Source: Sedimenticola selenatireducens
GTDB taxonomy: Bacteria; Pseudomonadota; Gammaproteobacteria; Chromatiales; Chromatiaceae
NCBI RefSeq assembly: GCF_007625115.1
Contig: NZ_VMNH01000009.1
Coordinates: 62,001 to 126,000, forward strand
DNA length: 64,000 nucleotides
Reading direction: 5' to 3'
The notes under the pieces are model-generated. The model did no database searches. It saw only the letters and a program-made list of their open reading frames with translations, and had not been told where the DNA came from. A program made the translations under genes and the position numbers. How positions within the stretch are numbered: the first letter of the stretch is position 1; every line of letters starts with the position of its first letter. Shown piece by piece: positions 1-64,000 of the stretch.

Positions 1-654
1 AGGCAGTTTGCCGCTCAGCATCTGATACATGACCACACCCAATGAGTAGATGTCGGCTTGTTGGCTGAGCTCTTGCCCCATGATCTGCTCTGGGGACATG
101 TAGCTCGGCGTGCCGACCGCATCAACTACCTGGGTCAGGTCTGAGTCAGTGAGCAGTGCTGTGCCAAAGTCGGTGACCTTGATATCCGTGCCGCCTGTAG
201 TCAGCAGGTTGGCAGGTTTGATATCGCGGTGGATCAGACCGTTTAGGAACGCATATTCAAGGGCGTTACAGCATTTGAATATAATCTCGACCACATCATC
301 AATCGGTAGAAGGCTATCCGGATTTGTATAACGTTTGAGCGTGTGGCCGTTGATGTACTCCATGACGATGTAGTGCATGTCATGTTCGGTACCCGCATCA
401 AATACGGTCACAATATAGGGGTGACGCAGTTTGCCTGCGAGGCTTGCCTCGTTGATAAACATTTTCTTGAAGCGAGCGCCATTGACCGGATCGCTGAAGA
501 TGTTCTGGTGGGCAATTTTTATGGCAACTTCGGATTTTGAAAAGGGATCCTCGGCCAGGTAGACAGAGGCAGTGGCACCTCTGCCGAGCAGTTTGCGGAT
601 CTGAAATTTTCCGATCGTTGTGCGTGTCAGGTCGTCGATGTCCGGCTTCTCCAC
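1..654 (-). CDS. Serine/threonine protein kinase, N-terminal part (cut by window edge)
   Basis: Reading leftwards from a GTG at 654, the frame stays open for 218 codons to the window edge. It shows a glycine-rich loop (LGRGATASVYLAE), the catalytic loop HRDIKPANLL, the DFG metal-binding motif and GTPSYMSPEQ of the activation segment, so this is a Hanks-type kinase that phosphorylates Ser/Thr on proteins. An in-frame stop lies four codons upstream of the GTG and no ATG is available there, which fixes the start. The substrate is unknown and the C-terminus, where a sensor or membrane domain may sit, is outside the window. The unknown gene at 695-1603 ends 40 bases upstream on the same strand and may be co-transcribed. 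Confidence 0.9.
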   Translation of the reverse strand, partial: MEKPDIDDLTRTTIGKFQIRKLLGRGATASVYLAEDPFSKSEVAIKIAHQNIFSDPVNGARFKKMFINEASLAGKLRHPYIVTVFDAGTEHDMHYIVMEYINGHTLKRYTNPDSLLPIDDVVEIIFKCCNALEYAFLNGLIHRDIKPANLLTTGGTDIKVTDFGTALLTDSDLTQVVDAVGTPSYMSPEQIMGQELSQQADIYSLGVVMYQMLSGKLP

Positions 655-694
655 AGGATTAGATCATCTATTGGAGAGTGCCGATGGAGTGGTT

Positions 695-1603
695 TCAGCG
701 CTTTACTGACCAGCTCTCATGATAGTATTGGCACTGCTCCAGAAATTCACTGGTGCTTTTGGGCATTGGAACCCTAGCACCTGAAAGATAGGTGATAAGT
801 TGGGTTCCTGCGGTGATCAACTTCACGCCTTGATCAATATGCCGCTGTTTTTCTCTATCGGTAGTGATTGGCAGGGTGTCATTGAACTGTTCGATCCGCT
901 CTCGTGAAGAGACAAAGTCAGGCCAGACGGTAAAGAGTGCCTTGTCTTGTTTAATGACTTCAATCTGTTGTTTCGCTGCACGGGAATAGTTCAGAACGAA
1001 AGGGATGGCGGGTTCAAAGTATTCATCGCCTGTGAATGTGAGTACTATTTGGTGTGTAACCCGATCAATATCGTTCATCGATTGGGCGATCTTGCGATAG
1101 CGTGATTCGAACAGCTGCTCAAGCGGATGCGAAAAGGCCTTGAACGGTTCGCCCCACAGCTCATCAATGCCTTCATGCCCACTGTAGTGTTTGACCAATT
1201 TGCCGAGTTCCAGCGCCTCTTTGAAGTAGTCACCGCAACGTACCATAAGTTCATTATCATGGTTGACCTTGACGCCTTTGGCTTCAAGATCAACGATGGC
1301 ATTAAAAATATCCGATGCGCGATTGAACAGGGCGCCGGCCAACATGGCCCCGTTGACCCGTTTTTTTGCAAGATCATGCTCCTGTTCATAGGCCTCGCGG
1401 GCCTCTTCCAGTCGCTCTCCCGGAGTATTGATGCCACTTTCTGTATGATGGAAAGCGCGACGAGTCAGGTCGTCGATCAGTTTTTTACGATTGGCGAGGG
1501 TGTTTTCCGGGGTAGGGTAGTAGCGGATCCAGTAGCCGTCATAGAAGATGCACTCTTTATCCGCAATGATCTGATGCGTACCGTTTTCAGGAATATTGCT
1601 CAT
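695..1603 (-). CDS. Hypothetical protein, 302 aa, upstream of the kinase
   Basis: A 302-residue, highly charged, probably soluble protein with no signal peptide, no membrane segment and no motif I recognise. It is mostly predicted-helix-like sequence with many Glu, Lys and His residues. It starts at an ATG preceded by AGAAGTG. It lies directly upstream of, and in the same direction as, the Ser/Thr kinase, so the pair may form an operon in which this is a partner or substrate of the kinase; that is inference from position only. It is divergent from the CoA-transferase at 1717. I do not know its function. Confidence 0.75.
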   Translation of the reverse strand: MSNIPENGTHQIIADKECIFYDGYWIRYYPTPENTLANRKKLIDDLTRRAFHHTESGINTPGERLEEAREAYEQEHDLAKKRVNGAMLAGALFNRASDIFNAIVDLEAKGVKVNHDNELMVRCGDYFKEALELGKLVKHYSGHEGIDELWGEPFKAFSHPLEQLFESRYRKIAQSMNDIDRVTHQIVLTFTGDEYFEPAIPFVLNYSRAAKQQIEVIKQDKALFTVWPDFVSSRERIEQFNDTLPITTDREKQRHIDQGVKLITAGTQLITYLSGARVPMPKSTSEFLEQCQYYHESWSVKR

Positions 1604-1716
1604 GGTTCACTTCTGACATAGCTCAATCAAACAGGCCGACAAACTGAAGTAGAATGATCCACTTCTGGCTATGCGGCGCGATTCTACGCTTTATTATCGG
1701 CACAGGGAATTCAAAA

Positions 1717-2994
1717 TTGACTACTAAATTGTATAAAAATGCAGCCGATGCCCTGGAAGTGCTGGAGTCCGGACAGCGCGTATTCATTCATGGGGCGTCA
1801 TCTACACCGCTGAGACTGATAGAAGGTCTGGTCGGACACGCGGACAGGTTAAGGAACGTAGAGATTATGCATCTGCACACTTTTGGCGATGCGTGTTATG
1901 CAGATCAGCGTTACGCCGAAAGTTTTCGAGTGGCCAATCTCTTTGTCGGTGGCAATATGCGGCCCTATTATGATGGTGATCGTGTCGATTATCTGCCCTG
2001 CTTCCTCTCTGAGATACCGGCGCTGTTCCGTTCTGGGCAACGGCCCATCGATGTGGCGCTGATGCACCTCTCACCGCCGGATAAGCACGGTTTCTGTACA
2101 TTAGGCTGCAGTGTCGATGTGGCCCTTGAGGCACTGTTGACTGCCAAAACAGTCATTGCGCAGATCAACCCCAGAATGCCACGAGTGCATGGTGACGGTT
2201 TTGTCCATATCTCCAGAGTCGATCACTACATCGAAGTGGATGAGCCCATTCCGGAAGTTGCTCCTGCAATACTGGGGGATGTGGAGTTGGCCATTGGGCG
2301 TAATGCTGCCGGGCTGATTGAAGATGGAGCGACACTGCAGATGGGTATCGGTGGTATACCGGACGCGGTATTAAAAGCACTGCATGGGCATCGTCATCTT
2401 GGGGTACATACCGAGATGTGGTCAGATGGATTGCTGGATCTGATTGAAGCGGGTGCGGTGGACAATTCCCGGAAAAAGACACACCGGGGTAAAACAGTCT
2501 CCGGTTTCATCATGGGTACGCAACGGGTTTACGATTTTATTGATGATGATCCTTCAGTGATTCAGGCGCGTATTGACTGGGTGAACTCGCCCCATGAGAT
2601 TGCCAAGAATCCCAAGGTGACAGCGATTAATTCAGCCATTGAGGTCGATCTGACCGGGCAGGTATGTGCCGATTCCATTGGCCATCGGATAATCTCAGGT
2701 GTGGGCGGACAGATGGATTTTATTCGGGGGGCATCACTTTCACAGGGCGGTAAACCGATTATCGCTCTGCCCAGCCGTACACGTAAGGGTCGTTCACGCC
2801 TGGTTTCAGCGCTGAATAGCGGGGCGGGTGTGGTGACTACCCGTTCTCATGTCCATTACATCGTTACCGAATATGGTGTGGCTAACCTCTTTGGGCGTAC
2901 CCTCAACGAGCGGGCTGAGGCACTGATTGCAATTGCCCACCCGGATGATCGCGAACAGCTGTCCCGTGAGTGGCGAGAGATCAGGGCTTCCTGA
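1717..2994 (+). CDS. Acetyl-CoA hydrolase/transferase family protein (4-hydroxybutyrate/acetate CoA-transferase-like)
   Basis: Family enzymes move CoA between acyl-CoA and a carboxylic acid through a glutamyl-CoA thioester. The protein has the glycine loop MGIGGIPD (about residues 209-216), the HTEMWSDG motif with Glu at about 233 as a candidate nucleophile, NSAIEVDLTGQV, GVGGQMDF and the C-terminal EYGVANLFGRTL. I place the start at TTG 1717 with AGGGAA upstream, giving 425 aa, the usual family length. An ATG at 1654 would add 21 atypical hydrophobic residues. The substrate cannot be read from the sequence; acetate, propionate, succinate or 4-hydroxybutyrate are all possible. It stands alone, divergent from the 302-aa gene. 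Confidence 0.85.
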   Translation: MTTKLYKNAADALEVLESGQRVFIHGASSTPLRLIEGLVGHADRLRNVEIMHLHTFGDACYADQRYAESFRVANLFVGGNMRPYYDGDRVDYLPCFLSEIPALFRSGQRPIDVALMHLSPPDKHGFCTLGCSVDVALEALLTAKTVIAQINPRMPRVHGDGFVHISRVDHYIEVDEPIPEVAPAILGDVELAIGRNAAGLIEDGATLQMGIGGIPDAVLKALHGHRHLGVHTEMWSDGLLDLIEAGAVDNSRKKTHRGKTVSGFIMGTQRVYDFIDDDPSVIQARIDWVNSPHEIAKNPKVTAINSAIEVDLTGQVCADSIGHRIISGVGGQMDFIRGASLSQGGKPIIALPSRTRKGRSRLVSALNSGAGVVTTRSHVHYIVTEYGVANLFGRTLNERAEALIAIAHPDDREQLSREWREIRAS

Positions 2995-3141
2995 CGACCC
3001 ATCAATATATTCATCGACAACTGCATGCTTTATTACCAGGCAATTTTCCTGGGAAATTCTCTGCGCCGTTAAGTTCATGCCCTCCTGGAAACATAGTTTT
3101 CATCTCCAGCCTTTTGGTGAAATAACACCTTCCGATATGCA

Positions 3142-3161
3142 TTACTGATATATGTCAGCAA
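3142..3161. promoter_or_regulatory. Imperfect inverted repeat upstream of the hydrogenase operon
   Basis: TTACTGATATATGTCAGCAA: arms TTACTGA and TCAGCAA match as an inverted repeat at 6 of 7 positions around a 6-base spacer. It lies about 150 bases before hybO in the 319-base gap 2995-3313, which holds no gene. The size fits a dimeric regulator site, but the regulator is unknown and no transcription signal was identified with confidence. Confidence 0.35.
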
Positions 3162-3313
3162 CTTAAATAACCCTCTGATTATCAGGATAAAAATATTGCC
3201 CTTTTTTTTGGCATGGAAAGTGTAATTACGTCTGGAATGGCAGATCACAGCAGTTGGATCTTCAGACATCAGAATAACGCACCTTCCAGAACCGACAATT
3301 GAGGTAGGGGTTA

Positions 3314-4447
3314 ATGAACGACGAGCGCAATTTCGAGCAACTCGAAAAGAGACTGGGCGTATCCCGGCGGGACTTTATGAAGTTCTGTACCGGCGTGGCT
3401 GCGACCATGGGTTTGACCACCAGTGATGCCATGGCGATGGCCAATGCGGTAGCCAGCCCAAAGGCGAGACCACCGGTAATTTGGCTGCATGGCCAGGAAT
3501 GCACAGGCTGTACAGAGTCCCTGTTGCGTTCGGAACATCCGACGATTGAGACCCTGATCCTGGATTTGATCTCGCTCGATTACCACGAGACATTGGCAGC
3601 GGCGGCCGGTCATCAAGTGGAGGCTGCTAAGCAGGCCTCCATGAAGGCCAACAAGGGCAAGTACCTGCTGGTCATTGAAGGTGCTACGCCGACCAAGGAT
3701 GGCGGGATCTACTGCAAGATCGGCGGCAAGACCATGCTGGATCATGTGAAAGAAGCGGCCGAAGGTGCGGCAGCGATTGTCTCTATCGGTTCTTGTGCCT
3801 CGTGGGGCGGTATCCCCTCTAGTGGAATCAACCCCACTGAGGCGAAAGGTGCTCCAGAGATCCTCCCTGACAAGACGGTTGTCACCATTCCGGGTTGTCC
3901 GCCAAATCCCTATAACTTCCTCTCCACTGTGCTGCATTTTGTCACCTTCGGCAAACTGCCTGCACTGGATCATCTGAATCGTCCCAAGTTTGCTTACGGT
4001 CGACTGATCCATGAGAACTGCGAACGTCGTCCACATTTTGATGCGGGTCGTTTTGCACTGGAGTTCGGTGATGAGGGGCATAAGCTGGGTTACTGTCTTT
4101 ACAAACTGGGTTGTAAAGGTCCTGAGACCTATGCCAATTGTCCCGCTATCGAGTTTGGCGATGTAGGTGGTGGTGCCTGGCCTGTAGGTGTAGGCCATCC
4201 CTGTTTCGGTTGTACGGAAGAGGGCGTTGGTTTCACCAAGGCGATTCACCAGTTGGCGGATGTGAAGACTCATGCGCCACCCAATGCCTTCCCTTATGTC
4301 AATGATCGTCCAGGCACCAACAGTGCCACACCGGGTGCGGCTGCACTGGTCGGTGGTGTGATCGGTGCTGCAGTTGGTGCGACCGCTATGGCTGCCAAGA
4401 AGCTGGGAAAGAGTAACGAGGCAGGCGACGGCGATAGCCAGGGTTAA
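3314..4447 (+). CDS. hybO: [NiFe] hydrogenase small subunit (Hyd-2 type)
   Basis: Electron-transfer subunit of a periplasmic-facing, membrane-attached hydrogenase. It carries a Tat signal (SRRDFMKF, residues 17-24), the proximal cluster motif ECTGCTES (C63, C66), GSCASWGGIPS, the IPGCPPNP motif and the cysteine-rich C-terminal part (GCKGPETYANCP, GHPCFGCTE) for the medial and distal Fe-S clusters. A hydrophobic Gly/Ala-rich helix near residues 336-355 is the C-terminal membrane anchor. At 377 aa it matches HybO. The gene order small subunit-HybA-HybB-large subunit-protease-HypC-HybE is that of the E. coli hyb operon, which supports the Hyd-2 (group 1c) assignment over a HupSL-cytochrome b type. 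AGGTAGGGG precedes the ATG. Confidence 0.96.
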   Translation: MNDERNFEQLEKRLGVSRRDFMKFCTGVAATMGLTTSDAMAMANAVASPKARPPVIWLHGQECTGCTESLLRSEHPTIETLILDLISLDYHETLAAAAGHQVEAAKQASMKANKGKYLLVIEGATPTKDGGIYCKIGGKTMLDHVKEAAEGAAAIVSIGSCASWGGIPSSGINPTEAKGAPEILPDKTVVTIPGCPPNPYNFLSTVLHFVTFGKLPALDHLNRPKFAYGRLIHENCERRPHFDAGRFALEFGDEGHKLGYCLYKLGCKGPETYANCPAIEFGDVGGGAWPVGVGHPCFGCTEEGVGFTKAIHQLADVKTHAPPNAFPYVNDRPGTNSATPGAAALVGGVIGAAVGATAMAAKKLGKSNEAGDGDSQG

Positions 4448-4456
4448 GGGGGCGTT

Positions 4457-5482
4457 ATGAAACGTAGAGATTTTCTCAAAGCGACTGCAGGGGGTGCAAC
4501 CGCAGCACTCTGCGGTGCCGGCATTGCCGAAGCGCGGGAAAACAAGCCGCCATTAGAGAATGCTATCGGCATACTCTATGACGCGACCTTGTGCGTGGGC
4601 TGTAAAGCCTGTGTGCGCGCCTGTAAAGAGATTAATGGTCTGCCACCCACCCTTATGGGTGAGGATGTTCAGTACGATGCCTCACGGGGTGTTTCTGGCA
4701 CGACTTACAATGTCATCAAGGTCTACAAAAACGGCACTTCAGAAGCAAAAGATAAAGAGATCGATGGTTTTTCTTTTGCCAAGAAGAGTTGTATGCACTG
4801 TGTTGACCCGGCTTGTGTTTCCGGTTGTCCGGTATCGGCGCTGACCAAAAACCCAGTGACGGGTATTGTTCAGTACAACGCGGATACCTGTATCGGTTGT
4901 CGTAACTGCATGGTGGGTTGTCCGTTCAGTATTCCTCAGTACGAGTACCACGATGCCAAAGGCCAGATTCAGAAATGTCTGTTCTGTAACCAGGCGGGTG
5001 TGGAGCGTATTTCTCAGGGGTTGCTACCGGGTTGTGCGGATGTCTGTCCGACCGGTGCCACGCTGTTTGGTACCCGCAAAGAGTTGCTGGCGGAGGCGAA
5101 AAAACGGCTTGCTGCAAAACCGGGTGAGACTTACATCTATCCCAGGGGGCGTGCCTCAGATGAGCTACATACCCATGAGAAGGATGCACCCGCTTATCAA
5201 CAACACATCTATGGTGAGCATGAGGTAGGTGGCACCCAGGTAATGCATATTGCCGGTGTACCACTGAACAAGTTGGGCATGCCCGAACTCCCTGATCGCT
5301 CTTACGCTTCCATCGCAGAAGGGGTCCAGCACACGCTTTATAAAGGCATGATTGCTCCGGCAATTGCCTTGGCGGGACTCGCCTATGTGGTCAAGCGTAA
5401 CACCAGTAACTCGGACCAGGATGACCCAGATGGTCAAAACAGTCGTCGTCCCGGGCCTAACAACGATAGAGGTGAACCATGA
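4457..5482 (+). CDS. hybA: Hydrogenase-2 ferredoxin-like subunit HybA
   Basis: Periplasmic iron-sulfur protein that carries electrons between the hydrogenase heterodimer and the membrane subunit HybB. It has a Tat signal (MKRRDFLKA) and four [4Fe-4S] cysteine groups: CVGCKACVRAC (C46, C49, C52, C56), CMHCVDPACVSGCP, CIGCRNCMVGCP, and CLFCNQAG with CADVCP. A hydrophobic segment (GMIAPAIALAGLAYVV) near the C-terminus is the tail anchor typical of HybA, followed by a charged end. It begins 9 bases after hybO and its last four bases (ATGA) overlap the start of hybB, so the two are translationally coupled. Confidence 0.95.
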   Translation: MKRRDFLKATAGGATAALCGAGIAEARENKPPLENAIGILYDATLCVGCKACVRACKEINGLPPTLMGEDVQYDASRGVSGTTYNVIKVYKNGTSEAKDKEIDGFSFAKKSCMHCVDPACVSGCPVSALTKNPVTGIVQYNADTCIGCRNCMVGCPFSIPQYEYHDAKGQIQKCLFCNQAGVERISQGLLPGCADVCPTGATLFGTRKELLAEAKKRLAAKPGETYIYPRGRASDELHTHEKDAPAYQQHIYGEHEVGGTQVMHIAGVPLNKLGMPELPDRSYASIAEGVQHTLYKGMIAPAIALAGLAYVVKRNTSNSDQDDPDGQNSRRPGPNNDRGEP

Positions 5483-6618
5483 GTGAACATCAACCGGTAG
5501 AAGGTAAGATCCTTACCCTGCCCTTCATGTTCCTGGGCGTCCTGGCTGCGATTGGACTTTATTTTCTCGGCGTACGTTTTGCTGATGGATTGGGTGCAGT
5601 GGCTAACATCAATTCCGGTTACCCCTGGGGTATCTGGGTAGTCTACGATGTGGTGGTTGGTACCGCTCTGGCCTGTGGTGGCTACGCCTTGGCGTTTGTC
5701 ATTTATGTCTTTAATAAGGGTAAATATCATCCACTGATCCGACCGGCCATACTGGCCAGTCTGTTCGGTTATGCGCTGGGTGGTTTTGGTGCCTTCTTTG
5801 ATATGGGGCGCTACTGGCAGTTCTATAACATCGCCATGCCGTCCAACTGGAACTTCAACTCGGTCATGCTCGAAGTAGGTCTTTGCGTCATCACCTACAT
5901 CTTCGTGCTGTTTATCGAGTTTGCTCCAGCCGTGCTCGAAAGAATGGGTGCGAAGAACATGTTGCGTTGGTTGAATAAGGTACTGTTCTTCTTTATCGCG
6001 CTCGGTGTGCTGCTGCCGACCATGCACCAATCTTCCTTGGGATCGCTTTTGATCATCATGGGGGCCAAGGTGCATCCACTGTGGCAGTCACTACAGTGGC
6101 AACCATTAATGGCACTGCTAACCGCCTTGACCATGGGCTTCTCGATTGTAATCTTTGAGGCATCCTTTGCCGCCGTTGGTTTTAATCGCCGTCCTGAAAC
6201 ACCGCTGCTGGCGCGGCTTAGTAAAGCGATCATCGCGTTGATTTCAGTCTTCCTGTTGGTGCGTGTTCTTGAACTGGCTCTGAATGGGAAGCTTGGCTTT
6301 GCCTTCGCGGGTGATCTGGCTGGCAACATGTTCCTGCTGGAGATGGCGCTGTTTATCTTCCCGCTGGTAGTGATGTTGTCACGGGGCAATCGGGACAACG
6401 GTAGGTTACTGCTGTTTGCGGCTGTTTCCTTGTTGTTTGCCGGTGCGCTTTATCGCTTCAATGCGTTCCTGATCGCATTTAATCCAGGTCCAGGTTACAG
6501 CTACTTCCCCTCTGTCCCCGAGATTATGGTGACCGTGGGTATCGTTGCGATTGAAATCATGGCCTATCTGGTCTTCGTTAAGAAACTGCCCGTTCTGCAT
6601 TCTGCTGAACATGCGTAA
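5479..6618 (+). CDS. hybB: Hydrogenase-2 membrane subunit HybB (NrfD/PsrC family)
   Basis: Polytopic inner-membrane protein of 379 aa with about ten hydrophobic segments, of the NrfD/PsrC family that exchanges electrons with the quinone pool without heme. Recognisable features include the short N-terminus before the first helix, NSGYPWGIWVVYDVVVGTALACGGY, and GRYWQFYNI. Its place between hybA and hybC, with a 4-base ATGA overlap onto hybA, marks it as the quinone-reactive subunit of the hydrogenase rather than part of a polysulfide or nitrite reductase. It lets H2 oxidation reduce quinone and may permit reverse flow, as in E. coli Hyd-2. Confidence 0.94.
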   Translation: MSEHQPVEGKILTLPFMFLGVLAAIGLYFLGVRFADGLGAVANINSGYPWGIWVVYDVVVGTALACGGYALAFVIYVFNKGKYHPLIRPAILASLFGYALGGFGAFFDMGRYWQFYNIAMPSNWNFNSVMLEVGLCVITYIFVLFIEFAPAVLERMGAKNMLRWLNKVLFFFIALGVLLPTMHQSSLGSLLIIMGAKVHPLWQSLQWQPLMALLTALTMGFSIVIFEASFAAVGFNRRPETPLLARLSKAIIALISVFLLVRVLELALNGKLGFAFAGDLAGNMFLLEMALFIFPLVVMLSRGNRDNGRLLLFAAVSLLFAGALYRFNAFLIAFNPGPGYSYFPSVPEIMVTVGIVAIEIMAYLVFVKKLPVLHSAEHA

Positions 6619-6654
6619 GGCAGAACAGACATTCCTTAAGTAGGAGAGAATATT

Positions 6655-8355
6655 GTGGCTACTCGTATTACTGTTGATCCCGTAACCCGCATTGAGGGAC
6701 ACTTGCGCATCGATGTTGAAGTAGAAGATGGCAAGGTTAATAACGCCTGGTCCTCCGGCCAGATGTGGCGGGGTATTGAAAAGATCCTGGTGGGCCGTGA
6801 TCCCCGTGATGCCTGGGTCTTCACCCAACGCATCTGCGGCGTTTGCACCACCGTACATGCACTCACCTCGGTGCGTGCAGTTGAGAATGCATTGAATCTT
6901 GAAGTGCCGCTCAATGCACAATTTGTACGTAACCTGATTGTTGCGGCTCAGGCCGTGCATGATCATATCGTCCACTTTTATCATCTCTCTGCCCTTGACT
7001 GGGTGGATGTGGTTTCAGCGCTGGATGCTGATCCGGTTGCGACCTCTAAACTGGCGGAGAGTCTCTCCTCCTGGGGGGGCAATGGGCCCCATGAGATGAA
7101 GGCGGTAAAAGATAAACTGGCGGCCTTCGTTGCCAGTGGTCAACTCGGTCCGTTTGCGAATGGTTACTGGGGACACCCTGCCATGAAGCTGCCGCCGGAA
7201 GTGAATCTACTGGCCGTCGCGCATTATTTGCAAGCGTTGGAAGTGCAGCGCTATGCCAACAAGATTGTCACCATCCTGGGTGGCAAGACGCCACACATCC
7301 AGAACCTGGCTGTCGGTGGTGTCTCCAATTCCATCAATCTGGATAGTCAGTCCACATTGAACATGGAACGTCTGCTGGCGATCAAAGGCTGGATCGATAA
7401 GTTGTCCGACTTTGTTCATAATGTTTATTTGGTAGATGTCCCTGCCGTGGGTGCGTTCTATCTGGATTGGGCCGGATACGGCCAGGGTGTGACGGATTAT
7501 CTTTCTGTTCCTGATATGCCAATCGATACCAAAGGTACAAAGTTTGCGTTGCCCGGCGGTTATATTAAGGGTGGCGATCTGACCACCTTCAAGCCAATCA
7601 CCAGCTATCAGGATGGTTACTTCCGTGAAGGTGTGAAGGAGAGTTCCAAGCACTCCTGGTATGAAGGTGACGCGGCGTTGCATCCCTGGGACGGTGAGAC
7701 TGAGCCCCAGTACACTGACTTCCAGGATGAAGGGCAATACTCCTGGATCAAGTCGCCTACCTTCTACGGAAAACCGGCCCAGGTGGGTCCACTGGCCAAT
7801 GTCCTCTGTATGGCTGCTGCGGGCCATGAGTCCACCGCGAAGCACCTGAAGACAGCCATGGGTACCCTTAATGCGGTTTCTGGTAAAGAGATTCCATTAG
7901 CAGCTCTACACTCTACCATTGGGCGCCATGCAGCGCGTGCAGTACGCACCGCGGTCATGCTGGATAATATGAACGAGCAGTGGAATATGCTGGTAGAGAA
8001 TATCGGCAAAGGTGACACCGATACGTTCAATCAACCGGTGTTCCCTAAAGGTGAGATCAAAGGCTTCGGTTTCCATGAAGCCCCTCGCGGTGTGCTTTCT
8101 CATTGGGTGGTTATCAATGATGGCAAGATCAAGAACTACCAGTGTGTAGTACCCAGTACCTGGAATGCGGGCCCGCGTAATGAGAGTGATGAAATGGGTC
8201 CTTACGAAGCTTCACTGATGGGTAATCCAGTTGCTGATCCTGAGCAACCGCTGGAAGTGTTACGTACGGTTCACTCGTTTGACCCTTGTATCGCCTGCGC
8301 TATCCATCTGGTGGATACCGAGCAACAGGAGATCATCAAGGTTAAAGCCCTCTGA
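6655..8355 (+). CDS. hybC: [NiFe] hydrogenase large subunit (Hyd-2 type)
   Basis: Catalytic subunit holding the Ni-Fe(CN)2CO centre. The L1 motif RICGVC gives C61 and C64, and the L2 motif DPCIACAIH gives C545, C548 and H551. The 15 residues after H551 are the tail expected to be removed by the maturation protease HybD once nickel is inserted. The N-terminal VTRIEGHLRI motif is also present. At 566 aa it matches HybC. Translation starts at a GTG preceded by AGGAGAG. It has no signal peptide and would be exported with the Tat signal of the small subunit. An intrinsic terminator follows only 28 bases after the stop. Confidence 0.96.
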   Translation: MATRITVDPVTRIEGHLRIDVEVEDGKVNNAWSSGQMWRGIEKILVGRDPRDAWVFTQRICGVCTTVHALTSVRAVENALNLEVPLNAQFVRNLIVAAQAVHDHIVHFYHLSALDWVDVVSALDADPVATSKLAESLSSWGGNGPHEMKAVKDKLAAFVASGQLGPFANGYWGHPAMKLPPEVNLLAVAHYLQALEVQRYANKIVTILGGKTPHIQNLAVGGVSNSINLDSQSTLNMERLLAIKGWIDKLSDFVHNVYLVDVPAVGAFYLDWAGYGQGVTDYLSVPDMPIDTKGTKFALPGGYIKGGDLTTFKPITSYQDGYFREGVKESSKHSWYEGDAALHPWDGETEPQYTDFQDEGQYSWIKSPTFYGKPAQVGPLANVLCMAAAGHESTAKHLKTAMGTLNAVSGKEIPLAALHSTIGRHAARAVRTAVMLDNMNEQWNMLVENIGKGDTDTFNQPVFPKGEIKGFGFHEAPRGVLSHWVVINDGKIKNYQCVVPSTWNAGPRNESDEMGPYEASLMGNPVADPEQPLEVLRTVHSFDPCIACAIHLVDTEQQEIIKVKAL

Positions 8356-8383
8356 GCATCTGAACAGCTATAGATGCCTCCTT

Positions 8384-8417
8384 CCCTCCTATCCCTAACA
8401 GGGTGGGAGGGTTTTTT
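8384..8417 (+). terminator. Intrinsic terminator between hybC and hybD
   Basis: CCCTCC (8384-8389) pairs with GGAGGG (8406-8411), with an inner TCCCT/AGGGT helix, followed by TTTTTT at 8412-8417. It lies 28 bases after the hybC stop and so can separate structural-gene expression from the maturation genes hybD-hypC-hybE. Confidence 0.7.
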
Positions 8418-8434
8418 AAAATCTCCCTACTTGG

Positions 8435-8510
8435 TAGGGTGGGCACGCTTTTGTGCCCACGCTGAAAATCCGATATGGGAAAGGTGGGCAAAAACTTCGT
8501 GCCCACCCTA
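8435..8510. repeat. Dispersed palindromic element with TAGGGTGGGCAC termini, copy 1 (76 bp)
   Basis: Begins TAGGGTGGGCAC and ends GTGCCCACCCTA, a perfect 12-base terminal inverted repeat. Each end folds on itself, for example GTGGGCAC-GCTTTT-GTGCCCAC. Related copies are at 27761-27912 and, as one arm, near 18506. It has no coding content and resembles a REP/MITE-like unit. It sits between the hybC terminator and hybD. Confidence 0.8.
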
Positions 8511-8544
8511 CGCGACTTTTTGCCTGACGAAGAGTGGAGACGAA

Positions 8545-9060
8545 ATGAGTGTAGTAGTGATCGGTTTGGGAAATGTTCTGCTGTCCGATGAAGGGTTGGG
8601 TGTACGTGCCGTCGAGTTGCTTGAGCAACGCTACATCCTGCCTGAATCTGTTGAAGTGATTGATGGTGGCACCTCAGCCATGGATCTGCTCAATCCGCTC
8701 AGTAATAACGATCATGTCATCATTGCAGACTCGGTTAAGACCGGTGCAGCACCTTGCACGTTAGTCCGGCTTGCAGATGAACAGGTCCCCAAGTTCTTTC
8801 AGACCAAGATATCGCCGCATCAAATTGGTCTCTCTGATCTGTTGGCCCTGCTGACGGTACAAGGGCAAGCCCCTAAAAAGATCACGATCATTGGCATGGT
8901 ACCTGAATCTTTCGCCACTCATATCGGTTTGACTGAGGGTGTATCCGCCAAGATGGATGAAATGGTCGAACTGTTGGTGGATGAATTGCGTTCGCTTGGC
9001 ATTGCAGTAAAACCCAGGCAGGATGGAGCCCAGGGCTTCTGGGCAGAAGCAGAACAGTAA
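8545..9060 (+). CDS. hybD: Hydrogenase maturation endopeptidase HybD
   Basis: Nickel-sensing peptidase that clips the C-terminal tail from the HybC precursor. From ATG 8545 the protein has 171 aa and opens VVVIGLGNVLLSDEG. The three metal-coordinating residues known from HybD are at the expected places: E16 (DEG), D62 (ADS) and H92 (SPHQ). I prefer ATG 8545 (preceded by GGAGACG) to an upstream in-frame start at 8374, because the extension would lie within the terminator and the palindromic repeat and has no family match. It is separated from hybC by 189 bases carrying those two elements, so it may be expressed at a different level from the structural genes. Confidence 0.94.
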   Translation: MSVVVIGLGNVLLSDEGLGVRAVELLEQRYILPESVEVIDGGTSAMDLLNPLSNNDHVIIADSVKTGAAPCTLVRLADEQVPKFFQTKISPHQIGLSDLLALLTVQGQAPKKITIIGMVPESFATHIGLTEGVSAKMDEMVELLVDELRSLGIAVKPRQDGAQGFWAEAEQ

Positions 9061-9086
9061 ACGGGACTGACAGGTTAGGTGAAGAT

Positions 9087-9395
9087 ATGTGTATCGGAAT
9101 TCCTATGCAAGTTATTGAACAGCGTGATTTGATGGCGTTGTGTCGGGGACGTGGGCGGGAAGAGATGGTCAATACCATGTTGATTGGCCCGCAGGCGCCA
9201 GGTACCTGGGTTTTGAATTTCATTGGTTCGGCTCGGGAAGTGTTGACTGAAGACGAGGCGAAGCAGACCAACAATGCTTTGGATGCCATGGAACAGATTA
9301 TGAGTGGCAATGATGAAGTGGATATTGATACCTATTTTGCCGATCTGACCGATCGGAACCGCACCCCTGGTTCTTTTCCTACCGATAAGAGTTGA
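9087..9395 (+). CDS. hybG: Hydrogenase maturation chaperone HypC/HybG family
   Basis: Small chaperone of 102 aa starting MCIGIPMQV. The essential Cys2 binds HypD and the iron centre and delivers Fe(CN)2CO to the large-subunit precursor. In E. coli, HybG is the HypC paralogue dedicated mainly to Hyd-2, and position inside the hyb cluster supports that name; strictly it is HypC/HybG family. AGGTGAAG precedes the ATG. The general maturation genes hypA, B, D, E and F are not in the window, so they must be elsewhere. Confidence 0.92.
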   Translation: MCIGIPMQVIEQRDLMALCRGRGREEMVNTMLIGPQAPGTWVLNFIGSAREVLTEDEAKQTNNALDAMEQIMSGNDEVDIDTYFADLTDRNRTPGSFPTDKS

Positions 9396-9402
9396 ATGAT
9401 TG

Positions 9403-9936
9403 ATGTCACACCCTGCTTTTTATTCCAATAATCCTGCCGAGTTGATCACCCAAGCGTTTAGACAGATCGAGCAGAATCAGATGCAGGGATTGCCGGTCTG
9501 CAATGAGCAATTGACGACTGAAATTGTTGGGCTAACGCGTTTCCAAGCATTTTGGGTGGGTGCTTTGATTACCCCCTGGACACTCCAATTGATCATGTTG
9601 CCTGCCACCGCCGATGCAGAGCAGTTGGTTGAAAGTGATCATAGAACTTATGAATTTCCTCAGGGCAAGGTCGTTTTCATGACGACTGAAAATGAAGCGC
9701 TTGGCCCCTATCAATCTTGCGCCCTGATGTCGCCGCTGCACAGCTTTGAAACACAAGAACAGATCAGACAGACCGCGGTGGAAGTGATGGAGTTGATGTT
9801 CCAACCGCCTGCGGAAGTTGAACAGACGCAATCCGTTCAGGTAGCAGTGCCTGGACGTCTTGATATTGATCGGGAGTCGAAATCGACCGAGAAGAGTGGA
9901 TCGCGGCGCGATTTTCTCAGGGGTGCCCTGAAGTAG
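9403..9936 (+). CDS. hybE: Hydrogenase assembly chaperone HybE, with C-terminal twin-arginine motif
   Basis: HybE/HupJ-family cytoplasmic chaperone that binds the Tat signal of the small subunit and prevents premature export. The 177-aa protein has the family pattern (VGLTRFQAFWVGALITPWTLQLIMLP, FPQGKVVFM, CALMSPLHSFETQEQIRQTA). The ATG at 9403 is used; a TTG directly before it is an alternative. Residues 167-177 read SRRDFLRGALK, ending at the stop, a near copy of the SRRDF Tat motif in hybO and hybA. A C-terminal Tat-like motif cannot act as a normal export signal and may mimic the cargo peptide. Last gene of the cluster, followed by a strong terminator. Confidence 0.9.
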   Translation: MSHPAFYSNNPAELITQAFRQIEQNQMQGLPVCNEQLTTEIVGLTRFQAFWVGALITPWTLQLIMLPATADAEQLVESDHRTYEFPQGKVVFMTTENEALGPYQSCALMSPLHSFETQEQIRQTAVEVMELMFQPPAEVEQTQSVQVAVPGRLDIDRESKSTEKSGSRRDFLRGALK

Positions 9937-9960
9937 ATCTTTGTGTTACCAGGTATTTAT

Positions 9961-9990
9961 AAAAGCGCCGATCAATTGATCGGCACTTTT
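9961..9990. terminator. Bidirectional terminator between hybE and rubredoxin reductase
   Basis: GCCGATCAATTGATCGGC (9967-9984) is a perfect palindrome flanked by AAAA on the left and TTTT on the right, lying between two convergent genes, so it can end transcription from both sides. Confidence 0.8.
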
Positions 9991-9993
9991 CGT

Positions 9994-11124
9994 TTACATC
10001 GCCTTCAGTAGCGCCGCCTTCTCTTCAACTGCCTCTCCGGTCAGAGCAAAACCAAGCAGGGTTCCATCAGCCGATTTGAATAGGCATTTGGTACCCTGTG
10101 TGGCTGCTTCGATCTCCCATCCACCCTCTGTGCCACGCGGTGCAGGTGCTACAACAATCGGATGGGCGGGCGTCTTGATGGTGACTGGCATTGCCGGATA
10201 AACCACTTCAGAAGGTGTGCCCGTCAATGTCTTGGCCAGGGCTCGTGCGCCAATCATCAGTGGCATGACAAACGGGAGATTCTGTCCTTCAACCTCTGCA
10301 CAGTCACCCAGGGCATAGATATCGGGTTGACTAGTGGCCAGAAAACGATCGGTAACAATGCCGCGTTCTGTTTTCAGTCCGGTTACTTCTGCCAGTTTCA
10401 CATCGGGTTTAAGACCGATGGCGGATAACATCACATCGGCCTGCACCTTGTCGCCATTCGCCAGAGTCAGCTCATAACCATTCTCAGCATGATTGATTGA
10501 TTCAGCCACGGTACCGAGTTGCCATTTGATGCCAATATCGCTGAGTCCTTGTTGCAAGGCTTTTCCGGCAGCCTCGGGCAACAGGGTGCTGATTGGGTAG
10601 GGGTCAGGGCCGATCAGGGTGATGGCGCGTCCAGAGACGGCGAGATCATTGGCAAATTCACAGCCAATCAAACCCGGGCCGATAATGGCAACCCGTTCAG
10701 CCTTTTCGATCTTGGTGCGGAACTGGGTGTACTCCTCTATATCGTTGACCGATAGAAGATCGTCAGCCGCATCACCTTTAAAAGGCAGGCGAATCGGACG
10801 TGCACCCGTTGCCAGTACCAATTTGTCGTAGTGAACCGTTCCTGCGGTATCCGTCTCCAGTGAATGGGCATCACCATCAACGGTTGTTACTCGGGTATGG
10901 GTATGGATCACCGCATTCAGCCGTTCTGCCATGGTCGCGGCATCTGCCGAGATGATCTGTTCAGGCTGCTTCCCCTGAATCAGGGCGTTTGAAAGAGCGG
11001 GTTTTGGATAGGCGTAACCGTTGTCAGCCGTGATCAGAACAAGCGGCACCTCACTGTCGATTTTACGTATCTCACGGGCCAGGCTATAGCCCGCCATACC
11101 CGTTCCAATTATCACGATAGACAT
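9994..11124 (-). CDS. Rubredoxin-NAD(P)+ reductase (FAD-dependent)
   Basis: Class of pyridine-nucleotide disulfide oxidoreductase fold enzymes that pass electrons from NAD(P)H to rubredoxin. An N-terminal FAD dinucleotide fold (VIIGTGMAGYSLARE, residues 3-17), LVLATGARPIRLPF, a second NAD fold (VAIIGPGLIGCEFANDL) and the FAD-contacting DIYALGDCAEV are visible. Length 376 aa agrees with RubB/AlkT-type enzymes. The rubredoxin gene (11245-11409) and rubrerythrin (11455-11931) lie directly upstream on the same strand, giving a complete NAD(P)H to rubredoxin to rubrerythrin chain for peroxide reduction. Confidence 0.88.
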   Translation of the reverse strand: MSIVIIGTGMAGYSLAREIRKIDSEVPLVLITADNGYAYPKPALSNALIQGKQPEQIISADAATMAERLNAVIHTHTRVTTVDGDAHSLETDTAGTVHYDKLVLATGARPIRLPFKGDAADDLLSVNDIEEYTQFRTKIEKAERVAIIGPGLIGCEFANDLAVSGRAITLIGPDPYPISTLLPEAAGKALQQGLSDIGIKWQLGTVAESINHAENGYELTLANGDKVQADVMLSAIGLKPDVKLAEVTGLKTERGIVTDRFLATSQPDIYALGDCAEVEGQNLPFVMPLMIGARALAKTLTGTPSEVVYPAMPVTIKTPAHPIVVAPAPRGTEGGWEIEAATQGTKCLFKSADGTLLGFALTGEAVEEKAALLKAM

Positions 11125-11145
11125 AGTTTTTACCCTTTGTTACTG

Positions 11146-11228
11146 ACCTGCTTACTTCAGTCAGCAGGTAATTGCAGTTGCTTGTATGGGGTGTTTGGTC
11201 TGTCTGTGCAATCCCTTGCAACAGACAG
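11146..11228 (-). other. Two stem-loops between the rubredoxin and rubredoxin reductase genes
   Basis: ACCTGC (11146-11151) pairs with GCAGGT (11164-11169), and CTGTCTGT (11200-11207) pairs with ACAGACAG (11221-11228). Neither is followed by a T tract on the transcribed strand. They may be RNA processing or stability elements that set different levels for rubredoxin and its reductase. Confidence 0.4.
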
Positions 11229-11244
11229 TGTCAGGGTAGGTGAA

Positions 11245-11409
11245 TTAGACCTCGACCATCTCGAAATCATCCTTGGATGTACCACAGTCTGGGCACTCCC
11301 AATCGTCAGGAATATCTTCCCACTTGGTGCCGGCTGGAATGCCCTCATCAGGGATGCCAACGGCTTCGTCATAGATAAAGTCACATACAATACACTTATA
11401 CTTTTTCAT
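11245..11409 (-). CDS. Rubredoxin, 54 aa
   Basis: A short gene of 54 codons starting ATG-AAA-AAG at 11409. The protein has the two rubredoxin iron knuckles, CIVC (C6, C9) and CPDC (C39, C42), the aromatic YKC start, [21 protein letters not shown], and the usual acidic tail. It binds one Fe(Cys)4 and carries single electrons in the cytoplasm. It lies 45 bases downstream of the rubrerythrin gene and upstream of a rubredoxin reductase, so it should be the shuttle between them. The sequence match is essentially full length, so this is a secure small gene. Confidence 0.96.
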
Positions 11410-11454
11410 CACTGTTCCCTCTTTAATTAATTCAGTAATACTTTATGGTTCTAA

Positions 11455-11931
11455 TTAGCTGGCGACATTCTTCAGCGCATCACGATAGTGATTGGCATGC
11501 CGCTCTTCAACCTTGGTCAAAGCATTGAAGCGTTTGGCGGCAGTATCCAGCAAGCGGCTGAAGCGTTCCGCATGTTCAGCGGATTCGGCAATCTGCTCAT
11601 CCATCTCTTTCACCGCGTCGTCATTCTTCTCTTGCAAGGCGGTGTGGCGGAACTCAGGATACATCTCCGTATATTCGTATGTTTCACCTTCAATGGCCAG
11701 TTCTAACATCCGTTCTACGGTTAATGTGTCTTTGGGGTAGAGCAGATCAAGATGACCAAAGGCATGGGCTGTCTCCTGCTGCGCAGTATTTTCAAATACC
11801 GCAGCCACGTCATCAGCGCCTAATTCACGGCACAATTTGGCGAAGTAGAGGTATTTACGGTTTGCCATGGATTCACCGGCAAAGGCTGCCTCAAGGTTCT
11901 TTACAGTCTTTGAAATAGTTAATTCAGTCAT
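11455..11931 (-). CDS. Rubrerythrin-family diiron protein (lacks the rubredoxin domain)
   Basis: A 158-aa ferritin-like four-helix protein with paired ExxH-type diiron ligands (QQETAHAFGH at about 50-60, and EERHANHY near 142-149) and the opening NLEAAFAGESMANRKYLYFAK typical of rubrerythrins. Classical rubrerythrin ends in a rubredoxin domain; here that domain is absent, but a free rubredoxin gene follows 45 bases downstream and can supply it. The family reduces hydrogen peroxide to water in the cytoplasm. The gene is divergent from oxyR with a 101-base shared promoter region, implying control by peroxide. Confidence 0.9.
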   Translation of the reverse strand: MTELTISKTVKNLEAAFAGESMANRKYLYFAKLCRELGADDVAAVFENTAQQETAHAFGHLDLLYPKDTLTVERMLELAIEGETYEYTEMYPEFRHTALQEKNDDAVKEMDEQIAESAEHAERFSRLLDTAAKRFNALTKVEERHANHYRDALKNVAS

Positions 11932-12032
11932 CTCATTTCTCCTGGTGTTGAATTCGATGGATGTAGGTTACTGAATGGTGTAAATTCGATCCAATTGAAT
12001 TAAAAAATAGTATTAATGGAGAAAAGCGATTA

Positions 12033-12935
12033 ATGAATCTACCGACACTTAGACAGCTTCATTATCTGGTCACGGTGGTGGAGTTATGTCATTTCGGCCA
12101 AGCGGCAGAACGCTGCTTTGTTACTCAATCAACCTTGAGTACGGCTATTCAGGAGCTGGAAGGGCTGCTCGGTGTTCAACTGCTTGAGCGCACTAAGCGC
12201 AAGGTGATCCCCACCAAGCTGGGTATCGACCTGGCCAACAAGGCCCGGGAGATCATCAGCATGACCGAATCACTGGTACTGGACGCCCAGGTAGATCGTA
12301 AACCACTCAGCGGTGCGCTAAAGCTGGGAGTGATCCCTACCATCAGTCCTTTTCTTCTACCCAAGGTACTGCCGGGCGTCCGCACAACCTTTGCCGATCT
12401 GGAGCTTTATCTGCTGGAAGATCAGACCCAGCATTTGCTGGAGCGGCTATCCGCGGGTGAACTGGACTGCGCTATCCTGGCTCTGCCGTTTGATCTGGGT
12501 GGGTTGGAACAGCAGGTGTTCTGGCAGGAGGACTTCCTGGTCGCCTTCCCGGCCGGGCATCCTCTCAGTGAAGGAGGACCCATCGCCTCAAGGGCCTTAC
12601 CCGGTAATGAATTACTGTTGCTCGAAAAGGGCCACTGCCTGCGCGATCATGCCTTGGCTGTCTGTCATATGAAGGCAGTAGCCAATCGAGCCTCGTTTCA
12701 AGGCACCAGTCTCTACACCTTGGTACAGATGGTAGCAGGCGGGCAGGGCATCACCTTTCTTCCAGAGATGGCGGTCAATGATGACTTTTTGGCACAGAAC
12801 CAGATTGCCGTACGTCCACTGGCCGAGAAGGGACCACATCGTGAATTAAGCCTAGTGTGGCGAGCCTCCTATCATCGCAAGGCTGATTTGGCTCTCCTGG
12901 CGAACTGTATGCATGGCTTGTTGGAGAAGGGGTAG
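12033..12935 (+). CDS. oxyR: Hydrogen peroxide sensor/regulator OxyR
   Basis: LysR-type regulator of 300 aa with an N-terminal winged helix (LRQLHYLVTVVELCHFGQAAERCFVTQSTLSTAIQELE) and a periplasmic-binding-like sensor domain. The OxyR signature EKGHCLRDHALAVC gives C202 and C211, nine residues apart like C199 and C208 of E. coli OxyR, which form the redox-active disulfide. This separates it from other LysR proteins. It is divergently transcribed from the rubrerythrin-rubredoxin-reductase operon and is the obvious regulator of it. I did not find an unambiguous OxyR binding site in the 101-base gap. Confidence 0.92.
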   Translation: MNLPTLRQLHYLVTVVELCHFGQAAERCFVTQSTLSTAIQELEGLLGVQLLERTKRKVIPTKLGIDLANKAREIISMTESLVLDAQVDRKPLSGALKLGVIPTISPFLLPKVLPGVRTTFADLELYLLEDQTQHLLERLSAGELDCAILALPFDLGGLEQQVFWQEDFLVAFPAGHPLSEGGPIASRALPGNELLLLEKGHCLRDHALAVCHMKAVANRASFQGTSLYTLVQMVAGGQGITFLPEMAVNDDFLAQNQIAVRPLAEKGPHRELSLVWRASYHRKADLALLANCMHGLLEKG

Positions 12936-12993
12936 TTGGCCATTGGTGTAAAAGTGCGCTTTTTTAAACGTTAGTTACCAGTATCAAGCTAGT

Positions 12994-13007
12994 TTGACCT
13001 TTATCAT
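12994..13007 (+). promoter_or_regulatory. FNR/DNR-like box upstream of norE-like gene
   Basis: TTGACCTTTATCAT matches the FNR/DNR consensus TTGAT-N4-ATCAA at 8 of 10 positions. Its centre is about 35 bases before the ATG at 13035, too close for a standard -41.5 activator site unless the start is the next ATG at 13044 or the site represses. Moderate to low confidence. Confidence 0.4.
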
Positions 13008-13034
13008 AGATCCACCCGATAGCATTCATGAATA

Positions 13035-13655
13035 ATGGACACGATGACTACCCCTTTGACAGAGCCTATTTATGCACAACCAAGTGCTAGTGTAGATGAT
13101 CACAACAGGGTGCCAGGAAACAGTGGCATCTGGGTCGGTATCTTCTGCGTACTAGTAGAATTTTTTCTGCTCTTTATTGTTTACTTCGTTGCCAAGGCGC
13201 ATCACCCTGAAGCCTTCCAGACTGGACCCGATAAACTCGTCACTCTAGCGGGTGTAACGATTACATTGCTTTTATTGACCAGTGGTTATTGCATGGTTAA
13301 GGCGGTTGAGTCGATCCGAAAGGACGCTGCGACCAGGGCATTCCGCTGGGTCATACTGGCGTTCATCCTGGGTTGTGGTTATCCACTGGTTAAATATTTT
13401 GAAATCCAGTGGAACATGGCACATGGCGTCGATACCAAGGCGGGTATTTTTTACACGGTCTATTACTACCTCACACTTAATCATCTCGTGCATGTGTTCT
13501 GGGGGTTGTTGGGGCTTGGTTGGGTCGCTGTACGCACCCATCGCGGTATCTACACATCAAAAGACTACAGTGGCCTGGAAGCGGCGGCGGTCTATTGGCA
13601 CACCACCGATGTCATCTGGCTGGCGATTTTTCCCTTCTTCTACATATTGAGGTGA
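13035..13655 (+). CDS. norE: Cytochrome c oxidase subunit III-like protein (NorE type)
   Basis: Integral membrane protein of 206 aa of the heme-copper oxidase subunit III family, with about five transmembrane segments and the motifs GIWVGIFCVLVEFFLLF, LNHLVHVFWGLLGLGWV and AAVYWHTTDVIWLAIFPFFYI. Short, solitary subunit III proteins of this kind next to a norF-like gene are called NorE and assist nitric oxide reductase in denitrifiers. No norCB or oxidase subunit I is in the window, so the partner enzyme is unknown. An ATG at 13044 is an alternative start. One base separates it from the next gene. Confidence 0.75.
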   Translation: MDTMTTPLTEPIYAQPSASVDDHNRVPGNSGIWVGIFCVLVEFFLLFIVYFVAKAHHPEAFQTGPDKLVTLAGVTITLLLLTSGYCMVKAVESIRKDAATRAFRWVILAFILGCGYPLVKYFEIQWNMAHGVDTKAGIFYTVYYYLTLNHLVHVFWGLLGLGWVAVRTHRGIYTSKDYSGLEAAAVYWHTTDVIWLAIFPFFYILR

Positions 13656-13656
13656 A

Positions 13657-13950
13657 ATGGGAAAGATGAATATTGGACATGCAGAAAAAATATGGTTGCT
13701 GCTGATTGGCCTGACAGTGGCGGGTGCCTGGTTCGCAGAAACGGGACATCCCGGCTGGCCTTTGACCTTGATTGTTGCAGGACTGATCGCATTTAAAGGT
13801 CGCATGGTAGTCGATCACTACATGGAGATGAGTCGTGCCAATGCGCGCATTCGCCATGTCCTCTATACCTTCATAACGATAGTCCCTCTATTGGTTATCT
13901 TCAGTCATGGTTGGGGTGATCTATTCAGACGGCTGACAACGTTGAACTGA
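13657..13950 (+). CDS. norF: NorF-like small membrane protein (cytochrome oxidase subunit IV family)
   Basis: A 97-aa protein with three hydrophobic segments and the family patterns AWFAETGHPGW and AFKGRMVVDHYMEM, found in prokaryotic cytochrome c oxidase subunit IV and NorF proteins. It starts one base after the norE-like gene and clearly belongs to the same operon. NorF proteins accompany nitric oxide reductase or terminal oxidases, but the catalytic subunits are not nearby. The role here is inferred from the pair. Confidence 0.7.
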   Translation: MGKMNIGHAEKIWLLLIGLTVAGAWFAETGHPGWPLTLIVAGLIAFKGRMVVDHYMEMSRANARIRHVLYTFITIVPLLVIFSHGWGDLFRRLTTLN

Positions 13951-14244
13951 GCTGTTGATATAACCTTGCTTGCGTAATCATAGAAACTCAGAACCTATTA
14001 GCTTCTGTAGTGGATAAGACGAAAAATCAATTCCGCGCCATGCGGCAGGTTACCTCGTTCCAGCGTGGTTCAATAGCGCACTAAAAATATTACTCAGGAT
14101 AAATGGGATGCCTTGGTGCTTATGACGCTTGAGCAATACCTCTGGCAATCTGTCCAATATGACTGATTCATTAATTGGGATTGTAGGCGGATGGCTAAAG
14201 CAAGAAACAGTGTATACCCGCATAGATATAACTACGGAAACCTA
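13951..14244. other. Non-coding stretch upstream of the multiheme/FccAB locus
   Basis: About 290 bases with no credible gene: no start with a ribosome site and no family match in any frame. The distal end runs into the FNR-type promoter. Nothing else recognisable. Confidence 0.5.
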
Positions 14245-14286
14245 TTGATGTTTATCAAGTAATAACCCTGCTTACATTGTTACTTT
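14245..14286 (+). promoter_or_regulatory. Perfect FNR/DNR-type box with matching -10 element
   Basis: TTGATGTTTATCAA (14245-14258) is a perfect TTGAT-N4-ATCAA palindrome. A -10-like TACTTT lies at 14281-14286. If transcription starts near 14293, the box centre is at -41.5, the spacing of a class II FNR-activated promoter. The leader to the ATG at 14469 would be about 175 bases. This predicts induction of the multiheme cytochrome-fccAB genes when oxygen is low (FNR) or with nitric oxide (DNR). Confidence 0.75.
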
Positions 14287-14468
14287 ATTCTGGCGGGAGA
14301 TCTGTAGGGTGGGGTTTTATTGTTATCTAAGGGGCATATTCCCTGAATTCTGATCTCTGACTTTTTAAGCTTGTACGTTCCTGTACGCCATTTTGTTGTG
14401 TTCCGGAATGTTCTATAGCTTCTGCCTTGTTGCAGCGGTTGTGTCTCATAAACTGCAGGGATCACGAG

Positions 14469-16451
14469 ATGTCAAAGATCAGCCTTAAATACTCGACCTG
14501 GTTCGCCTTCCTCTTATTTATTGCCGTTGTTTTCCCTTTATCAGCCACTGAGAATGGTGTGGCCACGTTGCTAGGCGAAGAGATCCCCCACGGCTTTGAC
14601 CCCAAGACGGGCAAGCGCATCATACCGAATGAACGCTGCCTGACATGTCACGGCGATGAGAAACAACAAACTGATGTGCGGGATGATGGCAGTCCGGTCA
14701 AGATCTTTGTTCATCGCAAAGAGATTGAGGCGAGTGTTCACGGCGAACAGAGCTGCAACAGCTGCCACGTAACGATCGAACGCGTCCCTCACCGCAAGGC
14801 ACCGGCCGTGATTGTTGGCTGTATCGACTGTCACAAGGAGACCTGGGACGAATACAAAAATGATCTCGACGGCAAACATGACCGCCTCAAAGTGGTTAAT
14901 GAGCAGATCGACAGCTTTATGCAGTCGGTCCATGCCCAACCCAGCAAACTTGATCAATCACAGACCAATGCCACCTGCTATGACTGTCATGATGCGCATA
15001 ACGTCGGTGAGCTGGGCAGTATTCAGCGTGCCGAGAAACGCCTGAAAAACCCGGAGGTATGTGGACGTTGTCACGAGAAAGAACTGGTCGCCTACAAAAC
15101 CTCTGATCACGGTAAGGCTGTTCTGGAGAAAGGTGACAGCGAGTCGGCGGTCTGTTCTGACTGCCACACCACCCATGACATCAGTTCACCCGAGAGCGAC
15201 AAAGCCAAACGAGCGATCACCAAAAATTGCGGCGACTGTCACGAGGATGCCCAGCGCACTTACTTCGACTCATATCACGGCCAGGTGCATCGTCTCGGCT
15301 ACACCAATACCGCCAAGTGCCACGACTGCCACGGCGGTCATGAGGTTAAGGGTGCAGATGACCCCACTTCAGAGATTCACGCCAACAATCGCCTGGAGAA
15401 CTGTAAGGTCTGTCACACCGAGGCCAATGAGAACTTCCTGACCTTCTGGCCCCATGGTGACGCGGACGACAGAGAAAACTATCCTGGTCTGTGGTTCTTC
15501 AAAATATTCATGCAAATCCTGATCTTCTCGGTCATGGCCTTCTTCTGGGTCCATGTCATGTTGTGGCTCTACCGCGAGGTGATGGACCGCATCCAGGGCA
15601 AGGGCTTTATCGAGGATATGGACAAGCCTGACATCGTCTACTTCCGCCGCTTCCCGCTTGTCTGGCGCTGGATTCATGGGTTGTTCGCGGTCTCTACCAT
15701 GACCCTGATTCTGACCGGTACCACGCTGCTGTTCTCACATACCAGTTGGGCCAAGGCCGTGGTGGTATTCCTGGGTGGTGTTGAGATGGAAGGCATAATT
15801 CACCGTACCGCTGCAGTGATCTGGCTCGGTATCTTTATCGCCCATCTGCTGATCGCCATCAGTAACATCTGGCGTAAGCGTGACGAATTCAAATGGTTTG
15901 GCAGTACATCGATGTTGCCCAATATGAAGGACGCCCGTGATCTGCGGGATATGTTCAAGTGGTTCTTCGGCAAGGGACCACGCCCCGAGTTCTCTCACTG
16001 GACTTACTGGCAGAAGTTTGATTACTGGGCTCCCTTCTGGGGTGCGGCCGTTATTGGTACCTCCGGTATTATGCTGTTCATGCCAGAGAAGACCGCCCTC
16101 TTCCTGCCGGGCTGGATGTTCAATATCGCCACCCTGGTACATGCTGAGGAGGCGCTGCTGGCCGCCATCTTCCTGAACTCGGTACACTTCTTCAACGTGC
16201 ACTTCAGGCCCGAGCGCTTCCCGATGAGTACCACCATCTTCACCGGCGCCATTCCCTTTGAGGAGTTCAGGCATGACCACAGTGAAGAGTACGAGCGGCT
16301 TGTCGCCAGCGGTGAGATCAACAATTACCTGGTCAGACGTCCCTCGCGGCGTGCCGACCTGGCAGCCTCCTTTATCACCAGCGTGTTGATCATGGCGGGT
16401 CTGGCCTTGCTTACCCTGGTGCTGATCGGCCTGGCCACCTCACCGAACTGA
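14469..16451 (+). CDS. Nine-heme cytochrome c fused to a membrane cytochrome b domain
   Basis: A 660-aa protein. After a signal/anchor helix (TWFAFLLFIAVVFPLSA) come nine CxxCH c-heme sites between C57 and about residue 316: CLTCH, CNSCH, CIDCH, CYDCH, CGRCH, CSDCH, CGDCH, CHDCH, CKVCH. Residues from about 339 to the end hold about six hydrophobic segments with candidate b-heme histidines (RWIHGLF, IIHRTAAVIWLGIFIAHLL, LVHAEEALLAAIFLNSVHFF), like cytochrome b561/FdnI-type quinone-reactive subunits. This layout suggests electron transfer between periplasmic donors and quinone. Start ATG 14469 is used rather than an upstream TTG because it gives a normal signal peptide. fccA starts 35 bases after its stop, and fccB follows. 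Confidence 0.9.
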   Translation: MSKISLKYSTWFAFLLFIAVVFPLSATENGVATLLGEEIPHGFDPKTGKRIIPNERCLTCHGDEKQQTDVRDDGSPVKIFVHRKEIEASVHGEQSCNSCHVTIERVPHRKAPAVIVGCIDCHKETWDEYKNDLDGKHDRLKVVNEQIDSFMQSVHAQPSKLDQSQTNATCYDCHDAHNVGELGSIQRAEKRLKNPEVCGRCHEKELVAYKTSDHGKAVLEKGDSESAVCSDCHTTHDISSPESDKAKRAITKNCGDCHEDAQRTYFDSYHGQVHRLGYTNTAKCHDCHGGHEVKGADDPTSEIHANNRLENCKVCHTEANENFLTFWPHGDADDRENYPGLWFFKIFMQILIFSVMAFFWVHVMLWLYREVMDRIQGKGFIEDMDKPDIVYFRRFPLVWRWIHGLFAVSTMTLILTGTTLLFSHTSWAKAVVVFLGGVEMEGIIHRTAAVIWLGIFIAHLLIAISNIWRKRDEFKWFGSTSMLPNMKDARDLRDMFKWFFGKGPRPEFSHWTYWQKFDYWAPFWGAAVIGTSGIMLFMPEKTALFLPGWMFNIATLVHAEEALLAAIFLNSVHFFNVHFRPERFPMSTTIFTGAIPFEEFRHDHSEEYERLVASGEINNYLVRRPSRRADLAASFITSVLIMAGLALLTLVLIGLATSPN

Positions 16452-16486
16452 TGATGGGAGCGGATAACATGCAGAGAGATAACATC

Positions 16487-17065
16487 ATGAATAAAACCGT
16501 TCGCAATCTCCTCGTGGCAGCACTGACACTGCTCCCGGCCACTGTTCTGGCCGATCCAACGGCACAGGCGCTGGCCTTTACCTGTGCGGGCTGCCATGGC
16601 ACGGATGGTTCCAGCGTGGGGCCATCCAGCCCCTCCATCGCCGGCATGGACCCTGAGGTCTTTGTTGATGCCATGCAGGCGTATAAAGCGGATCAGCGCA
16701 ATGCCACTATCATGGATCGTATCGCCAAGGGTTACACCGACGAACAGATCAAAGGCATGTCCTGGTTTTTTGCCAAGCAGCCACTTCTGTTGAAGCCCCA
16801 GAAGCATGATCCTGATCTGGCCAAGCTGGGTGCCGATCTTCACAAGGAGTACTGCGAGAAGTGCCACTCTGACGGAGGACGGGAGAGCGATTCCGGCATT
16901 CTGGCCGGTCAGTGGATGCCCTACCTTGAGTACTCCATGACCGACTTTGTCGAGGGGAGAAGAGCCTATCCACGCAAGATGAAGCGTAAGGTGGATGCCG
17001 TACTGAAAGAGCACGGTAAAAAGGCTCAATCAGCATTGATTCATTTCTACGGCAGCCAGCAGTAA
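16487..17065 (+). CDS. fccA: Diheme cytochrome c subunit of sulfide dehydrogenase
   Basis: Periplasmic cytochrome of 192 aa after start at ATG 16487 (AGAGAGA upstream), with signal peptide MNKTVRNLLVAALTLLPATVLA. It has two class I c-type domains: FTCAGCHGTDG and YCEKCHSDGGRESDSGILAGQW. The size and two-domain build match FccA, the cytochrome subunit of flavocytochrome c sulfide dehydrogenase, and fccB follows 25 bases downstream. It accepts electrons from the FAD of FccB. Other in-frame ATGs at 16451 and 16469 would only lengthen the signal region. Its natural acceptor may here be the multiheme protein encoded just upstream. Confidence 0.9.
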   Translation: MNKTVRNLLVAALTLLPATVLADPTAQALAFTCAGCHGTDGSSVGPSSPSIAGMDPEVFVDAMQAYKADQRNATIMDRIAKGYTDEQIKGMSWFFAKQPLLLKPQKHDPDLAKLGADLHKEYCEKCHSDGGRESDSGILAGQWMPYLEYSMTDFVEGRRAYPRKMKRKVDAVLKEHGKKAQSALIHFYGSQQ

Positions 17066-17090
17066 ACAGGTATCAGGTATAAGGAAAAAG

Positions 17091-18389
17091 ATGATGAGTG
17101 ATTTTAATCGCAGAGATTTTATTCGCATAGCATCCGGCGCCACACTGGCAACAGGTGTTCTGGGATTTCCTGGTCTGTTACTGGCAGCCGGCCCCAAGGT
17201 CGTGATCGTTGGGGGTGGCGTGGGTGGTTGCACTGCGGCCAAGTATCTTCGCAAGCTCGATCCCCGGATTGATGTGACCCTGGTTGAACCGAAGGCCGCC
17301 TACACCTCCTGCTTTATGAGTAACGAAGTACTTAGCGGTGATCGGACTATTGAATCGATCACCTTCGATTACGAAGGCCTAAAGCGTCATGGGGTGAAGA
17401 TCATCAGCGATCGGGTTTCAGTCATTGATCCCGAGAAAAAACAGGTGGTGACCGATGGCGGAGAACGCTTCCCCTATGATGCCTGTGTCGTCTCACCCGG
17501 CGTCGATTTCAAGTGGGACGCGATTGAAGGCTACGATGCGGAGGTGGCTGAAACCATTCCTCATGCCTGGTTTGCCGGTAAACAAACGGTCACTCTGCGC
17601 AAGCAGATTGAATCCATGCCCGAGGGGGGGAAAGTGATCATTGTCGCTCCGCCCAACCCATTCAAGTGCCCCCCAGGACCTTATGAGCGGGCGGCCCAGA
17701 TCGCCATGTACTGTAAGCACCATAAACCCAAGGCGAAGATACTTATTCTCGATCCCAAAGACGCCTTTTCCAAGCAGGGCCTGTTCCGACAGGGTTGGTC
17801 CAAGCTGTATGGATTCGGCACCGAGAACAGCATGATCGAATGGGTCGGTGCTGCCGGGGGTGGTAAAGTGGAGGCGATTGATCCCTCCACAATGACCCTG
17901 CAGGCGGAGATTGAAGAGTTCCAGGCCGATGTCATCAATATCATTCCCCCACAAAAGGCTGGCAAGGTGGCCTTTGCCTCCGACCTGGTGGACGGTGACT
18001 GGTGCCCGGTCGATAAGATGACCTTTGAATCCAAACGTCACCCCGGCATCCATGTCCTGGGTGACGCATCGAACGCAGCCAAGATGCCAAAATCGGCCTA
18101 TGCCGCCAACTCTCAGGCGAAGGTAGCAGCTGCGGCCATTGTGGCCCGATTCAATGGCCTTGAGCCAGGTGATCCGACCTTTGTTAACACCTGCTACAGC
18201 ATCTTGGGCGAAGAGCACGGTATCTCCGTTGCTGCAGTATACCGCCTGGACAAGGAGACAAACGTTATCGAATCGATAAAAGGTTCTGGAGGGTTATCAC
18301 CCATGGATGCCTCGGACGAGCAGCGCAAGCGCGAGGTGACCTATGCACACAGCTGGTTCAAGAACCTGATCCACGACATGATGGGGTGA
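17091..18389 (+). CDS. fccB: Sulfide dehydrogenase flavoprotein subunit
   Basis: Flavoprotein that oxidises sulfide to sulfur or polysulfide in the periplasm. It carries a Tat signal (NRRDFIRIASG, residues 6-16), an FAD fold (VVIVGGGVGGCTAAKYL) and YTSCFMSNEVLSG, in which C74 is the expected site of covalent 8-alpha-cysteinyl FAD. The redox cysteines of the catalytic disulfide fit FKCPPGPYER and NTCYSILG. HVLGDASNAAKMPKSAYAANSQAK is the C-terminal FAD/interface signature. At 432 aa it is full length. It lies 25 bases after fccA. ATG 17094 is an equal alternative start. Confidence 0.94.
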   Translation: MMSDFNRRDFIRIASGATLATGVLGFPGLLLAAGPKVVIVGGGVGGCTAAKYLRKLDPRIDVTLVEPKAAYTSCFMSNEVLSGDRTIESITFDYEGLKRHGVKIISDRVSVIDPEKKQVVTDGGERFPYDACVVSPGVDFKWDAIEGYDAEVAETIPHAWFAGKQTVTLRKQIESMPEGGKVIIVAPPNPFKCPPGPYERAAQIAMYCKHHKPKAKILILDPKDAFSKQGLFRQGWSKLYGFGTENSMIEWVGAAGGGKVEAIDPSTMTLQAEIEEFQADVINIIPPQKAGKVAFASDLVDGDWCPVDKMTFESKRHPGIHVLGDASNAAKMPKSAYAANSQAKVAAAAIVARFNGLEPGDPTFVNTCYSILGEEHGISVAAVYRLDKETNVIESIKGSGGLSPMDASDEQRKREVTYAHSWFKNLIHDMMG

Positions 18390-18505
18390 TAGGTGATGTG
18401 CCCGATTGGAACATGCGGATACCCGGAGATGTGTAGACCAGCCGTGAGTGTTGGTTTAGATGTTTTGTGAATATCAGCGAGTCTGACCTATCGGATTAAT
18501 TTTCA

Positions 18506-18527
18506 GCGTGGGCAAAAATGCCCTACC
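18506..18527. repeat. Single degenerate arm of the TAGGGTGGGCAC repeat family
   Basis: GCGTGGGCAAAAATGCCCTA and the following CC match one hairpin arm of the elements at 8435 and 27761 (GCGTGGGCAT-A-tract-ATGCCCACCCTA) with a short deletion in the right side. It lies between the convergent fccB and DsrC-like genes and may now serve as a terminator stem. Confidence 0.55.
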
Positions 18528-18545
18528 TTGCTAAGCCGAAATTGA

Positions 18546-18938
18546 TCAGTGCTCGCCTTTTGTCTTACGTATGCCGGCCAGCCGGTTGCCCTGTTTCTGT
18601 GGCCCGCCCATCGGGAACATATCGTGCAGGTAGCGAGTATTGGCCCGCTCCTTGCCCCATACCTTGCGAAAGTGTTTGATCATGTCGCGTACCTGCGCCT
18701 GTACCCGGTGCTGCTGGTAGTAGTCGCGGATGTAATTGATCACCTCCCAGTGTTCGTCATTCAGGGTCAGCTGCTCTTTCTCCGCAAGGGCTAGGGCAAA
18801 GGCCTCCGACCACTCGTCCATGTCCTGTATATAGCCCTCCTGATCGGTAGCAATCAGGTGGCCACCGATGTCAACGTAGTCGATACGGATGGCAAAAGGG
18901 TTTGTCTGCATGGGTTCTTTTTTGTTCGGCATATTCAT
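18546..18938 (-). CDS. DsrC/TusE-family protein lacking both C-terminal cysteines (RspA-like)
   Basis: A 130-aa DsrC/TusE-fold protein (VDIGGHLIATDQEGYIQDMDEWSEAFALALA, HWEVINYIRDYYQQHRVQ, DMIKHFRKVWGKE, LHDMFPMGGPQKQG). DsrC ends in a flexible arm with two cysteines ten residues apart that carries sulfur as a trisulfide. Here those positions are N118 and E129, and the protein has no cysteine at all. It therefore cannot carry sulfur like DsrC or TusE; cysteine-less members have been proposed as regulatory (RspA). Start ATG 18938 has GAGG nine bases upstream. The upstream HPP gene ends 12 bases before it, so they may be co-transcribed. It faces fccB. Confidence 0.88.
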   Translation of the reverse strand: MNMPNKKEPMQTNPFAIRIDYVDIGGHLIATDQEGYIQDMDEWSEAFALALAEKEQLTLNDEHWEVINYIRDYYQQHRVQAQVRDMIKHFRKVWGKERANTRYLHDMFPMGGPQKQGNRLAGIRKTKGEH

Positions 18939-18949
18939 TTTATTAAACC

Positions 18950-19732
18950 TCACAATGTGCTTTCTATAGGCAGCATCTGCCCTTGGGGCTGTGGTATCCG
19001 ATGATGGCCTAAAGCCAATCCATAAATGCGTAGCAGATCCTCTTCGCTGACATCAATAAATGAGTCTATCTCGGTCAGTGCGTAGACAAGGTCGCTATGG
19101 GCGATCATGCATTTCTCGGTAGGCACTGCCTCTTGCCAGGCCTGAGGGTAGCGCCGCCAGATAAATGGGTAGTTAAAAATCATCGCGATGGTAAGCAGGA
19201 TTACTGCATTTGCCAGCACCGGCGTAACGGCATAACTGTAACCCATCTCCTGCACGGCGCTACCCCCGAGTACCGCCACCAGTGCAGTGGCACCCCCCGG
19301 TGGGTGGAGGCAGTTGAGATAGTGCATGACCACAATCGATAACGATACAGCGATGGCGGATGCCATCAGCGGCGACTCAATCCATCGTGCTACGGTTACA
19401 CCGATGAGTGCAGAAATGATATGTCCCCCCAGTACAGCCCAAGGCTGGGACATAGCGCCATGGGGTACTGCAAACAGCAGCACTGCACTGGCGCTCATTG
19501 AGGCGACTACCAGAGTGGTGCCGTGCATATCCAGCACTTGTTGGCTGATCAACAGGATCATAAAGACACTCACTAATCCACCACCTGCAGAGATCCATTT
19601 CTCGGCATGGCTGGTGGGATGGGCGTTGTTATCAGACAAATAACCGAGTAACCGGGAGGGGTGCAGGTTGGGTATGCACCTTGATGCGGTTCTAGTTACT
19701 GCTAACAACATCAATGGCCAACGCTCTTTCAT
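18950..19732 (-). CDS. HPP-family integral membrane protein
   Basis: A 260-aa protein with about four to five transmembrane helices and the family-naming signature CLHPPGGATAL. Plant members transport nitrite into plastids; bacterial members are mostly uncharacterised, so anion or nitrite transport is only a possibility. I start at ATG 19732, preceded by GGAAG at good spacing; a longer frame would run back into the promoter region. The C-terminal 60 residues are acidic and soluble. It is divergent from the LysR gene at 19871 and lies upstream of the DsrC-like gene on the same strand. Confidence 0.82.
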   Translation of the reverse strand: MKERWPLMLLAVTRTASRCIPNLHPSRLLGYLSDNNAHPTSHAEKWISAGGGLVSVFMILLISQQVLDMHGTTLVVASMSASAVLLFAVPHGAMSQPWAVLGGHIISALIGVTVARWIESPLMASAIAVSLSIVVMHYLNCLHPPGGATALVAVLGGSAVQEMGYSYAVTPVLANAVILLTIAMIFNYPFIWRRYPQAWQEAVPTEKCMIAHSDLVYALTEIDSFIDVSEEDLLRIYGLALGHHRIPQPQGQMLPIESTL

Positions 19733-19813
19733 ACTGCTTCCGTTAAAGTCTGATACTTGGGTCAGTATAGGGAGGTAGCGTATATTGAACAAACGAATAT
19801 TACCGTTACTTAA

Positions 19814-19830
19814 TATCGTAATATACGATA
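19814..19830. promoter_or_regulatory. Palindrome in the HPP/LysR divergent promoter region
   Basis: TATCGTAATATACGATA is a perfect 17-base inverted repeat (TATCGT-N5-ACGATA) 41 bases before the LysR start, within a 138-base divergent region. It fits the T-N11-A type of LysR binding site and is a likely operator for the neighbouring regulator. Confidence 0.55.
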
Positions 19831-19870
19831 GAATATAGCTCCTAATTTTCATATTTCCCGGATTATATTT

Positions 19871-20752
19871 ATGGATATAGAGTTTGCCCGGACTTTCCTG
19901 GCAGTGACAGCCGCTGGAAATTTTGTTGGCGCGGCGGCAAAGCTGCACATTACCCAATCAACGGTGAGTGCGCGGATCAAAACACTGGAACAGCAGTTGG
20001 GCACTGCGCTGTTTCGCCGTGGACGAGGCGGGGCTGCATTGACGGCGGCGGGCAGGCGGTTCTTGCGACATGCCAAGATCATGGTTCGTACCTATGAACA
20101 GGCAAGACATGATGTCGGGCTTTCCAGTGGATTCAGTGCAGGACTGACGCTACAGGGTCGTAGCGCCCTGTGGGATGGATTTTTGCCCCTCTGGGTACAT
20201 TGGATGCGCCAGACTGCCCCGGATATCTCACTAAGGCTGGAGATCGGATTTGAAGAGGGAATCATGCAGGGTATGGTGCAGGGGGATATCGATATCGGCG
20301 TGATGTATACACCGCAGAGTCGACCAGCCATTGCGGCAGAACAGCTCTTTGGTGAATCACTGGTGCTGATGACCAGCTCTCGGGAGCGGAAGTGGCAGGA
20401 CTCCAGTTATCTACACATCGACTGGGGGCCGGAGTTTCTGGCCCAGTTTGCGGCCCGGTTTCCCGATGTGGATACCTCGGCGCAGCGAGTGAATATCGGT
20501 TGGCTCGCTATGCAGTTGATCAATAATTACGGGGGTTCCGCCTACCTTCCATTGCGTTTGGTGCGCCATCTGATTGAATCTCAGCAGTTGTTTCCAGTAG
20601 AGGACAGTCCATTGATTACGCTACCGGTCTATATGGTTTATCCGCTCGACCGACAAGAGGCGCACATCACAACGGCTATTAAGGGATTACGTGAGCTGGG
20701 GGCAGAAGAAGATCAGCGGCACTCTCTGGATGATCTTTCCATGGTCTCTTGA
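19871..20752 (+). CDS. LysR-family transcriptional regulator
   Basis: A 293-aa regulator with an N-terminal winged helix-turn-helix (FARTFLAVTAAGNFVGAAAKLHITQSTVSARIKTLEQQLGTALFRRGRGG) and a LysR substrate-binding domain (LRLEIGFEEGIMQGMVQGDIDIGVMYTP). It is divergent from the HPP gene, and a perfect 17-base palindrome lies between the two, so it probably controls the HPP-DsrC-like transcript and itself. The effector is unknown. The arrangement suggests a link to sulfur or nitrogen oxyanion handling, but only by position. Confidence 0.88.
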   Translation: MDIEFARTFLAVTAAGNFVGAAAKLHITQSTVSARIKTLEQQLGTALFRRGRGGAALTAAGRRFLRHAKIMVRTYEQARHDVGLSSGFSAGLTLQGRSALWDGFLPLWVHWMRQTAPDISLRLEIGFEEGIMQGMVQGDIDIGVMYTPQSRPAIAAEQLFGESLVLMTSSRERKWQDSSYLHIDWGPEFLAQFAARFPDVDTSAQRVNIGWLAMQLINNYGGSAYLPLRLVRHLIESQQLFPVEDSPLITLPVYMVYPLDRQEAHITTAIKGLRELGAEEDQRHSLDDLSMVS

Positions 20753-20973
20753 TTGTTCTTTTGCAGGTTGATTCTGGATGGCGACCCTAATCCCTTTCGC
20801 TTGTCTGGTGCCGTTACTCTTTTGACAGGAATTAATGATTAACTGTCAGAATATTTTACATATTTCAATGCCTTAGTATTTTCCTCAAATAATAAATACC
20901 TGTATTTATTAAGTTTATTTTCGTGGCATAGATTATGCTTTTTTATAATTGATTATATAGTTAAATAGGCATA

Positions 20974-21783
20974 ATGGGTTTCAAAATGAAAAAAAGTAAC
21001 TTAACCAAAGCGTTGATTATCTTTTTTGCGTTGATATCATCAAGCCAGTTTGTTCAGGCTGTGGCTATATCTGACACATCAGCATCATTAACTCTTGACT
21101 GGGAAAGTCTTGACTCTCTTGTGATTTGGAATGATGGTGATTTTAAATACAATGGTGCTGATGCAAATTTAGATGGAGTGACAGACAGTAACTACCAATC
21201 AGAAGATGGGTGGACCGGGAGTCCTGTGCTTTCATATCAGGCACAAGTCACTGCTGATGCTACAGGTAATGCTGGAACCACTATGACCTCTGCAAATGTA
21301 TCCGCGCATGCAAGAGCAGATGGTATAGGTACAACAACTCCTCCCGCGGAAGATGTCTCAGCTTCCGGTACATCCCATAGAGGTAAAACGTTTTCGCCTA
21401 TATCAGATGGCGAAATCACCTTCAGTTTTGACTATCTTATCTCTCATGCATTAAGCAAAGATGATATTTCTGAAGGCAATGCCGTTTATTCACACATTGC
21501 ACTCAACCTAATGCTTGGCGCTGTAAACATTGGCAGTGATTTATTCACATCGGGTAATGTAGGTGAAATAACTGGGGCGGTGGGATTTACGGTCGACCTT
21601 CTTGCTGCAAATACATATTACCTCGAGGGGCACGTTTACAGCAGTGCATCTGCAAGTTCACCTCAGCAGACTACAGAAAGCATTCCAGAACCTGCAACTG
21701 TTGCTTTATTAGTTATTGGCTTGGCTGGCTTAGGCTATAGACGCCATCACAGTAACAGTGGGCATAGCTCCATACTAAGTTGA
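20974..21783 (+). CDS. PEP-CTERM sorting-signal protein
   Basis: A 269-aa exported protein: signal peptide (LTKALIIFFALISSSQFVQA), an Asp/Ser/Thr-rich probably beta-sheet body, and a C-terminal PEP-CTERM tail: IPEPATVALLVIGLAGLGYRRH. Such tails are recognised by exosortase and the protein ends up at the surface or in exopolysaccharide. No exosortase or EPS gene is in the window. Codon use is more AT-rich than in neighbouring genes and the flanks are AT-rich, hinting at recent acquisition or relaxed selection. Start ATG 20974 has AGG upstream; ATG 20986 is an alternative. The role is unknown. Confidence 0.85.
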   Translation: MGFKMKKSNLTKALIIFFALISSSQFVQAVAISDTSASLTLDWESLDSLVIWNDGDFKYNGADANLDGVTDSNYQSEDGWTGSPVLSYQAQVTADATGNAGTTMTSANVSAHARADGIGTTTPPAEDVSASGTSHRGKTFSPISDGEITFSFDYLISHALSKDDISEGNAVYSHIALNLMLGAVNIGSDLFTSGNVGEITGAVGFTVDLLAANTYYLEGHVYSSASASSPQQTTESIPEPATVALLVIGLAGLGYRRHHSNSGHSSILS

Positions 21784-22157
21784 AAAGAGTACATCTAACC
21801 GATATTTTCAGGTGCTAAAAGTTCGCTCATGTCGGATTATGAAAAGCTAGTTAACTGGTCGGGTTTAACTTGCACATGATCTGAATCGATGTTTCAGGTC
21901 ATGTAAAGCAATTGCAAATAACTATTAGCCTAAGCTTTCACTCAGGTTTAATTTATTTAAATTGAGACCGGTCCCGTTGTTTTCACCTTTCTGACCGTAG
22001 TGGCGGGTTTTTTTGGTATGTACTACCATTAAAGCTCTATAGAATATCCAAAAAAATTTCGACGCTTGCAGTTCATAGCACCCTACGCAGTCTATCTATA
22101 TCTTCCAGGTCGTTGCTCAAACATTCTTAAAAGTCTAAGAAAAAAGGGAGTTTTACG
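21784..22157 (+). other. Non-coding gap after the PEP-CTERM gene
   Basis: A 374-base AT-rich stretch with no gene. A weak stem (CCCG at 21973, CGGG ending 22007) followed by TTTTTTT at 22008-22014 may be a terminator. Nothing else recognised. Confidence 0.35.
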
Positions 22158-22652
22158 ATGAATGACGAGAATAACAAGCCTTATGATCTAGAATCTGAGC
22201 TTGGCTATAACCCGGAGACTCATCGGGAGTATACGGTCCACGACTATTACGAAGATATGAAGATGATCATGACGGGACATATGCCAAAGCGTCCCATGGG
22301 GCTACCAGTGCCCCATATGGATGTGAGCGGCATTACTTTTTTGTTAATGATACCCGTTTTCTTGTTCCTGATATTTATAAAAGATCCATTTTATGACTGG
22401 AAGCGCTGGCGGGTTATTGGGCTAATTATTAGCGCAGTGGCAATACTGTTAATGTTCATCTTACTGGTGGTTTTGGGCGCAGTTTTTAATCTACCAGAAG
22501 AACACTTTGTTATGGAGTCATTGTTTAATCTTGGCGCAGCCGGATTACTTGGTGTTATTGTTTTTATTTGGCCACGTACCACTGTCCTGCTGCTGCTTTT
22601 TGCTCTTGTGATTTCTGCTTTGAGTTACCTTATTCACTTAATCACAATGTAG
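22158..22652 (+). CDS. Small membrane protein of unknown function
   Basis: A 164-aa protein: about 60 soluble, charged N-terminal residues (with ESELGYNPETHREYTVHDYYEDMKMIM) followed by four hydrophobic segments (GITFLLMIPVFLFLIFI, WRVIGLIISAVAILLMFILLVV, FNLGAAGLLGVIVFIW, TTVLLLLFALVISALSYLI). GGGAG precedes the ATG at a normal distance, so it is very likely a real gene. No family is recognised. It stands alone between two non-coding stretches. Confidence 0.7.
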   Translation: MNDENNKPYDLESELGYNPETHREYTVHDYYEDMKMIMTGHMPKRPMGLPVPHMDVSGITFLLMIPVFLFLIFIKDPFYDWKRWRVIGLIISAVAILLMFILLVVLGAVFNLPEEHFVMESLFNLGAAGLLGVIVFIWPRTTVLLLLFALVISALSYLIHLITM

Positions 22653-23257
22653 AAAAAGGGCCGGATTCAGAAAATGGCTTTGACCTTTTCAGTCAGAAAA
22701 ATCTCCGTTATGTGGAGATGATCTGATATTTATATTGGCGCATAGCCTTCCGGTTTTTCTCCTTTCATCTGTTTGGCCTCTTTTGAAATTACCCCTTCCA
22801 TAAATCATACCAACAGGCAGTTCCACATCAGGGTGTCTCGATCTCGACGGTGCGTGCTGAATGTAATTTCTTTATTATCTCTTCTTGTCCCTGTTCGGAG
22901 GCTCTAATCCTTTTATTAATAGGCAAAAGGATTGATCAGATTTTAACATTCGGTAGTAAGAAATGGACTGCATCAAATGGCACTGGTGAATTCGGCTTCA
23001 CATGAAAAAACCAATTTTTTGCTCAAGTGGCATGTTCCGAAGGGAATCAATTTGTTGGATGTTTCAAAACTGGCGCTTGATAGAGTAGTTTGTTTTCTGA
23101 ATCATAGGCTGAGAGAATGTCTAACTATTAAACACTTTTTGAAGTGTTTAACTGCATCACTGGTGGCGCATTCGTAAACTGAATCCACCTTTTTAATTCA
23201 TCGAGGATCCACAGAGTACATCGGACCCCTCGCAGAGGCCGTATCGGGATAATCAAC
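22653..23257. other. Non-coding gap with a possible decayed minus-strand gene fragment
   Basis: About 600 bases without a credible intact gene. On the minus strand between about 22950 and 22720 are short amino-acid-like stretches in different frames (EQGQEEIIKKLHSARTVEIE, then VELPVGMIYG, then KEAKQMKGEKPEGYAP) that could be remains of a frameshifted gene; I could not identify it. A perfect hairpin lies at 23128-23151. Confidence 0.3.
23128..23151. repeat. Perfect 10-bp-stem hairpin
   Basis: TTAAACACTT (23128-23137), loop TTTG, AAGTGTTTAA (23142-23151). It lies about 107 bases before the GTG start of the CBS/nucleotidyltransferase gene. There is no following T tract, so it could be an operator or RNA element. 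Confidence 0.5.
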
Positions 23258-25141
23258 GTGCATGCAGAGCAAATAGAAATCGCGAGTTTTCTGGTCAATC
23301 ACCCACCTTTTGATGAACTTCCCGAAGAGGTGCTGAATGAGCTGGCCCGGCAGGTCGAGGTGGTCTATTACCGATCAGGTAGCGACATTCTGAATTTGGC
23401 TGACCCGATACAGGATCTCTACGTGATCAGGAAAGGGGCGGTAGAGACTTACCGCAGGACGGGTGAACTCTATAACAGGCTGACCAATGGTGATGTGTTC
23501 GGACAGGTGAGCCTGATGATGAATCAGCGGGTCCGTTTTCCGGTCAAGGCGATCGAGGATACGCTGATCTATTGCATCCCGTTTGAGCTGTTCCAGGACT
23601 ATTGTGATCGTTACGAAACCTTTGCCGACTACTTCGAAAGCGAAAACAGCACGCTCTTGCATAAGGCGGTTTCCGACCACCAGGAGAACAACAACCTGAC
23701 ATCGGTGAAGGTCAAGGAGTTGATCACCCGGGAACTGGTCACGATACCGGGTGATGCGAGTATAAGGCATGCAGCGGAGCTGATGACAGCGCAACAGGTA
23801 TCCTCCCTGCTGGTGGTTGACCCGAACCCGGAACAGACTGATTCCGAGGGTCCGGGTGGTATCGTCACCGACCGGGATCTTCGCGAACGGGTGTTGGCCA
23901 CTGGGTTGTCACCGGAAAGTGCAGTGAAGACGGTGATGTCGAAGGTGATGGTAACCCTGGATGAGAATGCCTACGTGTTCGAGGCGATGCTTTTGATGTT
24001 GCGCAACAACATCCATCATCTGCTGATCATGCGTCGACAGGTGCCTATCGGTGTGTTGGCGCTCTCGGACCTGGTGCGTCACGAGTCACAGAGCAGTATT
24101 CTCCTGGTGCGCAGTATATTCAACATGACCAATGTAGAGGAGCTGCAAGCTTACTCCCAGCAGCTTCCCGCAGTGTTTGTGCGTATGGTCAAGGAGGATG
24201 CCAATTCACACATGATCGGCAGTGCCATGGCAGTCATTGGCCAGAGTTTCAAACAGCGCCTGCTGGAGCTTGCTGAAGAGCAGTTCGGACCAGCGCCGGT
24301 TCCCTACTGTTTCCTGGCGCTCGGTTCCATGGCGCGCGATGAGCAGTTGATCTACACCGACCAGGACAACGCGATTGTTCTGGACGACCGCTACCGGGAG
24401 GAGGCGCACGGTGCCTACTTCGAACAGTTGGCAAAGTTTGTCTGTGATGGCTTGGCAGCCTGCGGCTACAGCTATTGTGATGGAGAGATCATGGCCAGCA
24501 ATCCCAAGTGGCGTATGACGCGCAGTGCCTGGAAGGCACATTTCAGCCAGTGGATCGATGACCCGAAACCGCAGGCCCTGCTCAACGGCAGTATCTTCTT
24601 TGATCTGGATGGCGTGTTTGGGCGAACACAGTGGGCAACCGAGTTGCGCCGGTTCGTGACCGATAAGACCCGGGGTAATCGTAGTTTCCTGGCCAGCATG
24701 GCGAGAAATGCCCTGAACCGGAAGCCACCTCTAGGGTTTTTCAAGGAGTTTGTTATGGAGAAGGATGGTCAGCACAAGAACTCGATCAATATCAAGCGGC
24801 GCGGGACCGCTCCCTTGACCGACGTGATACGAGTGCATGCGCTGGCGGTAGGTTCTAGCGCGGTCAACTCGTTTGAGCGGCTGGATGACGTGATTCAATC
24901 CGGTATCTTGCCGGAGGGCAAGGGTGCCGATCTGGTCGATGCGCTGGAATACCTCTCAATTGTCAGGATTCGCCACCAGTCAAGGCAGATCGAATCCGGT
25001 AAGGAACCAGACAACAACATCCATCCGACGAATCTGACCAGTTTTGAACGACGCAACCTGAAAGAGGCGTTCCAGGTAGTGAGCAATGCGCAAAGCTTCT
25101 TGAAGTACCGTTATAATGCCAATATTCCCACCGCATCGTAA
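23258..25141 (+). CDS. cNMP-binding / CBS / DUF294 putative nucleotidyltransferase signalling protein
   Basis: A 627-aa multi-domain protein: cyclic-nucleotide-binding-like domain (about 15-130, IQDLYVIRKGAVETYRRTG), paired CBS domains (about 150-285, LITRELVTIPGDASIRHAAELM and VMSKVMVTLDENAYVFEAMLLM), a DUF294 nucleotidyltransferase domain with ALGSMARDEQLIYTDQDNAIV (Gly-Ser and Asp metal ligands), and a helical substrate-binding C-terminal domain. It is related to GlnD-type sensors and is expected to be cytoplasmic and to respond to adenine nucleotides. The start is GTG 23258, as the nearby ATG is out of frame. The exonuclease gene starts 3 bases after its stop. In other Proteobacteria such pairs sit beside acetate or solute transporters. 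Confidence 0.85.
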   Translation: MHAEQIEIASFLVNHPPFDELPEEVLNELARQVEVVYYRSGSDILNLADPIQDLYVIRKGAVETYRRTGELYNRLTNGDVFGQVSLMMNQRVRFPVKAIEDTLIYCIPFELFQDYCDRYETFADYFESENSTLLHKAVSDHQENNNLTSVKVKELITRELVTIPGDASIRHAAELMTAQQVSSLLVVDPNPEQTDSEGPGGIVTDRDLRERVLATGLSPESAVKTVMSKVMVTLDENAYVFEAMLLMLRNNIHHLLIMRRQVPIGVLALSDLVRHESQSSILLVRSIFNMTNVEELQAYSQQLPAVFVRMVKEDANSHMIGSAMAVIGQSFKQRLLELAEEQFGPAPVPYCFLALGSMARDEQLIYTDQDNAIVLDDRYREEAHGAYFEQLAKFVCDGLAACGYSYCDGEIMASNPKWRMTRSAWKAHFSQWIDDPKPQALLNGSIFFDLDGVFGRTQWATELRRFVTDKTRGNRSFLASMARNALNRKPPLGFFKEFVMEKDGQHKNSINIKRRGTAPLTDVIRVHALAVGSSAVNSFERLDDVIQSGILPEGKGADLVDALEYLSIVRIRHQSRQIESGKEPDNNIHPTNLTSFERRNLKEAFQVVSNAQSFLKYRYNANIPTAS

Positions 25142-25144
25142 CGC

Positions 25145-25876
25145 ATGAGTGTGCAGCGCCCCTCTTTAGTGACTGGCCCCGGGGCAGTTGGCAGTTGGCC
25201 GGAGCATTTTGATCAACTGTATACCCGTAGCAGGGATATGCGTCTTCAGCGTTTCTATGCCGCCGGTACAGTAACTGCGGATACACCGATCATCAACACG
25301 CCATTGATCGCGATGGATTTCGAGACCACCGGTCTTGATGCGGAACAAAATGATATCGTGAGTATTGGTGTCGTACCGTTTTCCATTCATCGCATATTCT
25401 GTCGCGAATCGGCGCACTGGGTGGTTAAGCCGGGCCAGAACCTGACAGGGGGCTCGGTGGTTATTCACGGCATCACTCACTCTGAGATTGATGTTGCGCC
25501 GGATCTCGAATCGATCCTGGAATCACTGTTGACCGCGATTGCAGGTAGGATCGTAGTGGTCCACTATCGCCACATCGAGCGAGAGTTCCTGGCCCAGGCC
25601 TTGTTGCACAGACTGGGTGAGAGCATTGAGTTTCCGGTAATCGACACCATGGCGCTGGAGCAGAACATCCTGTATCGAAGGCAGTCTATTCTGGATCGTC
25701 TTCTGAAGCGGCGAGTAGGACCTCTGCGTCTAGGTGATTGCCGTGAACGTTACGGCCTGCCGCACTACCAGGCGCACCATGCACTGACCGACGCGCTCGC
25801 TACCGCCGAGTTGTTCCAGGCCCAGGTAGCCCATCATTTCGGCGAAGAGACACTGCTTGGAGAGCTCTGGTGTTGA
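25145..25876 (+). CDS. DnaQ-like DEDDh 3'-5' exonuclease
   Basis: A 243-aa exonuclease-fold protein with the three DEDDh motifs: Exo I IAMDFETTGLDAEQNDIVSIG, Exo II VVHYRHIEREFL and Exo III HHALTDALATAELF. It is related to the DNA polymerase III epsilon subunit but is not DnaQ itself, having an N-terminal extension of about 50 residues. It starts three bases after the DUF294 protein, a conserved pair whose joint function is not established. A bidirectional terminator follows. Confidence 0.85.
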   Translation: MSVQRPSLVTGPGAVGSWPEHFDQLYTRSRDMRLQRFYAAGTVTADTPIINTPLIAMDFETTGLDAEQNDIVSIGVVPFSIHRIFCRESAHWVVKPGQNLTGGSVVIHGITHSEIDVAPDLESILESLLTAIAGRIVVVHYRHIEREFLAQALLHRLGESIEFPVIDTMALEQNILYRRQSILDRLLKRRVGPLRLGDCRERYGLPHYQAHHALTDALATAELFQAQVAHHFGEETLLGELWC

Positions 25877-25882
25877 GATAAA

Positions 25883-25910
25883 AAACCGGCGCTTGATAGC
25901 GCCGGTTTTC
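25883..25910. terminator. Bidirectional intrinsic terminator
   Basis: CCGGCGC (25887-25893), loop TTGATA, GCGCCGG (25900-25906), flanked by AAAA and TTTT. It serves the convergent exonuclease and BCCT transporter genes. Confidence 0.9.
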
Positions 25911-25934
25911 TACAGTTGAGCCGGATTGCGTGAG

Positions 25935-27506
25935 TTACTTTGGCTCGGTACGGAACCCCATCAACAGACTGACACACATCAGCAATAGCACAATGGTGAA
26001 GGGCAGGCCGGTTGAAATGGCACCTGCCTGCAACGCCTGGATCGCCTCGGTACCACCTATCCAGAGCAGGGCCGCGGCAATGGCACCCTCGGTAGTGGCC
26101 CAGAAGATCCGCTGTGGAACTGGTGCATCAATCTTGCCGCCCGCGGTGATGCTGTCGATCACCAGAGAGCCGGAGTCCGATGAGGTGATGAAGAAGACCA
26201 GTACCAGGACGATAGCCACGACCGACAGCAGTGTGCTCATCGGCAACTGGTCGAACATCTGGAACATGGCCAGTGGCACTTCAGTAAGACCCTTCTCACC
26301 CAGTACGCCTATTTTGTTCATCACTTGGTCGATGGCGAGACCGCCGTAAATTGACATCCAGAGGATGGTTACCAAGGTTGGCACCAGGAGTACGGCGATG
26401 ATGAACTCCCGAACAGTACGGCCGGAAGATACTCTGGCGATAAACATGCCGACAAAGGGTGACCAGGAGATCCACCAAGCCCAGTAGAAGACAGTCCAGC
26501 CCTGGAACCAGGCCTCGTCACTGCGACCGTGCGGATTACTCAGTGGAATAATGTTCTCCAGGTAGGCACCGATGGTGGTTGGTATGTTGCCCATGGCAAC
26601 GGCAAAGCCGAGCAGGGTGACCAGGATAAGCAGGGCAAATGCGATAATCATGTTGATGTTACTCAACAACTTAACCCCGCCCTCCAGACCGCGTACCACA
26701 GAGATCACCGCCAGCGCGGTGACCACGATAATAACCAGGATCTGCAGTCCGATACCATTTTCGATTCCAAATACATGGTTAATACCGGCCGCTGCCTGCT
26801 GGGCTCCCAGACCGAGTGAGGTGGCCAGGCCGAACAGGGTAGCAAGGACCGCCAATATATCTATGATATGTCCGGGCCATCCCCAAGTCCGGTCACCCAG
26901 GATCGGGTAGAAGATGGAGCGAATGGAGAGGGGTAGTCCCTTGTTGTAAGTGAAGAATGCCAGTGACAGCCCAACCACGGCGTAGATGGCCCAAGGGTGG
27001 AGGCCCCAGTGGTACATGGTTGCACCCATTGCCATCCGGGCCGCCTCGGGGGTGTTTGCCTCTACACCAAGTGGTGTTTCATACCACCCGGTTAGATAAG
27101 CGACAGGCTCTGCCACGCTCCAGAACATAAGTCCGATACCCATGCCGGCAGCAAACAGCATGGCCAGCCAAGAGATCGTGGAGTGTTTCGGTTTTGCATC
27201 CTTGCCGCCGAGACGAAGTTTTCCGTAGGGTGACACGATCAGCAACAGGCAGAAGACAACAAAAATATTACCGGCCCACATAAAGAGCGCATCAAAGTTA
27301 CCGATGATATCCCACTTCAGACCGTCCAGTAGCTTCTTGGCGGTGGCCGAATCGGTAGCCAACGTGGCTATGAGAAAAAGCAGAATCAGCCCGGCACTGA
27401 CCCCGAATACCGGGTTGTGAATGTCAAATCCCCACTTTCTAATATTGTCCTGACCCACAGAGTAGTCAGTGTTTTCGATACTGTACTTGTCATGTTCGGA
27501 ATTCAT
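25935..27506 (-). CDS. BCCT-family transporter (glycine betaine/choline/carnitine type)
   Basis: A 523-aa inner-membrane protein with about 12 transmembrane helices and the family signatures GMGIGLMFWSVAEPVAYL, HWGLHPWAIYAVVGLSLAFF and WTVFYWAWWISWSPFVGMFIARVSSGRTVREF, which contains the aromatic substrate cage. It imports quaternary ammonium compatible solutes such as glycine betaine with sodium or protons, useful in marine or saline habitats. The substrate cannot be fixed from sequence. It is a single gene with its own promoter region in the long upstream gap and shares a bidirectional terminator with the exonuclease. Confidence 0.9.
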   Translation of the reverse strand: MNSEHDKYSIENTDYSVGQDNIRKWGFDIHNPVFGVSAGLILLFLIATLATDSATAKKLLDGLKWDIIGNFDALFMWAGNIFVVFCLLLIVSPYGKLRLGGKDAKPKHSTISWLAMLFAAGMGIGLMFWSVAEPVAYLTGWYETPLGVEANTPEAARMAMGATMYHWGLHPWAIYAVVGLSLAFFTYNKGLPLSIRSIFYPILGDRTWGWPGHIIDILAVLATLFGLATSLGLGAQQAAAGINHVFGIENGIGLQILVIIVVTALAVISVVRGLEGGVKLLSNINMIIAFALLILVTLLGFAVAMGNIPTTIGAYLENIIPLSNPHGRSDEAWFQGWTVFYWAWWISWSPFVGMFIARVSSGRTVREFIIAVLLVPTLVTILWMSIYGGLAIDQVMNKIGVLGEKGLTEVPLAMFQMFDQLPMSTLLSVVAIVLVLVFFITSSDSGSLVIDSITAGGKIDAPVPQRIFWATTEGAIAAALLWIGGTEAIQALQAGAISTGLPFTIVLLLMCVSLLMGFRTEPK

Positions 27507-27760
27507 TGATCCCTCTCTTTATCGCCCCAAATATCTATGTACTCTAATATTTAAACCGTGAGTAAACAACCGGCTGTATAAAATGAAATTGAGGATATTT
27601 ATAAAAAAACTATATACAATAGCTAGTTGAAGATATATATGTCACATATCGGTAGCGGAATAAAATATTACAACCGTAATTAATAATGGTTTTTGATCGG
27701 GTGTGAGTTGGCAGTAGACCCTGATTCAACCCTTGGGCTCTTGATTCGATGGCAGTCGAG

Positions 27761-27912
27761 TAGGGTGGGCACGATTTTGTGCCCACGCGGACAATTACCG
27801 TGAAGAGATAGGTTGCGCCTTGGCTGTTGGCGCGGCGATATCGGGACATCCTTGTTAGATCTCTTATTGAAGATTATTAAAATCGCGTGGGCATAAAAAA
27901 ATGCCCACCCTA
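27761..27912. repeat. Dispersed palindromic element with TAGGGTGGGCAC termini, copy 2 (152 bp)
   Basis: The left end TAGGGTGGGCAC-GATTTT-GTGCCCACGC and right end GCGTGGGCAT-AAAAAA-ATGCCCACCCTA are 28-base hairpins in inverted orientation around a 96-base middle. The same termini as the 76-base copy at 8435, with a different middle. No coding content and no clear target duplication. Confidence 0.8.
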
Positions 27913-28165
27913 CCAGGTTGAAAAGCCTAACCATTGGCGGGTTTTTAGTGGTGAGATCAGCGTCCCGCTAGGGTGATATCCATCCATTCATTTGAGGTTA
28001 TCAGAACCAGAATCTATGTGAAATAAGTTCTTGGTGGGGGTGTTTTGATATGTGGGGCCAGATAGTCTTTTTACCTCTCATTTGTCATTCTCCCTTAACC
28101 CCTTGTCAGACAAGCTATTATTCCCATAACAATCAAACATGAACTATATTGCCTAAATAAAAACG

Positions 28166-28177
28166 TGACAAATGTCA
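28166..28177 (+). promoter_or_regulatory. Inverted repeat upstream of boxC
   Basis: TGACAAATGTCA (arms TGACA and TGTCA) lies about 73 bases before the boxC start, in an AT-rich region. It could be an operator; it does not match the FNR consensus and the regulator is unknown. Confidence 0.35.
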
Positions 28178-28249
28178 TTTATTGCCATATCCTTAGTTGA
28201 AAGGTAGGAAATATAGTGCGTATTTTCTTTATCACAGACGGGGATATCC

Positions 28250-29899
28250 ATGATCAGTTTTCAGACCAATCCAGCGGCATACCAACATTGGGAGCTGGCC
28301 TTTGAAGGACCGGTGGCCCGGCTTCGTATGGGTGTTAAGGAAGATGGCGGGCTGGTGCCCGGCTATGAGTTGAAGCTCAACTCTTATGACTTGGGCGTGG
28401 ACATTGAACTTTATGATGCGGTTCAGCGGTTGCGCTTTGAACATCCAGAGGTGAAGACCGTCATTTTGGAGTCCGCCAAAGAGCGCGTCTTCTGCGCCGG
28501 GGCCAATATCCGCATGCTGGGCAGCTCTACCCATGTGCATAAGGTGAACTTCTGCAAGTTCACTAATGAGACCCGCAATAGTATAGAAGATGCCTCCGAA
28601 TTCTCCGGCCAGCGCTATCTCTGTGCCATTAATGGCACAGCAGCAGGCGGTGGCTATGAACTGGCGTTGGCGGCTGATCATATTATGTTGATTGATGATG
28701 GCAACGCCAGTGTCTCACTCCCCGAGGTGCCGCTGTTGGCGGTGCTGCCGGGTACCGGTGGTCTGACCCGTCTGGTGGATAAGCGCATGATGCGCCGTGA
28801 TCTTGCGGATGTGTTCTGTTCTATAGAAGAGGGTATTAAGGGGCAGCGTGCCGTTGACTGGCGGCTGGTCGATGAAACCGTGGTCTCTTCACAATTCCCC
28901 GAGGCGGTTAAGGCGCGGGCCGAGGCGATGGCGGCAGATTCTGATCGTCCCGCAGATGAAGCCGGTATTGCATTGGAGCCACTGGGCGTTATCAGTTCAG
29001 ATGATGAGCGACACTATCCTCATCTGGATCTTAGCATCGACCGAAATGCCCGGACGGCTGTGGTATTGCTCAAAGGACCAACCGAGCAACTACCTGATGA
29101 CCTTGCCGCAGCCAAGCAGCAAGGGTGTAATTTCTGGCCACTGGCGGTGATTCGTGAACTGGATGATGCCTTGCTTTACCTGCGCACCAATGAACCTGAA
29201 GTTGGTACGCTGATTTTCAAGACCGCGGGTGATTCCGCACAGGTCGCCGCTTATGAAAACTTCCTCAGTGATCATCAGGCCGACTGGTTTATCCGGGAGA
29301 TCATTCTCTATATGAAGCGAACCCTGAAACGGGTCGACTATACCTCCCGCAGCACCTTTGCCTTTGTTGAACCCGGTAGCTGTTTTTACGGTTTCCTGGC
29401 GGAGCTGCTGTTCGCCGTTGATCGCAGCTATATGTTGGACGGTCAGTTTGAAGATGACGACACCGCCGCTCCGATGATTACGCTCTCGGCATTTAATTTT
29501 GGTGTGCTGCCGATGGGCAATGGCCTGACCCGTTTGCAGACACGCTTCCTTGGTGAATCGGAAACCTTGGAGAAGGCACAGTCACTGATGGGTGAATCGC
29601 TACTCGCTGAAGCGGCAGAGCAGGCAGGATTGGTGACGTTCGCCCTGGATGATATCGACTGGGAAGATGATATTCGCTTCCTGCTGGAAGAGCGGGCCAG
29701 TTATTCACCAGACGCCTTGACCGGGATGGAGGCGAACCTGCGTTTTGCCGGGCCGGAAACCATGGAGACCAAGATATTTGGACGCTTGAGTGCCTGGCAG
29801 AACTGGATATTCCAAAGACCGAACGCAGTGGGCGTGCAGGGTGCGCTGAAGTGTTTTGGCACGGGTGAAAGAGCAACTTACGATCAGAAAAGGGTGTAA
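28250..29899 (+). CDS. boxC: Benzoyl-CoA-dihydrodiol lyase
   Basis: A 549-aa crotonase-superfamily enzyme that opens the ring of 2,3-epoxybenzoyl-CoA hydrolytically, giving 3,4-dehydroadipyl-CoA semialdehyde and formate, in the cytoplasm. The N-terminal half shows crotonase features (KTVILESAKERVFCAGANIRMLG, CAINGTAAGGGYELALAADHIMLIDD, LPEVPLLAVLPGTGGLTRLVDKR). The second half is a degenerate crotonase repeat, which matches BoxC length. boxB follows 4 bases later. The reductase BoxA, the aldehyde dehydrogenase BoxD and benzoate-CoA ligase are not in the window. Confidence 0.92.
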   Translation: MISFQTNPAAYQHWELAFEGPVARLRMGVKEDGGLVPGYELKLNSYDLGVDIELYDAVQRLRFEHPEVKTVILESAKERVFCAGANIRMLGSSTHVHKVNFCKFTNETRNSIEDASEFSGQRYLCAINGTAAGGGYELALAADHIMLIDDGNASVSLPEVPLLAVLPGTGGLTRLVDKRMMRRDLADVFCSIEEGIKGQRAVDWRLVDETVVSSQFPEAVKARAEAMAADSDRPADEAGIALEPLGVISSDDERHYPHLDLSIDRNARTAVVLLKGPTEQLPDDLAAAKQQGCNFWPLAVIRELDDALLYLRTNEPEVGTLIFKTAGDSAQVAAYENFLSDHQADWFIREIILYMKRTLKRVDYTSRSTFAFVEPGSCFYGFLAELLFAVDRSYMLDGQFEDDDTAAPMITLSAFNFGVLPMGNGLTRLQTRFLGESETLEKAQSLMGESLLAEAAEQAGLVTFALDDIDWEDDIRFLLEERASYSPDALTGMEANLRFAGPETMETKIFGRLSAWQNWIFQRPNAVGVQGALKCFGTGERATYDQKRV

Positions 29900-29903
29900 C
29901 ACG

Positions 29904-31373
29904 ATGAGCGAGCAGACTACAGAGATGACCCCGACCGTTGAAGTCAACTACGCGGATAAGATACCGAATAATGTCAACCTGTCGGATGACCGACGCCTGC
30001 AGCGCGCCATGGAGAAGTGGCAGCCGGAATTCATCGACTGGTGGAAAAGCATGGGGCCGGATGGCTTTCAGGATGCCGAGGTTTACCTGCGCACGGCAGT
30101 GGGTGCCGACCCCAAAGGCTGGGCCGTGTTTGATTACGTAAAGATGCCGGAGTACCGCTGGGGTATTTTGTTGGCCCCCAAAGAGGAAGGTCGCGTTATT
30201 CCATTTGGTAAACACAAGGGCGAGCCTGCTTGGCAGGAAGTACCGGGTGAATACCGCTCCATGCTGAAGCGCCTGCTGGTGATTCAGGGTGATACGGAAC
30301 CGGCGTCGGTTGAGCAGCAACGTTATCTGGGTAAGACCTGTCCATCGCTGTATGACTTGCGCAATCTTTTCCAGGTGAATGTGGAAGAAGGGCGTCACCT
30401 CTGGGCGATGGCCTATCTGCTGCAGAAATATTTTGGAAAGGATGGGCGTGAAGAGGCCGAGGCACTGCTGAATCGGCGTTCTGGTGATGAAGACAAACCG
30501 CGCATCCTCGGTGCATTCAATGAGAAGACGCCGGATTGGCTCTCTTTCTTCATGTTTACCTTCTTTACTGATCGTGATGGCAAGATGCAGTTGGAGTCAC
30601 TGGCACAGTCGGGTTTTGATCCGCTGGCCAGAACCTGCCGTTTCATGTTGACCGAAGAGGCGCACCATATGTTTGTTGGTGAGTCGGGTGTTGGGCGTGT
30701 GATTCGTCGTACCCTGGAAAAGATGAAAGAAGCGGGCATCACGGATCCCAATGAGGTCGATAAGGTCAGAGCGCTTGGGGGTGTTGATCTGCCTGCATTG
30801 CAACGCAAGGTTAATTTCCACTTCTCAGTGACTCTGGATCTGTTTGGAGCGGAGGTTTCCACCAATGCAGCGAATGCCTTTAACGCCGGTATAAAAGGTC
30901 GTTACCGGGAAGATCGTCTGGAAGATGATCACCAACTGCTTAACGAAACCTATCCGGTATTGCGAGGTGTGGATGGCAAGCTGGTGGAAGTTGAAGAGCC
31001 GGCGCTTAATGCGATCAATGCAAGACTGCTTGATGACTACATCAAGGATGCCTCTGCCGGCGTTAAACGCTGGAATAAAATATTTGATGAGTTTGGTGTC
31101 GATTTTCAAATCACGATTCCCCATAAGGCGTTCAACAGACGGGTCGGTGAGTTTGCCGAGATGCATGTGGATGTGGCTGGCAATGTGATGAGTGAAGCGG
31201 AGTGGAATGCGCAGGCATCCAACTGGCTGCCCTCTCAGGCCGATGAAGATTATCTGCTGAGCCTGATGAAGCCCGTTACTGAGAAAGGCCAATATGCCGA
31301 CTGGATTGCACCACCCAAGATGGGTATCGATAAGAAGCCCGGTGACTTTGAGTATGTAACCATCGAATCCTAA
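29904..31373 (+). CDS. boxB: Benzoyl-CoA 2,3-epoxidase diiron oxygenase subunit
   Basis: A 489-aa diiron monooxygenase that epoxidises the aromatic ring of benzoyl-CoA using O2. Ligand-type motifs are VNVEEGRHLWAMAYLL and MLTEEAHHMFVGESG within helices. The N-terminal part (VNYADKIPNNVNLSDDRRLQRAMEKWQPEFIDWWKSMGP) is typical of BoxB. I use ATG 29904; a longer in-frame reading would overlap boxC and begins with non-family residues. Electrons normally come from the Fe-S flavoprotein BoxA, which is missing locally. A terminator follows. Confidence 0.93.
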   Translation: MSEQTTEMTPTVEVNYADKIPNNVNLSDDRRLQRAMEKWQPEFIDWWKSMGPDGFQDAEVYLRTAVGADPKGWAVFDYVKMPEYRWGILLAPKEEGRVIPFGKHKGEPAWQEVPGEYRSMLKRLLVIQGDTEPASVEQQRYLGKTCPSLYDLRNLFQVNVEEGRHLWAMAYLLQKYFGKDGREEAEALLNRRSGDEDKPRILGAFNEKTPDWLSFFMFTFFTDRDGKMQLESLAQSGFDPLARTCRFMLTEEAHHMFVGESGVGRVIRRTLEKMKEAGITDPNEVDKVRALGGVDLPALQRKVNFHFSVTLDLFGAEVSTNAANAFNAGIKGRYREDRLEDDHQLLNETYPVLRGVDGKLVEVEEPALNAINARLLDDYIKDASAGVKRWNKIFDEFGVDFQITIPHKAFNRRVGEFAEMHVDVAGNVMSEAEWNAQASNWLPSQADEDYLLSLMKPVTEKGQYADWIAPPKMGIDKKPGDFEYVTIES

Positions 31374-31396
31374 TCTCTCTGTTGTTGTGTTTTTTA

Positions 31397-31423
31397 GGCA
31401 GCTCTTTATGGGCTGCTTTTTTT
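31397..31423 (+). terminator. Intrinsic terminator after boxB
   Basis: GCAGC (31398-31402) pairs with GCTGC (31412-31416), followed by TTTTTTT (31417-31423), 25 bases after the boxB stop. Confidence 0.8.
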
Positions 31424-31527
31424 ATGGGTGCAACAAAGCCGAAGCCTGGCTGGTTCATTTCTGCGACTCTCTGTTATACAGTGGCTTAAAATGAATAGAT
31501 GGCCCCTTTGTCTTTGGTCATGCAGCT

Positions 31528-31556
31528 CTTGAAACTGTTTACTAGTATCCCAATTT
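31528..31556 (+). promoter_or_regulatory. Sigma32-type heat-shock promoter of htpX
   Basis: CTTGAAA (31528-31534), a 14-base spacer, then CCCAATTT (31549-31556). This closely follows the sigma32 pattern CTTGAAA-N14-CCCCATNT. It lies 38 bases before the htpX start, in line with heat-shock control of htpX in E. coli. Confidence 0.7.
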
Positions 31557-31593
31557 CAATAGCGATTATCCTTATAAACTGGAGTTACAACGG

Positions 31594-32469
31594 ATGAAAC
31601 GTATTGTGCTGTTCCTGGCAACCAATCTGGCGGTAGTGGCTGTGCTGTCGGTCACCCTCAGACTATTGGGTGTCGAGCGGATATTGGATGAGCAGGGTAT
31701 CGGCCTGGATATCAACTCCCTGGTGATCTTTGCCGCTGTACTGGGCTTTGGCGGGGCGCTGGTCTCGCTGTTTATCTCCAAGTGGACCGCCAAACGCATG
31801 ATGGGCCTGCGGGTGATTGAAACTCCGTCATCAACGGCAGAGAAGTGGCTGGTGGATACCATCAAGCGGCAGTCTCAAGAAGCTGGCATTGGCATGCCGG
31901 AGGTGGCGATTTACGAGGGTGCAGAGATGAACGCCTTCGCCACTGGCTGGAATCGCAATAATGCCCTGGTGGCGGTGAGCACAGGACTGCTTCAGCAGAT
32001 GGATCGTTCCGAAGTGGAAGCGGTACTGGGGCACGAAGTCAGCCATGTCGCCAATGGCGACATGATCACCATGGCGCTGATTCAGGGTGTGGTGAATACC
32101 TTTGTGATTGTGTTGTCCCGGGTGATTGGACATATGGTTGATCGGGTGGTGTTCAAGACAGAGCGGGGCCATGGGCCAGCGTTTTGGATTACCTCGATTG
32201 TGGCGGAACTGGTGCTGGGTTTCCTGGCCAGTATTATTGTCATGTGGTTCTCAAGACAGCGCGAGTACCGTGCGGATGCGGGAGGTGCCAAACTGGCTGA
32301 TCGCAACAGTATGATTAATGCACTGGCACGACTGGGTGGTGTACAGGCCGAGGGACTGCCGGATCAACTGGCTGCCTTTGGTATATCCGGTGGCAAGGGT
32401 CTGGGTGATCTGTTCAGGACTCATCCGAAGATTGAAGATCGTATCGCCCGTCTACGTGCAGAGGCATAA
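31594..32469 (+). CDS. htpX: Membrane zinc protease HtpX
   Basis: M48B membrane metalloprotease of 291 aa that degrades misfolded inner-membrane proteins. The zinc motif HEVSH lies near residue 145, with the third ligand Glu in the [12 protein letters not shown] region, two N-terminal transmembrane segments ([22 protein letters not shown] and [20 protein letters not shown]) and two more after the zinc motif. The [17 protein letters not shown] stretch is typical. A good sigma32-type promoter lies just upstream. A lipoprotein gene follows 7 bases downstream. Confidence 0.95.
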
Positions 32470-32476
32470 GTCAAAG

Positions 32477-33208
32477 ATGTCTCTTGATAGATCAAGGATG
32501 ATGCCCATACGATATCTGCTTCTGTTGTTTTTAGTTTCGCTGTTAACCGGTTGCGTCACCGTGGCAGAGAAAGAGGCCTTTGAATCGCAGCCGATGTATG
32601 GCCAGCCGGATCAGGTACGTCCGGACTATCTGAAGTGGGAAGATGCCGCTTTCCTAAAACAGACATCACAGCGTTTTAATGGCGACCTGAAACGGGCCAG
32701 TAGAGTTTGGACGCAGCAGGGCAATGAGTTGCTTCAATATGGTGACGTTGAAGGGGCCATGCGCAAGTTCAATCAGGCCTGGCTGCTGGATGATTCGAAC
32801 TATCAGGTCTATTGGGGATTTGGTCAGGTGTTGGTGATTAAAGATGAGTTGCCAGAGGCCAAGCGCTATCTGCTGAAAGCCAATGAACTGATTGATGATC
32901 CCTTCCAAAAACCTGCTTTGCTGACGGATCTGGCGACGGTTGTTTCGCTACAGAGTGAGGCACTTTCTACTTCGCAAACTGCAGAACGTGAAGCCCTGTT
33001 TTTACGCGCAAATGATTATTTTGAAGAAGTGCTTGAGCTAGACGCGTCGTACTTTCCTGTCTGGCAGCGGTGGGCGCAATCGCTCTATCGCGAGGGGAAC
33101 TATGTGGCTGCTTGGGAGAAGATCCATGCTGCAAAGGCTCAGGGCGTGAAACACTTCTCCAAACGCTTTATTGAGCGGCTCTCAGAGAACTATCCGGAAC
33201 CGAAATAA
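32477..33208 (+). CDS. TPR-containing lipoprotein of unknown function
   Basis: A 243-aa protein with a lipobox (LLLLFLVSLLTGC, Cys near residue 27) so it should be lipid-anchored in the envelope. The body has helical TPR-like repeats (GNELLQYGDVEGAMRKFNQAWLLDDSNYQVYWGFG, YFEEVLELDASYFPVWQRWAQSLYREGNYVAAWEKI). It probably scaffolds protein contacts. It starts 7 bases after htpX and is likely under the same heat-shock promoter, which suggests a role in envelope protein quality control. ATGs at 32498 and 32501 are alternative starts. No family name assigned. Confidence 0.78.
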   Translation: MSLDRSRMMPIRYLLLLFLVSLLTGCVTVAEKEAFESQPMYGQPDQVRPDYLKWEDAAFLKQTSQRFNGDLKRASRVWTQQGNELLQYGDVEGAMRKFNQAWLLDDSNYQVYWGFGQVLVIKDELPEAKRYLLKANELIDDPFQKPALLTDLATVVSLQSEALSTSQTAEREALFLRANDYFEEVLELDASYFPVWQRWAQSLYREGNYVAAWEKIHAAKAQGVKHFSKRFIERLSENYPEPK

Positions 33209-33345
33209 TCAGACGGTTAGTTAGCTTGTTAACTTACGCTGCTCAGTCCGAAAGCACAGCGTAAAGTACTATGCTAAATTCCGTCATTGTCTTTTTCTGC
33301 TATGCCACCCTTCATTTGATCGGGGCTCGCGCGCCCCAACGGCGT

Positions 33346-33371
33346 GTCACTTTTGTTTTAGCAAAAGTGAC
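33346..33371. repeat. Perfect 10-bp-stem hairpin
   Basis: GTCACTTTTG (33346-33355), loop TTTTAG, CAAAAGTGAC (33362-33371). It may act as a bidirectional terminator for the convergent flanking genes or belong to a dispersed repeat; similar AGTGAC hairpins occur widely in gammaproteobacterial intergenic DNA (recollection, not tested). Confidence 0.55.
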
Positions 33372-33440
33372 CAAAACCATGGCTCCGTCATACCACCCTG
33401 CGCTACTCATAAACCAGAGGAGTCGAATAATGATTGGAGA

Positions 33441-33530
33441 TGTTGGGCTTCGTTATACTCACCCCAACCTACGCATGGCATTGCTTAGGCAACCTTTGTA
33501 GGTTGGGCTGAACAAAGTGAAGCCCAACGA
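33441..33530. repeat. Palindromic TTGGGCTTCG element
   Basis: Left end TGTTGGGCTTCGTTA and CCCCAACCTACG; right end GTAGGTTGGGCT and GTGAAGCCCAACGA. The outer arms GTTGGGCTTC/GAAGCCCAAC and inner arms CCAACCTAC/GTAGGTTGG are complementary, giving a nested cruciform of 90 bases. A dispersed non-coding repeat type different from the TAGGGTGGGCAC family. Confidence 0.65.
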
Positions 33531-33558
33531 TACAGAATCCATAAGGGACTCTGGAGAA

Positions 33559-33589
33559 TGATTGAAGATGTTGGGCTTCGTTACGCTCA
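33559..33589. repeat. Direct partial copy of the TTGGGCTTCG element
   Basis: 31 bases identical at 28 positions to 33431-33461, 128 bases away in the same orientation. The right half of the element is absent. Confidence 0.6.
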
Positions 33590-33741
33590 AACAGTTGCGA
33601 CTCTGATCCTTGATTTATTCCGTTGCTCGGTGGTATGAAAGTCGCGACAGGTGCAGGAATTCAACGCTCAATTATCTCATCTGGCATCTTTGCAGCTATG
33701 ATAAATTATTTTGGGCAATCTGAATGCTTTTTGAAATGCGT

Positions 33742-34503
33742 TTAAGCCAGTTTACCGTAGAGCGCTTCATACTCCTGCGTCAGCTTGTGGCGCGGATCAA
33801 AGTGGATCATGGGGCGGGCGCTCTGGTGTGACTCTCTGATTCGTATTGAGGGAGAGAGGTAGGTATCCAGGATGGGCAGGCCCTCTGCAATCAATTCATT
33901 GACCAGATTCTGCGGTAACCGGGCGCGGGACTGGAACTGATTCACTACAATCCCTTCAATCGCCAACTCGCTGTTATGGTCGTCCTGGATCTCTCGTACG
34001 TTGCCCAGCAGGGTATAGAGTGCGTGCCTTGAGAAGTCATCACAATCAAACGGAATTAGACAACTGTTCGCCGCAATGAGCGCGGAGCGGGTGTAGAAGT
34101 TCAGTGCCGGGGGTGTGTCGATGTAGACGGCGTCGTAATCTTCCAGTGTCTCCAGGGCGTCACGCAGTTTGAACATTTTGTAGCGTGATTCCAGCTTTCC
34201 CTGTTGCTCTTCCAGCTCCGGGTGGGCGGGCATCAGATAGAGATTCTCAAACGGGGTCTCGTGGATGTAGCCGGCGGGGCCTTTCGGTTTGAAGCTATAG
34301 GAGAGGATCTCCTTGAAGAAATCCACCAGTGTGTCGTTCAGTTCAGCCGGATTGACACCCATTAGGTATCGGGTTGAGTTGCCCTGAGGATCCAGATCAA
34401 TCACCAGGGTACGTTTGCCCCGAGCGGCACTGATCGCGGCCAGATTACAGGTGATGGTGGATTTGCCCACACCGCCTTTCTGATTGAATACCACACGACG
34501 CAT
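33742..34503 (-). CDS. ParA-family ATPase (orphan)
   Basis: A 253-aa Walker-type ATPase with the deviant P-loop NQKGGVGKSTITCNLA, VIDLDPQGNSTRYLMG and DAVYIDTPPALNF (switch II). Such proteins bind DNA or membrane as ATP dimers to position chromosomes, plasmids or protein clusters. No parB or other cargo gene is adjacent, so this orphan may position something else or act with a distant partner. I use ATG 34503 with GGGAG at 8 bases; GTG 34512 is less likely. It is divergent from the alkyltransferase-like gene. Confidence 0.88.
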   Translation of the reverse strand: MRRVVFNQKGGVGKSTITCNLAAISAARGKRTLVIDLDPQGNSTRYLMGVNPAELNDTLVDFFKEILSYSFKPKGPAGYIHETPFENLYLMPAHPELEEQQGKLESRYKMFKLRDALETLEDYDAVYIDTPPALNFYTRSALIAANSCLIPFDCDDFSRHALYTLLGNVREIQDDHNSELAIEGIVVNQFQSRARLPQNLVNELIAEGLPILDTYLSPSIRIRESHQSARPMIHFDPRHKLTQEYEALYGKLA

Positions 34504-34659
34504 GAGAGTCACTCCCTGAATTTGGACTGGTTTATTGGGTGAGTGTATCGCCCCTAATTGTGCGTTGCAACAAAAGTGCTGTTTGCTACCGAGTCAAAGA
34601 TTCATTCTGGAGGGAGGAATAGGTACACTTTAGCTTTAGATCACTTTGTCAGGATGATA

Positions 34660-35007
34660 ATGACTGCGAAAGTTCATCCCCATGAGCGCATTTGGCGTAC
34701 CGTACTGGTTGTGCCAGAAGGACGCGTTGCCAGCTATGGCCAGATTGCCGATCTGGCTGGACTTCCGGGGCGTGCCCGTATGGTGGGGAAGGTGCTGGGT
34801 TTGGCCCCTGATGAGCTGAACGTGCCCTGGTACCGGATCTTGCGCAGTGATGGTCGCATTGCCTTTCCTGCCGGTTCTGAGTCCGCCGAACGCCAGAAGC
34901 AGCGGCTACAGGAGGAGGATGTGGTGGTGTTAAGAAATCGGGTCAAGCTCGCAGAATTTGGTTGGAAGCCTGATCTGGCTGAGTTGCTGATGAAACTGGA
35001 ATTTTAA
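34660..35007 (+). CDS. Alkyltransferase-like protein (ATL; Trp replaces the reactive Cys)
   Basis: A 115-aa member of the O6-alkylguanine-DNA methyltransferase C-terminal domain family: VPEGRVASYGQIADLAGLPGRARMVGKVL, then VPWYRILRSDGRIAFPAGS. The reactive PCHR motif is PWYR here, with W57 in place of the methyl-accepting cysteine, so it cannot repair by transfer. ATL proteins instead bind O6-alkylguanine and flag it for nucleotide excision repair. The start ATG 34660 has AGGAT at five bases; an upstream frame from 34558 adds 34 residues without family match. Confidence 0.88.
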   Translation: MTAKVHPHERIWRTVLVVPEGRVASYGQIADLAGLPGRARMVGKVLGLAPDELNVPWYRILRSDGRIAFPAGSESAERQKQRLQEEDVVVLRNRVKLAEFGWKPDLAELLMKLEF

Positions 35008-35106
35008 TCTCCAGTTGTTGAGCTTTCCTGGCTGTTTTGCCGATTGCCGCTGTGTAGCGCTTTGCTGTAGTATGAATCTCATGTGGGCAGATACTCTGCC
35101 CTGATT

Positions 35107-37165
<2,059 letters not shown>

Positions 37166-37176
37166 GGGTTAGGCAA

Positions 37177-37374
37177 ATGCACATATATGTGAATGACGAA
37201 GAGACGCCTATTGAGTCCGGCGAGACCCTGGACTCACTGCTCTCGCGATTGACCTCGGGTGGCAAGTTGGCGGTGGCGGTGAATGATACTGTGATTCGCC
37301 AGGCTGAGTGGCCCGACTATCAGTTGCAGGCGGATGACCGGGTGCTATTGATTGCCCCGGTACAGGGCGGCTAG
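37177..37374 (+). CDS. thiS: Thiamine sulfur-carrier protein ThiS
   Basis: Ubiquitin-fold carrier of 65 aa ending in the essential Gly-Gly (VQGG), whose C-terminal thiocarboxylate supplies sulfur for the thiazole ring. MHIYVNDEETPIESGETL is the usual beta-grasp start. It lies 11 bases after thiC and 40 bases before thiG. The activating enzyme ThiF is not in the window. Confidence 0.95.
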   Translation: MHIYVNDEETPIESGETLDSLLSRLTSGGKLAVAVNDTVIRQAEWPDYQLQADDRVLLIAPVQGG

Positions 37375-37414
37375 CTGACGCGCGTCTCTTTGAAACGGAA
37401 GGAAATGGTTAATC

Positions 37415-38194
37415 ATGAAAACTGAACCTTTGATCATTGGCGATTACACCTTTGAGTCTCGCCTGTTCCTGGGAACCGGTAAGTTTGGCTCAAATGCGTT
37501 GATGCATGATGCGGTGTTCGCCTCAGGCAGTGAACTGGTGACGGTGGCACTTCGCCGTGTCCGGCTGCAGGAGCAGGAAGATGAGGTAGTCTCCCATCTG
37601 CAAATTCCGGGCGTGCATCTGCTGCCCAACACCTCGGGTGTACGGACGGCTAAAGAGGCCGTGCTTGCTGCGCAGCTGGCCCGCGAAGCACTACAGACCA
37701 ATCTGTTGAAACTGGAGATCCATCCTGATCCCCGTTACCTGCTACCCGATCCTATTGAAACCCTGGCGGCTACAGAGATCCTGGCCAAAGAGGGTTTTAT
37801 CGTGCTGCCCTATATCAATGCCGATCCTGTCCTCTGTAAGCGCCTGGAAGATGTGGGCGCTGCGGCGGTGATGCCGCTGGGTGCGCCGATTGGCACCAAC
37901 CAGGGACTGCAGACCCGCGCCATGCTGGAGATTATTATTGAGCAGAGTGCTGTTCCGGTAGTGGTGGATGCGGGCATCGGTGCGCCTTCACAGGCAGCAG
38001 AGGCGATGGAGATGGGTGCCGATGCGGTGCTGGTCAACACTGCGATTGCTGTAGCTGGTGACCCTGTGGCCATGGCTAATGCCTTCAGAATGGCTACTCT
38101 GGCTGGCCGTATCGCCTTTGAAGCAAGAATGGGTGCGGTGAGTAAATCGGCCGCCGCCAGCAGTCCATTGACAGCATTCCTGGCTCAGGAGTAA
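37415..38194 (+). CDS. thiG: Thiazole synthase ThiG
   Basis: A 259-aa TIM-barrel enzyme that forms the thiazole phosphate from deoxyxylulose 5-phosphate, dehydroglycine and ThiS thiocarboxylate. The active-site lysine lies in [68 protein letters not shown] are conserved. Usual family length; GGAAGG precedes the ATG. It works with ThiH, whose gene starts 7 bases later. Confidence 0.97.
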
Positions 38195-38201
38195 ATCGGC
38201 C

Positions 38202-39314
38202 ATGAGCTTTTTATCGGTCTTTGAACAGCACTCCTGGCAAGGGATGTCCGAACGGATCAATGCCAAGCAGGCGAGTGATGTTGAGCGGGCATTGAGCAGA
38301 CGGGGTAAGCGTGACCTGGATGATTTCTGCGCGCTGGTTTCTCCCGCGGCGGTGCCCTACCTGGAACGGATGGCGCAGATCAGTCATGACCTGACCCGCA
38401 AGCGATTTGGCAATACCACACAGCTGTACATCCCGATGTACCTCTCCAATGAGTGTCACAATATCTGCACCTATTGCGGATTCAGTGTGAATAACAAGCT
38501 GGAGCGACGGACACTGGATCAGCAGCAGATCATGCGCGAAGTGGAGGCGATCAAGGCGCACGGTTTTGAGCATCTGCTGCTGGTAACCGGGGAGGCCCAT
38601 CGGACGGTCGGCGTCGATTATCTGGAGCAGGCACTGGAGTGGGTCAGGCCCCATTTTTCCAGTCTCTCCATGGAGGTGCAATCCCTGGATCAGGCCGATT
38701 ATGAACGGCTGATCAAACAGGGACTCAACAGCGTGCTGCTGTATCAGGAGACCTATCACCGGGACAACTACCAGCAGTACCATCCGAAAGGCAAGAAGCG
38801 CAATTTCAAGTACCGCTTGGAGACACCGGATCGACTGGGCCGGGCCGGTATACATCGAATTGGGCTGGGTACCTTGCTGGGACTGGAGGAGTGGCGCACT
38901 GATGCCGCCTTTGTGGCGCTGCATCTGGGTTATTTGGAACGTCAGTACTGGCAGACCAAGTACTCTATCTCACTGCCCCGTCTGCGTCCCGCCGAGGGTG
39001 TCCAATCACCCAATGTGGAGGTGACGGATCGGGACTTTGTACAGTTGATCTGTGCCTATCGTATCTACAGCGAAAATGTGGAGATTTCACTCTCAACCCG
39101 GGAGCGTCCGGAGTTTCGTGATCATTTGCTGAAACTGGGTATTACCTCCATGAGTGCCGGATCCAAGACCGAACCGGGTGGTTATGCCATTGAGGAAGAG
39201 GCACTGGAACAGTTCGAAATCAGTGATGAACGAACACCGGAAGAGGTAGCCGCGATGATCCGTCGGCAGGGCTTTGAGCCGGTCTGGAAAGATTGGGATT
39301 CGGTGCTGGGTTGA
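38202..39314 (+). CDS. thiH: 2-iminoacetate synthase ThiH (radical SAM)
   Basis: Radical SAM enzyme of 370 aa that splits tyrosine into dehydroglycine and p-cresol for thiazole formation. The cluster motif is CHNICTYC (CxxxCxxC) in LSNECHNICTYCGFSVNNK. Choice of ThiH rather than the oxygen-dependent glycine oxidase ThiO suggests thiamine synthesis adapted to low oxygen. Last gene of the thi operon. Confidence 0.95.
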   Translation: MSFLSVFEQHSWQGMSERINAKQASDVERALSRRGKRDLDDFCALVSPAAVPYLERMAQISHDLTRKRFGNTTQLYIPMYLSNECHNICTYCGFSVNNKLERRTLDQQQIMREVEAIKAHGFEHLLLVTGEAHRTVGVDYLEQALEWVRPHFSSLSMEVQSLDQADYERLIKQGLNSVLLYQETYHRDNYQQYHPKGKKRNFKYRLETPDRLGRAGIHRIGLGTLLGLEEWRTDAAFVALHLGYLERQYWQTKYSISLPRLRPAEGVQSPNVEVTDRDFVQLICAYRIYSENVEISLSTRERPEFRDHLLKLGITSMSAGSKTEPGGYAIEEEALEQFEISDERTPEEVAAMIRRQGFEPVWKDWDSVLG

Positions 39315-39335
39315 TCATGGGATTTGGTGTCTGCT

Positions 39336-39372
39336 GGGGTCGGAGTTACACCGGTTGTGTGACTCCGACCCC
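39336..39372. repeat. Perfect 11-bp-stem hairpin in a convergent spacer
   Basis: GGGGTCGGAGT (39336-39346) and ACTCCGACCCC (39362-39372) around a 15-base loop, between convergent thiH and the 245-aa gene. No T tract, so possibly a REP-like repeat rather than a classical terminator. Confidence 0.6.
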
Positions 39373-39418
39373 TGGTAGTTTGTAGAATTTTCGCTCAAGC
39401 GGATGAACTCCACAGGCC

Positions 39419-40156
39419 CTAGTCTTCGCTCTCCTGCAAAAGTTGTTGATAGTTTTCCGTGTGATAAGCTGAGAAGAGATAGGATATCTCATCCAGATGA
39501 TCTTCAATCACATAGGGCAGGGTGTTGGTGAAGCTGTCGAGCAGCACAATCGCATTCACTGATGAGTCAGTTACAGTTGCGCTCTTCAGGCGTTTCGCAA
39601 TATGCCGGTTTACAATGTGCATATTTTCGTAAATCTTTCTCAAGCCATGTAGACCTGGGTCACTGGTTAGGCCCTCTTTTTTTAGAAAGAATTGGGCCAG
39701 TAGATACATGCTGGCGGCTCGATAGATGGTGTTCTCTTCAGAGGCGAGCGGCAGATGAAAACGCGCCATGGGTTTAAAAAAGGCGGTATGGGGACAGCCT
39801 GATGTTGCCATCAATAGTCCAAGCAATGAACTTATCGCACGTTGGGCAGTAGTGTGCTGTGTGACCCGTCGTTCCTCTGTAATAACCTCTAGATCGATCT
39901 CGTCAAACGAAACAATGCCGTCAAAGTTCTGAATCATCTCCGCCAGCCCCAAGGCAACGGGGCAGTGGGGGTGGGCATCTTTCATCAAGGGACAGTGAAC
40001 GCACTGCTCATTTTCCAGATGGGTCCAGTCAGGCAGTGCACTGGTATCGATACCGACGCGATCTAGATTCACCGGATCGAGGTGGATATCGATCTCATGC
40101 AAGAGTGTTTCGTTTTGACAAAACCGGTATTGGATATCGATCGTTCCCATCACCAT
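39419..40156 (-). CDS. Hypothetical protein with a CxxC-x9-C cysteine cluster
   Basis: A 245-aa protein, probably soluble. A beta-type N-terminus (IDIQYRFCQNETLLHEIDIHL) is followed by QCVHCPLMKDAHPHCPVALG, a potential metal-binding knuckle, then a mainly helical remainder containing another Cys (TSGCPHTAF). It loosely recalls proteins annotated DUF6901, from memory only. ATG 40150 is an alternative start. No signal peptide. It follows the outer-membrane protein gene on the same strand with a hairpin in between. Function unknown. Confidence 0.72.
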   Translation of the reverse strand: MVMGTIDIQYRFCQNETLLHEIDIHLDPVNLDRVGIDTSALPDWTHLENEQCVHCPLMKDAHPHCPVALGLAEMIQNFDGIVSFDEIDLEVITEERRVTQHTTAQRAISSLLGLLMATSGCPHTAFFKPMARFHLPLASEENTIYRAASMYLLAQFFLKKEGLTSDPGLHGLRKIYENMHIVNRHIAKRLKSATVTDSSVNAIVLLDSFTNTLPYVIEDHLDEISYLFSAYHTENYQQLLQESED

Positions 40157-40166
40157 TCCTGATCAG

Positions 40167-40200
40167 CATCATCTGTACCGGGCTAAGGGTGCAGATGATG
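40167..40200 (-). other. Stem-loop between the outer-membrane protein gene and the 245-aa gene
   Basis: CATCATCTG (40167-40175) pairs with CAGATGATG (40192-40200). It is immediately upstream of the 245-aa gene and has no T tract in the direction of transcription, so it may be an attenuator or processing site. Confidence 0.35.
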
Positions 40201-40299
40201 AGGGGTTACAGTTCTTGTCTACTGCTAACAGTAAACTCTAGTCTGTTATCGACCGTTTGTGCGGAATATTGATGTTCAGTGGGCCATTCTTTGTCTCAT

Positions 40300-41493
40300 T
40301 TAGAAATAACGTTCCAGGGTCAGCTGTAGGTGATCATCTCTATTTAAGGCAGAAATCGGGTCGCGGGCGTCATTGCCTGAGAAGAGGCGCAGATCCATGC
40401 TGGCCTTCCAGCCTCGCCCAATGCGGCTGCTGGCCTCCACCTGAAAACTGTAACTGTGATAATCCAGGTCATAACTGACACCTGCCAGCAGTTCAGTGCT
40501 TTCAGCGTCGTTGAAGGCGAGGCGACCACCCAAAAAAAGGTCATTTTGGACCGGACTGGTGGCGCGTTTGCCCCGCTCATCCCATCCATACTCGACGAGC
40601 AGGCCTAAGTCCTTATCACTCTCTGAAATGCCGTAGAGGGTGTACTCAAAACCGCCCTGCACAGCCCAGAAGGTGTCGTTGCGACTGTCACGCCAGCGCG
40701 TCTCCAGTTTCCATAGCCAGTCATCCAGTGTGGCTTGCAGATCTATGCCTACCTGATTGATCTGTTCATAGTGTGGTATTAAAGCCGGGGCACCTAAGCT
40801 GGTAAGGCCGGATTGTAATAGCGGCTCCCGATTGGTGCCGCGAAAATAGTGCAGGCCAAGATCAAAGTCTCCCAGCGTACGACTCCAGCGTGCAGCGAAA
40901 TCGACATGCTTATCACCAGCACCCGATTCATAATTGGCCTGATCTGTATCGACTACCAGTCCGGATCTGAGTCTGCCCTCTGCACCGGGGTAGGTGCGTT
41001 CTCGGAAACCTGGTAGGGCAAATAGATCTAGAATGCCCCATTGCCTGGCAATCGAGAGGTGGATCATGGGTTGCCCCAGTTTATCTTCGCCATCGATATC
41101 TTCAACGCCATCGGACTGGTTGATGGTGTCTACCAAATGTTGGAATTCGGTGACGCCCCAGAATACCTTGCTGATGCCGCTGTGCAGTTCCCATCCATCA
41201 CCAATATGACTCCAGGTGAGTTGGCGGATATCGCCGTGAGTACGCTCCCGGTCATGTTGATCCCAGCGGAGGTAGGGGATAAATTTCAGATAATCTGCAT
41301 CATCATTCCAGGCGTAATAAAACTGAGGCTCAATAAAGCCTGAAATATTGGTTGTTGAATACTGTTCTGAATAGCTCGGGCTGTGGGGGAACAGGCGCAG
41401 GTCTATTCCCACCTTGCCGCTTATCTCAACGTTATCATCTGCATTAGCAATGAATGAGCAGAGCAGCAGTGGCATGAGCAAACTTTTTTTCAT
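40300..41493 (-). CDS. Outer-membrane beta-barrel protein of the RND/MMPL cluster
   Basis: A 397-aa exported protein: signal peptide MKKSLLMPLLLCSFIANA, then alternating beta-strand sequence with many aromatic residues and a C-terminal Phe (LTLERYF), the usual outer-membrane barrel signature. It resembles barrel proteins placed beside MMPL exporters (DUF1302-like by context). It starts one base after the stop of the LolA-like gene, so the two are coupled. It could be the outer-membrane exit or receptor for a lipid-like cargo. Confidence 0.75.
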   Translation of the reverse strand: MKKSLLMPLLLCSFIANADDNVEISGKVGIDLRLFPHSPSYSEQYSTTNISGFIEPQFYYAWNDDADYLKFIPYLRWDQHDRERTHGDIRQLTWSHIGDGWELHSGISKVFWGVTEFQHLVDTINQSDGVEDIDGEDKLGQPMIHLSIARQWGILDLFALPGFRERTYPGAEGRLRSGLVVDTDQANYESGAGDKHVDFAARWSRTLGDFDLGLHYFRGTNREPLLQSGLTSLGAPALIPHYEQINQVGIDLQATLDDWLWKLETRWRDSRNDTFWAVQGGFEYTLYGISESDKDLGLLVEYGWDERGKRATSPVQNDLFLGGRLAFNDAESTELLAGVSYDLDYHSYSFQVEASSRIGRGWKASMDLRLFSGNDARDPISALNRDDHLQLTLERYF

Positions 41494-41494
41494 C

Positions 41495-42277
41495 TTATCG
41501 TGCACGCTTCAGGCTATTTTTATTGAAGTCAGCATCATTCAATCCATTACCAAATGAGTAGTTCTTCCAGAGCAATTCGGTGCTTTTTCCTGTCTGGTGA
41601 TTGAGCATGTCCATTTTGTCTGGCCGCCAGTATTTACCCAAGTATTGATTGTAACCGCTATAAGACAGGGTCTTTAGCAGGCTATCTTTACGATCATAAA
41701 ACTCGGCTCGTTGAACACGATATTCAGCTTGGTCTATCCAGACAACGCGACGCGTGTAACCAGAGTTTTTATCAACAGGAAATTGCTCTACAACAAAACA
41801 GGTCTGTTCATTGATGGTATCGTCTTTGATGTATTTGTAAGTGTATTTTTCAATTTCAAATGAACTCAGGTCTTCATAGGCAAATTCAGAGCCCATGAAG
41901 GGGCCTGATTTGTTCCGCGACGAGATTCTCTTGACCCGCTTTAATGCAGGCAGATAGAGCCACTGATCATCCGCTTCTGTGGCATGGGAGAAACTGAGAA
42001 ACGCAGTCCCTTTGACATCCAGTGGCTTGTCAAAGATGGTCAGGCTTTTGTCGCCATCATTTGCTTGCTCAAGTGACTGAATGCGAATTTCACGCAGACT
42101 CTCTTCACCCTGCTTATTACGCAGGATCATCTGCATGTCCGCCTTCATATCACCCCAGCCGGTATCACGGGCAATACTTTCGGCGGCTATGGCATGGCCT
42201 TTCTCTTCGGCTGTCTCGGCTAGAAGCGGTGCTGATAAACAGAGCAGAGCCATCAGCAGGAAATAGTTACGCGGCAT
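41495..42277 (-). CDS. LolA-like outer membrane lipoprotein-sorting family protein
   Basis: A 260-aa periplasmic protein with signal peptide (NYFLLMALLCLSAPLLA) and the features of the LolA-like family found beside MMPL transporters (TAFLSFSHATEADDQWLYLPALKRVKRISSRNKSGPFMGSEFAYEDLS, RRVVWIDQAEYRVQRAEFYDRK). Such proteins have a half-barrel that can hold a hydrophobic molecule. ATG 42277 has AGAAGG upstream and overlaps the RND gene end by 11 bases. Probably a periplasmic shuttle between the RND protein and the barrel. Confidence 0.83.
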   Translation of the reverse strand: MPRNYFLLMALLCLSAPLLAETAEEKGHAIAAESIARDTGWGDMKADMQMILRNKQGEESLREIRIQSLEQANDGDKSLTIFDKPLDVKGTAFLSFSHATEADDQWLYLPALKRVKRISSRNKSGPFMGSEFAYEDLSSFEIEKYTYKYIKDDTINEQTCFVVEQFPVDKNSGYTRRVVWIDQAEYRVQRAEFYDRKDSLLKTLSYSGYNQYLGKYWRPDKMDMLNHQTGKSTELLWKNYSFGNGLNDADFNKNSLKRAR

Positions 42278-44597
42278 TATGTGCCTTCTCATTATCAGTA
42301 GCTCCTTCGGTAACAGTGGGTGAATGGGTATCCAGTTTTATCAGCAGGGGTGGCAGGAACAGGAAGTCGATTGCCAGTGCAATCAGGATCGTTATGGCGG
42401 TCAGCAGACCCATGTCAGCATTGATTTTAAAGCTGGATTGAGCGAGTACCATGAATCCACAGACCAGTACCAGTGTGGTGATCCAGAGTGCGCGCCCGAC
42501 ACTGCCAAAGGCATAACGCACGGCAGCTTGGGTATCGGCGTTGCGTTCTCTTCTGGCACGCAGGTATTTGCTTAAGAAATGAACGGTGTCATCAACAACA
42601 ATACCTAGTGTCATTCCGGCCACTACTGAGAGCGCAAGCCCGACCTGTCCATTAATAAAGTACCAGGTACCAAAACCTACCGCTGCCGGGGTCAGGTTTG
42701 GCAGCAGACTGATCAATCCAAACTTCACTGACTTTAACGCAATACCCAATAGCAGGGAGATCAACACCAATGCCAGCGTAATACCGATCAGCATGCTCTT
42801 GATATTTCGCTGCCCAATGTGAGCAAACATTAGAGCAGGGCTGGCGATATCCACTTTATACTCTGCGGCATTCAGTTCAAACCATTTCAGAATACGCTGT
42901 TCTAAAGCGATCTGTTCATTGCTGGTCATGTTATTAAATGTGGCCACCAGTCGGGTGGATGATTTATCCACATTGAGCTGATTATTCAGGTCCAGTCCAT
43001 AGGGTAAGGACATCTCGTAGAGCAATAGGTATTGGGCGGCCAGCTCTTGGCTGTCAGGAAGCTTATACCAGGCGGGATCATCCGCATGCATATTTCGGTT
43101 CAAACGCTTCAAAGTATCAGTCAGCGTGTTGACGTGATCTGTTTCAGGTTGTTCACGCAGCCAGCTACTGAGATCTTCAAGCTTCTGCAAAAATAACGGA
43201 CTATTGATGCCACTCGATTTCCCACTATCAATGGATATTTCCATGGTGGTCATGCCGGAAATGTTTTCTTGCATGAAATCCGTTGCTTGCCTGAAGGGTA
43301 CGGAGGTGTCGAAATACTTTACGAAATCATCATTCAGCTCATTTTTTGGCAGGAACAGGATGATGAAAACCATAATCATGGCGGTCACAGGAAGAAGCCA
43401 TCTTCGGCTCCGTACCACAAAGTCTGCAAAATGCATCATCAGGTCGCCACGTTCTTTATGCGGCTTAACCTTCAGCGGCAGTATGGTAAGCAGGGCAGGA
43501 AATACCGTCACCGAAAAGACAAATGCCAACATCACGCCCAATGCCACCATGTTGCCCAGATCCCTGAAGGGTGGTGAGTCGGAAAAGTTCATACTCAAGA
43601 AACCAATTGCGGTAGTCACACTGGTAAGAAAGATGGGCTGATAATTGATGCGCAAGCTATCAATAATGGCTTGCCGTTTTTCAACGCCATGCCGCATCTC
43701 ATAAAACAGGGTGCTGAGGATGTGGATACAGTCAGCTACCGCGAGTGTGAGGATCATGGTAGGTGCACTGACTGAAGGACCCGTTAAATAAAACCCACTC
43801 CAACCTGCAATACCCATGGTGGATACAATGCTGAAGATGATGATGAGTACAGTTGAAATTGTTCCGGTAATCGTGCGAAGAAAAAGTCCTATAGTCAGTG
43901 CCACAATCAAAAACATAAGTGGGACAAGTGTGGAAAAATCATTTTGGGACGCCTCAGCAAAGCTGGTATTCATCATCACCATACCTGAGAGGTAGACCTC
44001 AACGTCCGGATTGGCTTCAAGGAACTCTGCCTTTAGCTCCCTGACTTTTGCGGTGACCTCGGGTATCTCCTCAACCGGGTTTATCCCGGGAAGTTGTACA
44101 GTGGTGTTGACTATCGCAACGTGGGCTTTGGGTGAGATCAGCTTTTTCAGCAACAGCGGTTCATTGATAGCGATCTGTTTGGCATGATCCAGGGCATCCT
44201 GATTCATCGCCAGGGGATCCAGTGCCAAATCCTCAACAATCAACTCATCGCCGTTTGCATAGCTATGTTGATAGTTGGTGATGGAATCGACTCGGGTTGA
44301 GAAAGGGATTTGCCAGGATGCCTCAGTCAGCGTTCTGATGGCCTCAAGTCGTTCCCGAGTAAAAATCTGCCCATCCTTTGGCGCGACAATGAAGGCCACG
44401 TTATCGCTTTTGTTGTAGATTTTCTGAATGGATTCATAGGCCGTTAGTTGGGGATTTTCTTTACCAAAGAAGACGCGGTAGTCACTCTTAAAAACCAGTT
44501 TCTGTGCGCCCGCGGCGGCGGCAACCACAAAAATCAGGGTCGCTACAATCACCCAGATCGGATGCCGCATGACGAGATGGGTCAGTTTTTGGTGCAT
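42267..44597 (-). CDS. RND-superfamily MMPL-type transporter
   Basis: A 776-aa inner-membrane protein with two halves of similar layout: one N-terminal helix (HPIWVIVATLIFVVAAAAGA), a periplasmic domain, five helices, then a repeat (RSRRWLLPVTAMIMVFIILFLP, domain, five helices). Patterns such as PTMILTLAVADCIHILSTLFYEMRHG and GMTLGIVVDDTVHFLSKYLRARRE hold the acidic membrane residues used for proton coupling. MMPL-type proteins export lipids or hydrophobic compounds. It heads a cluster with LolA-like and barrel genes behind a TetR gene. Confidence 0.88.
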   Translation of the reverse strand: MHQKLTHLVMRHPIWVIVATLIFVVAAAAGAQKLVFKSDYRVFFGKENPQLTAYESIQKIYNKSDNVAFIVAPKDGQIFTRERLEAIRTLTEASWQIPFSTRVDSITNYQHSYANGDELIVEDLALDPLAMNQDALDHAKQIAINEPLLLKKLISPKAHVAIVNTTVQLPGINPVEEIPEVTAKVRELKAEFLEANPDVEVYLSGMVMMNTSFAEASQNDFSTLVPLMFLIVALTIGLFLRTITGTISTVLIIIFSIVSTMGIAGWSGFYLTGPSVSAPTMILTLAVADCIHILSTLFYEMRHGVEKRQAIIDSLRINYQPIFLTSVTTAIGFLSMNFSDSPPFRDLGNMVALGVMLAFVFSVTVFPALLTILPLKVKPHKERGDLMMHFADFVVRSRRWLLPVTAMIMVFIILFLPKNELNDDFVKYFDTSVPFRQATDFMQENISGMTTMEISIDSGKSSGINSPLFLQKLEDLSSWLREQPETDHVNTLTDTLKRLNRNMHADDPAWYKLPDSQELAAQYLLLYEMSLPYGLDLNNQLNVDKSSTRLVATFNNMTSNEQIALEQRILKWFELNAAEYKVDIASPALMFAHIGQRNIKSMLIGITLALVLISLLLGIALKSVKFGLISLLPNLTPAAVGFGTWYFINGQVGLALSVVAGMTLGIVVDDTVHFLSKYLRARRERNADTQAAVRYAFGSVGRALWITTLVLVCGFMVLAQSSFKINADMGLLTAITILIALAIDFLFLPPLLIKLDTHSPTVTEGATDNEKAHNAA

Positions 44598-44746
44598 TTA
44601 TCTATTCTCCATTTATGTTGTGCACCCAACTACGGCACGTTTGCTGGTTGTTGGTTTAATCATGCTATGTTTTTTTAGTCGTATCTGTAACAGAATAAAC
44701 TGGCTATGGGATTATACTGATTATTCATTCCATTGTTTGGTCCTGC

Positions 44747-45493
44747 TCACAATTCGCCTTGTGGATTGCCGACTTGTGCAGACTCTTCTAGAAATATCTC
44801 GTGGGCAATACGTCTAACGCTCTCGCTGTAGTCCGTCTCATGGCTTAATGGATACCACTGCATCCCGTCAAGCAGTAGGTTGGCGTGATTGAACACCTCT
44901 ATCTGGAATGCCAATCCATTCCGGCCACTGCACTTTCCCTCGCTGTTAATCAGCAGTGCTATTGCGCCAAAGCTACCTGCCCAATGCGTGAATACAATTT
45001 GCTGCCTGGACATATGCTTGGGTAATACCAGCTCACCTTTTTCAATCGCTTCATCGACGAGATTGAGCATTGGTCCCATGAGACGGCCCTCTAGCTGGTA
45101 ATGTTCTGTCTGTCTCCGCTCTGAGGTGCGCTCAATCATTGCGGCTGTTTTTGCTGAGACCACCAGCATAAATTGGGTAGGTTGCAGGAGTGCATGCAGC
45201 AGATAGGCATAGAGAATGGCGAGCATTCTCTCTCGGGTTGATCCGTCAAAGGTGATGGCGCGAGAAAACAGATCTGCAAGTACGCTCATCCCTGAATTGC
45301 AGACCCCGGTGAGCAGGTCCTCCCGGCTACTGAAGTGGTTGTAGACGGTGCCTTTAGAGTAGGGAACCTTGGCGACCACCTTATCCATAGTCAGACCGGC
45401 AGTACCGTCAACTTCCATGATCTGTAGGGCAGCCTCAATGAGCTCCATCTCTCTAGCCAGTAGTTGGTTATTGTCTATTAGTCGTGGGCTCAT
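44747..45493 (-). CDS. TetR-family transcriptional regulator
   Basis: A 248-aa repressor with an N-terminal TetR helix-turn-helix (EAALQIMEVDGTAGLTMDKVVAKVPYSKGTVYNHFSSREDLLTGV) and a variable ligand-binding domain. It sits immediately upstream of the RND-LolA-like-barrel genes in the same direction (149 bases to the RND start). Two overlapping near-identical palindromes just upstream of its own start are very likely its operators, so it probably represses itself and the transporter genes until a hydrophobic ligand appears. Confidence 0.9.
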   Translation of the reverse strand: MSPRLIDNNQLLAREMELIEAALQIMEVDGTAGLTMDKVVAKVPYSKGTVYNHFSSREDLLTGVCNSGMSVLADLFSRAITFDGSTRERMLAILYAYLLHALLQPTQFMLVVSAKTAAMIERTSERRQTEHYQLEGRLMGPMLNLVDEAIEKGELVLPKHMSRQQIVFTHWAGSFGAIALLINSEGKCSGRNGLAFQIEVFNHANLLLDGMQWYPLSHETDYSESVRRIAHEIFLEESAQVGNPQGEL

Positions 45494-45501
45494 GTTTATT
45501 G

Positions 45502-45530
45502 TTGACGCTTCGTCATTGACGTTTCGTCAA
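45502..45530. promoter_or_regulatory. Tandem TetR operator
   Basis: Two palindromes overlap by one base: TTGACGCTTCGTCAT (45502-45516) and TTGACGTTTCGTCAA (45516-45530, perfect). Repeat period 14 bases. It begins 9 bases upstream of the TetR start and should overlap its leader or promoter, so the likely action is autorepression. Confidence 0.8.
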
Positions 45531-45599
45531 TAATAAACAAAAGCAAGGGCGAATCAACCCGAAAAAAGGTGTGATTATTGTTTTGCGGGCTGGGGGGGA

Positions 45600-46805
45600 T
45601 CAGAGCTGGCTTGGGCGGCTTGCCAAAATATTGGGCAGACGGTGTTCTACTCCGGCCTCTGGACTATCCGGGATCATTAAGGAGAGAAGCAGCGAAATCA
45701 AAGCCATAGCTGCACCTGAGTAGAATACAAGCGCTGGTGATGCAAGCCAGAGTAATCCAAAGCTGGCTGGTATCACGACTGCAGCAATGTGGTTGATAGA
45801 GAAGCTGACCCCCGCCGTAGAGGCGATATCTTCAGGTGCCGCAATCTTCTGAAAGTAGGTCTTCAGGGCAATAGCCATAGCGAAAAAGAGATGGTCCAGC
45901 ACATACAGGCCTGCTGCGAGTTCAGATTGCTCAACCAACGCATAACCACTGAATACCAGGATCAAACCGGTATATTCTATGAGTAGCGCATTTCGCTCGC
46001 CTATTCTCCCAACCAGTCGACCGATGCGTCTAGCGAACAGGACGTTGAGTGAGGCATTCAGTAGAAACAGTAGGGCAATATCGCTTACCGAATACCCAAA
46101 CTTCTCAACCATCAGAAAGCCGGCAAACACCACGAATATCTGGCGACGAGCACCTGACATAAATGTGAGTGCGTAGTAGAGCCAGTATCTGCGCCGCAAT
46201 ACCATGTGTTTGTGCTGCTCGGTATGTTGCGGAAAGAGTGGGAAGGCTATCCAGGCGATTGTCGCTATGGCTATGGTTATACCGCCTGTCACGAGATAGA
46301 GCCATAGGTAGTCAAGTTGGAGGAGGTCATTGCCGAGCCAGATCAATCCAAAAGTGAGAATGGCGGCGAAAGAGCCCGTGGCAATCAAGCGCCCGAGAGT
46401 CTCGGCAGCGCTACCTTTATCTATCCACTGTAAGGCGAGAGAAGTCTGTAGAGTTTCGTAGTAGTGAAAGCCAATAGACATCAATACGGTGGTCAAATAA
46501 AGTCCGATGATACTTGGAAAGAATCCGGTTAATGCCGTACCAATGCCAAGTAGCAACAATGATATGTACGCCAGCGTTTGCTCGCGAAATAGCAGCAGTA
46601 GAAAGATGACACCAAAGGCCAGAAAGCCAGGAATTTCCCGCAGGCTCTGTAGGATACCCATCTCACGACCTGTAAAACTGGCCATCTCAATGGCAAAGTT
46701 ATTGAGTAGTGCCTGCCAGGCTGCGAAGCTGATCGGTACAGCCGCCGCCATGAGCATTAGAAGTGTCTCGGGGCGTATCCAGCGATGAGTGATGTCTCTT
46801 ATCAT
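45600..46805 (-). CDS. Major facilitator superfamily transporter
   Basis: A 401-aa inner-membrane protein with about 12 hydrophobic segments in two six-helix halves joined by a charged loop (PLFPQHTEQHKHMVLRRR). No substrate signature is recognised. It is divergent from the AraC-family gene at 46875 with only 69 bases between, so that regulator probably controls it. An efflux or uptake role cannot be decided from the sequence. Confidence 0.85.
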   Translation of the reverse strand: MIRDITHRWIRPETLLMLMAAAVPISFAAWQALLNNFAIEMASFTGREMGILQSLREIPGFLAFGVIFLLLLFREQTLAYISLLLLGIGTALTGFFPSIIGLYLTTVLMSIGFHYYETLQTSLALQWIDKGSAAETLGRLIATGSFAAILTFGLIWLGNDLLQLDYLWLYLVTGGITIAIATIAWIAFPLFPQHTEQHKHMVLRRRYWLYYALTFMSGARRQIFVVFAGFLMVEKFGYSVSDIALLFLLNASLNVLFARRIGRLVGRIGERNALLIEYTGLILVFSGYALVEQSELAAGLYVLDHLFFAMAIALKTYFQKIAAPEDIASTAGVSFSINHIAAVVIPASFGLLWLASPALVFYSGAAMALISLLLSLMIPDSPEAGVEHRLPNILASRPSQL

Positions 46806-46874
46806 GGGTCATTCTCGCTCAATTTGGCTTGGCGTGTTACAGTCAAAAAGACAATTACTATAGAGAAATAGACA

Positions 46875-47654
46875 TTGTTACAGCCCTCCACAACAGGACA
46901 GATCATCAATCCCGACTTGCCGGTAGTGTCGATCGCTTTGGATATAGAGCGAGAACAGGGCGCCCCGCATACCCATCCTCGTGCCCAGTTGCTCTACTCT
47001 ATTCAGGGGGTGATGCGGGTAGTGACTTCACTGGGAACCTGGCTGGTTCCTTCCACCCAGGCTGTCTGGATTCCCTCCATGATTGAGCATCAGGTGATTG
47101 CAAACGAAGCGATTGCGCTACGTACTATCTATGTTGATCCGGCCTGGACAGACGGCTTGCCTAATGATTGCTGTGCAATTGCAGTAAGTGAATTGTTGCG
47201 GGCGTTAATACTGCGTGCTGTGAAGATCGGCAATAGCTATCCGCCTGAAGGACCAGAAAGGCGGTTGATGGGCGTTATTCTGGATGAGTTGCGACAGATG
47301 AAACGAGCTCCGCTGCATCTGCCAATGCCCAAGCATGCGCGGGTCAGAAAGGTGATAGATGCACTGATTGCCCATCCTGAAGATTCTCGGACCATTGAGG
47401 CGTGGTCGGCTGTCGTTGGGAGTAGCCCACGAACATTGTCACGACTTTTTTTGAAACAGACCGGGATGAGTTTTGGTGCCTGGCGAAGACGATTACGGCT
47501 GATGGAAGCGATTGACCGATTGGGAAAGGGTGAATCGGTAACCCAGGTTGCCTTTGAACTGGGTTATCAGAGTACCAGTGCCTTTTCGGCAATGTTTCGA
47601 AGTGAGTTAGGTGTTTCACCCAAATGTTATAGCCTGCAAGAGAGTGCTGCTTAG
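46875..47654 (+). CDS. AraC-family transcriptional regulator
   Basis: A 259-aa regulator with an N-terminal cupin-like sensing domain (PHTHPRAQLLYSIQGVMRVVTSLGTWLVPSTQAVWIPSMIEHQV) and a C-terminal double helix-turn-helix (IEAWSAVVGSSPRTLSRLFLKQTGMSFGAWRRRLRLMEAIDRL and VTQVAFELGYQSTSAFSAMFRSELGVSP). The start is TTG 46875, because no ATG occurs until inside the cupin domain and AGAGA precedes the TTG. It is divergent from the MFS gene. Its stop overlaps the convergent spoVR stop by 4 bases (TTAG). Confidence 0.88.
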   Translation: MLQPSTTGQIINPDLPVVSIALDIEREQGAPHTHPRAQLLYSIQGVMRVVTSLGTWLVPSTQAVWIPSMIEHQVIANEAIALRTIYVDPAWTDGLPNDCCAIAVSELLRALILRAVKIGNSYPPEGPERRLMGVILDELRQMKRAPLHLPMPKHARVRKVIDALIAHPEDSRTIEAWSAVVGSSPRTLSRLFLKQTGMSFGAWRRRLRLMEAIDRLGKGESVTQVAFELGYQSTSAFSAMFRSELGVSPKCYSLQESAA

Positions 47655-49231
47655 TCCCGGTCGGCGTCCTCTTTACCTGGCTTTGGACAGCGGTGGGTGA
47701 TGCGCTTCGTTCCATCACTCTCTACCGTTTCAATCTCAACATTGAAACACCACAGGCGGTGCAAGTGTTTGATCACCTCTTCAGTGGTCTCGGAGAGGGG
47801 CCTGTTCTTATCCTGGTAATAGCGAAGAGTCAGCGTTCTGTCGCCCCGATGATCCACGTTGTACACCTGAATATTGGGCTCCCGATTACTGAGGTTGTAT
47901 TGTGCACTCAGTTTTTCTCTGACCCTCTTATAGCCGCCGTCATCATGAATGGCCGAGATACCCAAAGTTTCTTCGCTGTCATCATCCAGTACGGCGAATA
48001 AGCGGAATTCGCGAATCAGTCGAGGGGAAAGATACTGTCCAATGAAACTTTCATCTTTGAAGTTACGCATGGCGAAGTCGAGGGTCTTTTGCCAATCAGT
48101 GTTGGCGATATCAGGGAACCACTGCAGATCCTCATCGGTTGGCTCTTCGCAGATGCGGCGTATATCCATCATCATCTTGAAGCCCAGGGCATAAGGATTG
48201 ATTCCGGAATAGTAGGGGCTGTCAAAGTCCGGCTGTGATATCACGTTAGTGTGCGTGTGAAGAAACTCCATCATGGCGGCATCGTTGATCAATCCCTCGT
48301 CATACATTTGATTCATGATGGTGTAATGCCAGAAGCAGGCCCATCCCTCATTCATCACCTGAGTCTGTCGTTGTGGATAGAAATACTGCGCAATTTTTCT
48401 TACGATACGAATGATTTCACGCTGCCAGGGCTTGAGTAGAGGGGCATTCTTTTCAAGAAAATAGAGAATATTCTCCTGTGGTTCTGGTGGAATGCGTTTG
48501 TTTTCTTTCTCCCTTTTTTCAGGCTCGAAAATATTCAGTTGTCGCCACAGTTCGTTGACATGGTGCTGTAACATGAGTTCTCTGTCAGACTGAATAAGCG
48601 GTTCATCTTCAAGTGTTTCACCTGCCCGTCGTTTGTAGCGGTCTACACCAAAGTTCATCAGGGCGTGACATGAATCCAGAATATCTTCAACCTCTTCTAC
48701 GCCGTACTTTTCTTCGCATTCGGCTACATAGTTCTTCGCGAAGATAAGGTAATCAATGATGGCTTCTGCGTCGGTCCAAATCTTAAAGAGATAGTTGCCC
48801 TTGAAAAAACTGTTATGTCCATAGGCCGCATGCGCTATCACCAATGCCTGCATGGTGAGTGTGTTTTCTTCCATCAGATAGGCAATGCATGGGTTGGAGT
48901 TGATGACAATTTCATAGGCCAGATTCATCTGACCCCGTTTATAGTTTTTTTCCGTTATGACAAACTGCTTGCCAAAGCTCCAATGGTTATATCCAATCGG
49001 CATACCAACTGAGGCGTAGGCATCCATCATCTGTTCACTTGAGATCAATTCCAATTGCACTGGATAGCAATCGAGATGAAAGATATCTTTTGCTATACGC
49101 TCAATCTGTTGGTTGTATTCCTCTATCAGGTCAAAGGTCCAATCTGACTCGGTAGAGATGAGGCGCGTCGACTCTTTATGCGGCCGTGCTTCGGAGCTTT
49201 TGGCAGAAGTTTTTTCTTTTGTTCTACTCAT
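47651..49231 (-). CDS. spoVR: SpoVR-family protein
   Basis: A 526-aa soluble protein of the SpoVR/YcgB family ([95 protein letters not shown]). The molecular function is unknown; in enterobacteria the homologue is a stationary-phase or starvation gene. It overlaps the 3' neighbour yeaH by 4 bases (ATGA) and forms the conserved trio prkA-yeaH-spoVR. Confidence 0.95.
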
Positions 49232-50493
49232 GCTTCTTGCCTTTTAAATAGCTCATGAAAAACAGGGTAGATATCACCGGTATCCCTGATCTGTTTCATG
49301 GAGAAGGCTTCAAACATCTCTCCGACTTTTTCATACTCTCGCCAAAGGCCTTGATGTTCCTGATTATGTATCTCCACATAAGCGTAGTACTGAAGATAGG
49401 GCATGATTGAATCAATCATAAGATCCCGGCAGGTGGCGCTATCATCTTCCCAGTTGTCACCGTCACTGGCTTGTGCGGCATAGATGTTCCAGTCTTCCGT
49501 GGGGTAGCGTTCCCGAATAATGTCACGCATCAGTTTTAATGCGCTTGATACGATGGTCCCCCCGGTTTCACGGGAGTAGAAAAACTCTTCTTCATCGACC
49601 TCTTTCGCCGAGGTGTGATGGCGTATAAATACGACATCAGTCTTCTCATAGCTGCGGCTTAGAAACAGATAAAGCAGAATGAAAAAGCGCTTGGCGATAT
49701 CCTTTGTGGCCTGGCTCATGGAGCCTGAGACGTCCATGATGCAAAACATTACCGCCTGTGTGATCGGTTTTGGCTGGGGGATGAACTGATTAAACTTGAG
49801 GTCATAGGTGTCAATAAAGGGGATGGCTTCAATGCGTGAGCGTAATAGAGACAGCTCTTCTCGCAAGCCTTTTATCTTCTCCTCGTTGTGCGGTTTTTTA
49901 TCCAGTTCCTGTTTCAGGACTTCTTCAAGTTCCCTGCAGCGTTTACTGTAGGGTGATGCAATGGCTATCTTGCGACCCTTTGCGCGCCGCATAGTGCGCA
50001 CCAGATTCAAGTTTGATGCAACGCCCGTGTTGGAGAAACCCGATCTGACCAGCGTTTGAGTGGCCTGTGCAGCAACTTTTGTTTTTACCAGATTGGGAAG
50101 GGCGAGTTCTTCGAATAACAAATCGAGATACTCGTCCTTGGAGATCTCGAAGCCGAAGTCATCATCCCCTTCGCCCGAATTGGAGGCCTGACTGCCCCCA
50201 CCGCCTTGATTTGATTTTTCAGGCCGCTTTACCTGATCACCCTCACTGAACTCTTTGTTACCAGGGTGAACATTTTCTTGTATGCCTCCAGAGCCATGAT
50301 GAATGATTGGCTCTTTGACATCCTTGGCGGGGATGTTGATCTTTTCGCCAGACTCAGTATCCGTAATGGATCGTTTACTGATCGCATCAGATACGGATTT
50401 TTTAATCTGCTGTTTGTATCTCCGCATCAATCTTTGACGGTTCACGGCGCTCTTGTTTCGCCCGTCCAGTCTGCGGTCAATGATCATGGCCAT
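49228..50493 (-). CDS. yeaH: YeaH/YhbH-family protein with von Willebrand A-type domain (DUF444)
   Basis: A 421-aa protein opening with a basic segment ([31 protein letters not shown]), a Gly/Ser-rich linker, and a C-terminal metal-dependent adhesion-type domain with MIDAS motif [11 protein letters not shown]. In E. coli YeaH works with the kinase YeaG in nitrogen starvation and stationary phase. It lies between prkA (upstream) and spoVR (downstream, 4-base overlap). Confidence 0.94.
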
Positions 50494-50551
50494 AGGTCAC
50501 ATCCTTTATTCATACTCAATCGACTCTCGCTGTTACATCACCTCCTTCATG

Positions 50552-52474
50552 TTAGTTGGCCTTCCGAACACGCAGATACCACTCGGACAGTAATCGAACT
50601 TGCTTGCGCGTGTAGCCTTTGGTCATCATGCGGCTGATGAAGTCCTCATGTTTTTGCTGGTCCTCAGTAGAGGCCTTGGCATTGAAGCTGATAACCGGCA
50701 ATAACTCTTCGGTATTAGAGAACATCTTCTTCTCGATAACGGTGCGCAATTTTTCATAGCTGGTCCAGCTGGGGTTTTTGCCATTGTTATTGGCGCGTGC
50801 GCGTAACACGAAGTTGACGATCTCATTGCGAAAATCTTTCGGATTGGAAATGCCCGCTGGCTTTTCAATTTTCTCCAACTCTTCATTAAGTGCGGAGCGG
50901 TTAAGAAACTCGCCTGTGTCCGGGTCACGAAACTCTTGATCCTGCAGCCAGTAATCAACATAGGTGACATAGCGGTCAAAGATGTTTTGTCCGTACTCTG
51001 AATAGCTTTCGAGATAAGAAGTCTGAATCTCCTTGCCAATAAACTTGATGTATTCGGGAACCAGGTGTCCCTTGATGTATTCCAGATAGCGTTCCTGCAG
51101 CTCTGGCGGGAATTGTTCCTGCATGATCTGTTGTTCTAATACATAGAGTAGATGAACGGGATTGGCTGCAACTTCGGTATTGTCAAAGTTGAAAACTTTG
51201 GAGAGGATCTTGTATGAGAAACGGGTGCTGAGTCCGTTCATGCCTTCATTGACGCCAGCATAGTCCTTATACTCCATAAGGCTTTTGGCCTTGGGGTCAG
51301 TGTCTTTCAGATTTTCTCCGTCATAGACCCGCATCTTGCTCCAGATGTTTGAGTTCTCAGGCTCTTTCAAGCGTGTCAAGACTGCGAATTGGGCCATCAT
51401 TTTGAGTGTGTCCGGTGCGCAGGGTGCTTCTGCCAGACTCGAATGGGTAATCAGCTTTTTATAAATCTCTATCTCTTCAGTGACTCGGAGGCAGTAAGGC
51501 ACCTTGACGATGTTGACGCGATCCAGGAAGGCCTCATTGTTCCTGTTGTTTTTGAAGCTCTGCCATTCTGATTCGTTGGAGTGAGCCAGGATGATACCTT
51601 CGAATGGAATGGCGGATATGCCTTCAGTGCCTTTGTAATTACCCTCTTGTGTTGCCGTAAGTAGGGGATGCAGCACTTTAATCGGTGCCTTGAACATCTC
51701 GACGAATTCAAGCAAGCCCTGATTGGCTTGGCAGAGTCCACCAGAGAAGCTGTAGCAATCTGGATCGTCCTGGGAAAATTCATCCAGCTTTCTAATATCC
51801 ACTTTGCCAGTCAGGCTGGAGATATCCTGATTGTTCTCATCGCCAGGTTCGGTCTTGGCAATACCCGTCTGGCTAAGTCGGCTCGGCCATACTTTTACGA
51901 CCTTGAATTTAGAGATGTCCCCGCCATACTCGCGCAATCGTTTAACCGCCCAGGGGCTGGGTATATGGTCCAGGTAGCGGCGTGATATTCCATAGCGCTC
52001 GAGGATAAGTTCGCCATCTTCGTTGGGGTCGAATAGGCCCAGCGGGCTCTCATTCACAGGAGACCCTTTTAAGGCATAAAAGGGCACTTTCTCCATGAGG
52101 TATTTGAGTTGTTCGGCAAGGGACGACTTGCCGCCACCCACTGGGCCTAACAGGTACAGGATCTGCTTTTTCTCTTCCAGACCCTGGGCTGCGTGACGCA
52201 AGAATGACACTACCGATTCGATAGCATCTTCCATTCCATAGAATCCATTGAAACTTGGGTAGGTCTTGATTACCTTGTTGGAGAAAATGCGGCTGAGGCG
52301 AGGGTCTTTGCTGGTGTCTACTAGATCTGGATCACCGATGGCTATGAGCAGTCTTTCTGCAGCAGAGGCGTATACTGATTTGTCCTCTTTACAGAGATCC
52401 AGATACTCTTCCAGTGTTATTTCCGATTCCTGATTGGCCTCAAATCGACTCTGATAATGGTCAAAAATAGTCAT
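50552..52474 (-). CDS. prkA: PrkA-family serine protein kinase (YeaG)
   Basis: A 640-aa AAA+-related protein kinase with Walker A GPVGGGKSSLAEQL near residue 100, PFEGIILAHSNESEW of the ATPase core and the C-terminal PrkA domain. Start ATG 52474 has GGAGG nine bases upstream; an extended reading to 52519 has no ribosome site. First gene of the prkA-yeaH-spoVR stress cluster, with 59 bases to yeaH. Homologues respond to nutrient starvation; the substrates here are unknown. Confidence 0.95.
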   Translation of the reverse strand: MTIFDHYQSRFEANQESEITLEEYLDLCKEDKSVYASAAERLLIAIGDPDLVDTSKDPRLSRIFSNKVIKTYPSFNGFYGMEDAIESVVSFLRHAAQGLEEKKQILYLLGPVGGGKSSLAEQLKYLMEKVPFYALKGSPVNESPLGLFDPNEDGELILERYGISRRYLDHIPSPWAVKRLREYGGDISKFKVVKVWPSRLSQTGIAKTEPGDENNQDISSLTGKVDIRKLDEFSQDDPDCYSFSGGLCQANQGLLEFVEMFKAPIKVLHPLLTATQEGNYKGTEGISAIPFEGIILAHSNESEWQSFKNNRNNEAFLDRVNIVKVPYCLRVTEEIEIYKKLITHSSLAEAPCAPDTLKMMAQFAVLTRLKEPENSNIWSKMRVYDGENLKDTDPKAKSLMEYKDYAGVNEGMNGLSTRFSYKILSKVFNFDNTEVAANPVHLLYVLEQQIMQEQFPPELQERYLEYIKGHLVPEYIKFIGKEIQTSYLESYSEYGQNIFDRYVTYVDYWLQDQEFRDPDTGEFLNRSALNEELEKIEKPAGISNPKDFRNEIVNFVLRARANNNGKNPSWTSYEKLRTVIEKKMFSNTEELLPVISFNAKASTEDQQKHEDFISRMMTKGYTRKQVRLLSEWYLRVRKAN

Positions 52475-52820
52475 GGAGTCGTCCCTCCTGATAGTGTGAT
52501 ACGGTACCGCCATCCGCATTTACAGCAGTATGGTGTCTGTTTTCTCCTCGCCTAGTCTGTCCGTTATTCGTTATGTTTTTCGGCGCAACCAACATAAAGA
52601 TATACTTCGCTTCAGTTTATGTTGATTTCGTGTAACGCTTATTCGAGAAGCTTAGTTGATGTTTTAGAACTTTGCCGTGAATGTTGTTAAAAAAAAGCGG
52701 CATAATATTTAGTGACAGCATTCAGGCAAAGTTAGTTTCAAATAATTTGAATTGATTATCGTGCAGTATGCCAACAGCGATTTTTCAAATGTTGGGCGAT
52801 AAAAACATGAAGGTGTATCG
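52475..52820. other. Divergent promoter region of prkA and mazG
   Basis: About 346 bases, AT-rich towards mazG, with no gene. It must contain promoters for both divergent genes, but I found no convincing sigma54 (-24/-12) element or other named site. Confidence 0.45.
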
Positions 52821-53615
52821 ATGAGTATGCAGCAACTGATTGAGATAATGGCCCAGCTAAGAGATCCAGAAGGAGGCTGTCCTTGGGACAAGGAGCAGAC
52901 GCTGGAGACTATTGTTCCCTATACCATTGAGGAGGTATATGAGGTCGCTGACAGCATTGCCAAAGATGATATGCCAGAGTTGTGTGATGAGCTGGGCGAT
53001 CTCCTTTTTCAAATCGTCTTCTATGCGCAAATTGCCAGTGAGCAGGGCAATTTTGATATGGGCGATGTGACACAGAGTATTTGCCAGAAAATGTTGCGTC
53101 GTCACCCGCATGTCTTTGCTGATGTAGAAGTGGCCGATGTCCATGAACAGACTCTTCGGTGGGAACAGTTAAAGGCCGAGGAGCGTCAAATAAAGGCCGG
53201 GACTTTGCCGGCTCGTCAGCTTGATGGCGTTGCCAGGGCGCTACCCGCACTGATACGGGCCGAAAAATTACAAAAGCGTGCAGCAAAAGTGGGTTTTGAT
53301 TGGTCAGATAAGATGGATGTGCTGGCAAAGGTCAAAGAAGAGTTGGCCGAACTGGAAGCTGAATTGACGGTTTCCCAACCGGCCCCTCAAAAGATTGCAG
53401 AGGAGATGGGCGATCTGCTATTCAGTTGTGTCAATCTGAGCCGACATCTTGGTTTGCATGCCGAGACATTGTTACGTGAAGCTAATGATAAATTCCAAAC
53501 ACGGTTCAACGGTATGGAAGAGATGGTTTTGGCAGAGGGTAGATCATTAAAGGACTCCACATCGTTGGAGATGGAAGATAAATGGGAAGCCGTAAAGAAA
53601 ATGGAAGGTAAATGA
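52821..53615 (+). CDS. mazG: Nucleoside triphosphate pyrophosphohydrolase MazG
   Basis: A 264-aa two-domain MazG enzyme that hydrolyses (d)NTPs, including abnormal ones, to monophosphate and pyrophosphate. Domain 1 has CPWDKEQTLETIVPYTIEEVYEV and the metal motif ELCDELGDLLFQIVFYA; domain 2 has the second EEMGDLLFSCVNLSRHLG. Its stop overlaps the next gene by four bases (ATGA), so the two are translationally coupled. Confidence 0.95.
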   Translation: MSMQQLIEIMAQLRDPEGGCPWDKEQTLETIVPYTIEEVYEVADSIAKDDMPELCDELGDLLFQIVFYAQIASEQGNFDMGDVTQSICQKMLRRHPHVFADVEVADVHEQTLRWEQLKAEERQIKAGTLPARQLDGVARALPALIRAEKLQKRAAKVGFDWSDKMDVLAKVKEELAELEAELTVSQPAPQKIAEEMGDLLFSCVNLSRHLGLHAETLLREANDKFQTRFNGMEEMVLAEGRSLKDSTSLEMEDKWEAVKKMEGK

Positions 53616-55186
53616 TGAGGATGAATAGACGTTTGCCACATTGGCTATGGCCGCTTTGGGTTTTACTGATTGTTGCGGGTATCACGGGCTGTGCCACCAA
53701 TCCAGTGACAGGAAAGAGTGAGCTGGCGCTGGTTTCAGAAGCGAGTGAATTACAAATTGGCCAGTCACAGTATCAGCCCAGCCGTCAGATGCAAGGAGGT
53801 GACTATAAGCTTGATCCCTCCCTGATCAAGTATGTGCAAGGTGTGGGACAACGTCTGGCGGCCGTCAGTGATCGAAAGTTACCCTATGAGTTTGTTGTGC
53901 TTAACGATTCAACCCCTAATGCCTGGGCCTTACCCGGTGGCAAGATCGCAGTGAATCGGGGATTACTGCTGGAATTGGATAATGAAGCTGAACTGGCGGC
54001 TGTGCTGGGGCACGAGATTGTCCATGCGGCTGCACGCCATGGTGCACAGGGAATAGAGCGCGGCATAGTACTCCAAGGTGTATTGCTCGCGGCCGGAGTA
54101 GCGACTCGTGACAGTGACTATTCTCAGTTGGCGGTCGGTGCTGCAGCTGTAGGGGCCAACCTGATTAATCAAGGCTATTCGCGTGATGCAGAGTTGGAGG
54201 CGGATCTGTTTGGTATGACCTACATGGTCCGGGCAGGATATGATCCGATGGCGGCTGTAGGGCTGCAGGAGACCTTCGTCCGCCTCTCAAAAGACCGTAA
54301 AGAAAATTGGCTGTCAGGTCTGTTTGCCAGTCACCCCCCCTCCATGGAACGTGTTGAGAAGAATCGGGAGACGGCCAGACGGCTGGCGAAAGGCGGGGAT
54401 TTGGGGCGTGAGCGTTATCAAAAGCAGATAGCCGCATTGAAGCGTGTTGCCCCTGGATATGCAGCGTACACAGAGGGGTTGGCTGCCCTGCGTGATAAGA
54501 AGCCAGATCAGGCTTTGGCGCTGGCAAAAAAGGCGATCAAAATTGAGCCCAGAGAGGCCCTGTTTCATGGGCTTAATGGGGATGCGTTGGTGCTGAAGCG
54601 GAATAACCCAGCCGCGCTGAGTGCCTACGACCGGGCGGTGCAGTTGGATAGTGATTTTTTCAGGCATTTGCTTAAACGAGGCGCGGTCAAGGCGGAGTTG
54701 GGCGATCACGTAGGTGCCAGACAGGATTTAAGTAAAAGTATCGAGCTTCTGCCAACAGCAGATGCGCACTATCTCCTCGGTCAGGAAGCCTTGCGGGCAG
54801 GAGATAGGCAGCAGGCCTTGGCACACTATCAGGCCGCTTCTGGCGCTTCGTCTGGGAGTGGCCAGGCTGCGGCTGCGGCATTGGTAAGGCTTGATCTCCC
54901 TGCGCATCCGCACAAATATCTTAATACCTCCCTGGCCGTTGACTCTTCCGGTAGGTTGCTGATTCAACTGGAAAACCGGACAACCGTTGCAGTCAGTAAT
55001 CTGCACGTTCAGTTGGGTGAGCGTAGTGCCAGCGGGCGGGTCAGCGTACGTGCTGAATATAAGGTTCCGGAAAAGCTGGAACCTGGTCAGCGGATAGTGT
55101 TAAGGAGTGAATTCCGGCTGGCCAATGCCGGGTTGGTGAGTCGCTGGGCGGGGCGGGTAGTACGGGCGGTGATTGATGACCGCTAG
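53612..55186 (+). CDS. M48-family metalloprotease lipoprotein with TPR repeats (BepA-like)
   Basis: A 524-aa envelope protein with lipobox (WVLLIVAGITGC), M48 zinc motif HEIVH with a downstream Glu in ELEADLFGM, then TPR-type repeats (about residues 280-420) and a beta-rich C-terminal extension. It resembles BepA/YfgC, which helps assemble or degrade outer-membrane proteins, but the extra C-terminal 100 residues are unlike E. coli BepA. It overlaps mazG by four bases. Confidence 0.85.
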   Translation: MMRMNRRLPHWLWPLWVLLIVAGITGCATNPVTGKSELALVSEASELQIGQSQYQPSRQMQGGDYKLDPSLIKYVQGVGQRLAAVSDRKLPYEFVVLNDSTPNAWALPGGKIAVNRGLLLELDNEAELAAVLGHEIVHAAARHGAQGIERGIVLQGVLLAAGVATRDSDYSQLAVGAAAVGANLINQGYSRDAELEADLFGMTYMVRAGYDPMAAVGLQETFVRLSKDRKENWLSGLFASHPPSMERVEKNRETARRLAKGGDLGRERYQKQIAALKRVAPGYAAYTEGLAALRDKKPDQALALAKKAIKIEPREALFHGLNGDALVLKRNNPAALSAYDRAVQLDSDFFRHLLKRGAVKAELGDHVGARQDLSKSIELLPTADAHYLLGQEALRAGDRQQALAHYQAASGASSGSGQAAAAALVRLDLPAHPHKYLNTSLAVDSSGRLLIQLENRTTVAVSNLHVQLGERSASGRVSVRAEYKVPEKLEPGQRIVLRSEFRLANAGLVSRWAGRVVRAVIDDR

Positions 55187-55274
55187 TCAACACACATACC
55201 CGTGTGTGTTGCTGGGTTCGAATAATCTGCGCTTGCTGGTTGAGTCCATAAGCCAAACTCAGGAATAATGCCGT

Positions 55275-56138
55275 ATGAGTTTTTTGGATCACATAGCCGC
55301 TTGCAATACCCACGATGCGAGTCGTTTTCTCCCCTTTATTGTTTCAGGGCATGTTGTTGGCCGGGTAAACCGTGACTTCGTACGACGGCTGTTGTCCTGG
55401 CCCGAGATATTTGATATTACGGACGCCTCTGTTTCGCTTATGGATCGAGGGGATGGCTTGGCACACCGTTCCGAAAAAGTGGCTGATGCGCTGGAACGGC
55501 TAGTCAAACAGGGCGTGTTGCGCCCTTTTCATGGTGAACAATATGCGGCGTATGCCGATGGGACTCCTGGTCCGCTGTTACTTATTGATCGGGCGATGGC
55601 GCCTTGCTTTGGTATTCGGGCCTTTGGGCAGCATGTCAACGCCTTTGTCCGAAGCCCTGATGGGCTAAAGATGTGGATCAGTCGTCGTGCGGAAGACAGA
55701 CTCCACTACCCCGGACATCTGGATAATCTCGCTGCAGGTGGACTTCCTTACGGTATTTCCCTCGAGGAGAATCTGGCCAAAGAGTGTTGGGAAGAGGCGG
55801 GCATACCCCTTGAGTTGGCAGAACATGCCGTTCCCGTTGGCGCTGTAAACTACCACATGGATACTCAAATCGGTTTTAAATCCGATACGCTCTATTGTTA
55901 TGACCTTGAATTACCAATAGATTTTACACCTGCTTGCACTGATGGTGAGGTGCAGGCGTTTTATCTCTGGCCAGTTGAGGAGGTAATGGAGCGCGTGAGA
56001 AGTGGCAATGAATTCAAACTCAACTGTAACCTGGTTATTATTGATTTTCTTATCCGCCATGGCTATATCAACCCGGATGAGCCGGGATATATGAACCTGC
56101 TCACGGGCTTACATCCAGTTATGCCATTCCTCGAATAG
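55275..56138 (+). CDS. Nudix hydrolase with DUF4743 domain
   Basis: A 287-aa protein: N-terminal DUF4743 region (IVSGHVVGRVNRDFVRRLLSWPEIFDI), then a Nudix fold with box GGLPYGISLEENLAKECWEEAGI, in which the usual RE is KE. Yeast and plant members (YJR142W type) hydrolyse damaged thiamine diphosphate analogues, so a cleaning role for thiamine cofactors is a reasonable guess. ATG 55275 is the start. No operon partner is evident besides close spacing to prc. Confidence 0.82.
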   Translation: MSFLDHIAACNTHDASRFLPFIVSGHVVGRVNRDFVRRLLSWPEIFDITDASVSLMDRGDGLAHRSEKVADALERLVKQGVLRPFHGEQYAAYADGTPGPLLLIDRAMAPCFGIRAFGQHVNAFVRSPDGLKMWISRRAEDRLHYPGHLDNLAAGGLPYGISLEENLAKECWEEAGIPLELAEHAVPVGAVNYHMDTQIGFKSDTLYCYDLELPIDFTPACTDGEVQAFYLWPVEEVMERVRSGNEFKLNCNLVIIDFLIRHGYINPDEPGYMNLLTGLHPVMPFLE

Positions 56139-56225
56139 GGCGTGCTAAACTCAAACTCATCATGTGATGAAACCTATGGGGCCCATTTGAGGTCCAACGG
56201 TTGTTTACGGGATATTACTCTGCCT

Positions 56226-58316
56226 ATGAAATTTAGATATCTGCTGCTTTCGGCCTTTCTGCTACTCCAGAGTGTATCGCTGGTATTTGCCAGTGTCCGG
56301 GAGGTTCCACTAGATGAACTGCAGCCGACCCGCTCACAGCGCCAATCCACTCTGATCATTTTAAAAGTGATCGATGAGTATCATTACAAGAAGCATCAGC
56401 TAAATGATGAGATGTCAAAGGCGATATTAGATCGCTATCTGACAGTGCTGGATCCCAATAAAAACTTCTTTATGCAGGGTGATTATGACCGTTTTGCAGT
56501 TGTGAGCGATCGATTGGATGATGACCTGAAAGAGGCGAGGCTCGACTCCGCATTCAATATCTTTCGAGTATACCGTCAGCGGGTTGATGAACGCATTGAT
56601 CTTGCGTTGAAATTGTTGGAAGTGGATTATGATTTTACGATCAATGAAAGCTATCAATTCGACCGCGAAAAGAGCCCCTGGGCAACCGATAAGCGGGACC
56701 TGGATGAGCTTTGGCGCAAGAAAGTAAAAAGCGATATCCTTAGTCTGAAGCTGAAGGATAAACCGCTGGATGAGATTCGCAGCACCCTGGAAAAGCGCTA
56801 TGCCGGAATCCAGCGGCGCACTCGCCAGATGGACTCTGATGATGTGTTCCAGATCTTCATCAACTCCTATACGCTCAGTCTTGAGCCCCATACTTCCTAT
56901 ATGTCTCCCCGTGTTTCGGAGAATTTTGATATCAGCATGCGTCTCTCTCTCGAGGGTATAGGTGCAGTGCTGAAAAATGAAAATGAATACACCGTGGTAC
57001 AACGCACGGTGGTTGGTGGTCCTGCTGCCCTGAGCGGTCAGGTCAACCCGGGGGATCGTATTATCGGAGTCGCGCAGGATGCCCAAGGCGAGATGGAAGA
57101 TGTCGTTGGTTGGCGGCTACAGGATGTGGTTGATCTGATTCGGGGAGCGAAGGGGACCACTGTTCGCTTACAGTTACTGCCGGAAGATGAAGGTTCCACC
57201 GGTCGTTCCAAGCTGGTCACTTTGGTTCGTAATGAGATTAAGCTTGAAGACCAGGCGGCCAAGAAATATATCATTGAAGGCCTGGGTGGTATGGGTAGTA
57301 CTAAAATCGGAGTCATTGATCTTCCAGCATTTTACCGGGATTTCCAGGGCTTTTCTAAAGGTGATGAGAATTCTACCAGCACCACGCGGGATGTCCGTCG
57401 TTTGCTTAAAGAGTTAGAGGCGGAAGGGGTTGATGGTGTCATCATTGATTTGCGACAGAATGGCGGTGGCTCTTTGGTAGAAGCTACCGAGCTGACAGGG
57501 CTTTTCATTCCCTCCGGCCCAGTGGTCCAAGTTAAAAATGCCTCTGGAAATCTCGATATAGAGCGTGATCCCGATCCCGCTCAGGTATATGGCGGTCCGT
57601 TGGCTGTCTTGGTTGACAGGCACAGCGCTTCGGCCTCGGAGATTTTTGCCGGGGCCATACAGGATTATCATCGCGGTATAATCATAGGCGAACCTACTTT
57701 TGGAAAGGGGACGGTACAAACGCTGGTTGATCTTGGTCGATTTGTTCGTTATGGCGATAAGAATCTTGGACGGCTTCGCCTAACGATGGCGCAATTCTTC
57801 CGCATAAATGGTGGTAGCACGCAGTTCAAAGGTGTCGTCCCTGATATTATTTATCCTTCAGCCGTTCAGTCGGATGAGCAGGGCGAGCGAAGTCTTGAAA
57901 ATGCACTTCCCTGGGCCCAGATTCGCGCTGTACAGTATCAAAGTCAGGGGTTGGGCGTATTAGAACCGTATCTGCAGAAGCATCAGCAGCGCGTAAAAAA
58001 TGACCCTGGTTTTACCTATCTCACGCAGGTCGAAACCCTGTTGAAAGAGGTCCGGGAGCAACATTCGGTCTCGTTACTGGAGAAGGATCGGGTGGTTGAA
58101 TGGGATTTGCGGGAAAAACGCCGTAAGGCAGAAAAAAATCATTTCCTGACGGCAATTGGTTTAGCGCCCGAGCCAGATGAGAGTGATGAAAAAACAAACC
58201 GGACTGATCCTGTTTCTGACAAGGATGATCCTGTTGCCCGGATCATGCTCAACGAAGCCGCGCATATCCTTGCGGATTATATTGGGGGGCAAAGTCGGGC
58301 TGCGATGGTCAATTAA
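56226..58316 (+). CDS. prc: Tail-specific (C-terminal processing) periplasmic protease
   Basis: A 696-aa S41 serine protease. After a signal peptide (FRYLLLSAFLLLQSVSLVFA) come a helical N-terminal domain, a PDZ domain (LEGIGAVLKNENEYTVVQRTVVGGPAALSGQVNPGDRIIGV) and the protease core with catalytic Ser in HSASASEIFAGAI and Lys in GEPTFGKGTVQTLVDL. It trims or degrades envelope proteins such as penicillin-binding proteins and lipoproteins. I start at ATG 56226, since the 28-residue extension from 56142 lacks a signal-like sequence. Confidence 0.95.
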   Translation: MKFRYLLLSAFLLLQSVSLVFASVREVPLDELQPTRSQRQSTLIILKVIDEYHYKKHQLNDEMSKAILDRYLTVLDPNKNFFMQGDYDRFAVVSDRLDDDLKEARLDSAFNIFRVYRQRVDERIDLALKLLEVDYDFTINESYQFDREKSPWATDKRDLDELWRKKVKSDILSLKLKDKPLDEIRSTLEKRYAGIQRRTRQMDSDDVFQIFINSYTLSLEPHTSYMSPRVSENFDISMRLSLEGIGAVLKNENEYTVVQRTVVGGPAALSGQVNPGDRIIGVAQDAQGEMEDVVGWRLQDVVDLIRGAKGTTVRLQLLPEDEGSTGRSKLVTLVRNEIKLEDQAAKKYIIEGLGGMGSTKIGVIDLPAFYRDFQGFSKGDENSTSTTRDVRRLLKELEAEGVDGVIIDLRQNGGGSLVEATELTGLFIPSGPVVQVKNASGNLDIERDPDPAQVYGGPLAVLVDRHSASASEIFAGAIQDYHRGIIIGEPTFGKGTVQTLVDLGRFVRYGDKNLGRLRLTMAQFFRINGGSTQFKGVVPDIIYPSAVQSDEQGERSLENALPWAQIRAVQYQSQGLGVLEPYLQKHQQRVKNDPGFTYLTQVETLLKEVREQHSVSLLEKDRVVEWDLREKRRKAEKNHFLTAIGLAPEPDESDEKTNRTDPVSDKDDPVARIMLNEAAHILADYIGGQSRAAMVN

Positions 58317-58338
58317 CCAGATTGATTAACCCGGAAAG

Positions 58339-59262
58339 TCAGCTGTCTATCCACTTCCGAATGCGGTTGGCATCACCAAATGGGGTGAGTTTTCCAAAGG
58401 AGTTGAGTAACACAATAATCAACTCTTTTCCTTTCATTTCAGCCTGCATGACCAGGCAACGACCGGCCTCGTTAATATAGCCGGTCTTGCTTAAGGATAT
58501 ATTCCAGGCTCGATTTTTTAATAATCGATTCGTGTTTCCAAACGTCAGCGCACCTTTTTTGGGATAAGGGTGAACATCCATTTTGAGACGGGTGGTAGCG
58601 GCCTCTATCTCAGGGTAGCGACTCGCCGCGCTGACCATCAGTGCCAAATCATGAGGGGATGCCACATTGTCTGCTTCCAATCCGGCAGGATCTGTAAACT
58701 GGCTCTGTGTCATGCCTAAGGCCTGCGCCTTGGTGTTCATGGCCTTGATAAAGGCCTCGGTGCCACCAGGATATGTCCGGGCCAGGGCGCTGGCGGCGCG
58801 GTTTTCGGAGGCCATCAGGGCGAGATTCAGCAGGTCTCCACGACTGAGTGTGGCCCCGTATTTGAGTCTTGATCCGGTTAGTTTTATCAGGTCTCTGTCC
58901 TGCTTGGTGATAGGGATCTTTTCATCCAGTGAGAGTTTGGCATCGAGTATGACCATTACGGTCATTAGTTTGGTAATGGACCCTATAGGCCTCGGTTGCT
59001 GGCTCTTCTTGCTGTATAACTCATTGCCCGCTTTATCGATAATCAGCACAGAGGCAGAGCGTAGTTTCAGTTTTCGGGTATCAAGATGAGTCCATATCTC
59101 ACGGTCAATAGCCTCAGTAGCAGGGTTTTCTTGTGGCTGCGCCGTGTGCTGGGTGCTGTTTTTACCCGCGTATAGTGCACTGCTGGATAGAATAAGGATG
59201 AATAAAACCAGGTTCTTCAATCTCTTGTCTCGGGCTATTGAAATTAGACTATCTTTGCCCAA
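58339..59262 (-). CDS. pbpG: D-alanyl-D-alanine endopeptidase PbpG-like (PBP7)
   Basis: A 307-aa periplasmic low-molecular-weight penicillin-binding protein with a signal peptide (LVLFILILSSSALYA) and the serine catalytic motifs SITK, SEN and KTG in proper order, plus SRLKYGATLSRGDLLNLALMASENRAASALARTYPGG. It cuts DD-crosslinks in peptidoglycan. It is convergent with prc, a protease known to affect peptidoglycan enzymes; the adjacency may be coincidence. Start choice is not certain within the first 20 residues. Confidence 0.9.
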   Translation of the reverse strand: MGKDSLISIARDKRLKNLVLFILILSSSALYAGKNSTQHTAQPQENPATEAIDREIWTHLDTRKLKLRSASVLIIDKAGNELYSKKSQQPRPIGSITKLMTVMVILDAKLSLDEKIPITKQDRDLIKLTGSRLKYGATLSRGDLLNLALMASENRAASALARTYPGGTEAFIKAMNTKAQALGMTQSQFTDPAGLEADNVASPHDLALMVSAASRYPEIEAATTRLKMDVHPYPKKGALTFGNTNRLLKNRAWNISLSKTGYINEAGRCLVMQAEMKGKELIIVLLNSFGKLTPFGDANRIRKWIDS

Positions 59263-59443
59263 CCTGATGTTAATTGCAAAAAGTGTTGTGATTGGGTGTG
59301 GCCCGCGGCAATAGTCTGGAGATGTGGTTGATGCATCGGACAGATGATAGTCGCAATGGCTATAATGCCAGTTAAGGAATGGGGCTTTGTCCGGTGCAAG
59401 TGGGACGAATATCCAAATCAGACATATAGCCGGGACATTACGA

Positions 59444-61018
59444 TTGTATCAAACAGTTGAAGACCGCATTCGGCAATTGCCGGATGATATCGGACAGTAC
59501 CTCGCCACGGGGGGGGCTGTAGGGCTCGAAAAGGAGTGCCTGCGCGTATCTGACAGCGGTAGTATTTCACAACAACCGCACCCTTCCAGTCTCGGTTCAG
59601 CCCTTACAAATGCCTATATTACGACGGATTATTCTGAAGCACTGGCTGAGCTGATTACGCCACCCTGCCAGCAGGTTGATGAGGCACTGGCATTTCTCAG
59701 TGATACCCAGAAGTTTGTCTATGATCATCTGGACAATGAATACCTCTGGGCGACCAGTATGCCCTGTGTCCTGGATGGGGGAGAGAATATTCCGCTGGCC
59801 TATTACGGCACCTCCAATCCCGGCATTATGAAGAATGTCTATCGTAGAGGGTTGGGTCACCGCTATGGCAGAACTATGCAGGTGATCGCCGGAGTACACT
59901 TTAACTTCTCTTTTGATGAGGCCTTCTGGCCACTGTTCAGGGCGATGCAACAAAGCAACAAGTCGCTACGTGATTTTACCGATGACGCCTATCTGTCACT
60001 GATCAGGAATTTGCAGCGATTTGGCTGGTTGATTCCCTATCTTTTTGGTGCATCACCTGCGGTCTGCAAGTCCTTTTTAGGTAATAAGCAGACGGACCTT
60101 GTTCTATTTGATAAAAATACCTACTACGAACCCTATGCGACCTCTCTACGCATGGGTGATATCGGTTACACCAATAGCAAAGAGAAAGGCGTTGGCATCA
60201 AGGCCAACTATAACAATCTACAGAGTTACATTGAGAGCTTGACCCATGCGATCGAGACCCCCTGTCCGATGTGGGAGAAGATCGGCGTAGAGGTGAATGG
60301 ACAGTATGAGCAGTTGAATGCCAACATCCTGCAGATTGAGAATGAGTACTACACCACTGTTCGCCCCAAGCAGATCCTGCACGGCATGGAGAAACCCACA
60401 ATTGCTTTGCGTCGCCGTGGTGTTCGCTATATTGAATTGCGTTCTCTCGATGTGAATGCCTTCCATCCTTTGGGCGTCAGTCATGAGCAACTCTATTTTT
60501 TACGTGCCTTTATGGTCTATTCGTTGTTGATGGATAGTCCGCCCATCAATGTACAGGAGCGTAGAGAGATTGATCAAAATATTGGTGGGGCAGCTCACCG
60601 TGGACGCGATCCTGCACTCTATCTTTCTCGTCAAGGTCGTGATATTCGTTTACGTGACTGGGCGCGTGAGTTACTTCAAGCGATGATACCAGTGTGTGAA
60701 TTACTGGATAAATGGGATGATGCTAGACCTTATACGGCAACCCTTCAGCAGCAGATGGCCTGTGTCGATGATCCTGAGCTGACCCCTTCAGCCAGAATGC
60801 TACAAGAGATGCGTGATCAGGGAGAAGGCTTCTTCCATTTCGCCAAGCGAAAGTCACTTCAGCACCAGGCCTATTTCAGTGGCTTGGTACCGAGTACGGA
60901 GCGATATCAGCTGCTACTCCAGGAAGCGAAGTCCTCACTGGCACAGCAGCATCAGATTGAACAAGAGGATAAACAGACATTTACCCAGTTTTTGGCGGAC
61001 TATTTCGCGCAACACTGA
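59444..61018 (+). CDS. gshA: Glutamate-cysteine ligase
   Basis: Class I gamma-glutamylcysteine synthetase, first step of glutathione synthesis, about 524 aa. Visible are GLEKECLRV (acidic metal/substrate site), ITTDYSEALAELITPP, MQVIAGVHFNFSF, LRMGDIGYTNSKEKGVGIKANYNNLQSYIESL and GVRYIELRSLDVNAFHPLGVS. I favour TTG 59444 with GGGAC eight bases upstream, giving the E. coli-like length. TTG 59387 is an alternative with 19 more residues. No in-frame ATG exists near the start. Confidence 0.93.
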   Translation: MYQTVEDRIRQLPDDIGQYLATGGAVGLEKECLRVSDSGSISQQPHPSSLGSALTNAYITTDYSEALAELITPPCQQVDEALAFLSDTQKFVYDHLDNEYLWATSMPCVLDGGENIPLAYYGTSNPGIMKNVYRRGLGHRYGRTMQVIAGVHFNFSFDEAFWPLFRAMQQSNKSLRDFTDDAYLSLIRNLQRFGWLIPYLFGASPAVCKSFLGNKQTDLVLFDKNTYYEPYATSLRMGDIGYTNSKEKGVGIKANYNNLQSYIESLTHAIETPCPMWEKIGVEVNGQYEQLNANILQIENEYYTTVRPKQILHGMEKPTIALRRRGVRYIELRSLDVNAFHPLGVSHEQLYFLRAFMVYSLLMDSPPINVQERREIDQNIGGAAHRGRDPALYLSRQGRDIRLRDWARELLQAMIPVCELLDKWDDARPYTATLQQQMACVDDPELTPSARMLQEMRDQGEGFFHFAKRKSLQHQAYFSGLVPSTERYQLLLQEAKSSLAQQHQIEQEDKQTFTQFLADYFAQH

Positions 61019-61032
61019 GTCTGTTTTTGGTC

Positions 61033-61869
61033 TCAGACTTGACGGAGTACCCAATCCATTGCCCAAAAAGGGAGCAGGCGTTTTAACGTCCCAAACAGGT
61101 AGGTCGGAAAGGTCACGTAGTATCGTATCTTTGGCCGAGGGCTCTCCAGGGCGTGAATGACTCTCTTGAGTACGGATTCTGGTGGCAGTGTGAAGGGTAC
61201 CGCTGGTCCCTTTTTAGTCAGGCGTTCTTCCATTGCTTGATAGGCCTGCCTATGGAAGCTCTGTGTCGGGTCAATGTTCTGTTTCCACATGCTGTAGGCA
61301 TTGGCACGAAACTGACTTTCGATGGGGCCTGGTTCGATCAGGCTGATCTTAATCCCGCTACCCCTCAATTCTGCCCGCAGGGTGTCGCTGAGTCCTTCCA
61401 GTGCAAATTTACTCGCATTATAGGCGCCCCGATAAGGCAGTGCGGCAAACCCGAGGACCGAGCTGTTTTGGATAATGCGTCCCTCTCCCTGTTTGCGCAT
61501 TATCGGAATGACCCGACAGGTGAGCTCGTGCCAGCCAAAGAGGTTAGTCTCAAACTGTGCCCTCAAGGTTTCCCTGGATAGATCTTCTATCGCACCTGGC
61601 TGTCCATAGGCGCCGTTATTGAAGAGGGCATAGAGTTTTCCGCCAGTGATCGCAAGGGTGTGAGCAACGGCCTGCTCAATGCTTGCGGAATCCGTCAGAT
61701 CAAGCAGAATGGCGCTAAAGCCGGCTGCGGTTAATCGGTCTACATCTTCCTGCTTCCGGGCGCTGGCAATGACCTTATATCCGCGCATTCTCAGACCTTC
61801 TGCAGCGCAGAGACCAATGCCACTGGAGCAGCCAGTAATGAGCACGCTTTTATCAATCAGGTTTTTCAC
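61033..61869 (-). CDS. Short-chain dehydrogenase/reductase (SDR)
   Basis: A 278-aa NAD(P)-binding oxidoreductase of the classical SDR type: cofactor loop TGCSSGIG, LFNNGAYGQPG, catalytic Ser (QNSSVLGF) and YRGAYNASK with Tyr and Lys. The substrate is unknown; such proteins often act on lipids or steroids. Start GTG 61869 is preferred to TTG 61890 because GGAAG lies upstream at usable distance. It is convergent with gshA, 14 bases between their ends. Confidence 0.88.
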   Translation of the reverse strand: MKNLIDKSVLITGCSSGIGLCAAEGLRMRGYKVIASARKQEDVDRLTAAGFSAILLDLTDSASIEQAVAHTLAITGGKLYALFNNGAYGQPGAIEDLSRETLRAQFETNLFGWHELTCRVIPIMRKQGEGRIIQNSSVLGFAALPYRGAYNASKFALEGLSDTLRAELRGSGIKISLIEPGPIESQFRANAYSMWKQNIDPTQSFHRQAYQAMEERLTKKGPAVPFTLPPESVLKRVIHALESPRPKIRYYVTFPTYLFGTLKRLLPFWAMDWVLRQV

Positions 61870-62048
61870 GCCTATCTTCCTGTGGGTCAATTATTATAGA
61901 AAGTCAGCCCTTTCCTCAGACACCGAATTTTGATTCTGAGCGATACCAAGTTACGTAGTTGTGTCTGAAGGATCAAGCCGCTTTCTTTGTGGAGCGAAGG
62001 GTTTGCAGATAATAGTGGATTAACCGAATATAGAATGGTGTTGAACGT

Positions 62049-62075
62049 TAAAGTTTTTAGCGATGTATCCGCTAC
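62049..62075 (+). promoter_or_regulatory. Sigma28 (FliA)-type promoter upstream of motA/pomA
   Basis: TAAAGTTT (62049-62056) is an exact sigma28 -35 element, followed by 11 bases and TCCGCTAC (62068-62075), which agrees with GCCGATAA at five of eight positions. It is 60 bases before the GTG start, with motility-class control expected for stator genes. Confidence 0.6.
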
Positions 62076-62134
62076 AAACGTTAGTACTGAAATAGGTTTT
62101 TGCGCGGCCTAGAGGGCGTAATGAGGAAGTATTT

Positions 62135-62896
62135 GTGGATATAGCGACACTGATCGGATTATTGGGCGGTTTTGGCATCATTATTGGTGCTATTGCCACG
62201 GGCGGCGATGTCATGCTGTTTGTTAACGTGCCCTCGATTCTGATTGTGGTAGGTGGCACTTTCATGGTGACGTTGATGCAGGTCTCCCTGAAAGATTTTC
62301 TGGGCTCATTCAGTATGGGCATGAAGGCCTTCTTCTATAAGACAGATGATGCAGCGACCTTGATTGAAGAGGCGGTCACACTGGCGGATGTGGCACGTAA
62401 AAACGGGTTGTTGGCATTGGAAGGTCAAGAGATCAGTAATGAGTTTCTCAAACAAGGTATTGGGCTCTGTGTTGATGGGCATGATCCCGCCTTGGTTAAT
62501 CGGTTGCTCAGTAAAGATATTGATCTGACTATACAACGCCACGAGGTGGGTCAGACCATGTTTAAGAATATGGCTACTATGGCCCCTGCCATGGGTATGA
62601 TTGGCACTCTGGTTGGTCTGGTGCAGATGTTGGCGAATATGTCGGATCCTGCCAGTATTGGGCCGGCAATGGCGGTGGCGCTGCTTACCACGCTCTATGG
62701 TGCGGTGATTGCCAATGCCTTTGCTCAGCCGCTGGCCGATAAACTGGCCCGGGCAAGCGCCCTGGAAAAGACAAATAAGTCATTGATTATAGAGACAATA
62801 GCCGGCATTCAAGAGGGCATGAATCCGCGTGTTCTCGAACAATTGCTTTCTACCTATCTCCCCTCCAATAAACGTACCAAGGATGAGGCAGAGTAA
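62135..62896 (+). CDS. pomA: Flagellar motor stator protein, MotA/PomA type
   Basis: A 253-aa inner-membrane protein with four transmembrane helices (TLIGLLGGFGIIIGAIA, LFVNVPSILIVVGGTFMVTLMQV, AMGMIGTLVGLVQMLANM, MAVALLTTLYGAVIANAF) and a cytoplasmic loop contacting the rotor. The short form and IVVGGTFMVTLM are like PomA, the sodium-type stator, though ion choice depends on the partner. GTG start with GAGGAAG upstream. Coupled with the MotB-type gene, 5 bases later. A sigma28-like promoter lies upstream. Confidence 0.92.
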   Translation: MDIATLIGLLGGFGIIIGAIATGGDVMLFVNVPSILIVVGGTFMVTLMQVSLKDFLGSFSMGMKAFFYKTDDAATLIEEAVTLADVARKNGLLALEGQEISNEFLKQGIGLCVDGHDPALVNRLLSKDIDLTIQRHEVGQTMFKNMATMAPAMGMIGTLVGLVQMLANMSDPASIGPAMAVALLTTLYGAVIANAFAQPLADKLARASALEKTNKSLIIETIAGIQEGMNPRVLEQLLSTYLPSNKRTKDEAE

Positions 62897-62901
62897 CGGG
62901 T

Positions 62902-63816
62902 ATGTCAGATGATTGCCCAAAATGTGATGCAGGATTACCCCCCTGGTTGGCAACCTTTGCTGATTTGATGTCCTTGTTGATGTGTTTTTTCGTACTGCTG
63001 CTCTCATTTGCAGAGATTGATGCCATCCGATTCAAAAAGATGGCGGATTCTATGAAGGATGCCTTTGGCGTACAGCGGGAAGTACAGGTGACTGATATCG
63101 TCATGGGGACCAGCGTTATTAAGCAGGAGTTTAGTCCCTCTACCATTCCAGAGCCCTCACTGGTCGATGAGGTGCGTCAACAGACCACAGACGTAGAGAA
63201 ACAGCATCTTGATGTCCCGGATGCGGCTTCGAAATCAGAGGCTGAAGTGGCCGCTGAGGCAGAGGCAGAGGCAGAGGCAGCGGAAGAGGCAGCGGCAGAG
63301 GCAGCGGAAAAACTGATGCAGGAGATTGCCCAGCAGGCCGAAGAGATCAAAGAGGCCATGCAGCTGGAAATTGAAGAAAAATTGGTCACTGTTGAGACAC
63401 AGCAGGCGAAGATTATTATACGTATTAATGAAAAGGGCTCATTCCCTTCAGGTAGCGCAAAGCTGAATGATGATTTCTACGGTGTGATGGTGCGTCTCAG
63501 TGAAGCGGTGGCTAAAACCCCCGGTAAAGTCGTTGTGGCGGGACATTCCGATGACGTGCCGATATCGACCAATCGTTTTCGGTCAAATTGGGAGCTCTCT
63601 TCCGCCCGAGCCGTTACTGTGGTACATGCCCTGTTGGATGATCCAAACGTTGATCCTGGCCGTGTAAAGGTTGAGGGGCATGCCGATTCACAACCTTTAG
63701 TGCCTAATGATTCCAGAGAGAACAGAGCCATCAATAGGCGTGTCGAGCTGATCATTGAGCGTGGCTCCGATGTTGAGAGTGGTGAGGCCTTGGCCATTCC
63801 ACCTGCTCAGGGCTAG
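62902..63816 (+). CDS. pomB: Flagellar motor protein, MotB/PomB type (OmpA domain)
   Basis: A 304-aa stator partner with an N-terminal segment PPWLATFADLMSLLMCFFVLLLSFAEID containing the conserved ion-binding Asp (TFADLM), a central Glu/Ala-rich linker, and a C-terminal OmpA-like peptidoglycan-binding domain (VVVAGHSDDVPI, NWELSSARAVTVVHALL, VEGHADSQPLVPNDSRENRAINRRVELII). The linker is encoded by a GAGGCA-type hexanucleotide repeat array (about 63256-63308), unusual but in frame. Confidence 0.93.
   Translation: MSDDCPKCDAGLPPWLATFADLMSLLMCFFVLLLSFAEIDAIRFKKMADSMKDAFGVQREVQVTDIVMGTSVIKQEFSPSTIPEPSLVDEVRQQTTDVEKQHLDVPDAASKSEAEVAAEAEAEAEAAEEAAAEAAEKLMQEIAQQAEEIKEAMQLEIEEKLVTVETQQAKIIIRINEKGSFPSGSAKLNDDFYGVMVRLSEAVAKTPGKVVVAGHSDDVPISTNRFRSNWELSSARAVTVVHALLDDPNVDPGRVKVEGHADSQPLVPNDSRENRAINRRVELIIERGSDVESGEALAIPPAQG
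63256..63308 (+). repeat. GAGGCA/GCGGAA hexanucleotide repeats within pomB
   Basis: GAGGCA occurs four times in tandem, followed by degenerate GCGGAAGAGGCAGCG units, encoding an Ala/Glu helix-type linker. Changes of unit number would keep the frame and alter linker length only. Confidence 0.75.
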
Positions 63817-63864
63817 GGTGATTGATGATTTATTCAAGCAGCAGAAAGCAGGAGTGAAGGGCCG

Positions 63865-64000
63865 TTGAAGATCAGTCAGGATGAGCGCAGGCAGTATTTT
63901 CGTATCGAAGACAGTTTGACACTCAGCTATCAGAAGGTGCCATTGGACGAGGTTCCTGATTGTGTTGAGCGTCTTGAGCAAGAGCTCGACAGTCATTTTA
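63865..64000 (+). CDS. PilZ-type protein, N-terminal part (cut by window edge)
   Basis: Begins with TTG 63865 after AGGAGTGAAGGG and runs off the window after 45 codons: KISQDERRQYFRIEDSLTLSYQKVPLDEVPD. The DERRQYFRIEDSL start resembles the arginine-rich c-di-GMP-binding segment at the start of PilZ domains. It follows the stator genes by 48 bases, so a c-di-GMP effector on motility is a natural guess. The C-terminal part with the DxSxxG motif is not visible. Confidence 0.65.
   Translation, partial: MKISQDERRQYFRIEDSLTLSYQKVPLDEVPDCVERLEQELDSHF

Follow-up and report, generated by a model that had tools for sequence, protein, structure and literature searches.

Gene content of the locus

The window, that is, the whole 64,000-nucleotide stretch of DNA from the sulfur-oxidizing bacterium Sedimenticola selenatireducens analyzed here, contains a cbcL-like gene coding for a multiheme membrane cytochrome, followed by fccA and fccB (Table 1). 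Position 14245, where the original prediction had placed the beginning of the first gene, is intergenic, and the cbcL-like reading frame begins with the ATG at 14469. A TTG at 14427 is a possible alternative start.

Table 1 Features of the cbcL-fccAB locus in window coordinates
Feature	Position	Strand	Basis or remark
cbcL-like gene (660 aa), putative membrane cytochrome with nine c and two b hemes	14469..16451	+	CxxCH motifs, Pfam, fold, alignment
First-to-last CxxCH part of the periplasmic domain, residues 57-316	14637..15416	+	Motifs, alignment
Membrane domain (residues 336-660) with six helices and an FdnI-like fold	15474..16448	+	Models, Foldseek, alignment
fccA, diheme cytochrome subunit with CxxCH motifs at residues 45 and 135 (204-aa reading)	16451..17065	+	Start may be 16487
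fccB, flavoprotein subunit of flavocytochrome c sulfide dehydrogenase	17091..18389	+	Pfam, PDB matches

Judging by their sequence matches, fccA and fccB code for true flavocytochrome c subunits. The best match of fccA is 1fcd_C (E = 1.4e-49), fccB matches 3vrd_B (E = 1e-153) and 1fcd_A (E = 3.8e-151), and FccB possesses the FCSD central domain PF21706 (158.9 bits) and the flavin-binding domain PF09242 (94.6 bits). The 25-base gap between fccA and fccB was described correctly before, and the claim that fccA follows cbcL within 35 bases stands if translation starts from the ATG at 16487, which leaves a 35-base gap and precedes a signal-peptide-like stretch, but not if the first ATG at 16451 is used, as this one overlaps the cbcL stop codon. 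A promoter and terminator scan was uninformative, with three promoter-like and four terminator-like sites compared to shuffle means of 3.5 and 4.0, respectively.

The CbcL-like protein

The nine CxxCH motifs noted previously are all located in one protein of 660 aa (14469-16448), at residues 57, 96, 118, 170, 198, 229, 254, 284 and 312. Its N-terminal part scores above the Pfam cut-off for multiheme c families. In an alignment of 50 sequences, consisting of the window's CbcL-like protein and those from 49 of the 80 loci described below, every sequence has exactly nine motifs, and the nine heme-binding His residues as well as ten further periplasmic ones (H91, H108, H155, H177, H214, H236, H270, H291, H304 and H329) are invariant, which is more than chance would give. 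There is no invariant Met in the periplasmic domain, with no Met before residue 348 being kept in at least 45 of the 50 rows.

The C-terminal part, in which a multi-helix, His-bearing membrane domain had been anticipated, indeed forms six long helices in both structure models. This b domain was identified by fold together with a Pfam match to Ni_hydr_CYTB (PF01292) at residues 394-569, which is just below the cut-off (E = 8e-7, 29.4 bits versus 30.1). The Foldseek search with the predicted model (pLDDT 85.9) returned one PDB match with E < 0.001 for the membrane domain, namely FdnI (1kqf_C), which serves formate dehydrogenase-N as its di-heme quinone subunit (E = 2.4e-4, target TM-score 0.73, identity 17-19%). 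His residues aligned with FdnI H18, H57 and H155 are invariant, as are H573 and H578, so the stacked His pairs that the original prediction expected have candidates in H403, H445, H558 and H573, the fourth putative b-heme ligand being ambiguous between H573 and H578. HyaC was included in the comparison of His positions with its last helix misaligned. A PDB sequence search with the window's CbcL-like protein gave no useful match, and the one with the 50-row profile retrieved chiefly multiheme c proteins and none matching the b domain.

This architecture is that of the known CbcL/MtoC/MtrH family (PMC6295460), whose members share 28.6-100% identity and carry an N-terminal multiheme c domain with 3 to 23 CxxCH motifs, nine of them in CbcL, followed in the C-terminal half by six transmembrane helices with a di-heme b fold like that of HydC/FdnI and conserved His. 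Two relatives from Gallionellaceae are 58-59% identical to the protein described here. According to PMC6295460, the gene adjoins c-cytochrome genes in 11 species, and fccA could be among those; the word "sulfide" is absent from this family survey. No description of cbcL or napC located beside fccAB was found in the titles, abstracts and selected passages of open PMC papers. The protein family is therefore already known, and its dedication to FccAB was not found in that literature, although such an absence carries little weight.

Conservation of the gene order

The search for related loci was performed using the CbcL-like sequence alone and resulted in 80 loci, 62 of which have fccAB near cbcL (51 in tandem and 11 divergent), hence the three-gene order is not confined to this genome as it might have been. 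The pairing spans alpha-, beta- and gammaproteobacteria. An fccA start is located at most 27 bases from the cbcL stop in 43 out of 49 tandem loci; in the divergent loci, which are more distant, the cbcL-fcc spacing is 0.4-1.3 kb, and L075 has another ORF in between. Clustering of neighboring ORFs found cbcL itself in 70 loci and the pooled fccA, fccB and other diheme c genes in 65. A chance neighborhood was rejected as no other cluster was present in more than 13 loci. Clusters 4 and 5 consist of ORFs that lie opposite fcc or cbcL genes on the other strand, apparently as shadows of them.

In the starred CbcL clade, including 55 rows, fcc genes are nearby in all but L033, which has a short upstream flank. 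Among the 18 loci of the 80 where fcc is absent, ten have flanks exceeding 4 kb on the upstream side and 2.5 kb on the downstream side, and eight have a shorter flank. Of 16 further CbcL-like loci, chosen mostly for lower identity, only L100 has fcc nearby, with two of the remaining 15 ending at contig ends. Some CbcL relatives adjoin diheme c and ankyrin genes instead. In the order sample, fccB was present in all 69 genomes with a relative showing 52% or higher identity to the query (the match covered part of it in five cases), compared to 90 of the 126 others. The window's own genus, represented by eight genomes, has fccB in each of them, and five lack a CbcL match at 1e-60. The plasmid search with the CbcL-like protein gave no match.

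The recurrence of fccAB as the neighbor also speaks against a role in extracellular electron transfer, in which the CbcL-like protein would belong to an outer-membrane conduit, as MtoC and MtrH do in bacteria that oxidize or reduce iron, and FccAB would feed or share it. Genes mtrH and mtoC do sit in mtrAB/mtoAB clusters in other bacteria, as stated in PMC6295460, but the MtrB/PioB porin was not matched in this genome. Considered initially as a main reading, this explanation was for that reason reduced to a minor one and is highly improbable.

FccAB copies differ in their neighbors

Out of 62 other fccB loci, which were hand-picked, 28 have a NapC/NirT tetraheme cytochrome gene (with that of an ankyrin protein) upstream of fccA, and 34 have no recognized membrane cytochrome alongside, meaning that FccAB does not need one everywhere. 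FccAB copies are thus largely sorted by neighbor into a CbcL class, a NapC/NirT and ankyrin class, and a class with neither, a division which is new in this analysis. The genome under study contains one copy of each, that of the second class being accompanied by a NapC/NirT protein with a PF03264 score of 235.7 bits. Both this NapC-linked class and the membership of the CbcL-like protein in a known family go beyond what was originally predicted.

The 34 loci mentioned, as well as the CbcL relatives found beside diheme c and ankyrin genes, would fit a looser association, with FccAB reducing soluble cytochrome c and the CbcL-like protein being a co-regulated but not dedicated hub between quinone and periplasmic cytochromes in general. 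This is rather unlikely, as the pairing is found in three proteobacterial classes and the neighbor class mostly tracks the FccB subfamily (8 label changes over 121 rows versus a shuffled mean of 60.6, a contrast inflated by near-copies and vertical inheritance of the locus).

Proposed route from sulfide to quinone

Most likely, with a probability of about 0.7, CbcL accepts electrons from FccAB and reduces quinone. By homology to the solved enzyme, FccB with its FAD would oxidize periplasmic sulfide and the two hemes c of FccA would receive the electrons. As the conserved gene order, the family and the fold suggest, the electrons would then go from FccA to the nine periplasmic hemes of the CbcL-like protein and on to two b hemes in its membrane domain, where quinone would be reduced. 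Adjacency of cbcL and fccAB is not binding; still, the earlier idea that the fusion is a membrane module tying sulfide oxidation to the quinone pool is supported by gene context, since the presence of fccAB beside a quinone-type nine-heme cytochrome in many relatives suggests an entry point of sulfide electrons into the respiratory chain. If the three genes make up one such route, FccAB gains a quinone-linked outlet besides soluble cytochrome c. The genome itself has UbiG and MenD above the cut-offs and cytochrome c1, with both ubiquinone and menaquinone genes being present; menaquinone is the less favorable acceptor by potentials.

The flow could also be reversed, with the CbcL-like protein oxidizing quinol and giving electrons to FccAB for sulfur or polysulfide reduction or to other periplasmic cytochromes, for which the menaquinone genes provide some ground. 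Electron transfer from quinol to sulfur is, however, uphill by midpoint potentials, and many of the organisms with CbcL-like relatives belong to sulfur-oxidizing genera. Outward flow from the quinone pool is described in PMC9129911 for Geobacter CbcL, the best-characterized member, and is proposed in PMC12545173 for a homologue from the sulfide-oxidizing iron reducer D. alkaliphilus, and the family as a whole was proposed to work in both directions (PMC6295460), but FccAB oxidizes sulfide in vitro, as given in PMC3368242, where its role in vivo is described as unsettled. The reverse direction is accordingly judged unlikely.

The forward route from FccAB to quinone might also conserve energy, which is suggested tentatively by analogy with formate dehydrogenase-N and is somewhat doubtful: sulfide electrons would cross the membrane via two stacked b hemes and reduce quinone near the cytoplasmic side, building membrane potential at the step that SQR wastes. 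The FccAB isoforms would then differ in their outlet, the one with CbcL being electrogenic, the one with NapC and ankyrin not, and the one with neither using soluble cytochrome c. If each isoform has its own partner in the membrane, what FccAB does in vivo can be tested separately for every partner, and some sulfide oxidation now counted as cytochrome c linked would feed the quinone pool instead. This would apply to sulfur oxidizers and animal symbionts, affecting energy yield and reverse electron flow to carbon fixation.

Comparison with known systems

The net reaction proposed for FccAB-CbcL, from sulfide to quinone, is that of SQR. The latter is a flavoprotein using quinone directly, whereas here three proteins would share the cofactors, namely the flavin, eleven c hemes and two b hemes. 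The b domain is similar in fold and His positions to the quinone-reactive di-heme b subunits FdnI and HyaC, the match to HyaC being weak, but has six helices, shares its polypeptide with a nine-heme c domain and is paired with a sulfide dehydrogenase. Both FccAB subunits match the solved chains (1fcd, 3vrd) over their full length; the in vitro acceptors of FccAB are soluble c cytochromes according to PMC3368242, while here a membrane quinone-type module adjoins. Geobacter sulfurreducens CbcL and MtoC/MtrH, compared by family description, likewise have nine c-heme motifs followed by a six-helix b domain, and CbcL, as reported in PMC9129911, shares with the CbcL-like protein ten conserved extra His and no conserved Met in the periplasmic part, a pattern that goes with bis-His ligation of every heme. 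In contrast to that family, the gene described here is tied to fccAB and not to metal-reduction or porin genes.

The cbcL-fccAB locus

The 4.03 Mb genome carries, in the window, a gene for a CbcL-like nine-heme c/di-heme b membrane cytochrome, directly followed by fccA and fccB, coding for the flavocytochrome c sulfide dehydrogenase subunits, as the original prediction had it. The start first proposed, 14245, is intergenic. There are two candidate starts for fccA: 16487, which preserves the predicted 35-base gap, and 16451, which abolishes it by overlapping the cbcL stop codon. The COX3-like and COX4-like genes upstream are taken by us to resemble NorE/NorF of nitric oxide reductase.

Features of the cbcL-fccAB locus and its surroundings (window positions)
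Feature	Position	Strand	Basis or content
NiFe hydrogenase cluster	3314-9395		small subunit, TAT-signal 4Fe-4S protein, 379-aa protein without Pfam match, large subunit, maturation protease, HypC
COX3-like and COX4-like genes	13035-13950		
cbcL-like gene, 660 aa, nine CxxCH motifs	14469-16451	+	motif count on translation
fccA	16451-17065	+	matches solved flavocytochrome c subunit over full length of solved chain
fccB	17091-18389	+	matches solved flavocytochrome c subunit over full length of solved chain
DsrC/TusE-like gene	18546-18953	-	PF04358, 115 bits; convergent with fccB

Conservation of the gene order

The genome contigs were scanned with the CbcL-like protein as the only seed, and the best 80 of the 106 stretches encoding relatives were kept. 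The predicted association recurs in other genomes, fccAB being found near cbcL in 62 of these best 80 loci: downstream on the same strand in 51 (two of which end at a contig edge inside fccA) and upstream in divergent orientation in 11. No fcc is present in ten loci despite flanks of more than 4 kb upstream and more than 2.5 kb downstream, nor in a further eight with a shorter flank. As a control, 503 ORF clusters from the same flanks were counted, the next most frequent occurring in 13 loci. Among the 49 tandem loci measured, a possible fccA start lies at most 27 bases from the cbcL stop in 43 and 103-124 bases from it in five Thiodiazotropha loci, with no possible start found in locus L014. 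Where the orientation is divergent, about 0.4 to 1.3 kb separates the matched stretches of fccA and cbcL, and in L075 another ORF intervenes.

Sixteen further CbcL-like loci (L087-L102), chosen mostly for lower identity, have fcc nearby in one case only, L100; L101 and L102 end at contig edges. They include a distant clade of about 40% identity from genomes of the window's order (L087-L092), with fcc in none of the six loci opened. CbcL relatives from tubeworm symbionts (L068-L071 and L074, about 3400-8000) have no fccB nearby; their neighbours are genes for a diheme c protein and an ankyrin protein, and L073 combines cbcL, NapC and ankyrin with one more cytochrome c-like gene.

On a quick CbcL tree of 96 rows, fcc adjacency requires 4 changes, and every row but one in a starred clade of 55 rows is linked to fcc; the exception, L033, is a Methylophaga MAG whose upstream flank is short and whose downstream side lacks fcc. 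The fcc-linked rows come from Alphaproteobacteria (Rhodospirillaceae), Betaproteobacteria (Rhodocyclaceae, Thiobacillaceae, Hydrogenophilaceae, Gallionellaceae) and Gammaproteobacteria (Sedimenticolaceae, Chromatiaceae, Thiohalomonadaceae, Ectothiorhodospiraceae and others).

The window's order was sampled through 195 genomes: 86 contain a CbcL-like protein (E up to 1e-60) and 159 contain fccB (PF09242), 157 of them above the cut-off. fccB is present in every one of the 69 genomes whose relative is at least 52% identical (in five the match covers part of the query), versus 90 of the remaining 126 (Fisher p 2.8e-8, relatedness ignored). In sixteen genomes the relative is near 40% identity, and 12 of these have fccB, some through weak fccB matches. 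Inside the window's genus the distribution of cbcL is patchy, with a match in three of eight sampled genomes, one of them partial, and fccB in all eight.

Classes of FccAB

The genome possesses three fccB copies: the CbcL-linked one, a second (L086) in the order napC - ankyrin - fccA - fccB, where napC has four CxxCH motifs (PF03264, 235.7 bits), and a third (L085) for which the ORFs of at least 130 aa in 12 kb include no recognised cytochrome partner. A set of 62 fccB loci was made up of L085, L086 and 60 hand-picked from the order sample, CbcL-adjacent places excluded. In 28 of them napC lies upstream, and in 34 fccAB stands alone, including L124, whose contig ends just upstream.

FccAB falls into classes by neighbour, and the sorting is not perfect. 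On the FccB tree of 121 rows, four neighbour labels require 8 changes, where shuffled labels need 60.6 on average; near-copies and plain locus inheritance inflate such a contrast. Gammaproteobacterial copies linked to CbcL, 38 in number, group together (support 100), the 18 alpha- and betaproteobacterial copies, tandem and divergent, make up a second group (support 100), and the napC group of 28 rows (support 99) includes four copies without napC nearby. Three divergent gammaproteobacterial copies are placed among the partnerless ones.

In 27 of the 28 NapC-class loci, napC and fccA are separated by an ankyrin-repeat gene: L086 (at 3017-3958), L111, L122, L125-L128, L130, L135, L136, L138, L142, L143, L145-L151, L153, L155-L157 and L160-L162. 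By eye, the L086 protein starts with a signal-peptide-like stretch at its N-terminus. An ankyrin protein of a tubeworm symbiont has been interpreted as a factor in host interaction (PMC7787665). Because of its cytochrome context, a bioenergetic role is suggested for the NapC-class protein, whether or not the same gene is concerned. Alvin_1092-1095 of A. vinosum presumably belong to this napC-ankyrin class. During growth on pyrite, fccAB (Alvin_1092-1093) is described as upregulated along with the uncharacterised Alvin_1094 and with Alvin_1095, which is linked to a four-heme cytochrome c (PMC11267869), and this co-induction is an independent hint.

The membrane domain

The AlphaFold2 model of the whole CbcL-like protein is middling (mean pLDDT 69.6, residues 1-117 mostly poor) and that of residues 336-660, built from 54 sequences, is good (85.9); both contain six long helices. 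For both, the only Foldseek PDB match with E < 0.001 is FdnI, the di-heme quinone subunit of formate dehydrogenase-N (E 2.1e-4 and 2.4e-4; TM-score 0.74 and 0.73 of target), the runners-up being hydrogenase cytochrome b (4gd3, 6g94; E 0.4 to 1.9). A profile comparison of the b domain with FdnI by hhalign was weak (probability 20, E 0.0011).

Residues H18, H57, H155 and H169 we take to be the heme ligands of FdnI. The first three align with H403, H445 and H558 of the CbcL-like protein; the fourth aligns with H578, while helix spacing favours H573, located 15 residues past H558 (14 in FdnI). All five histidines are invariant in a 50-row alignment of the window protein and 49 of the 80 kept loci (57-88% identity to it). 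For the two stacked His pairs looked for earlier, candidate ligand positions are conserved and the fold matches; the stacking of the hemes is inferred. FdnI Q113 and K114 correspond in the alignment to Q515 and K516, neither of which varies in the 50 rows; in a 54-row set including distant relatives K516 stays invariant and Q515 does not. FdnI Q113 presumably has a role at the quinone site.

Proposed electron route

Domains, numbers of motifs, gene order and the match in fold are observed; in the proposed mechanism FccA would pass electrons to the nonaheme domain, and these would move to the periplasmic-side b heme, across the membrane to the second b heme and on to quinone. The sulfide/sulfur potential is near -0.27 V, that of menaquinone near -0.07 V and that of ubiquinone near +0.1 V; ubiquinone reduction would therefore be downhill, and such potentials argue for the direction from sulfide to quinone. 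UbiG and MenD are over their cut-offs in this genome, where cytochrome c1 is also present, so either quinone is a possible acceptor. Membrane potential would be generated at this step if quinone is bound close to the cytoplasmic heme, as in FdnI.

The opposite direction is represented by Geobacter CbcL, the characterised member, described as running outward (PMC9129911), and by D. alkaliphilus, in which the oxidation of sulfide is coupled to reduction of iron(III) oxide and whose CbcL homologue is proposed to carry electrons outward from the quinone pool (PMC12545173). Against a dedicated pairing count the 18 of 80 CbcL loci showing no fcc and the frequent lack of a recognised membrane partner adjoining FccAB. 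We therefore hold the probability of the FccAB to CbcL-like protein to quinone route, a predicted partnership and direction within a variant of a known family, at roughly 0.7.

Relation to the CbcL/MtoC/MtrH family

The nearest CbcL-like row by path on the quick tree is L005, a Sedimenticola MAG, and the highest identity to the window protein is 88% (L006). The nine CxxCH motifs originally noted in one protein were confirmed in the translation and number exactly nine in all 50 aligned rows, in which ten further periplasmic histidines and no periplasmic methionine are invariant. This pattern is like that of Geobacter CbcL, which is reported to have six helices, two b hemes and nine hemes with bis-histidine ligation, along with ten additional conserved histidines and no conserved methionine (PMC9129911). 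In a survey of CbcL/MtoC/MtrH the number of motifs ranges from 3 to 23, six helices are usual and homologues occur in 15 phyla (PMC6295460), and judged by such published descriptions of CbcL, MtoC and MtrH, the 660-aa protein has the marks of this known family.
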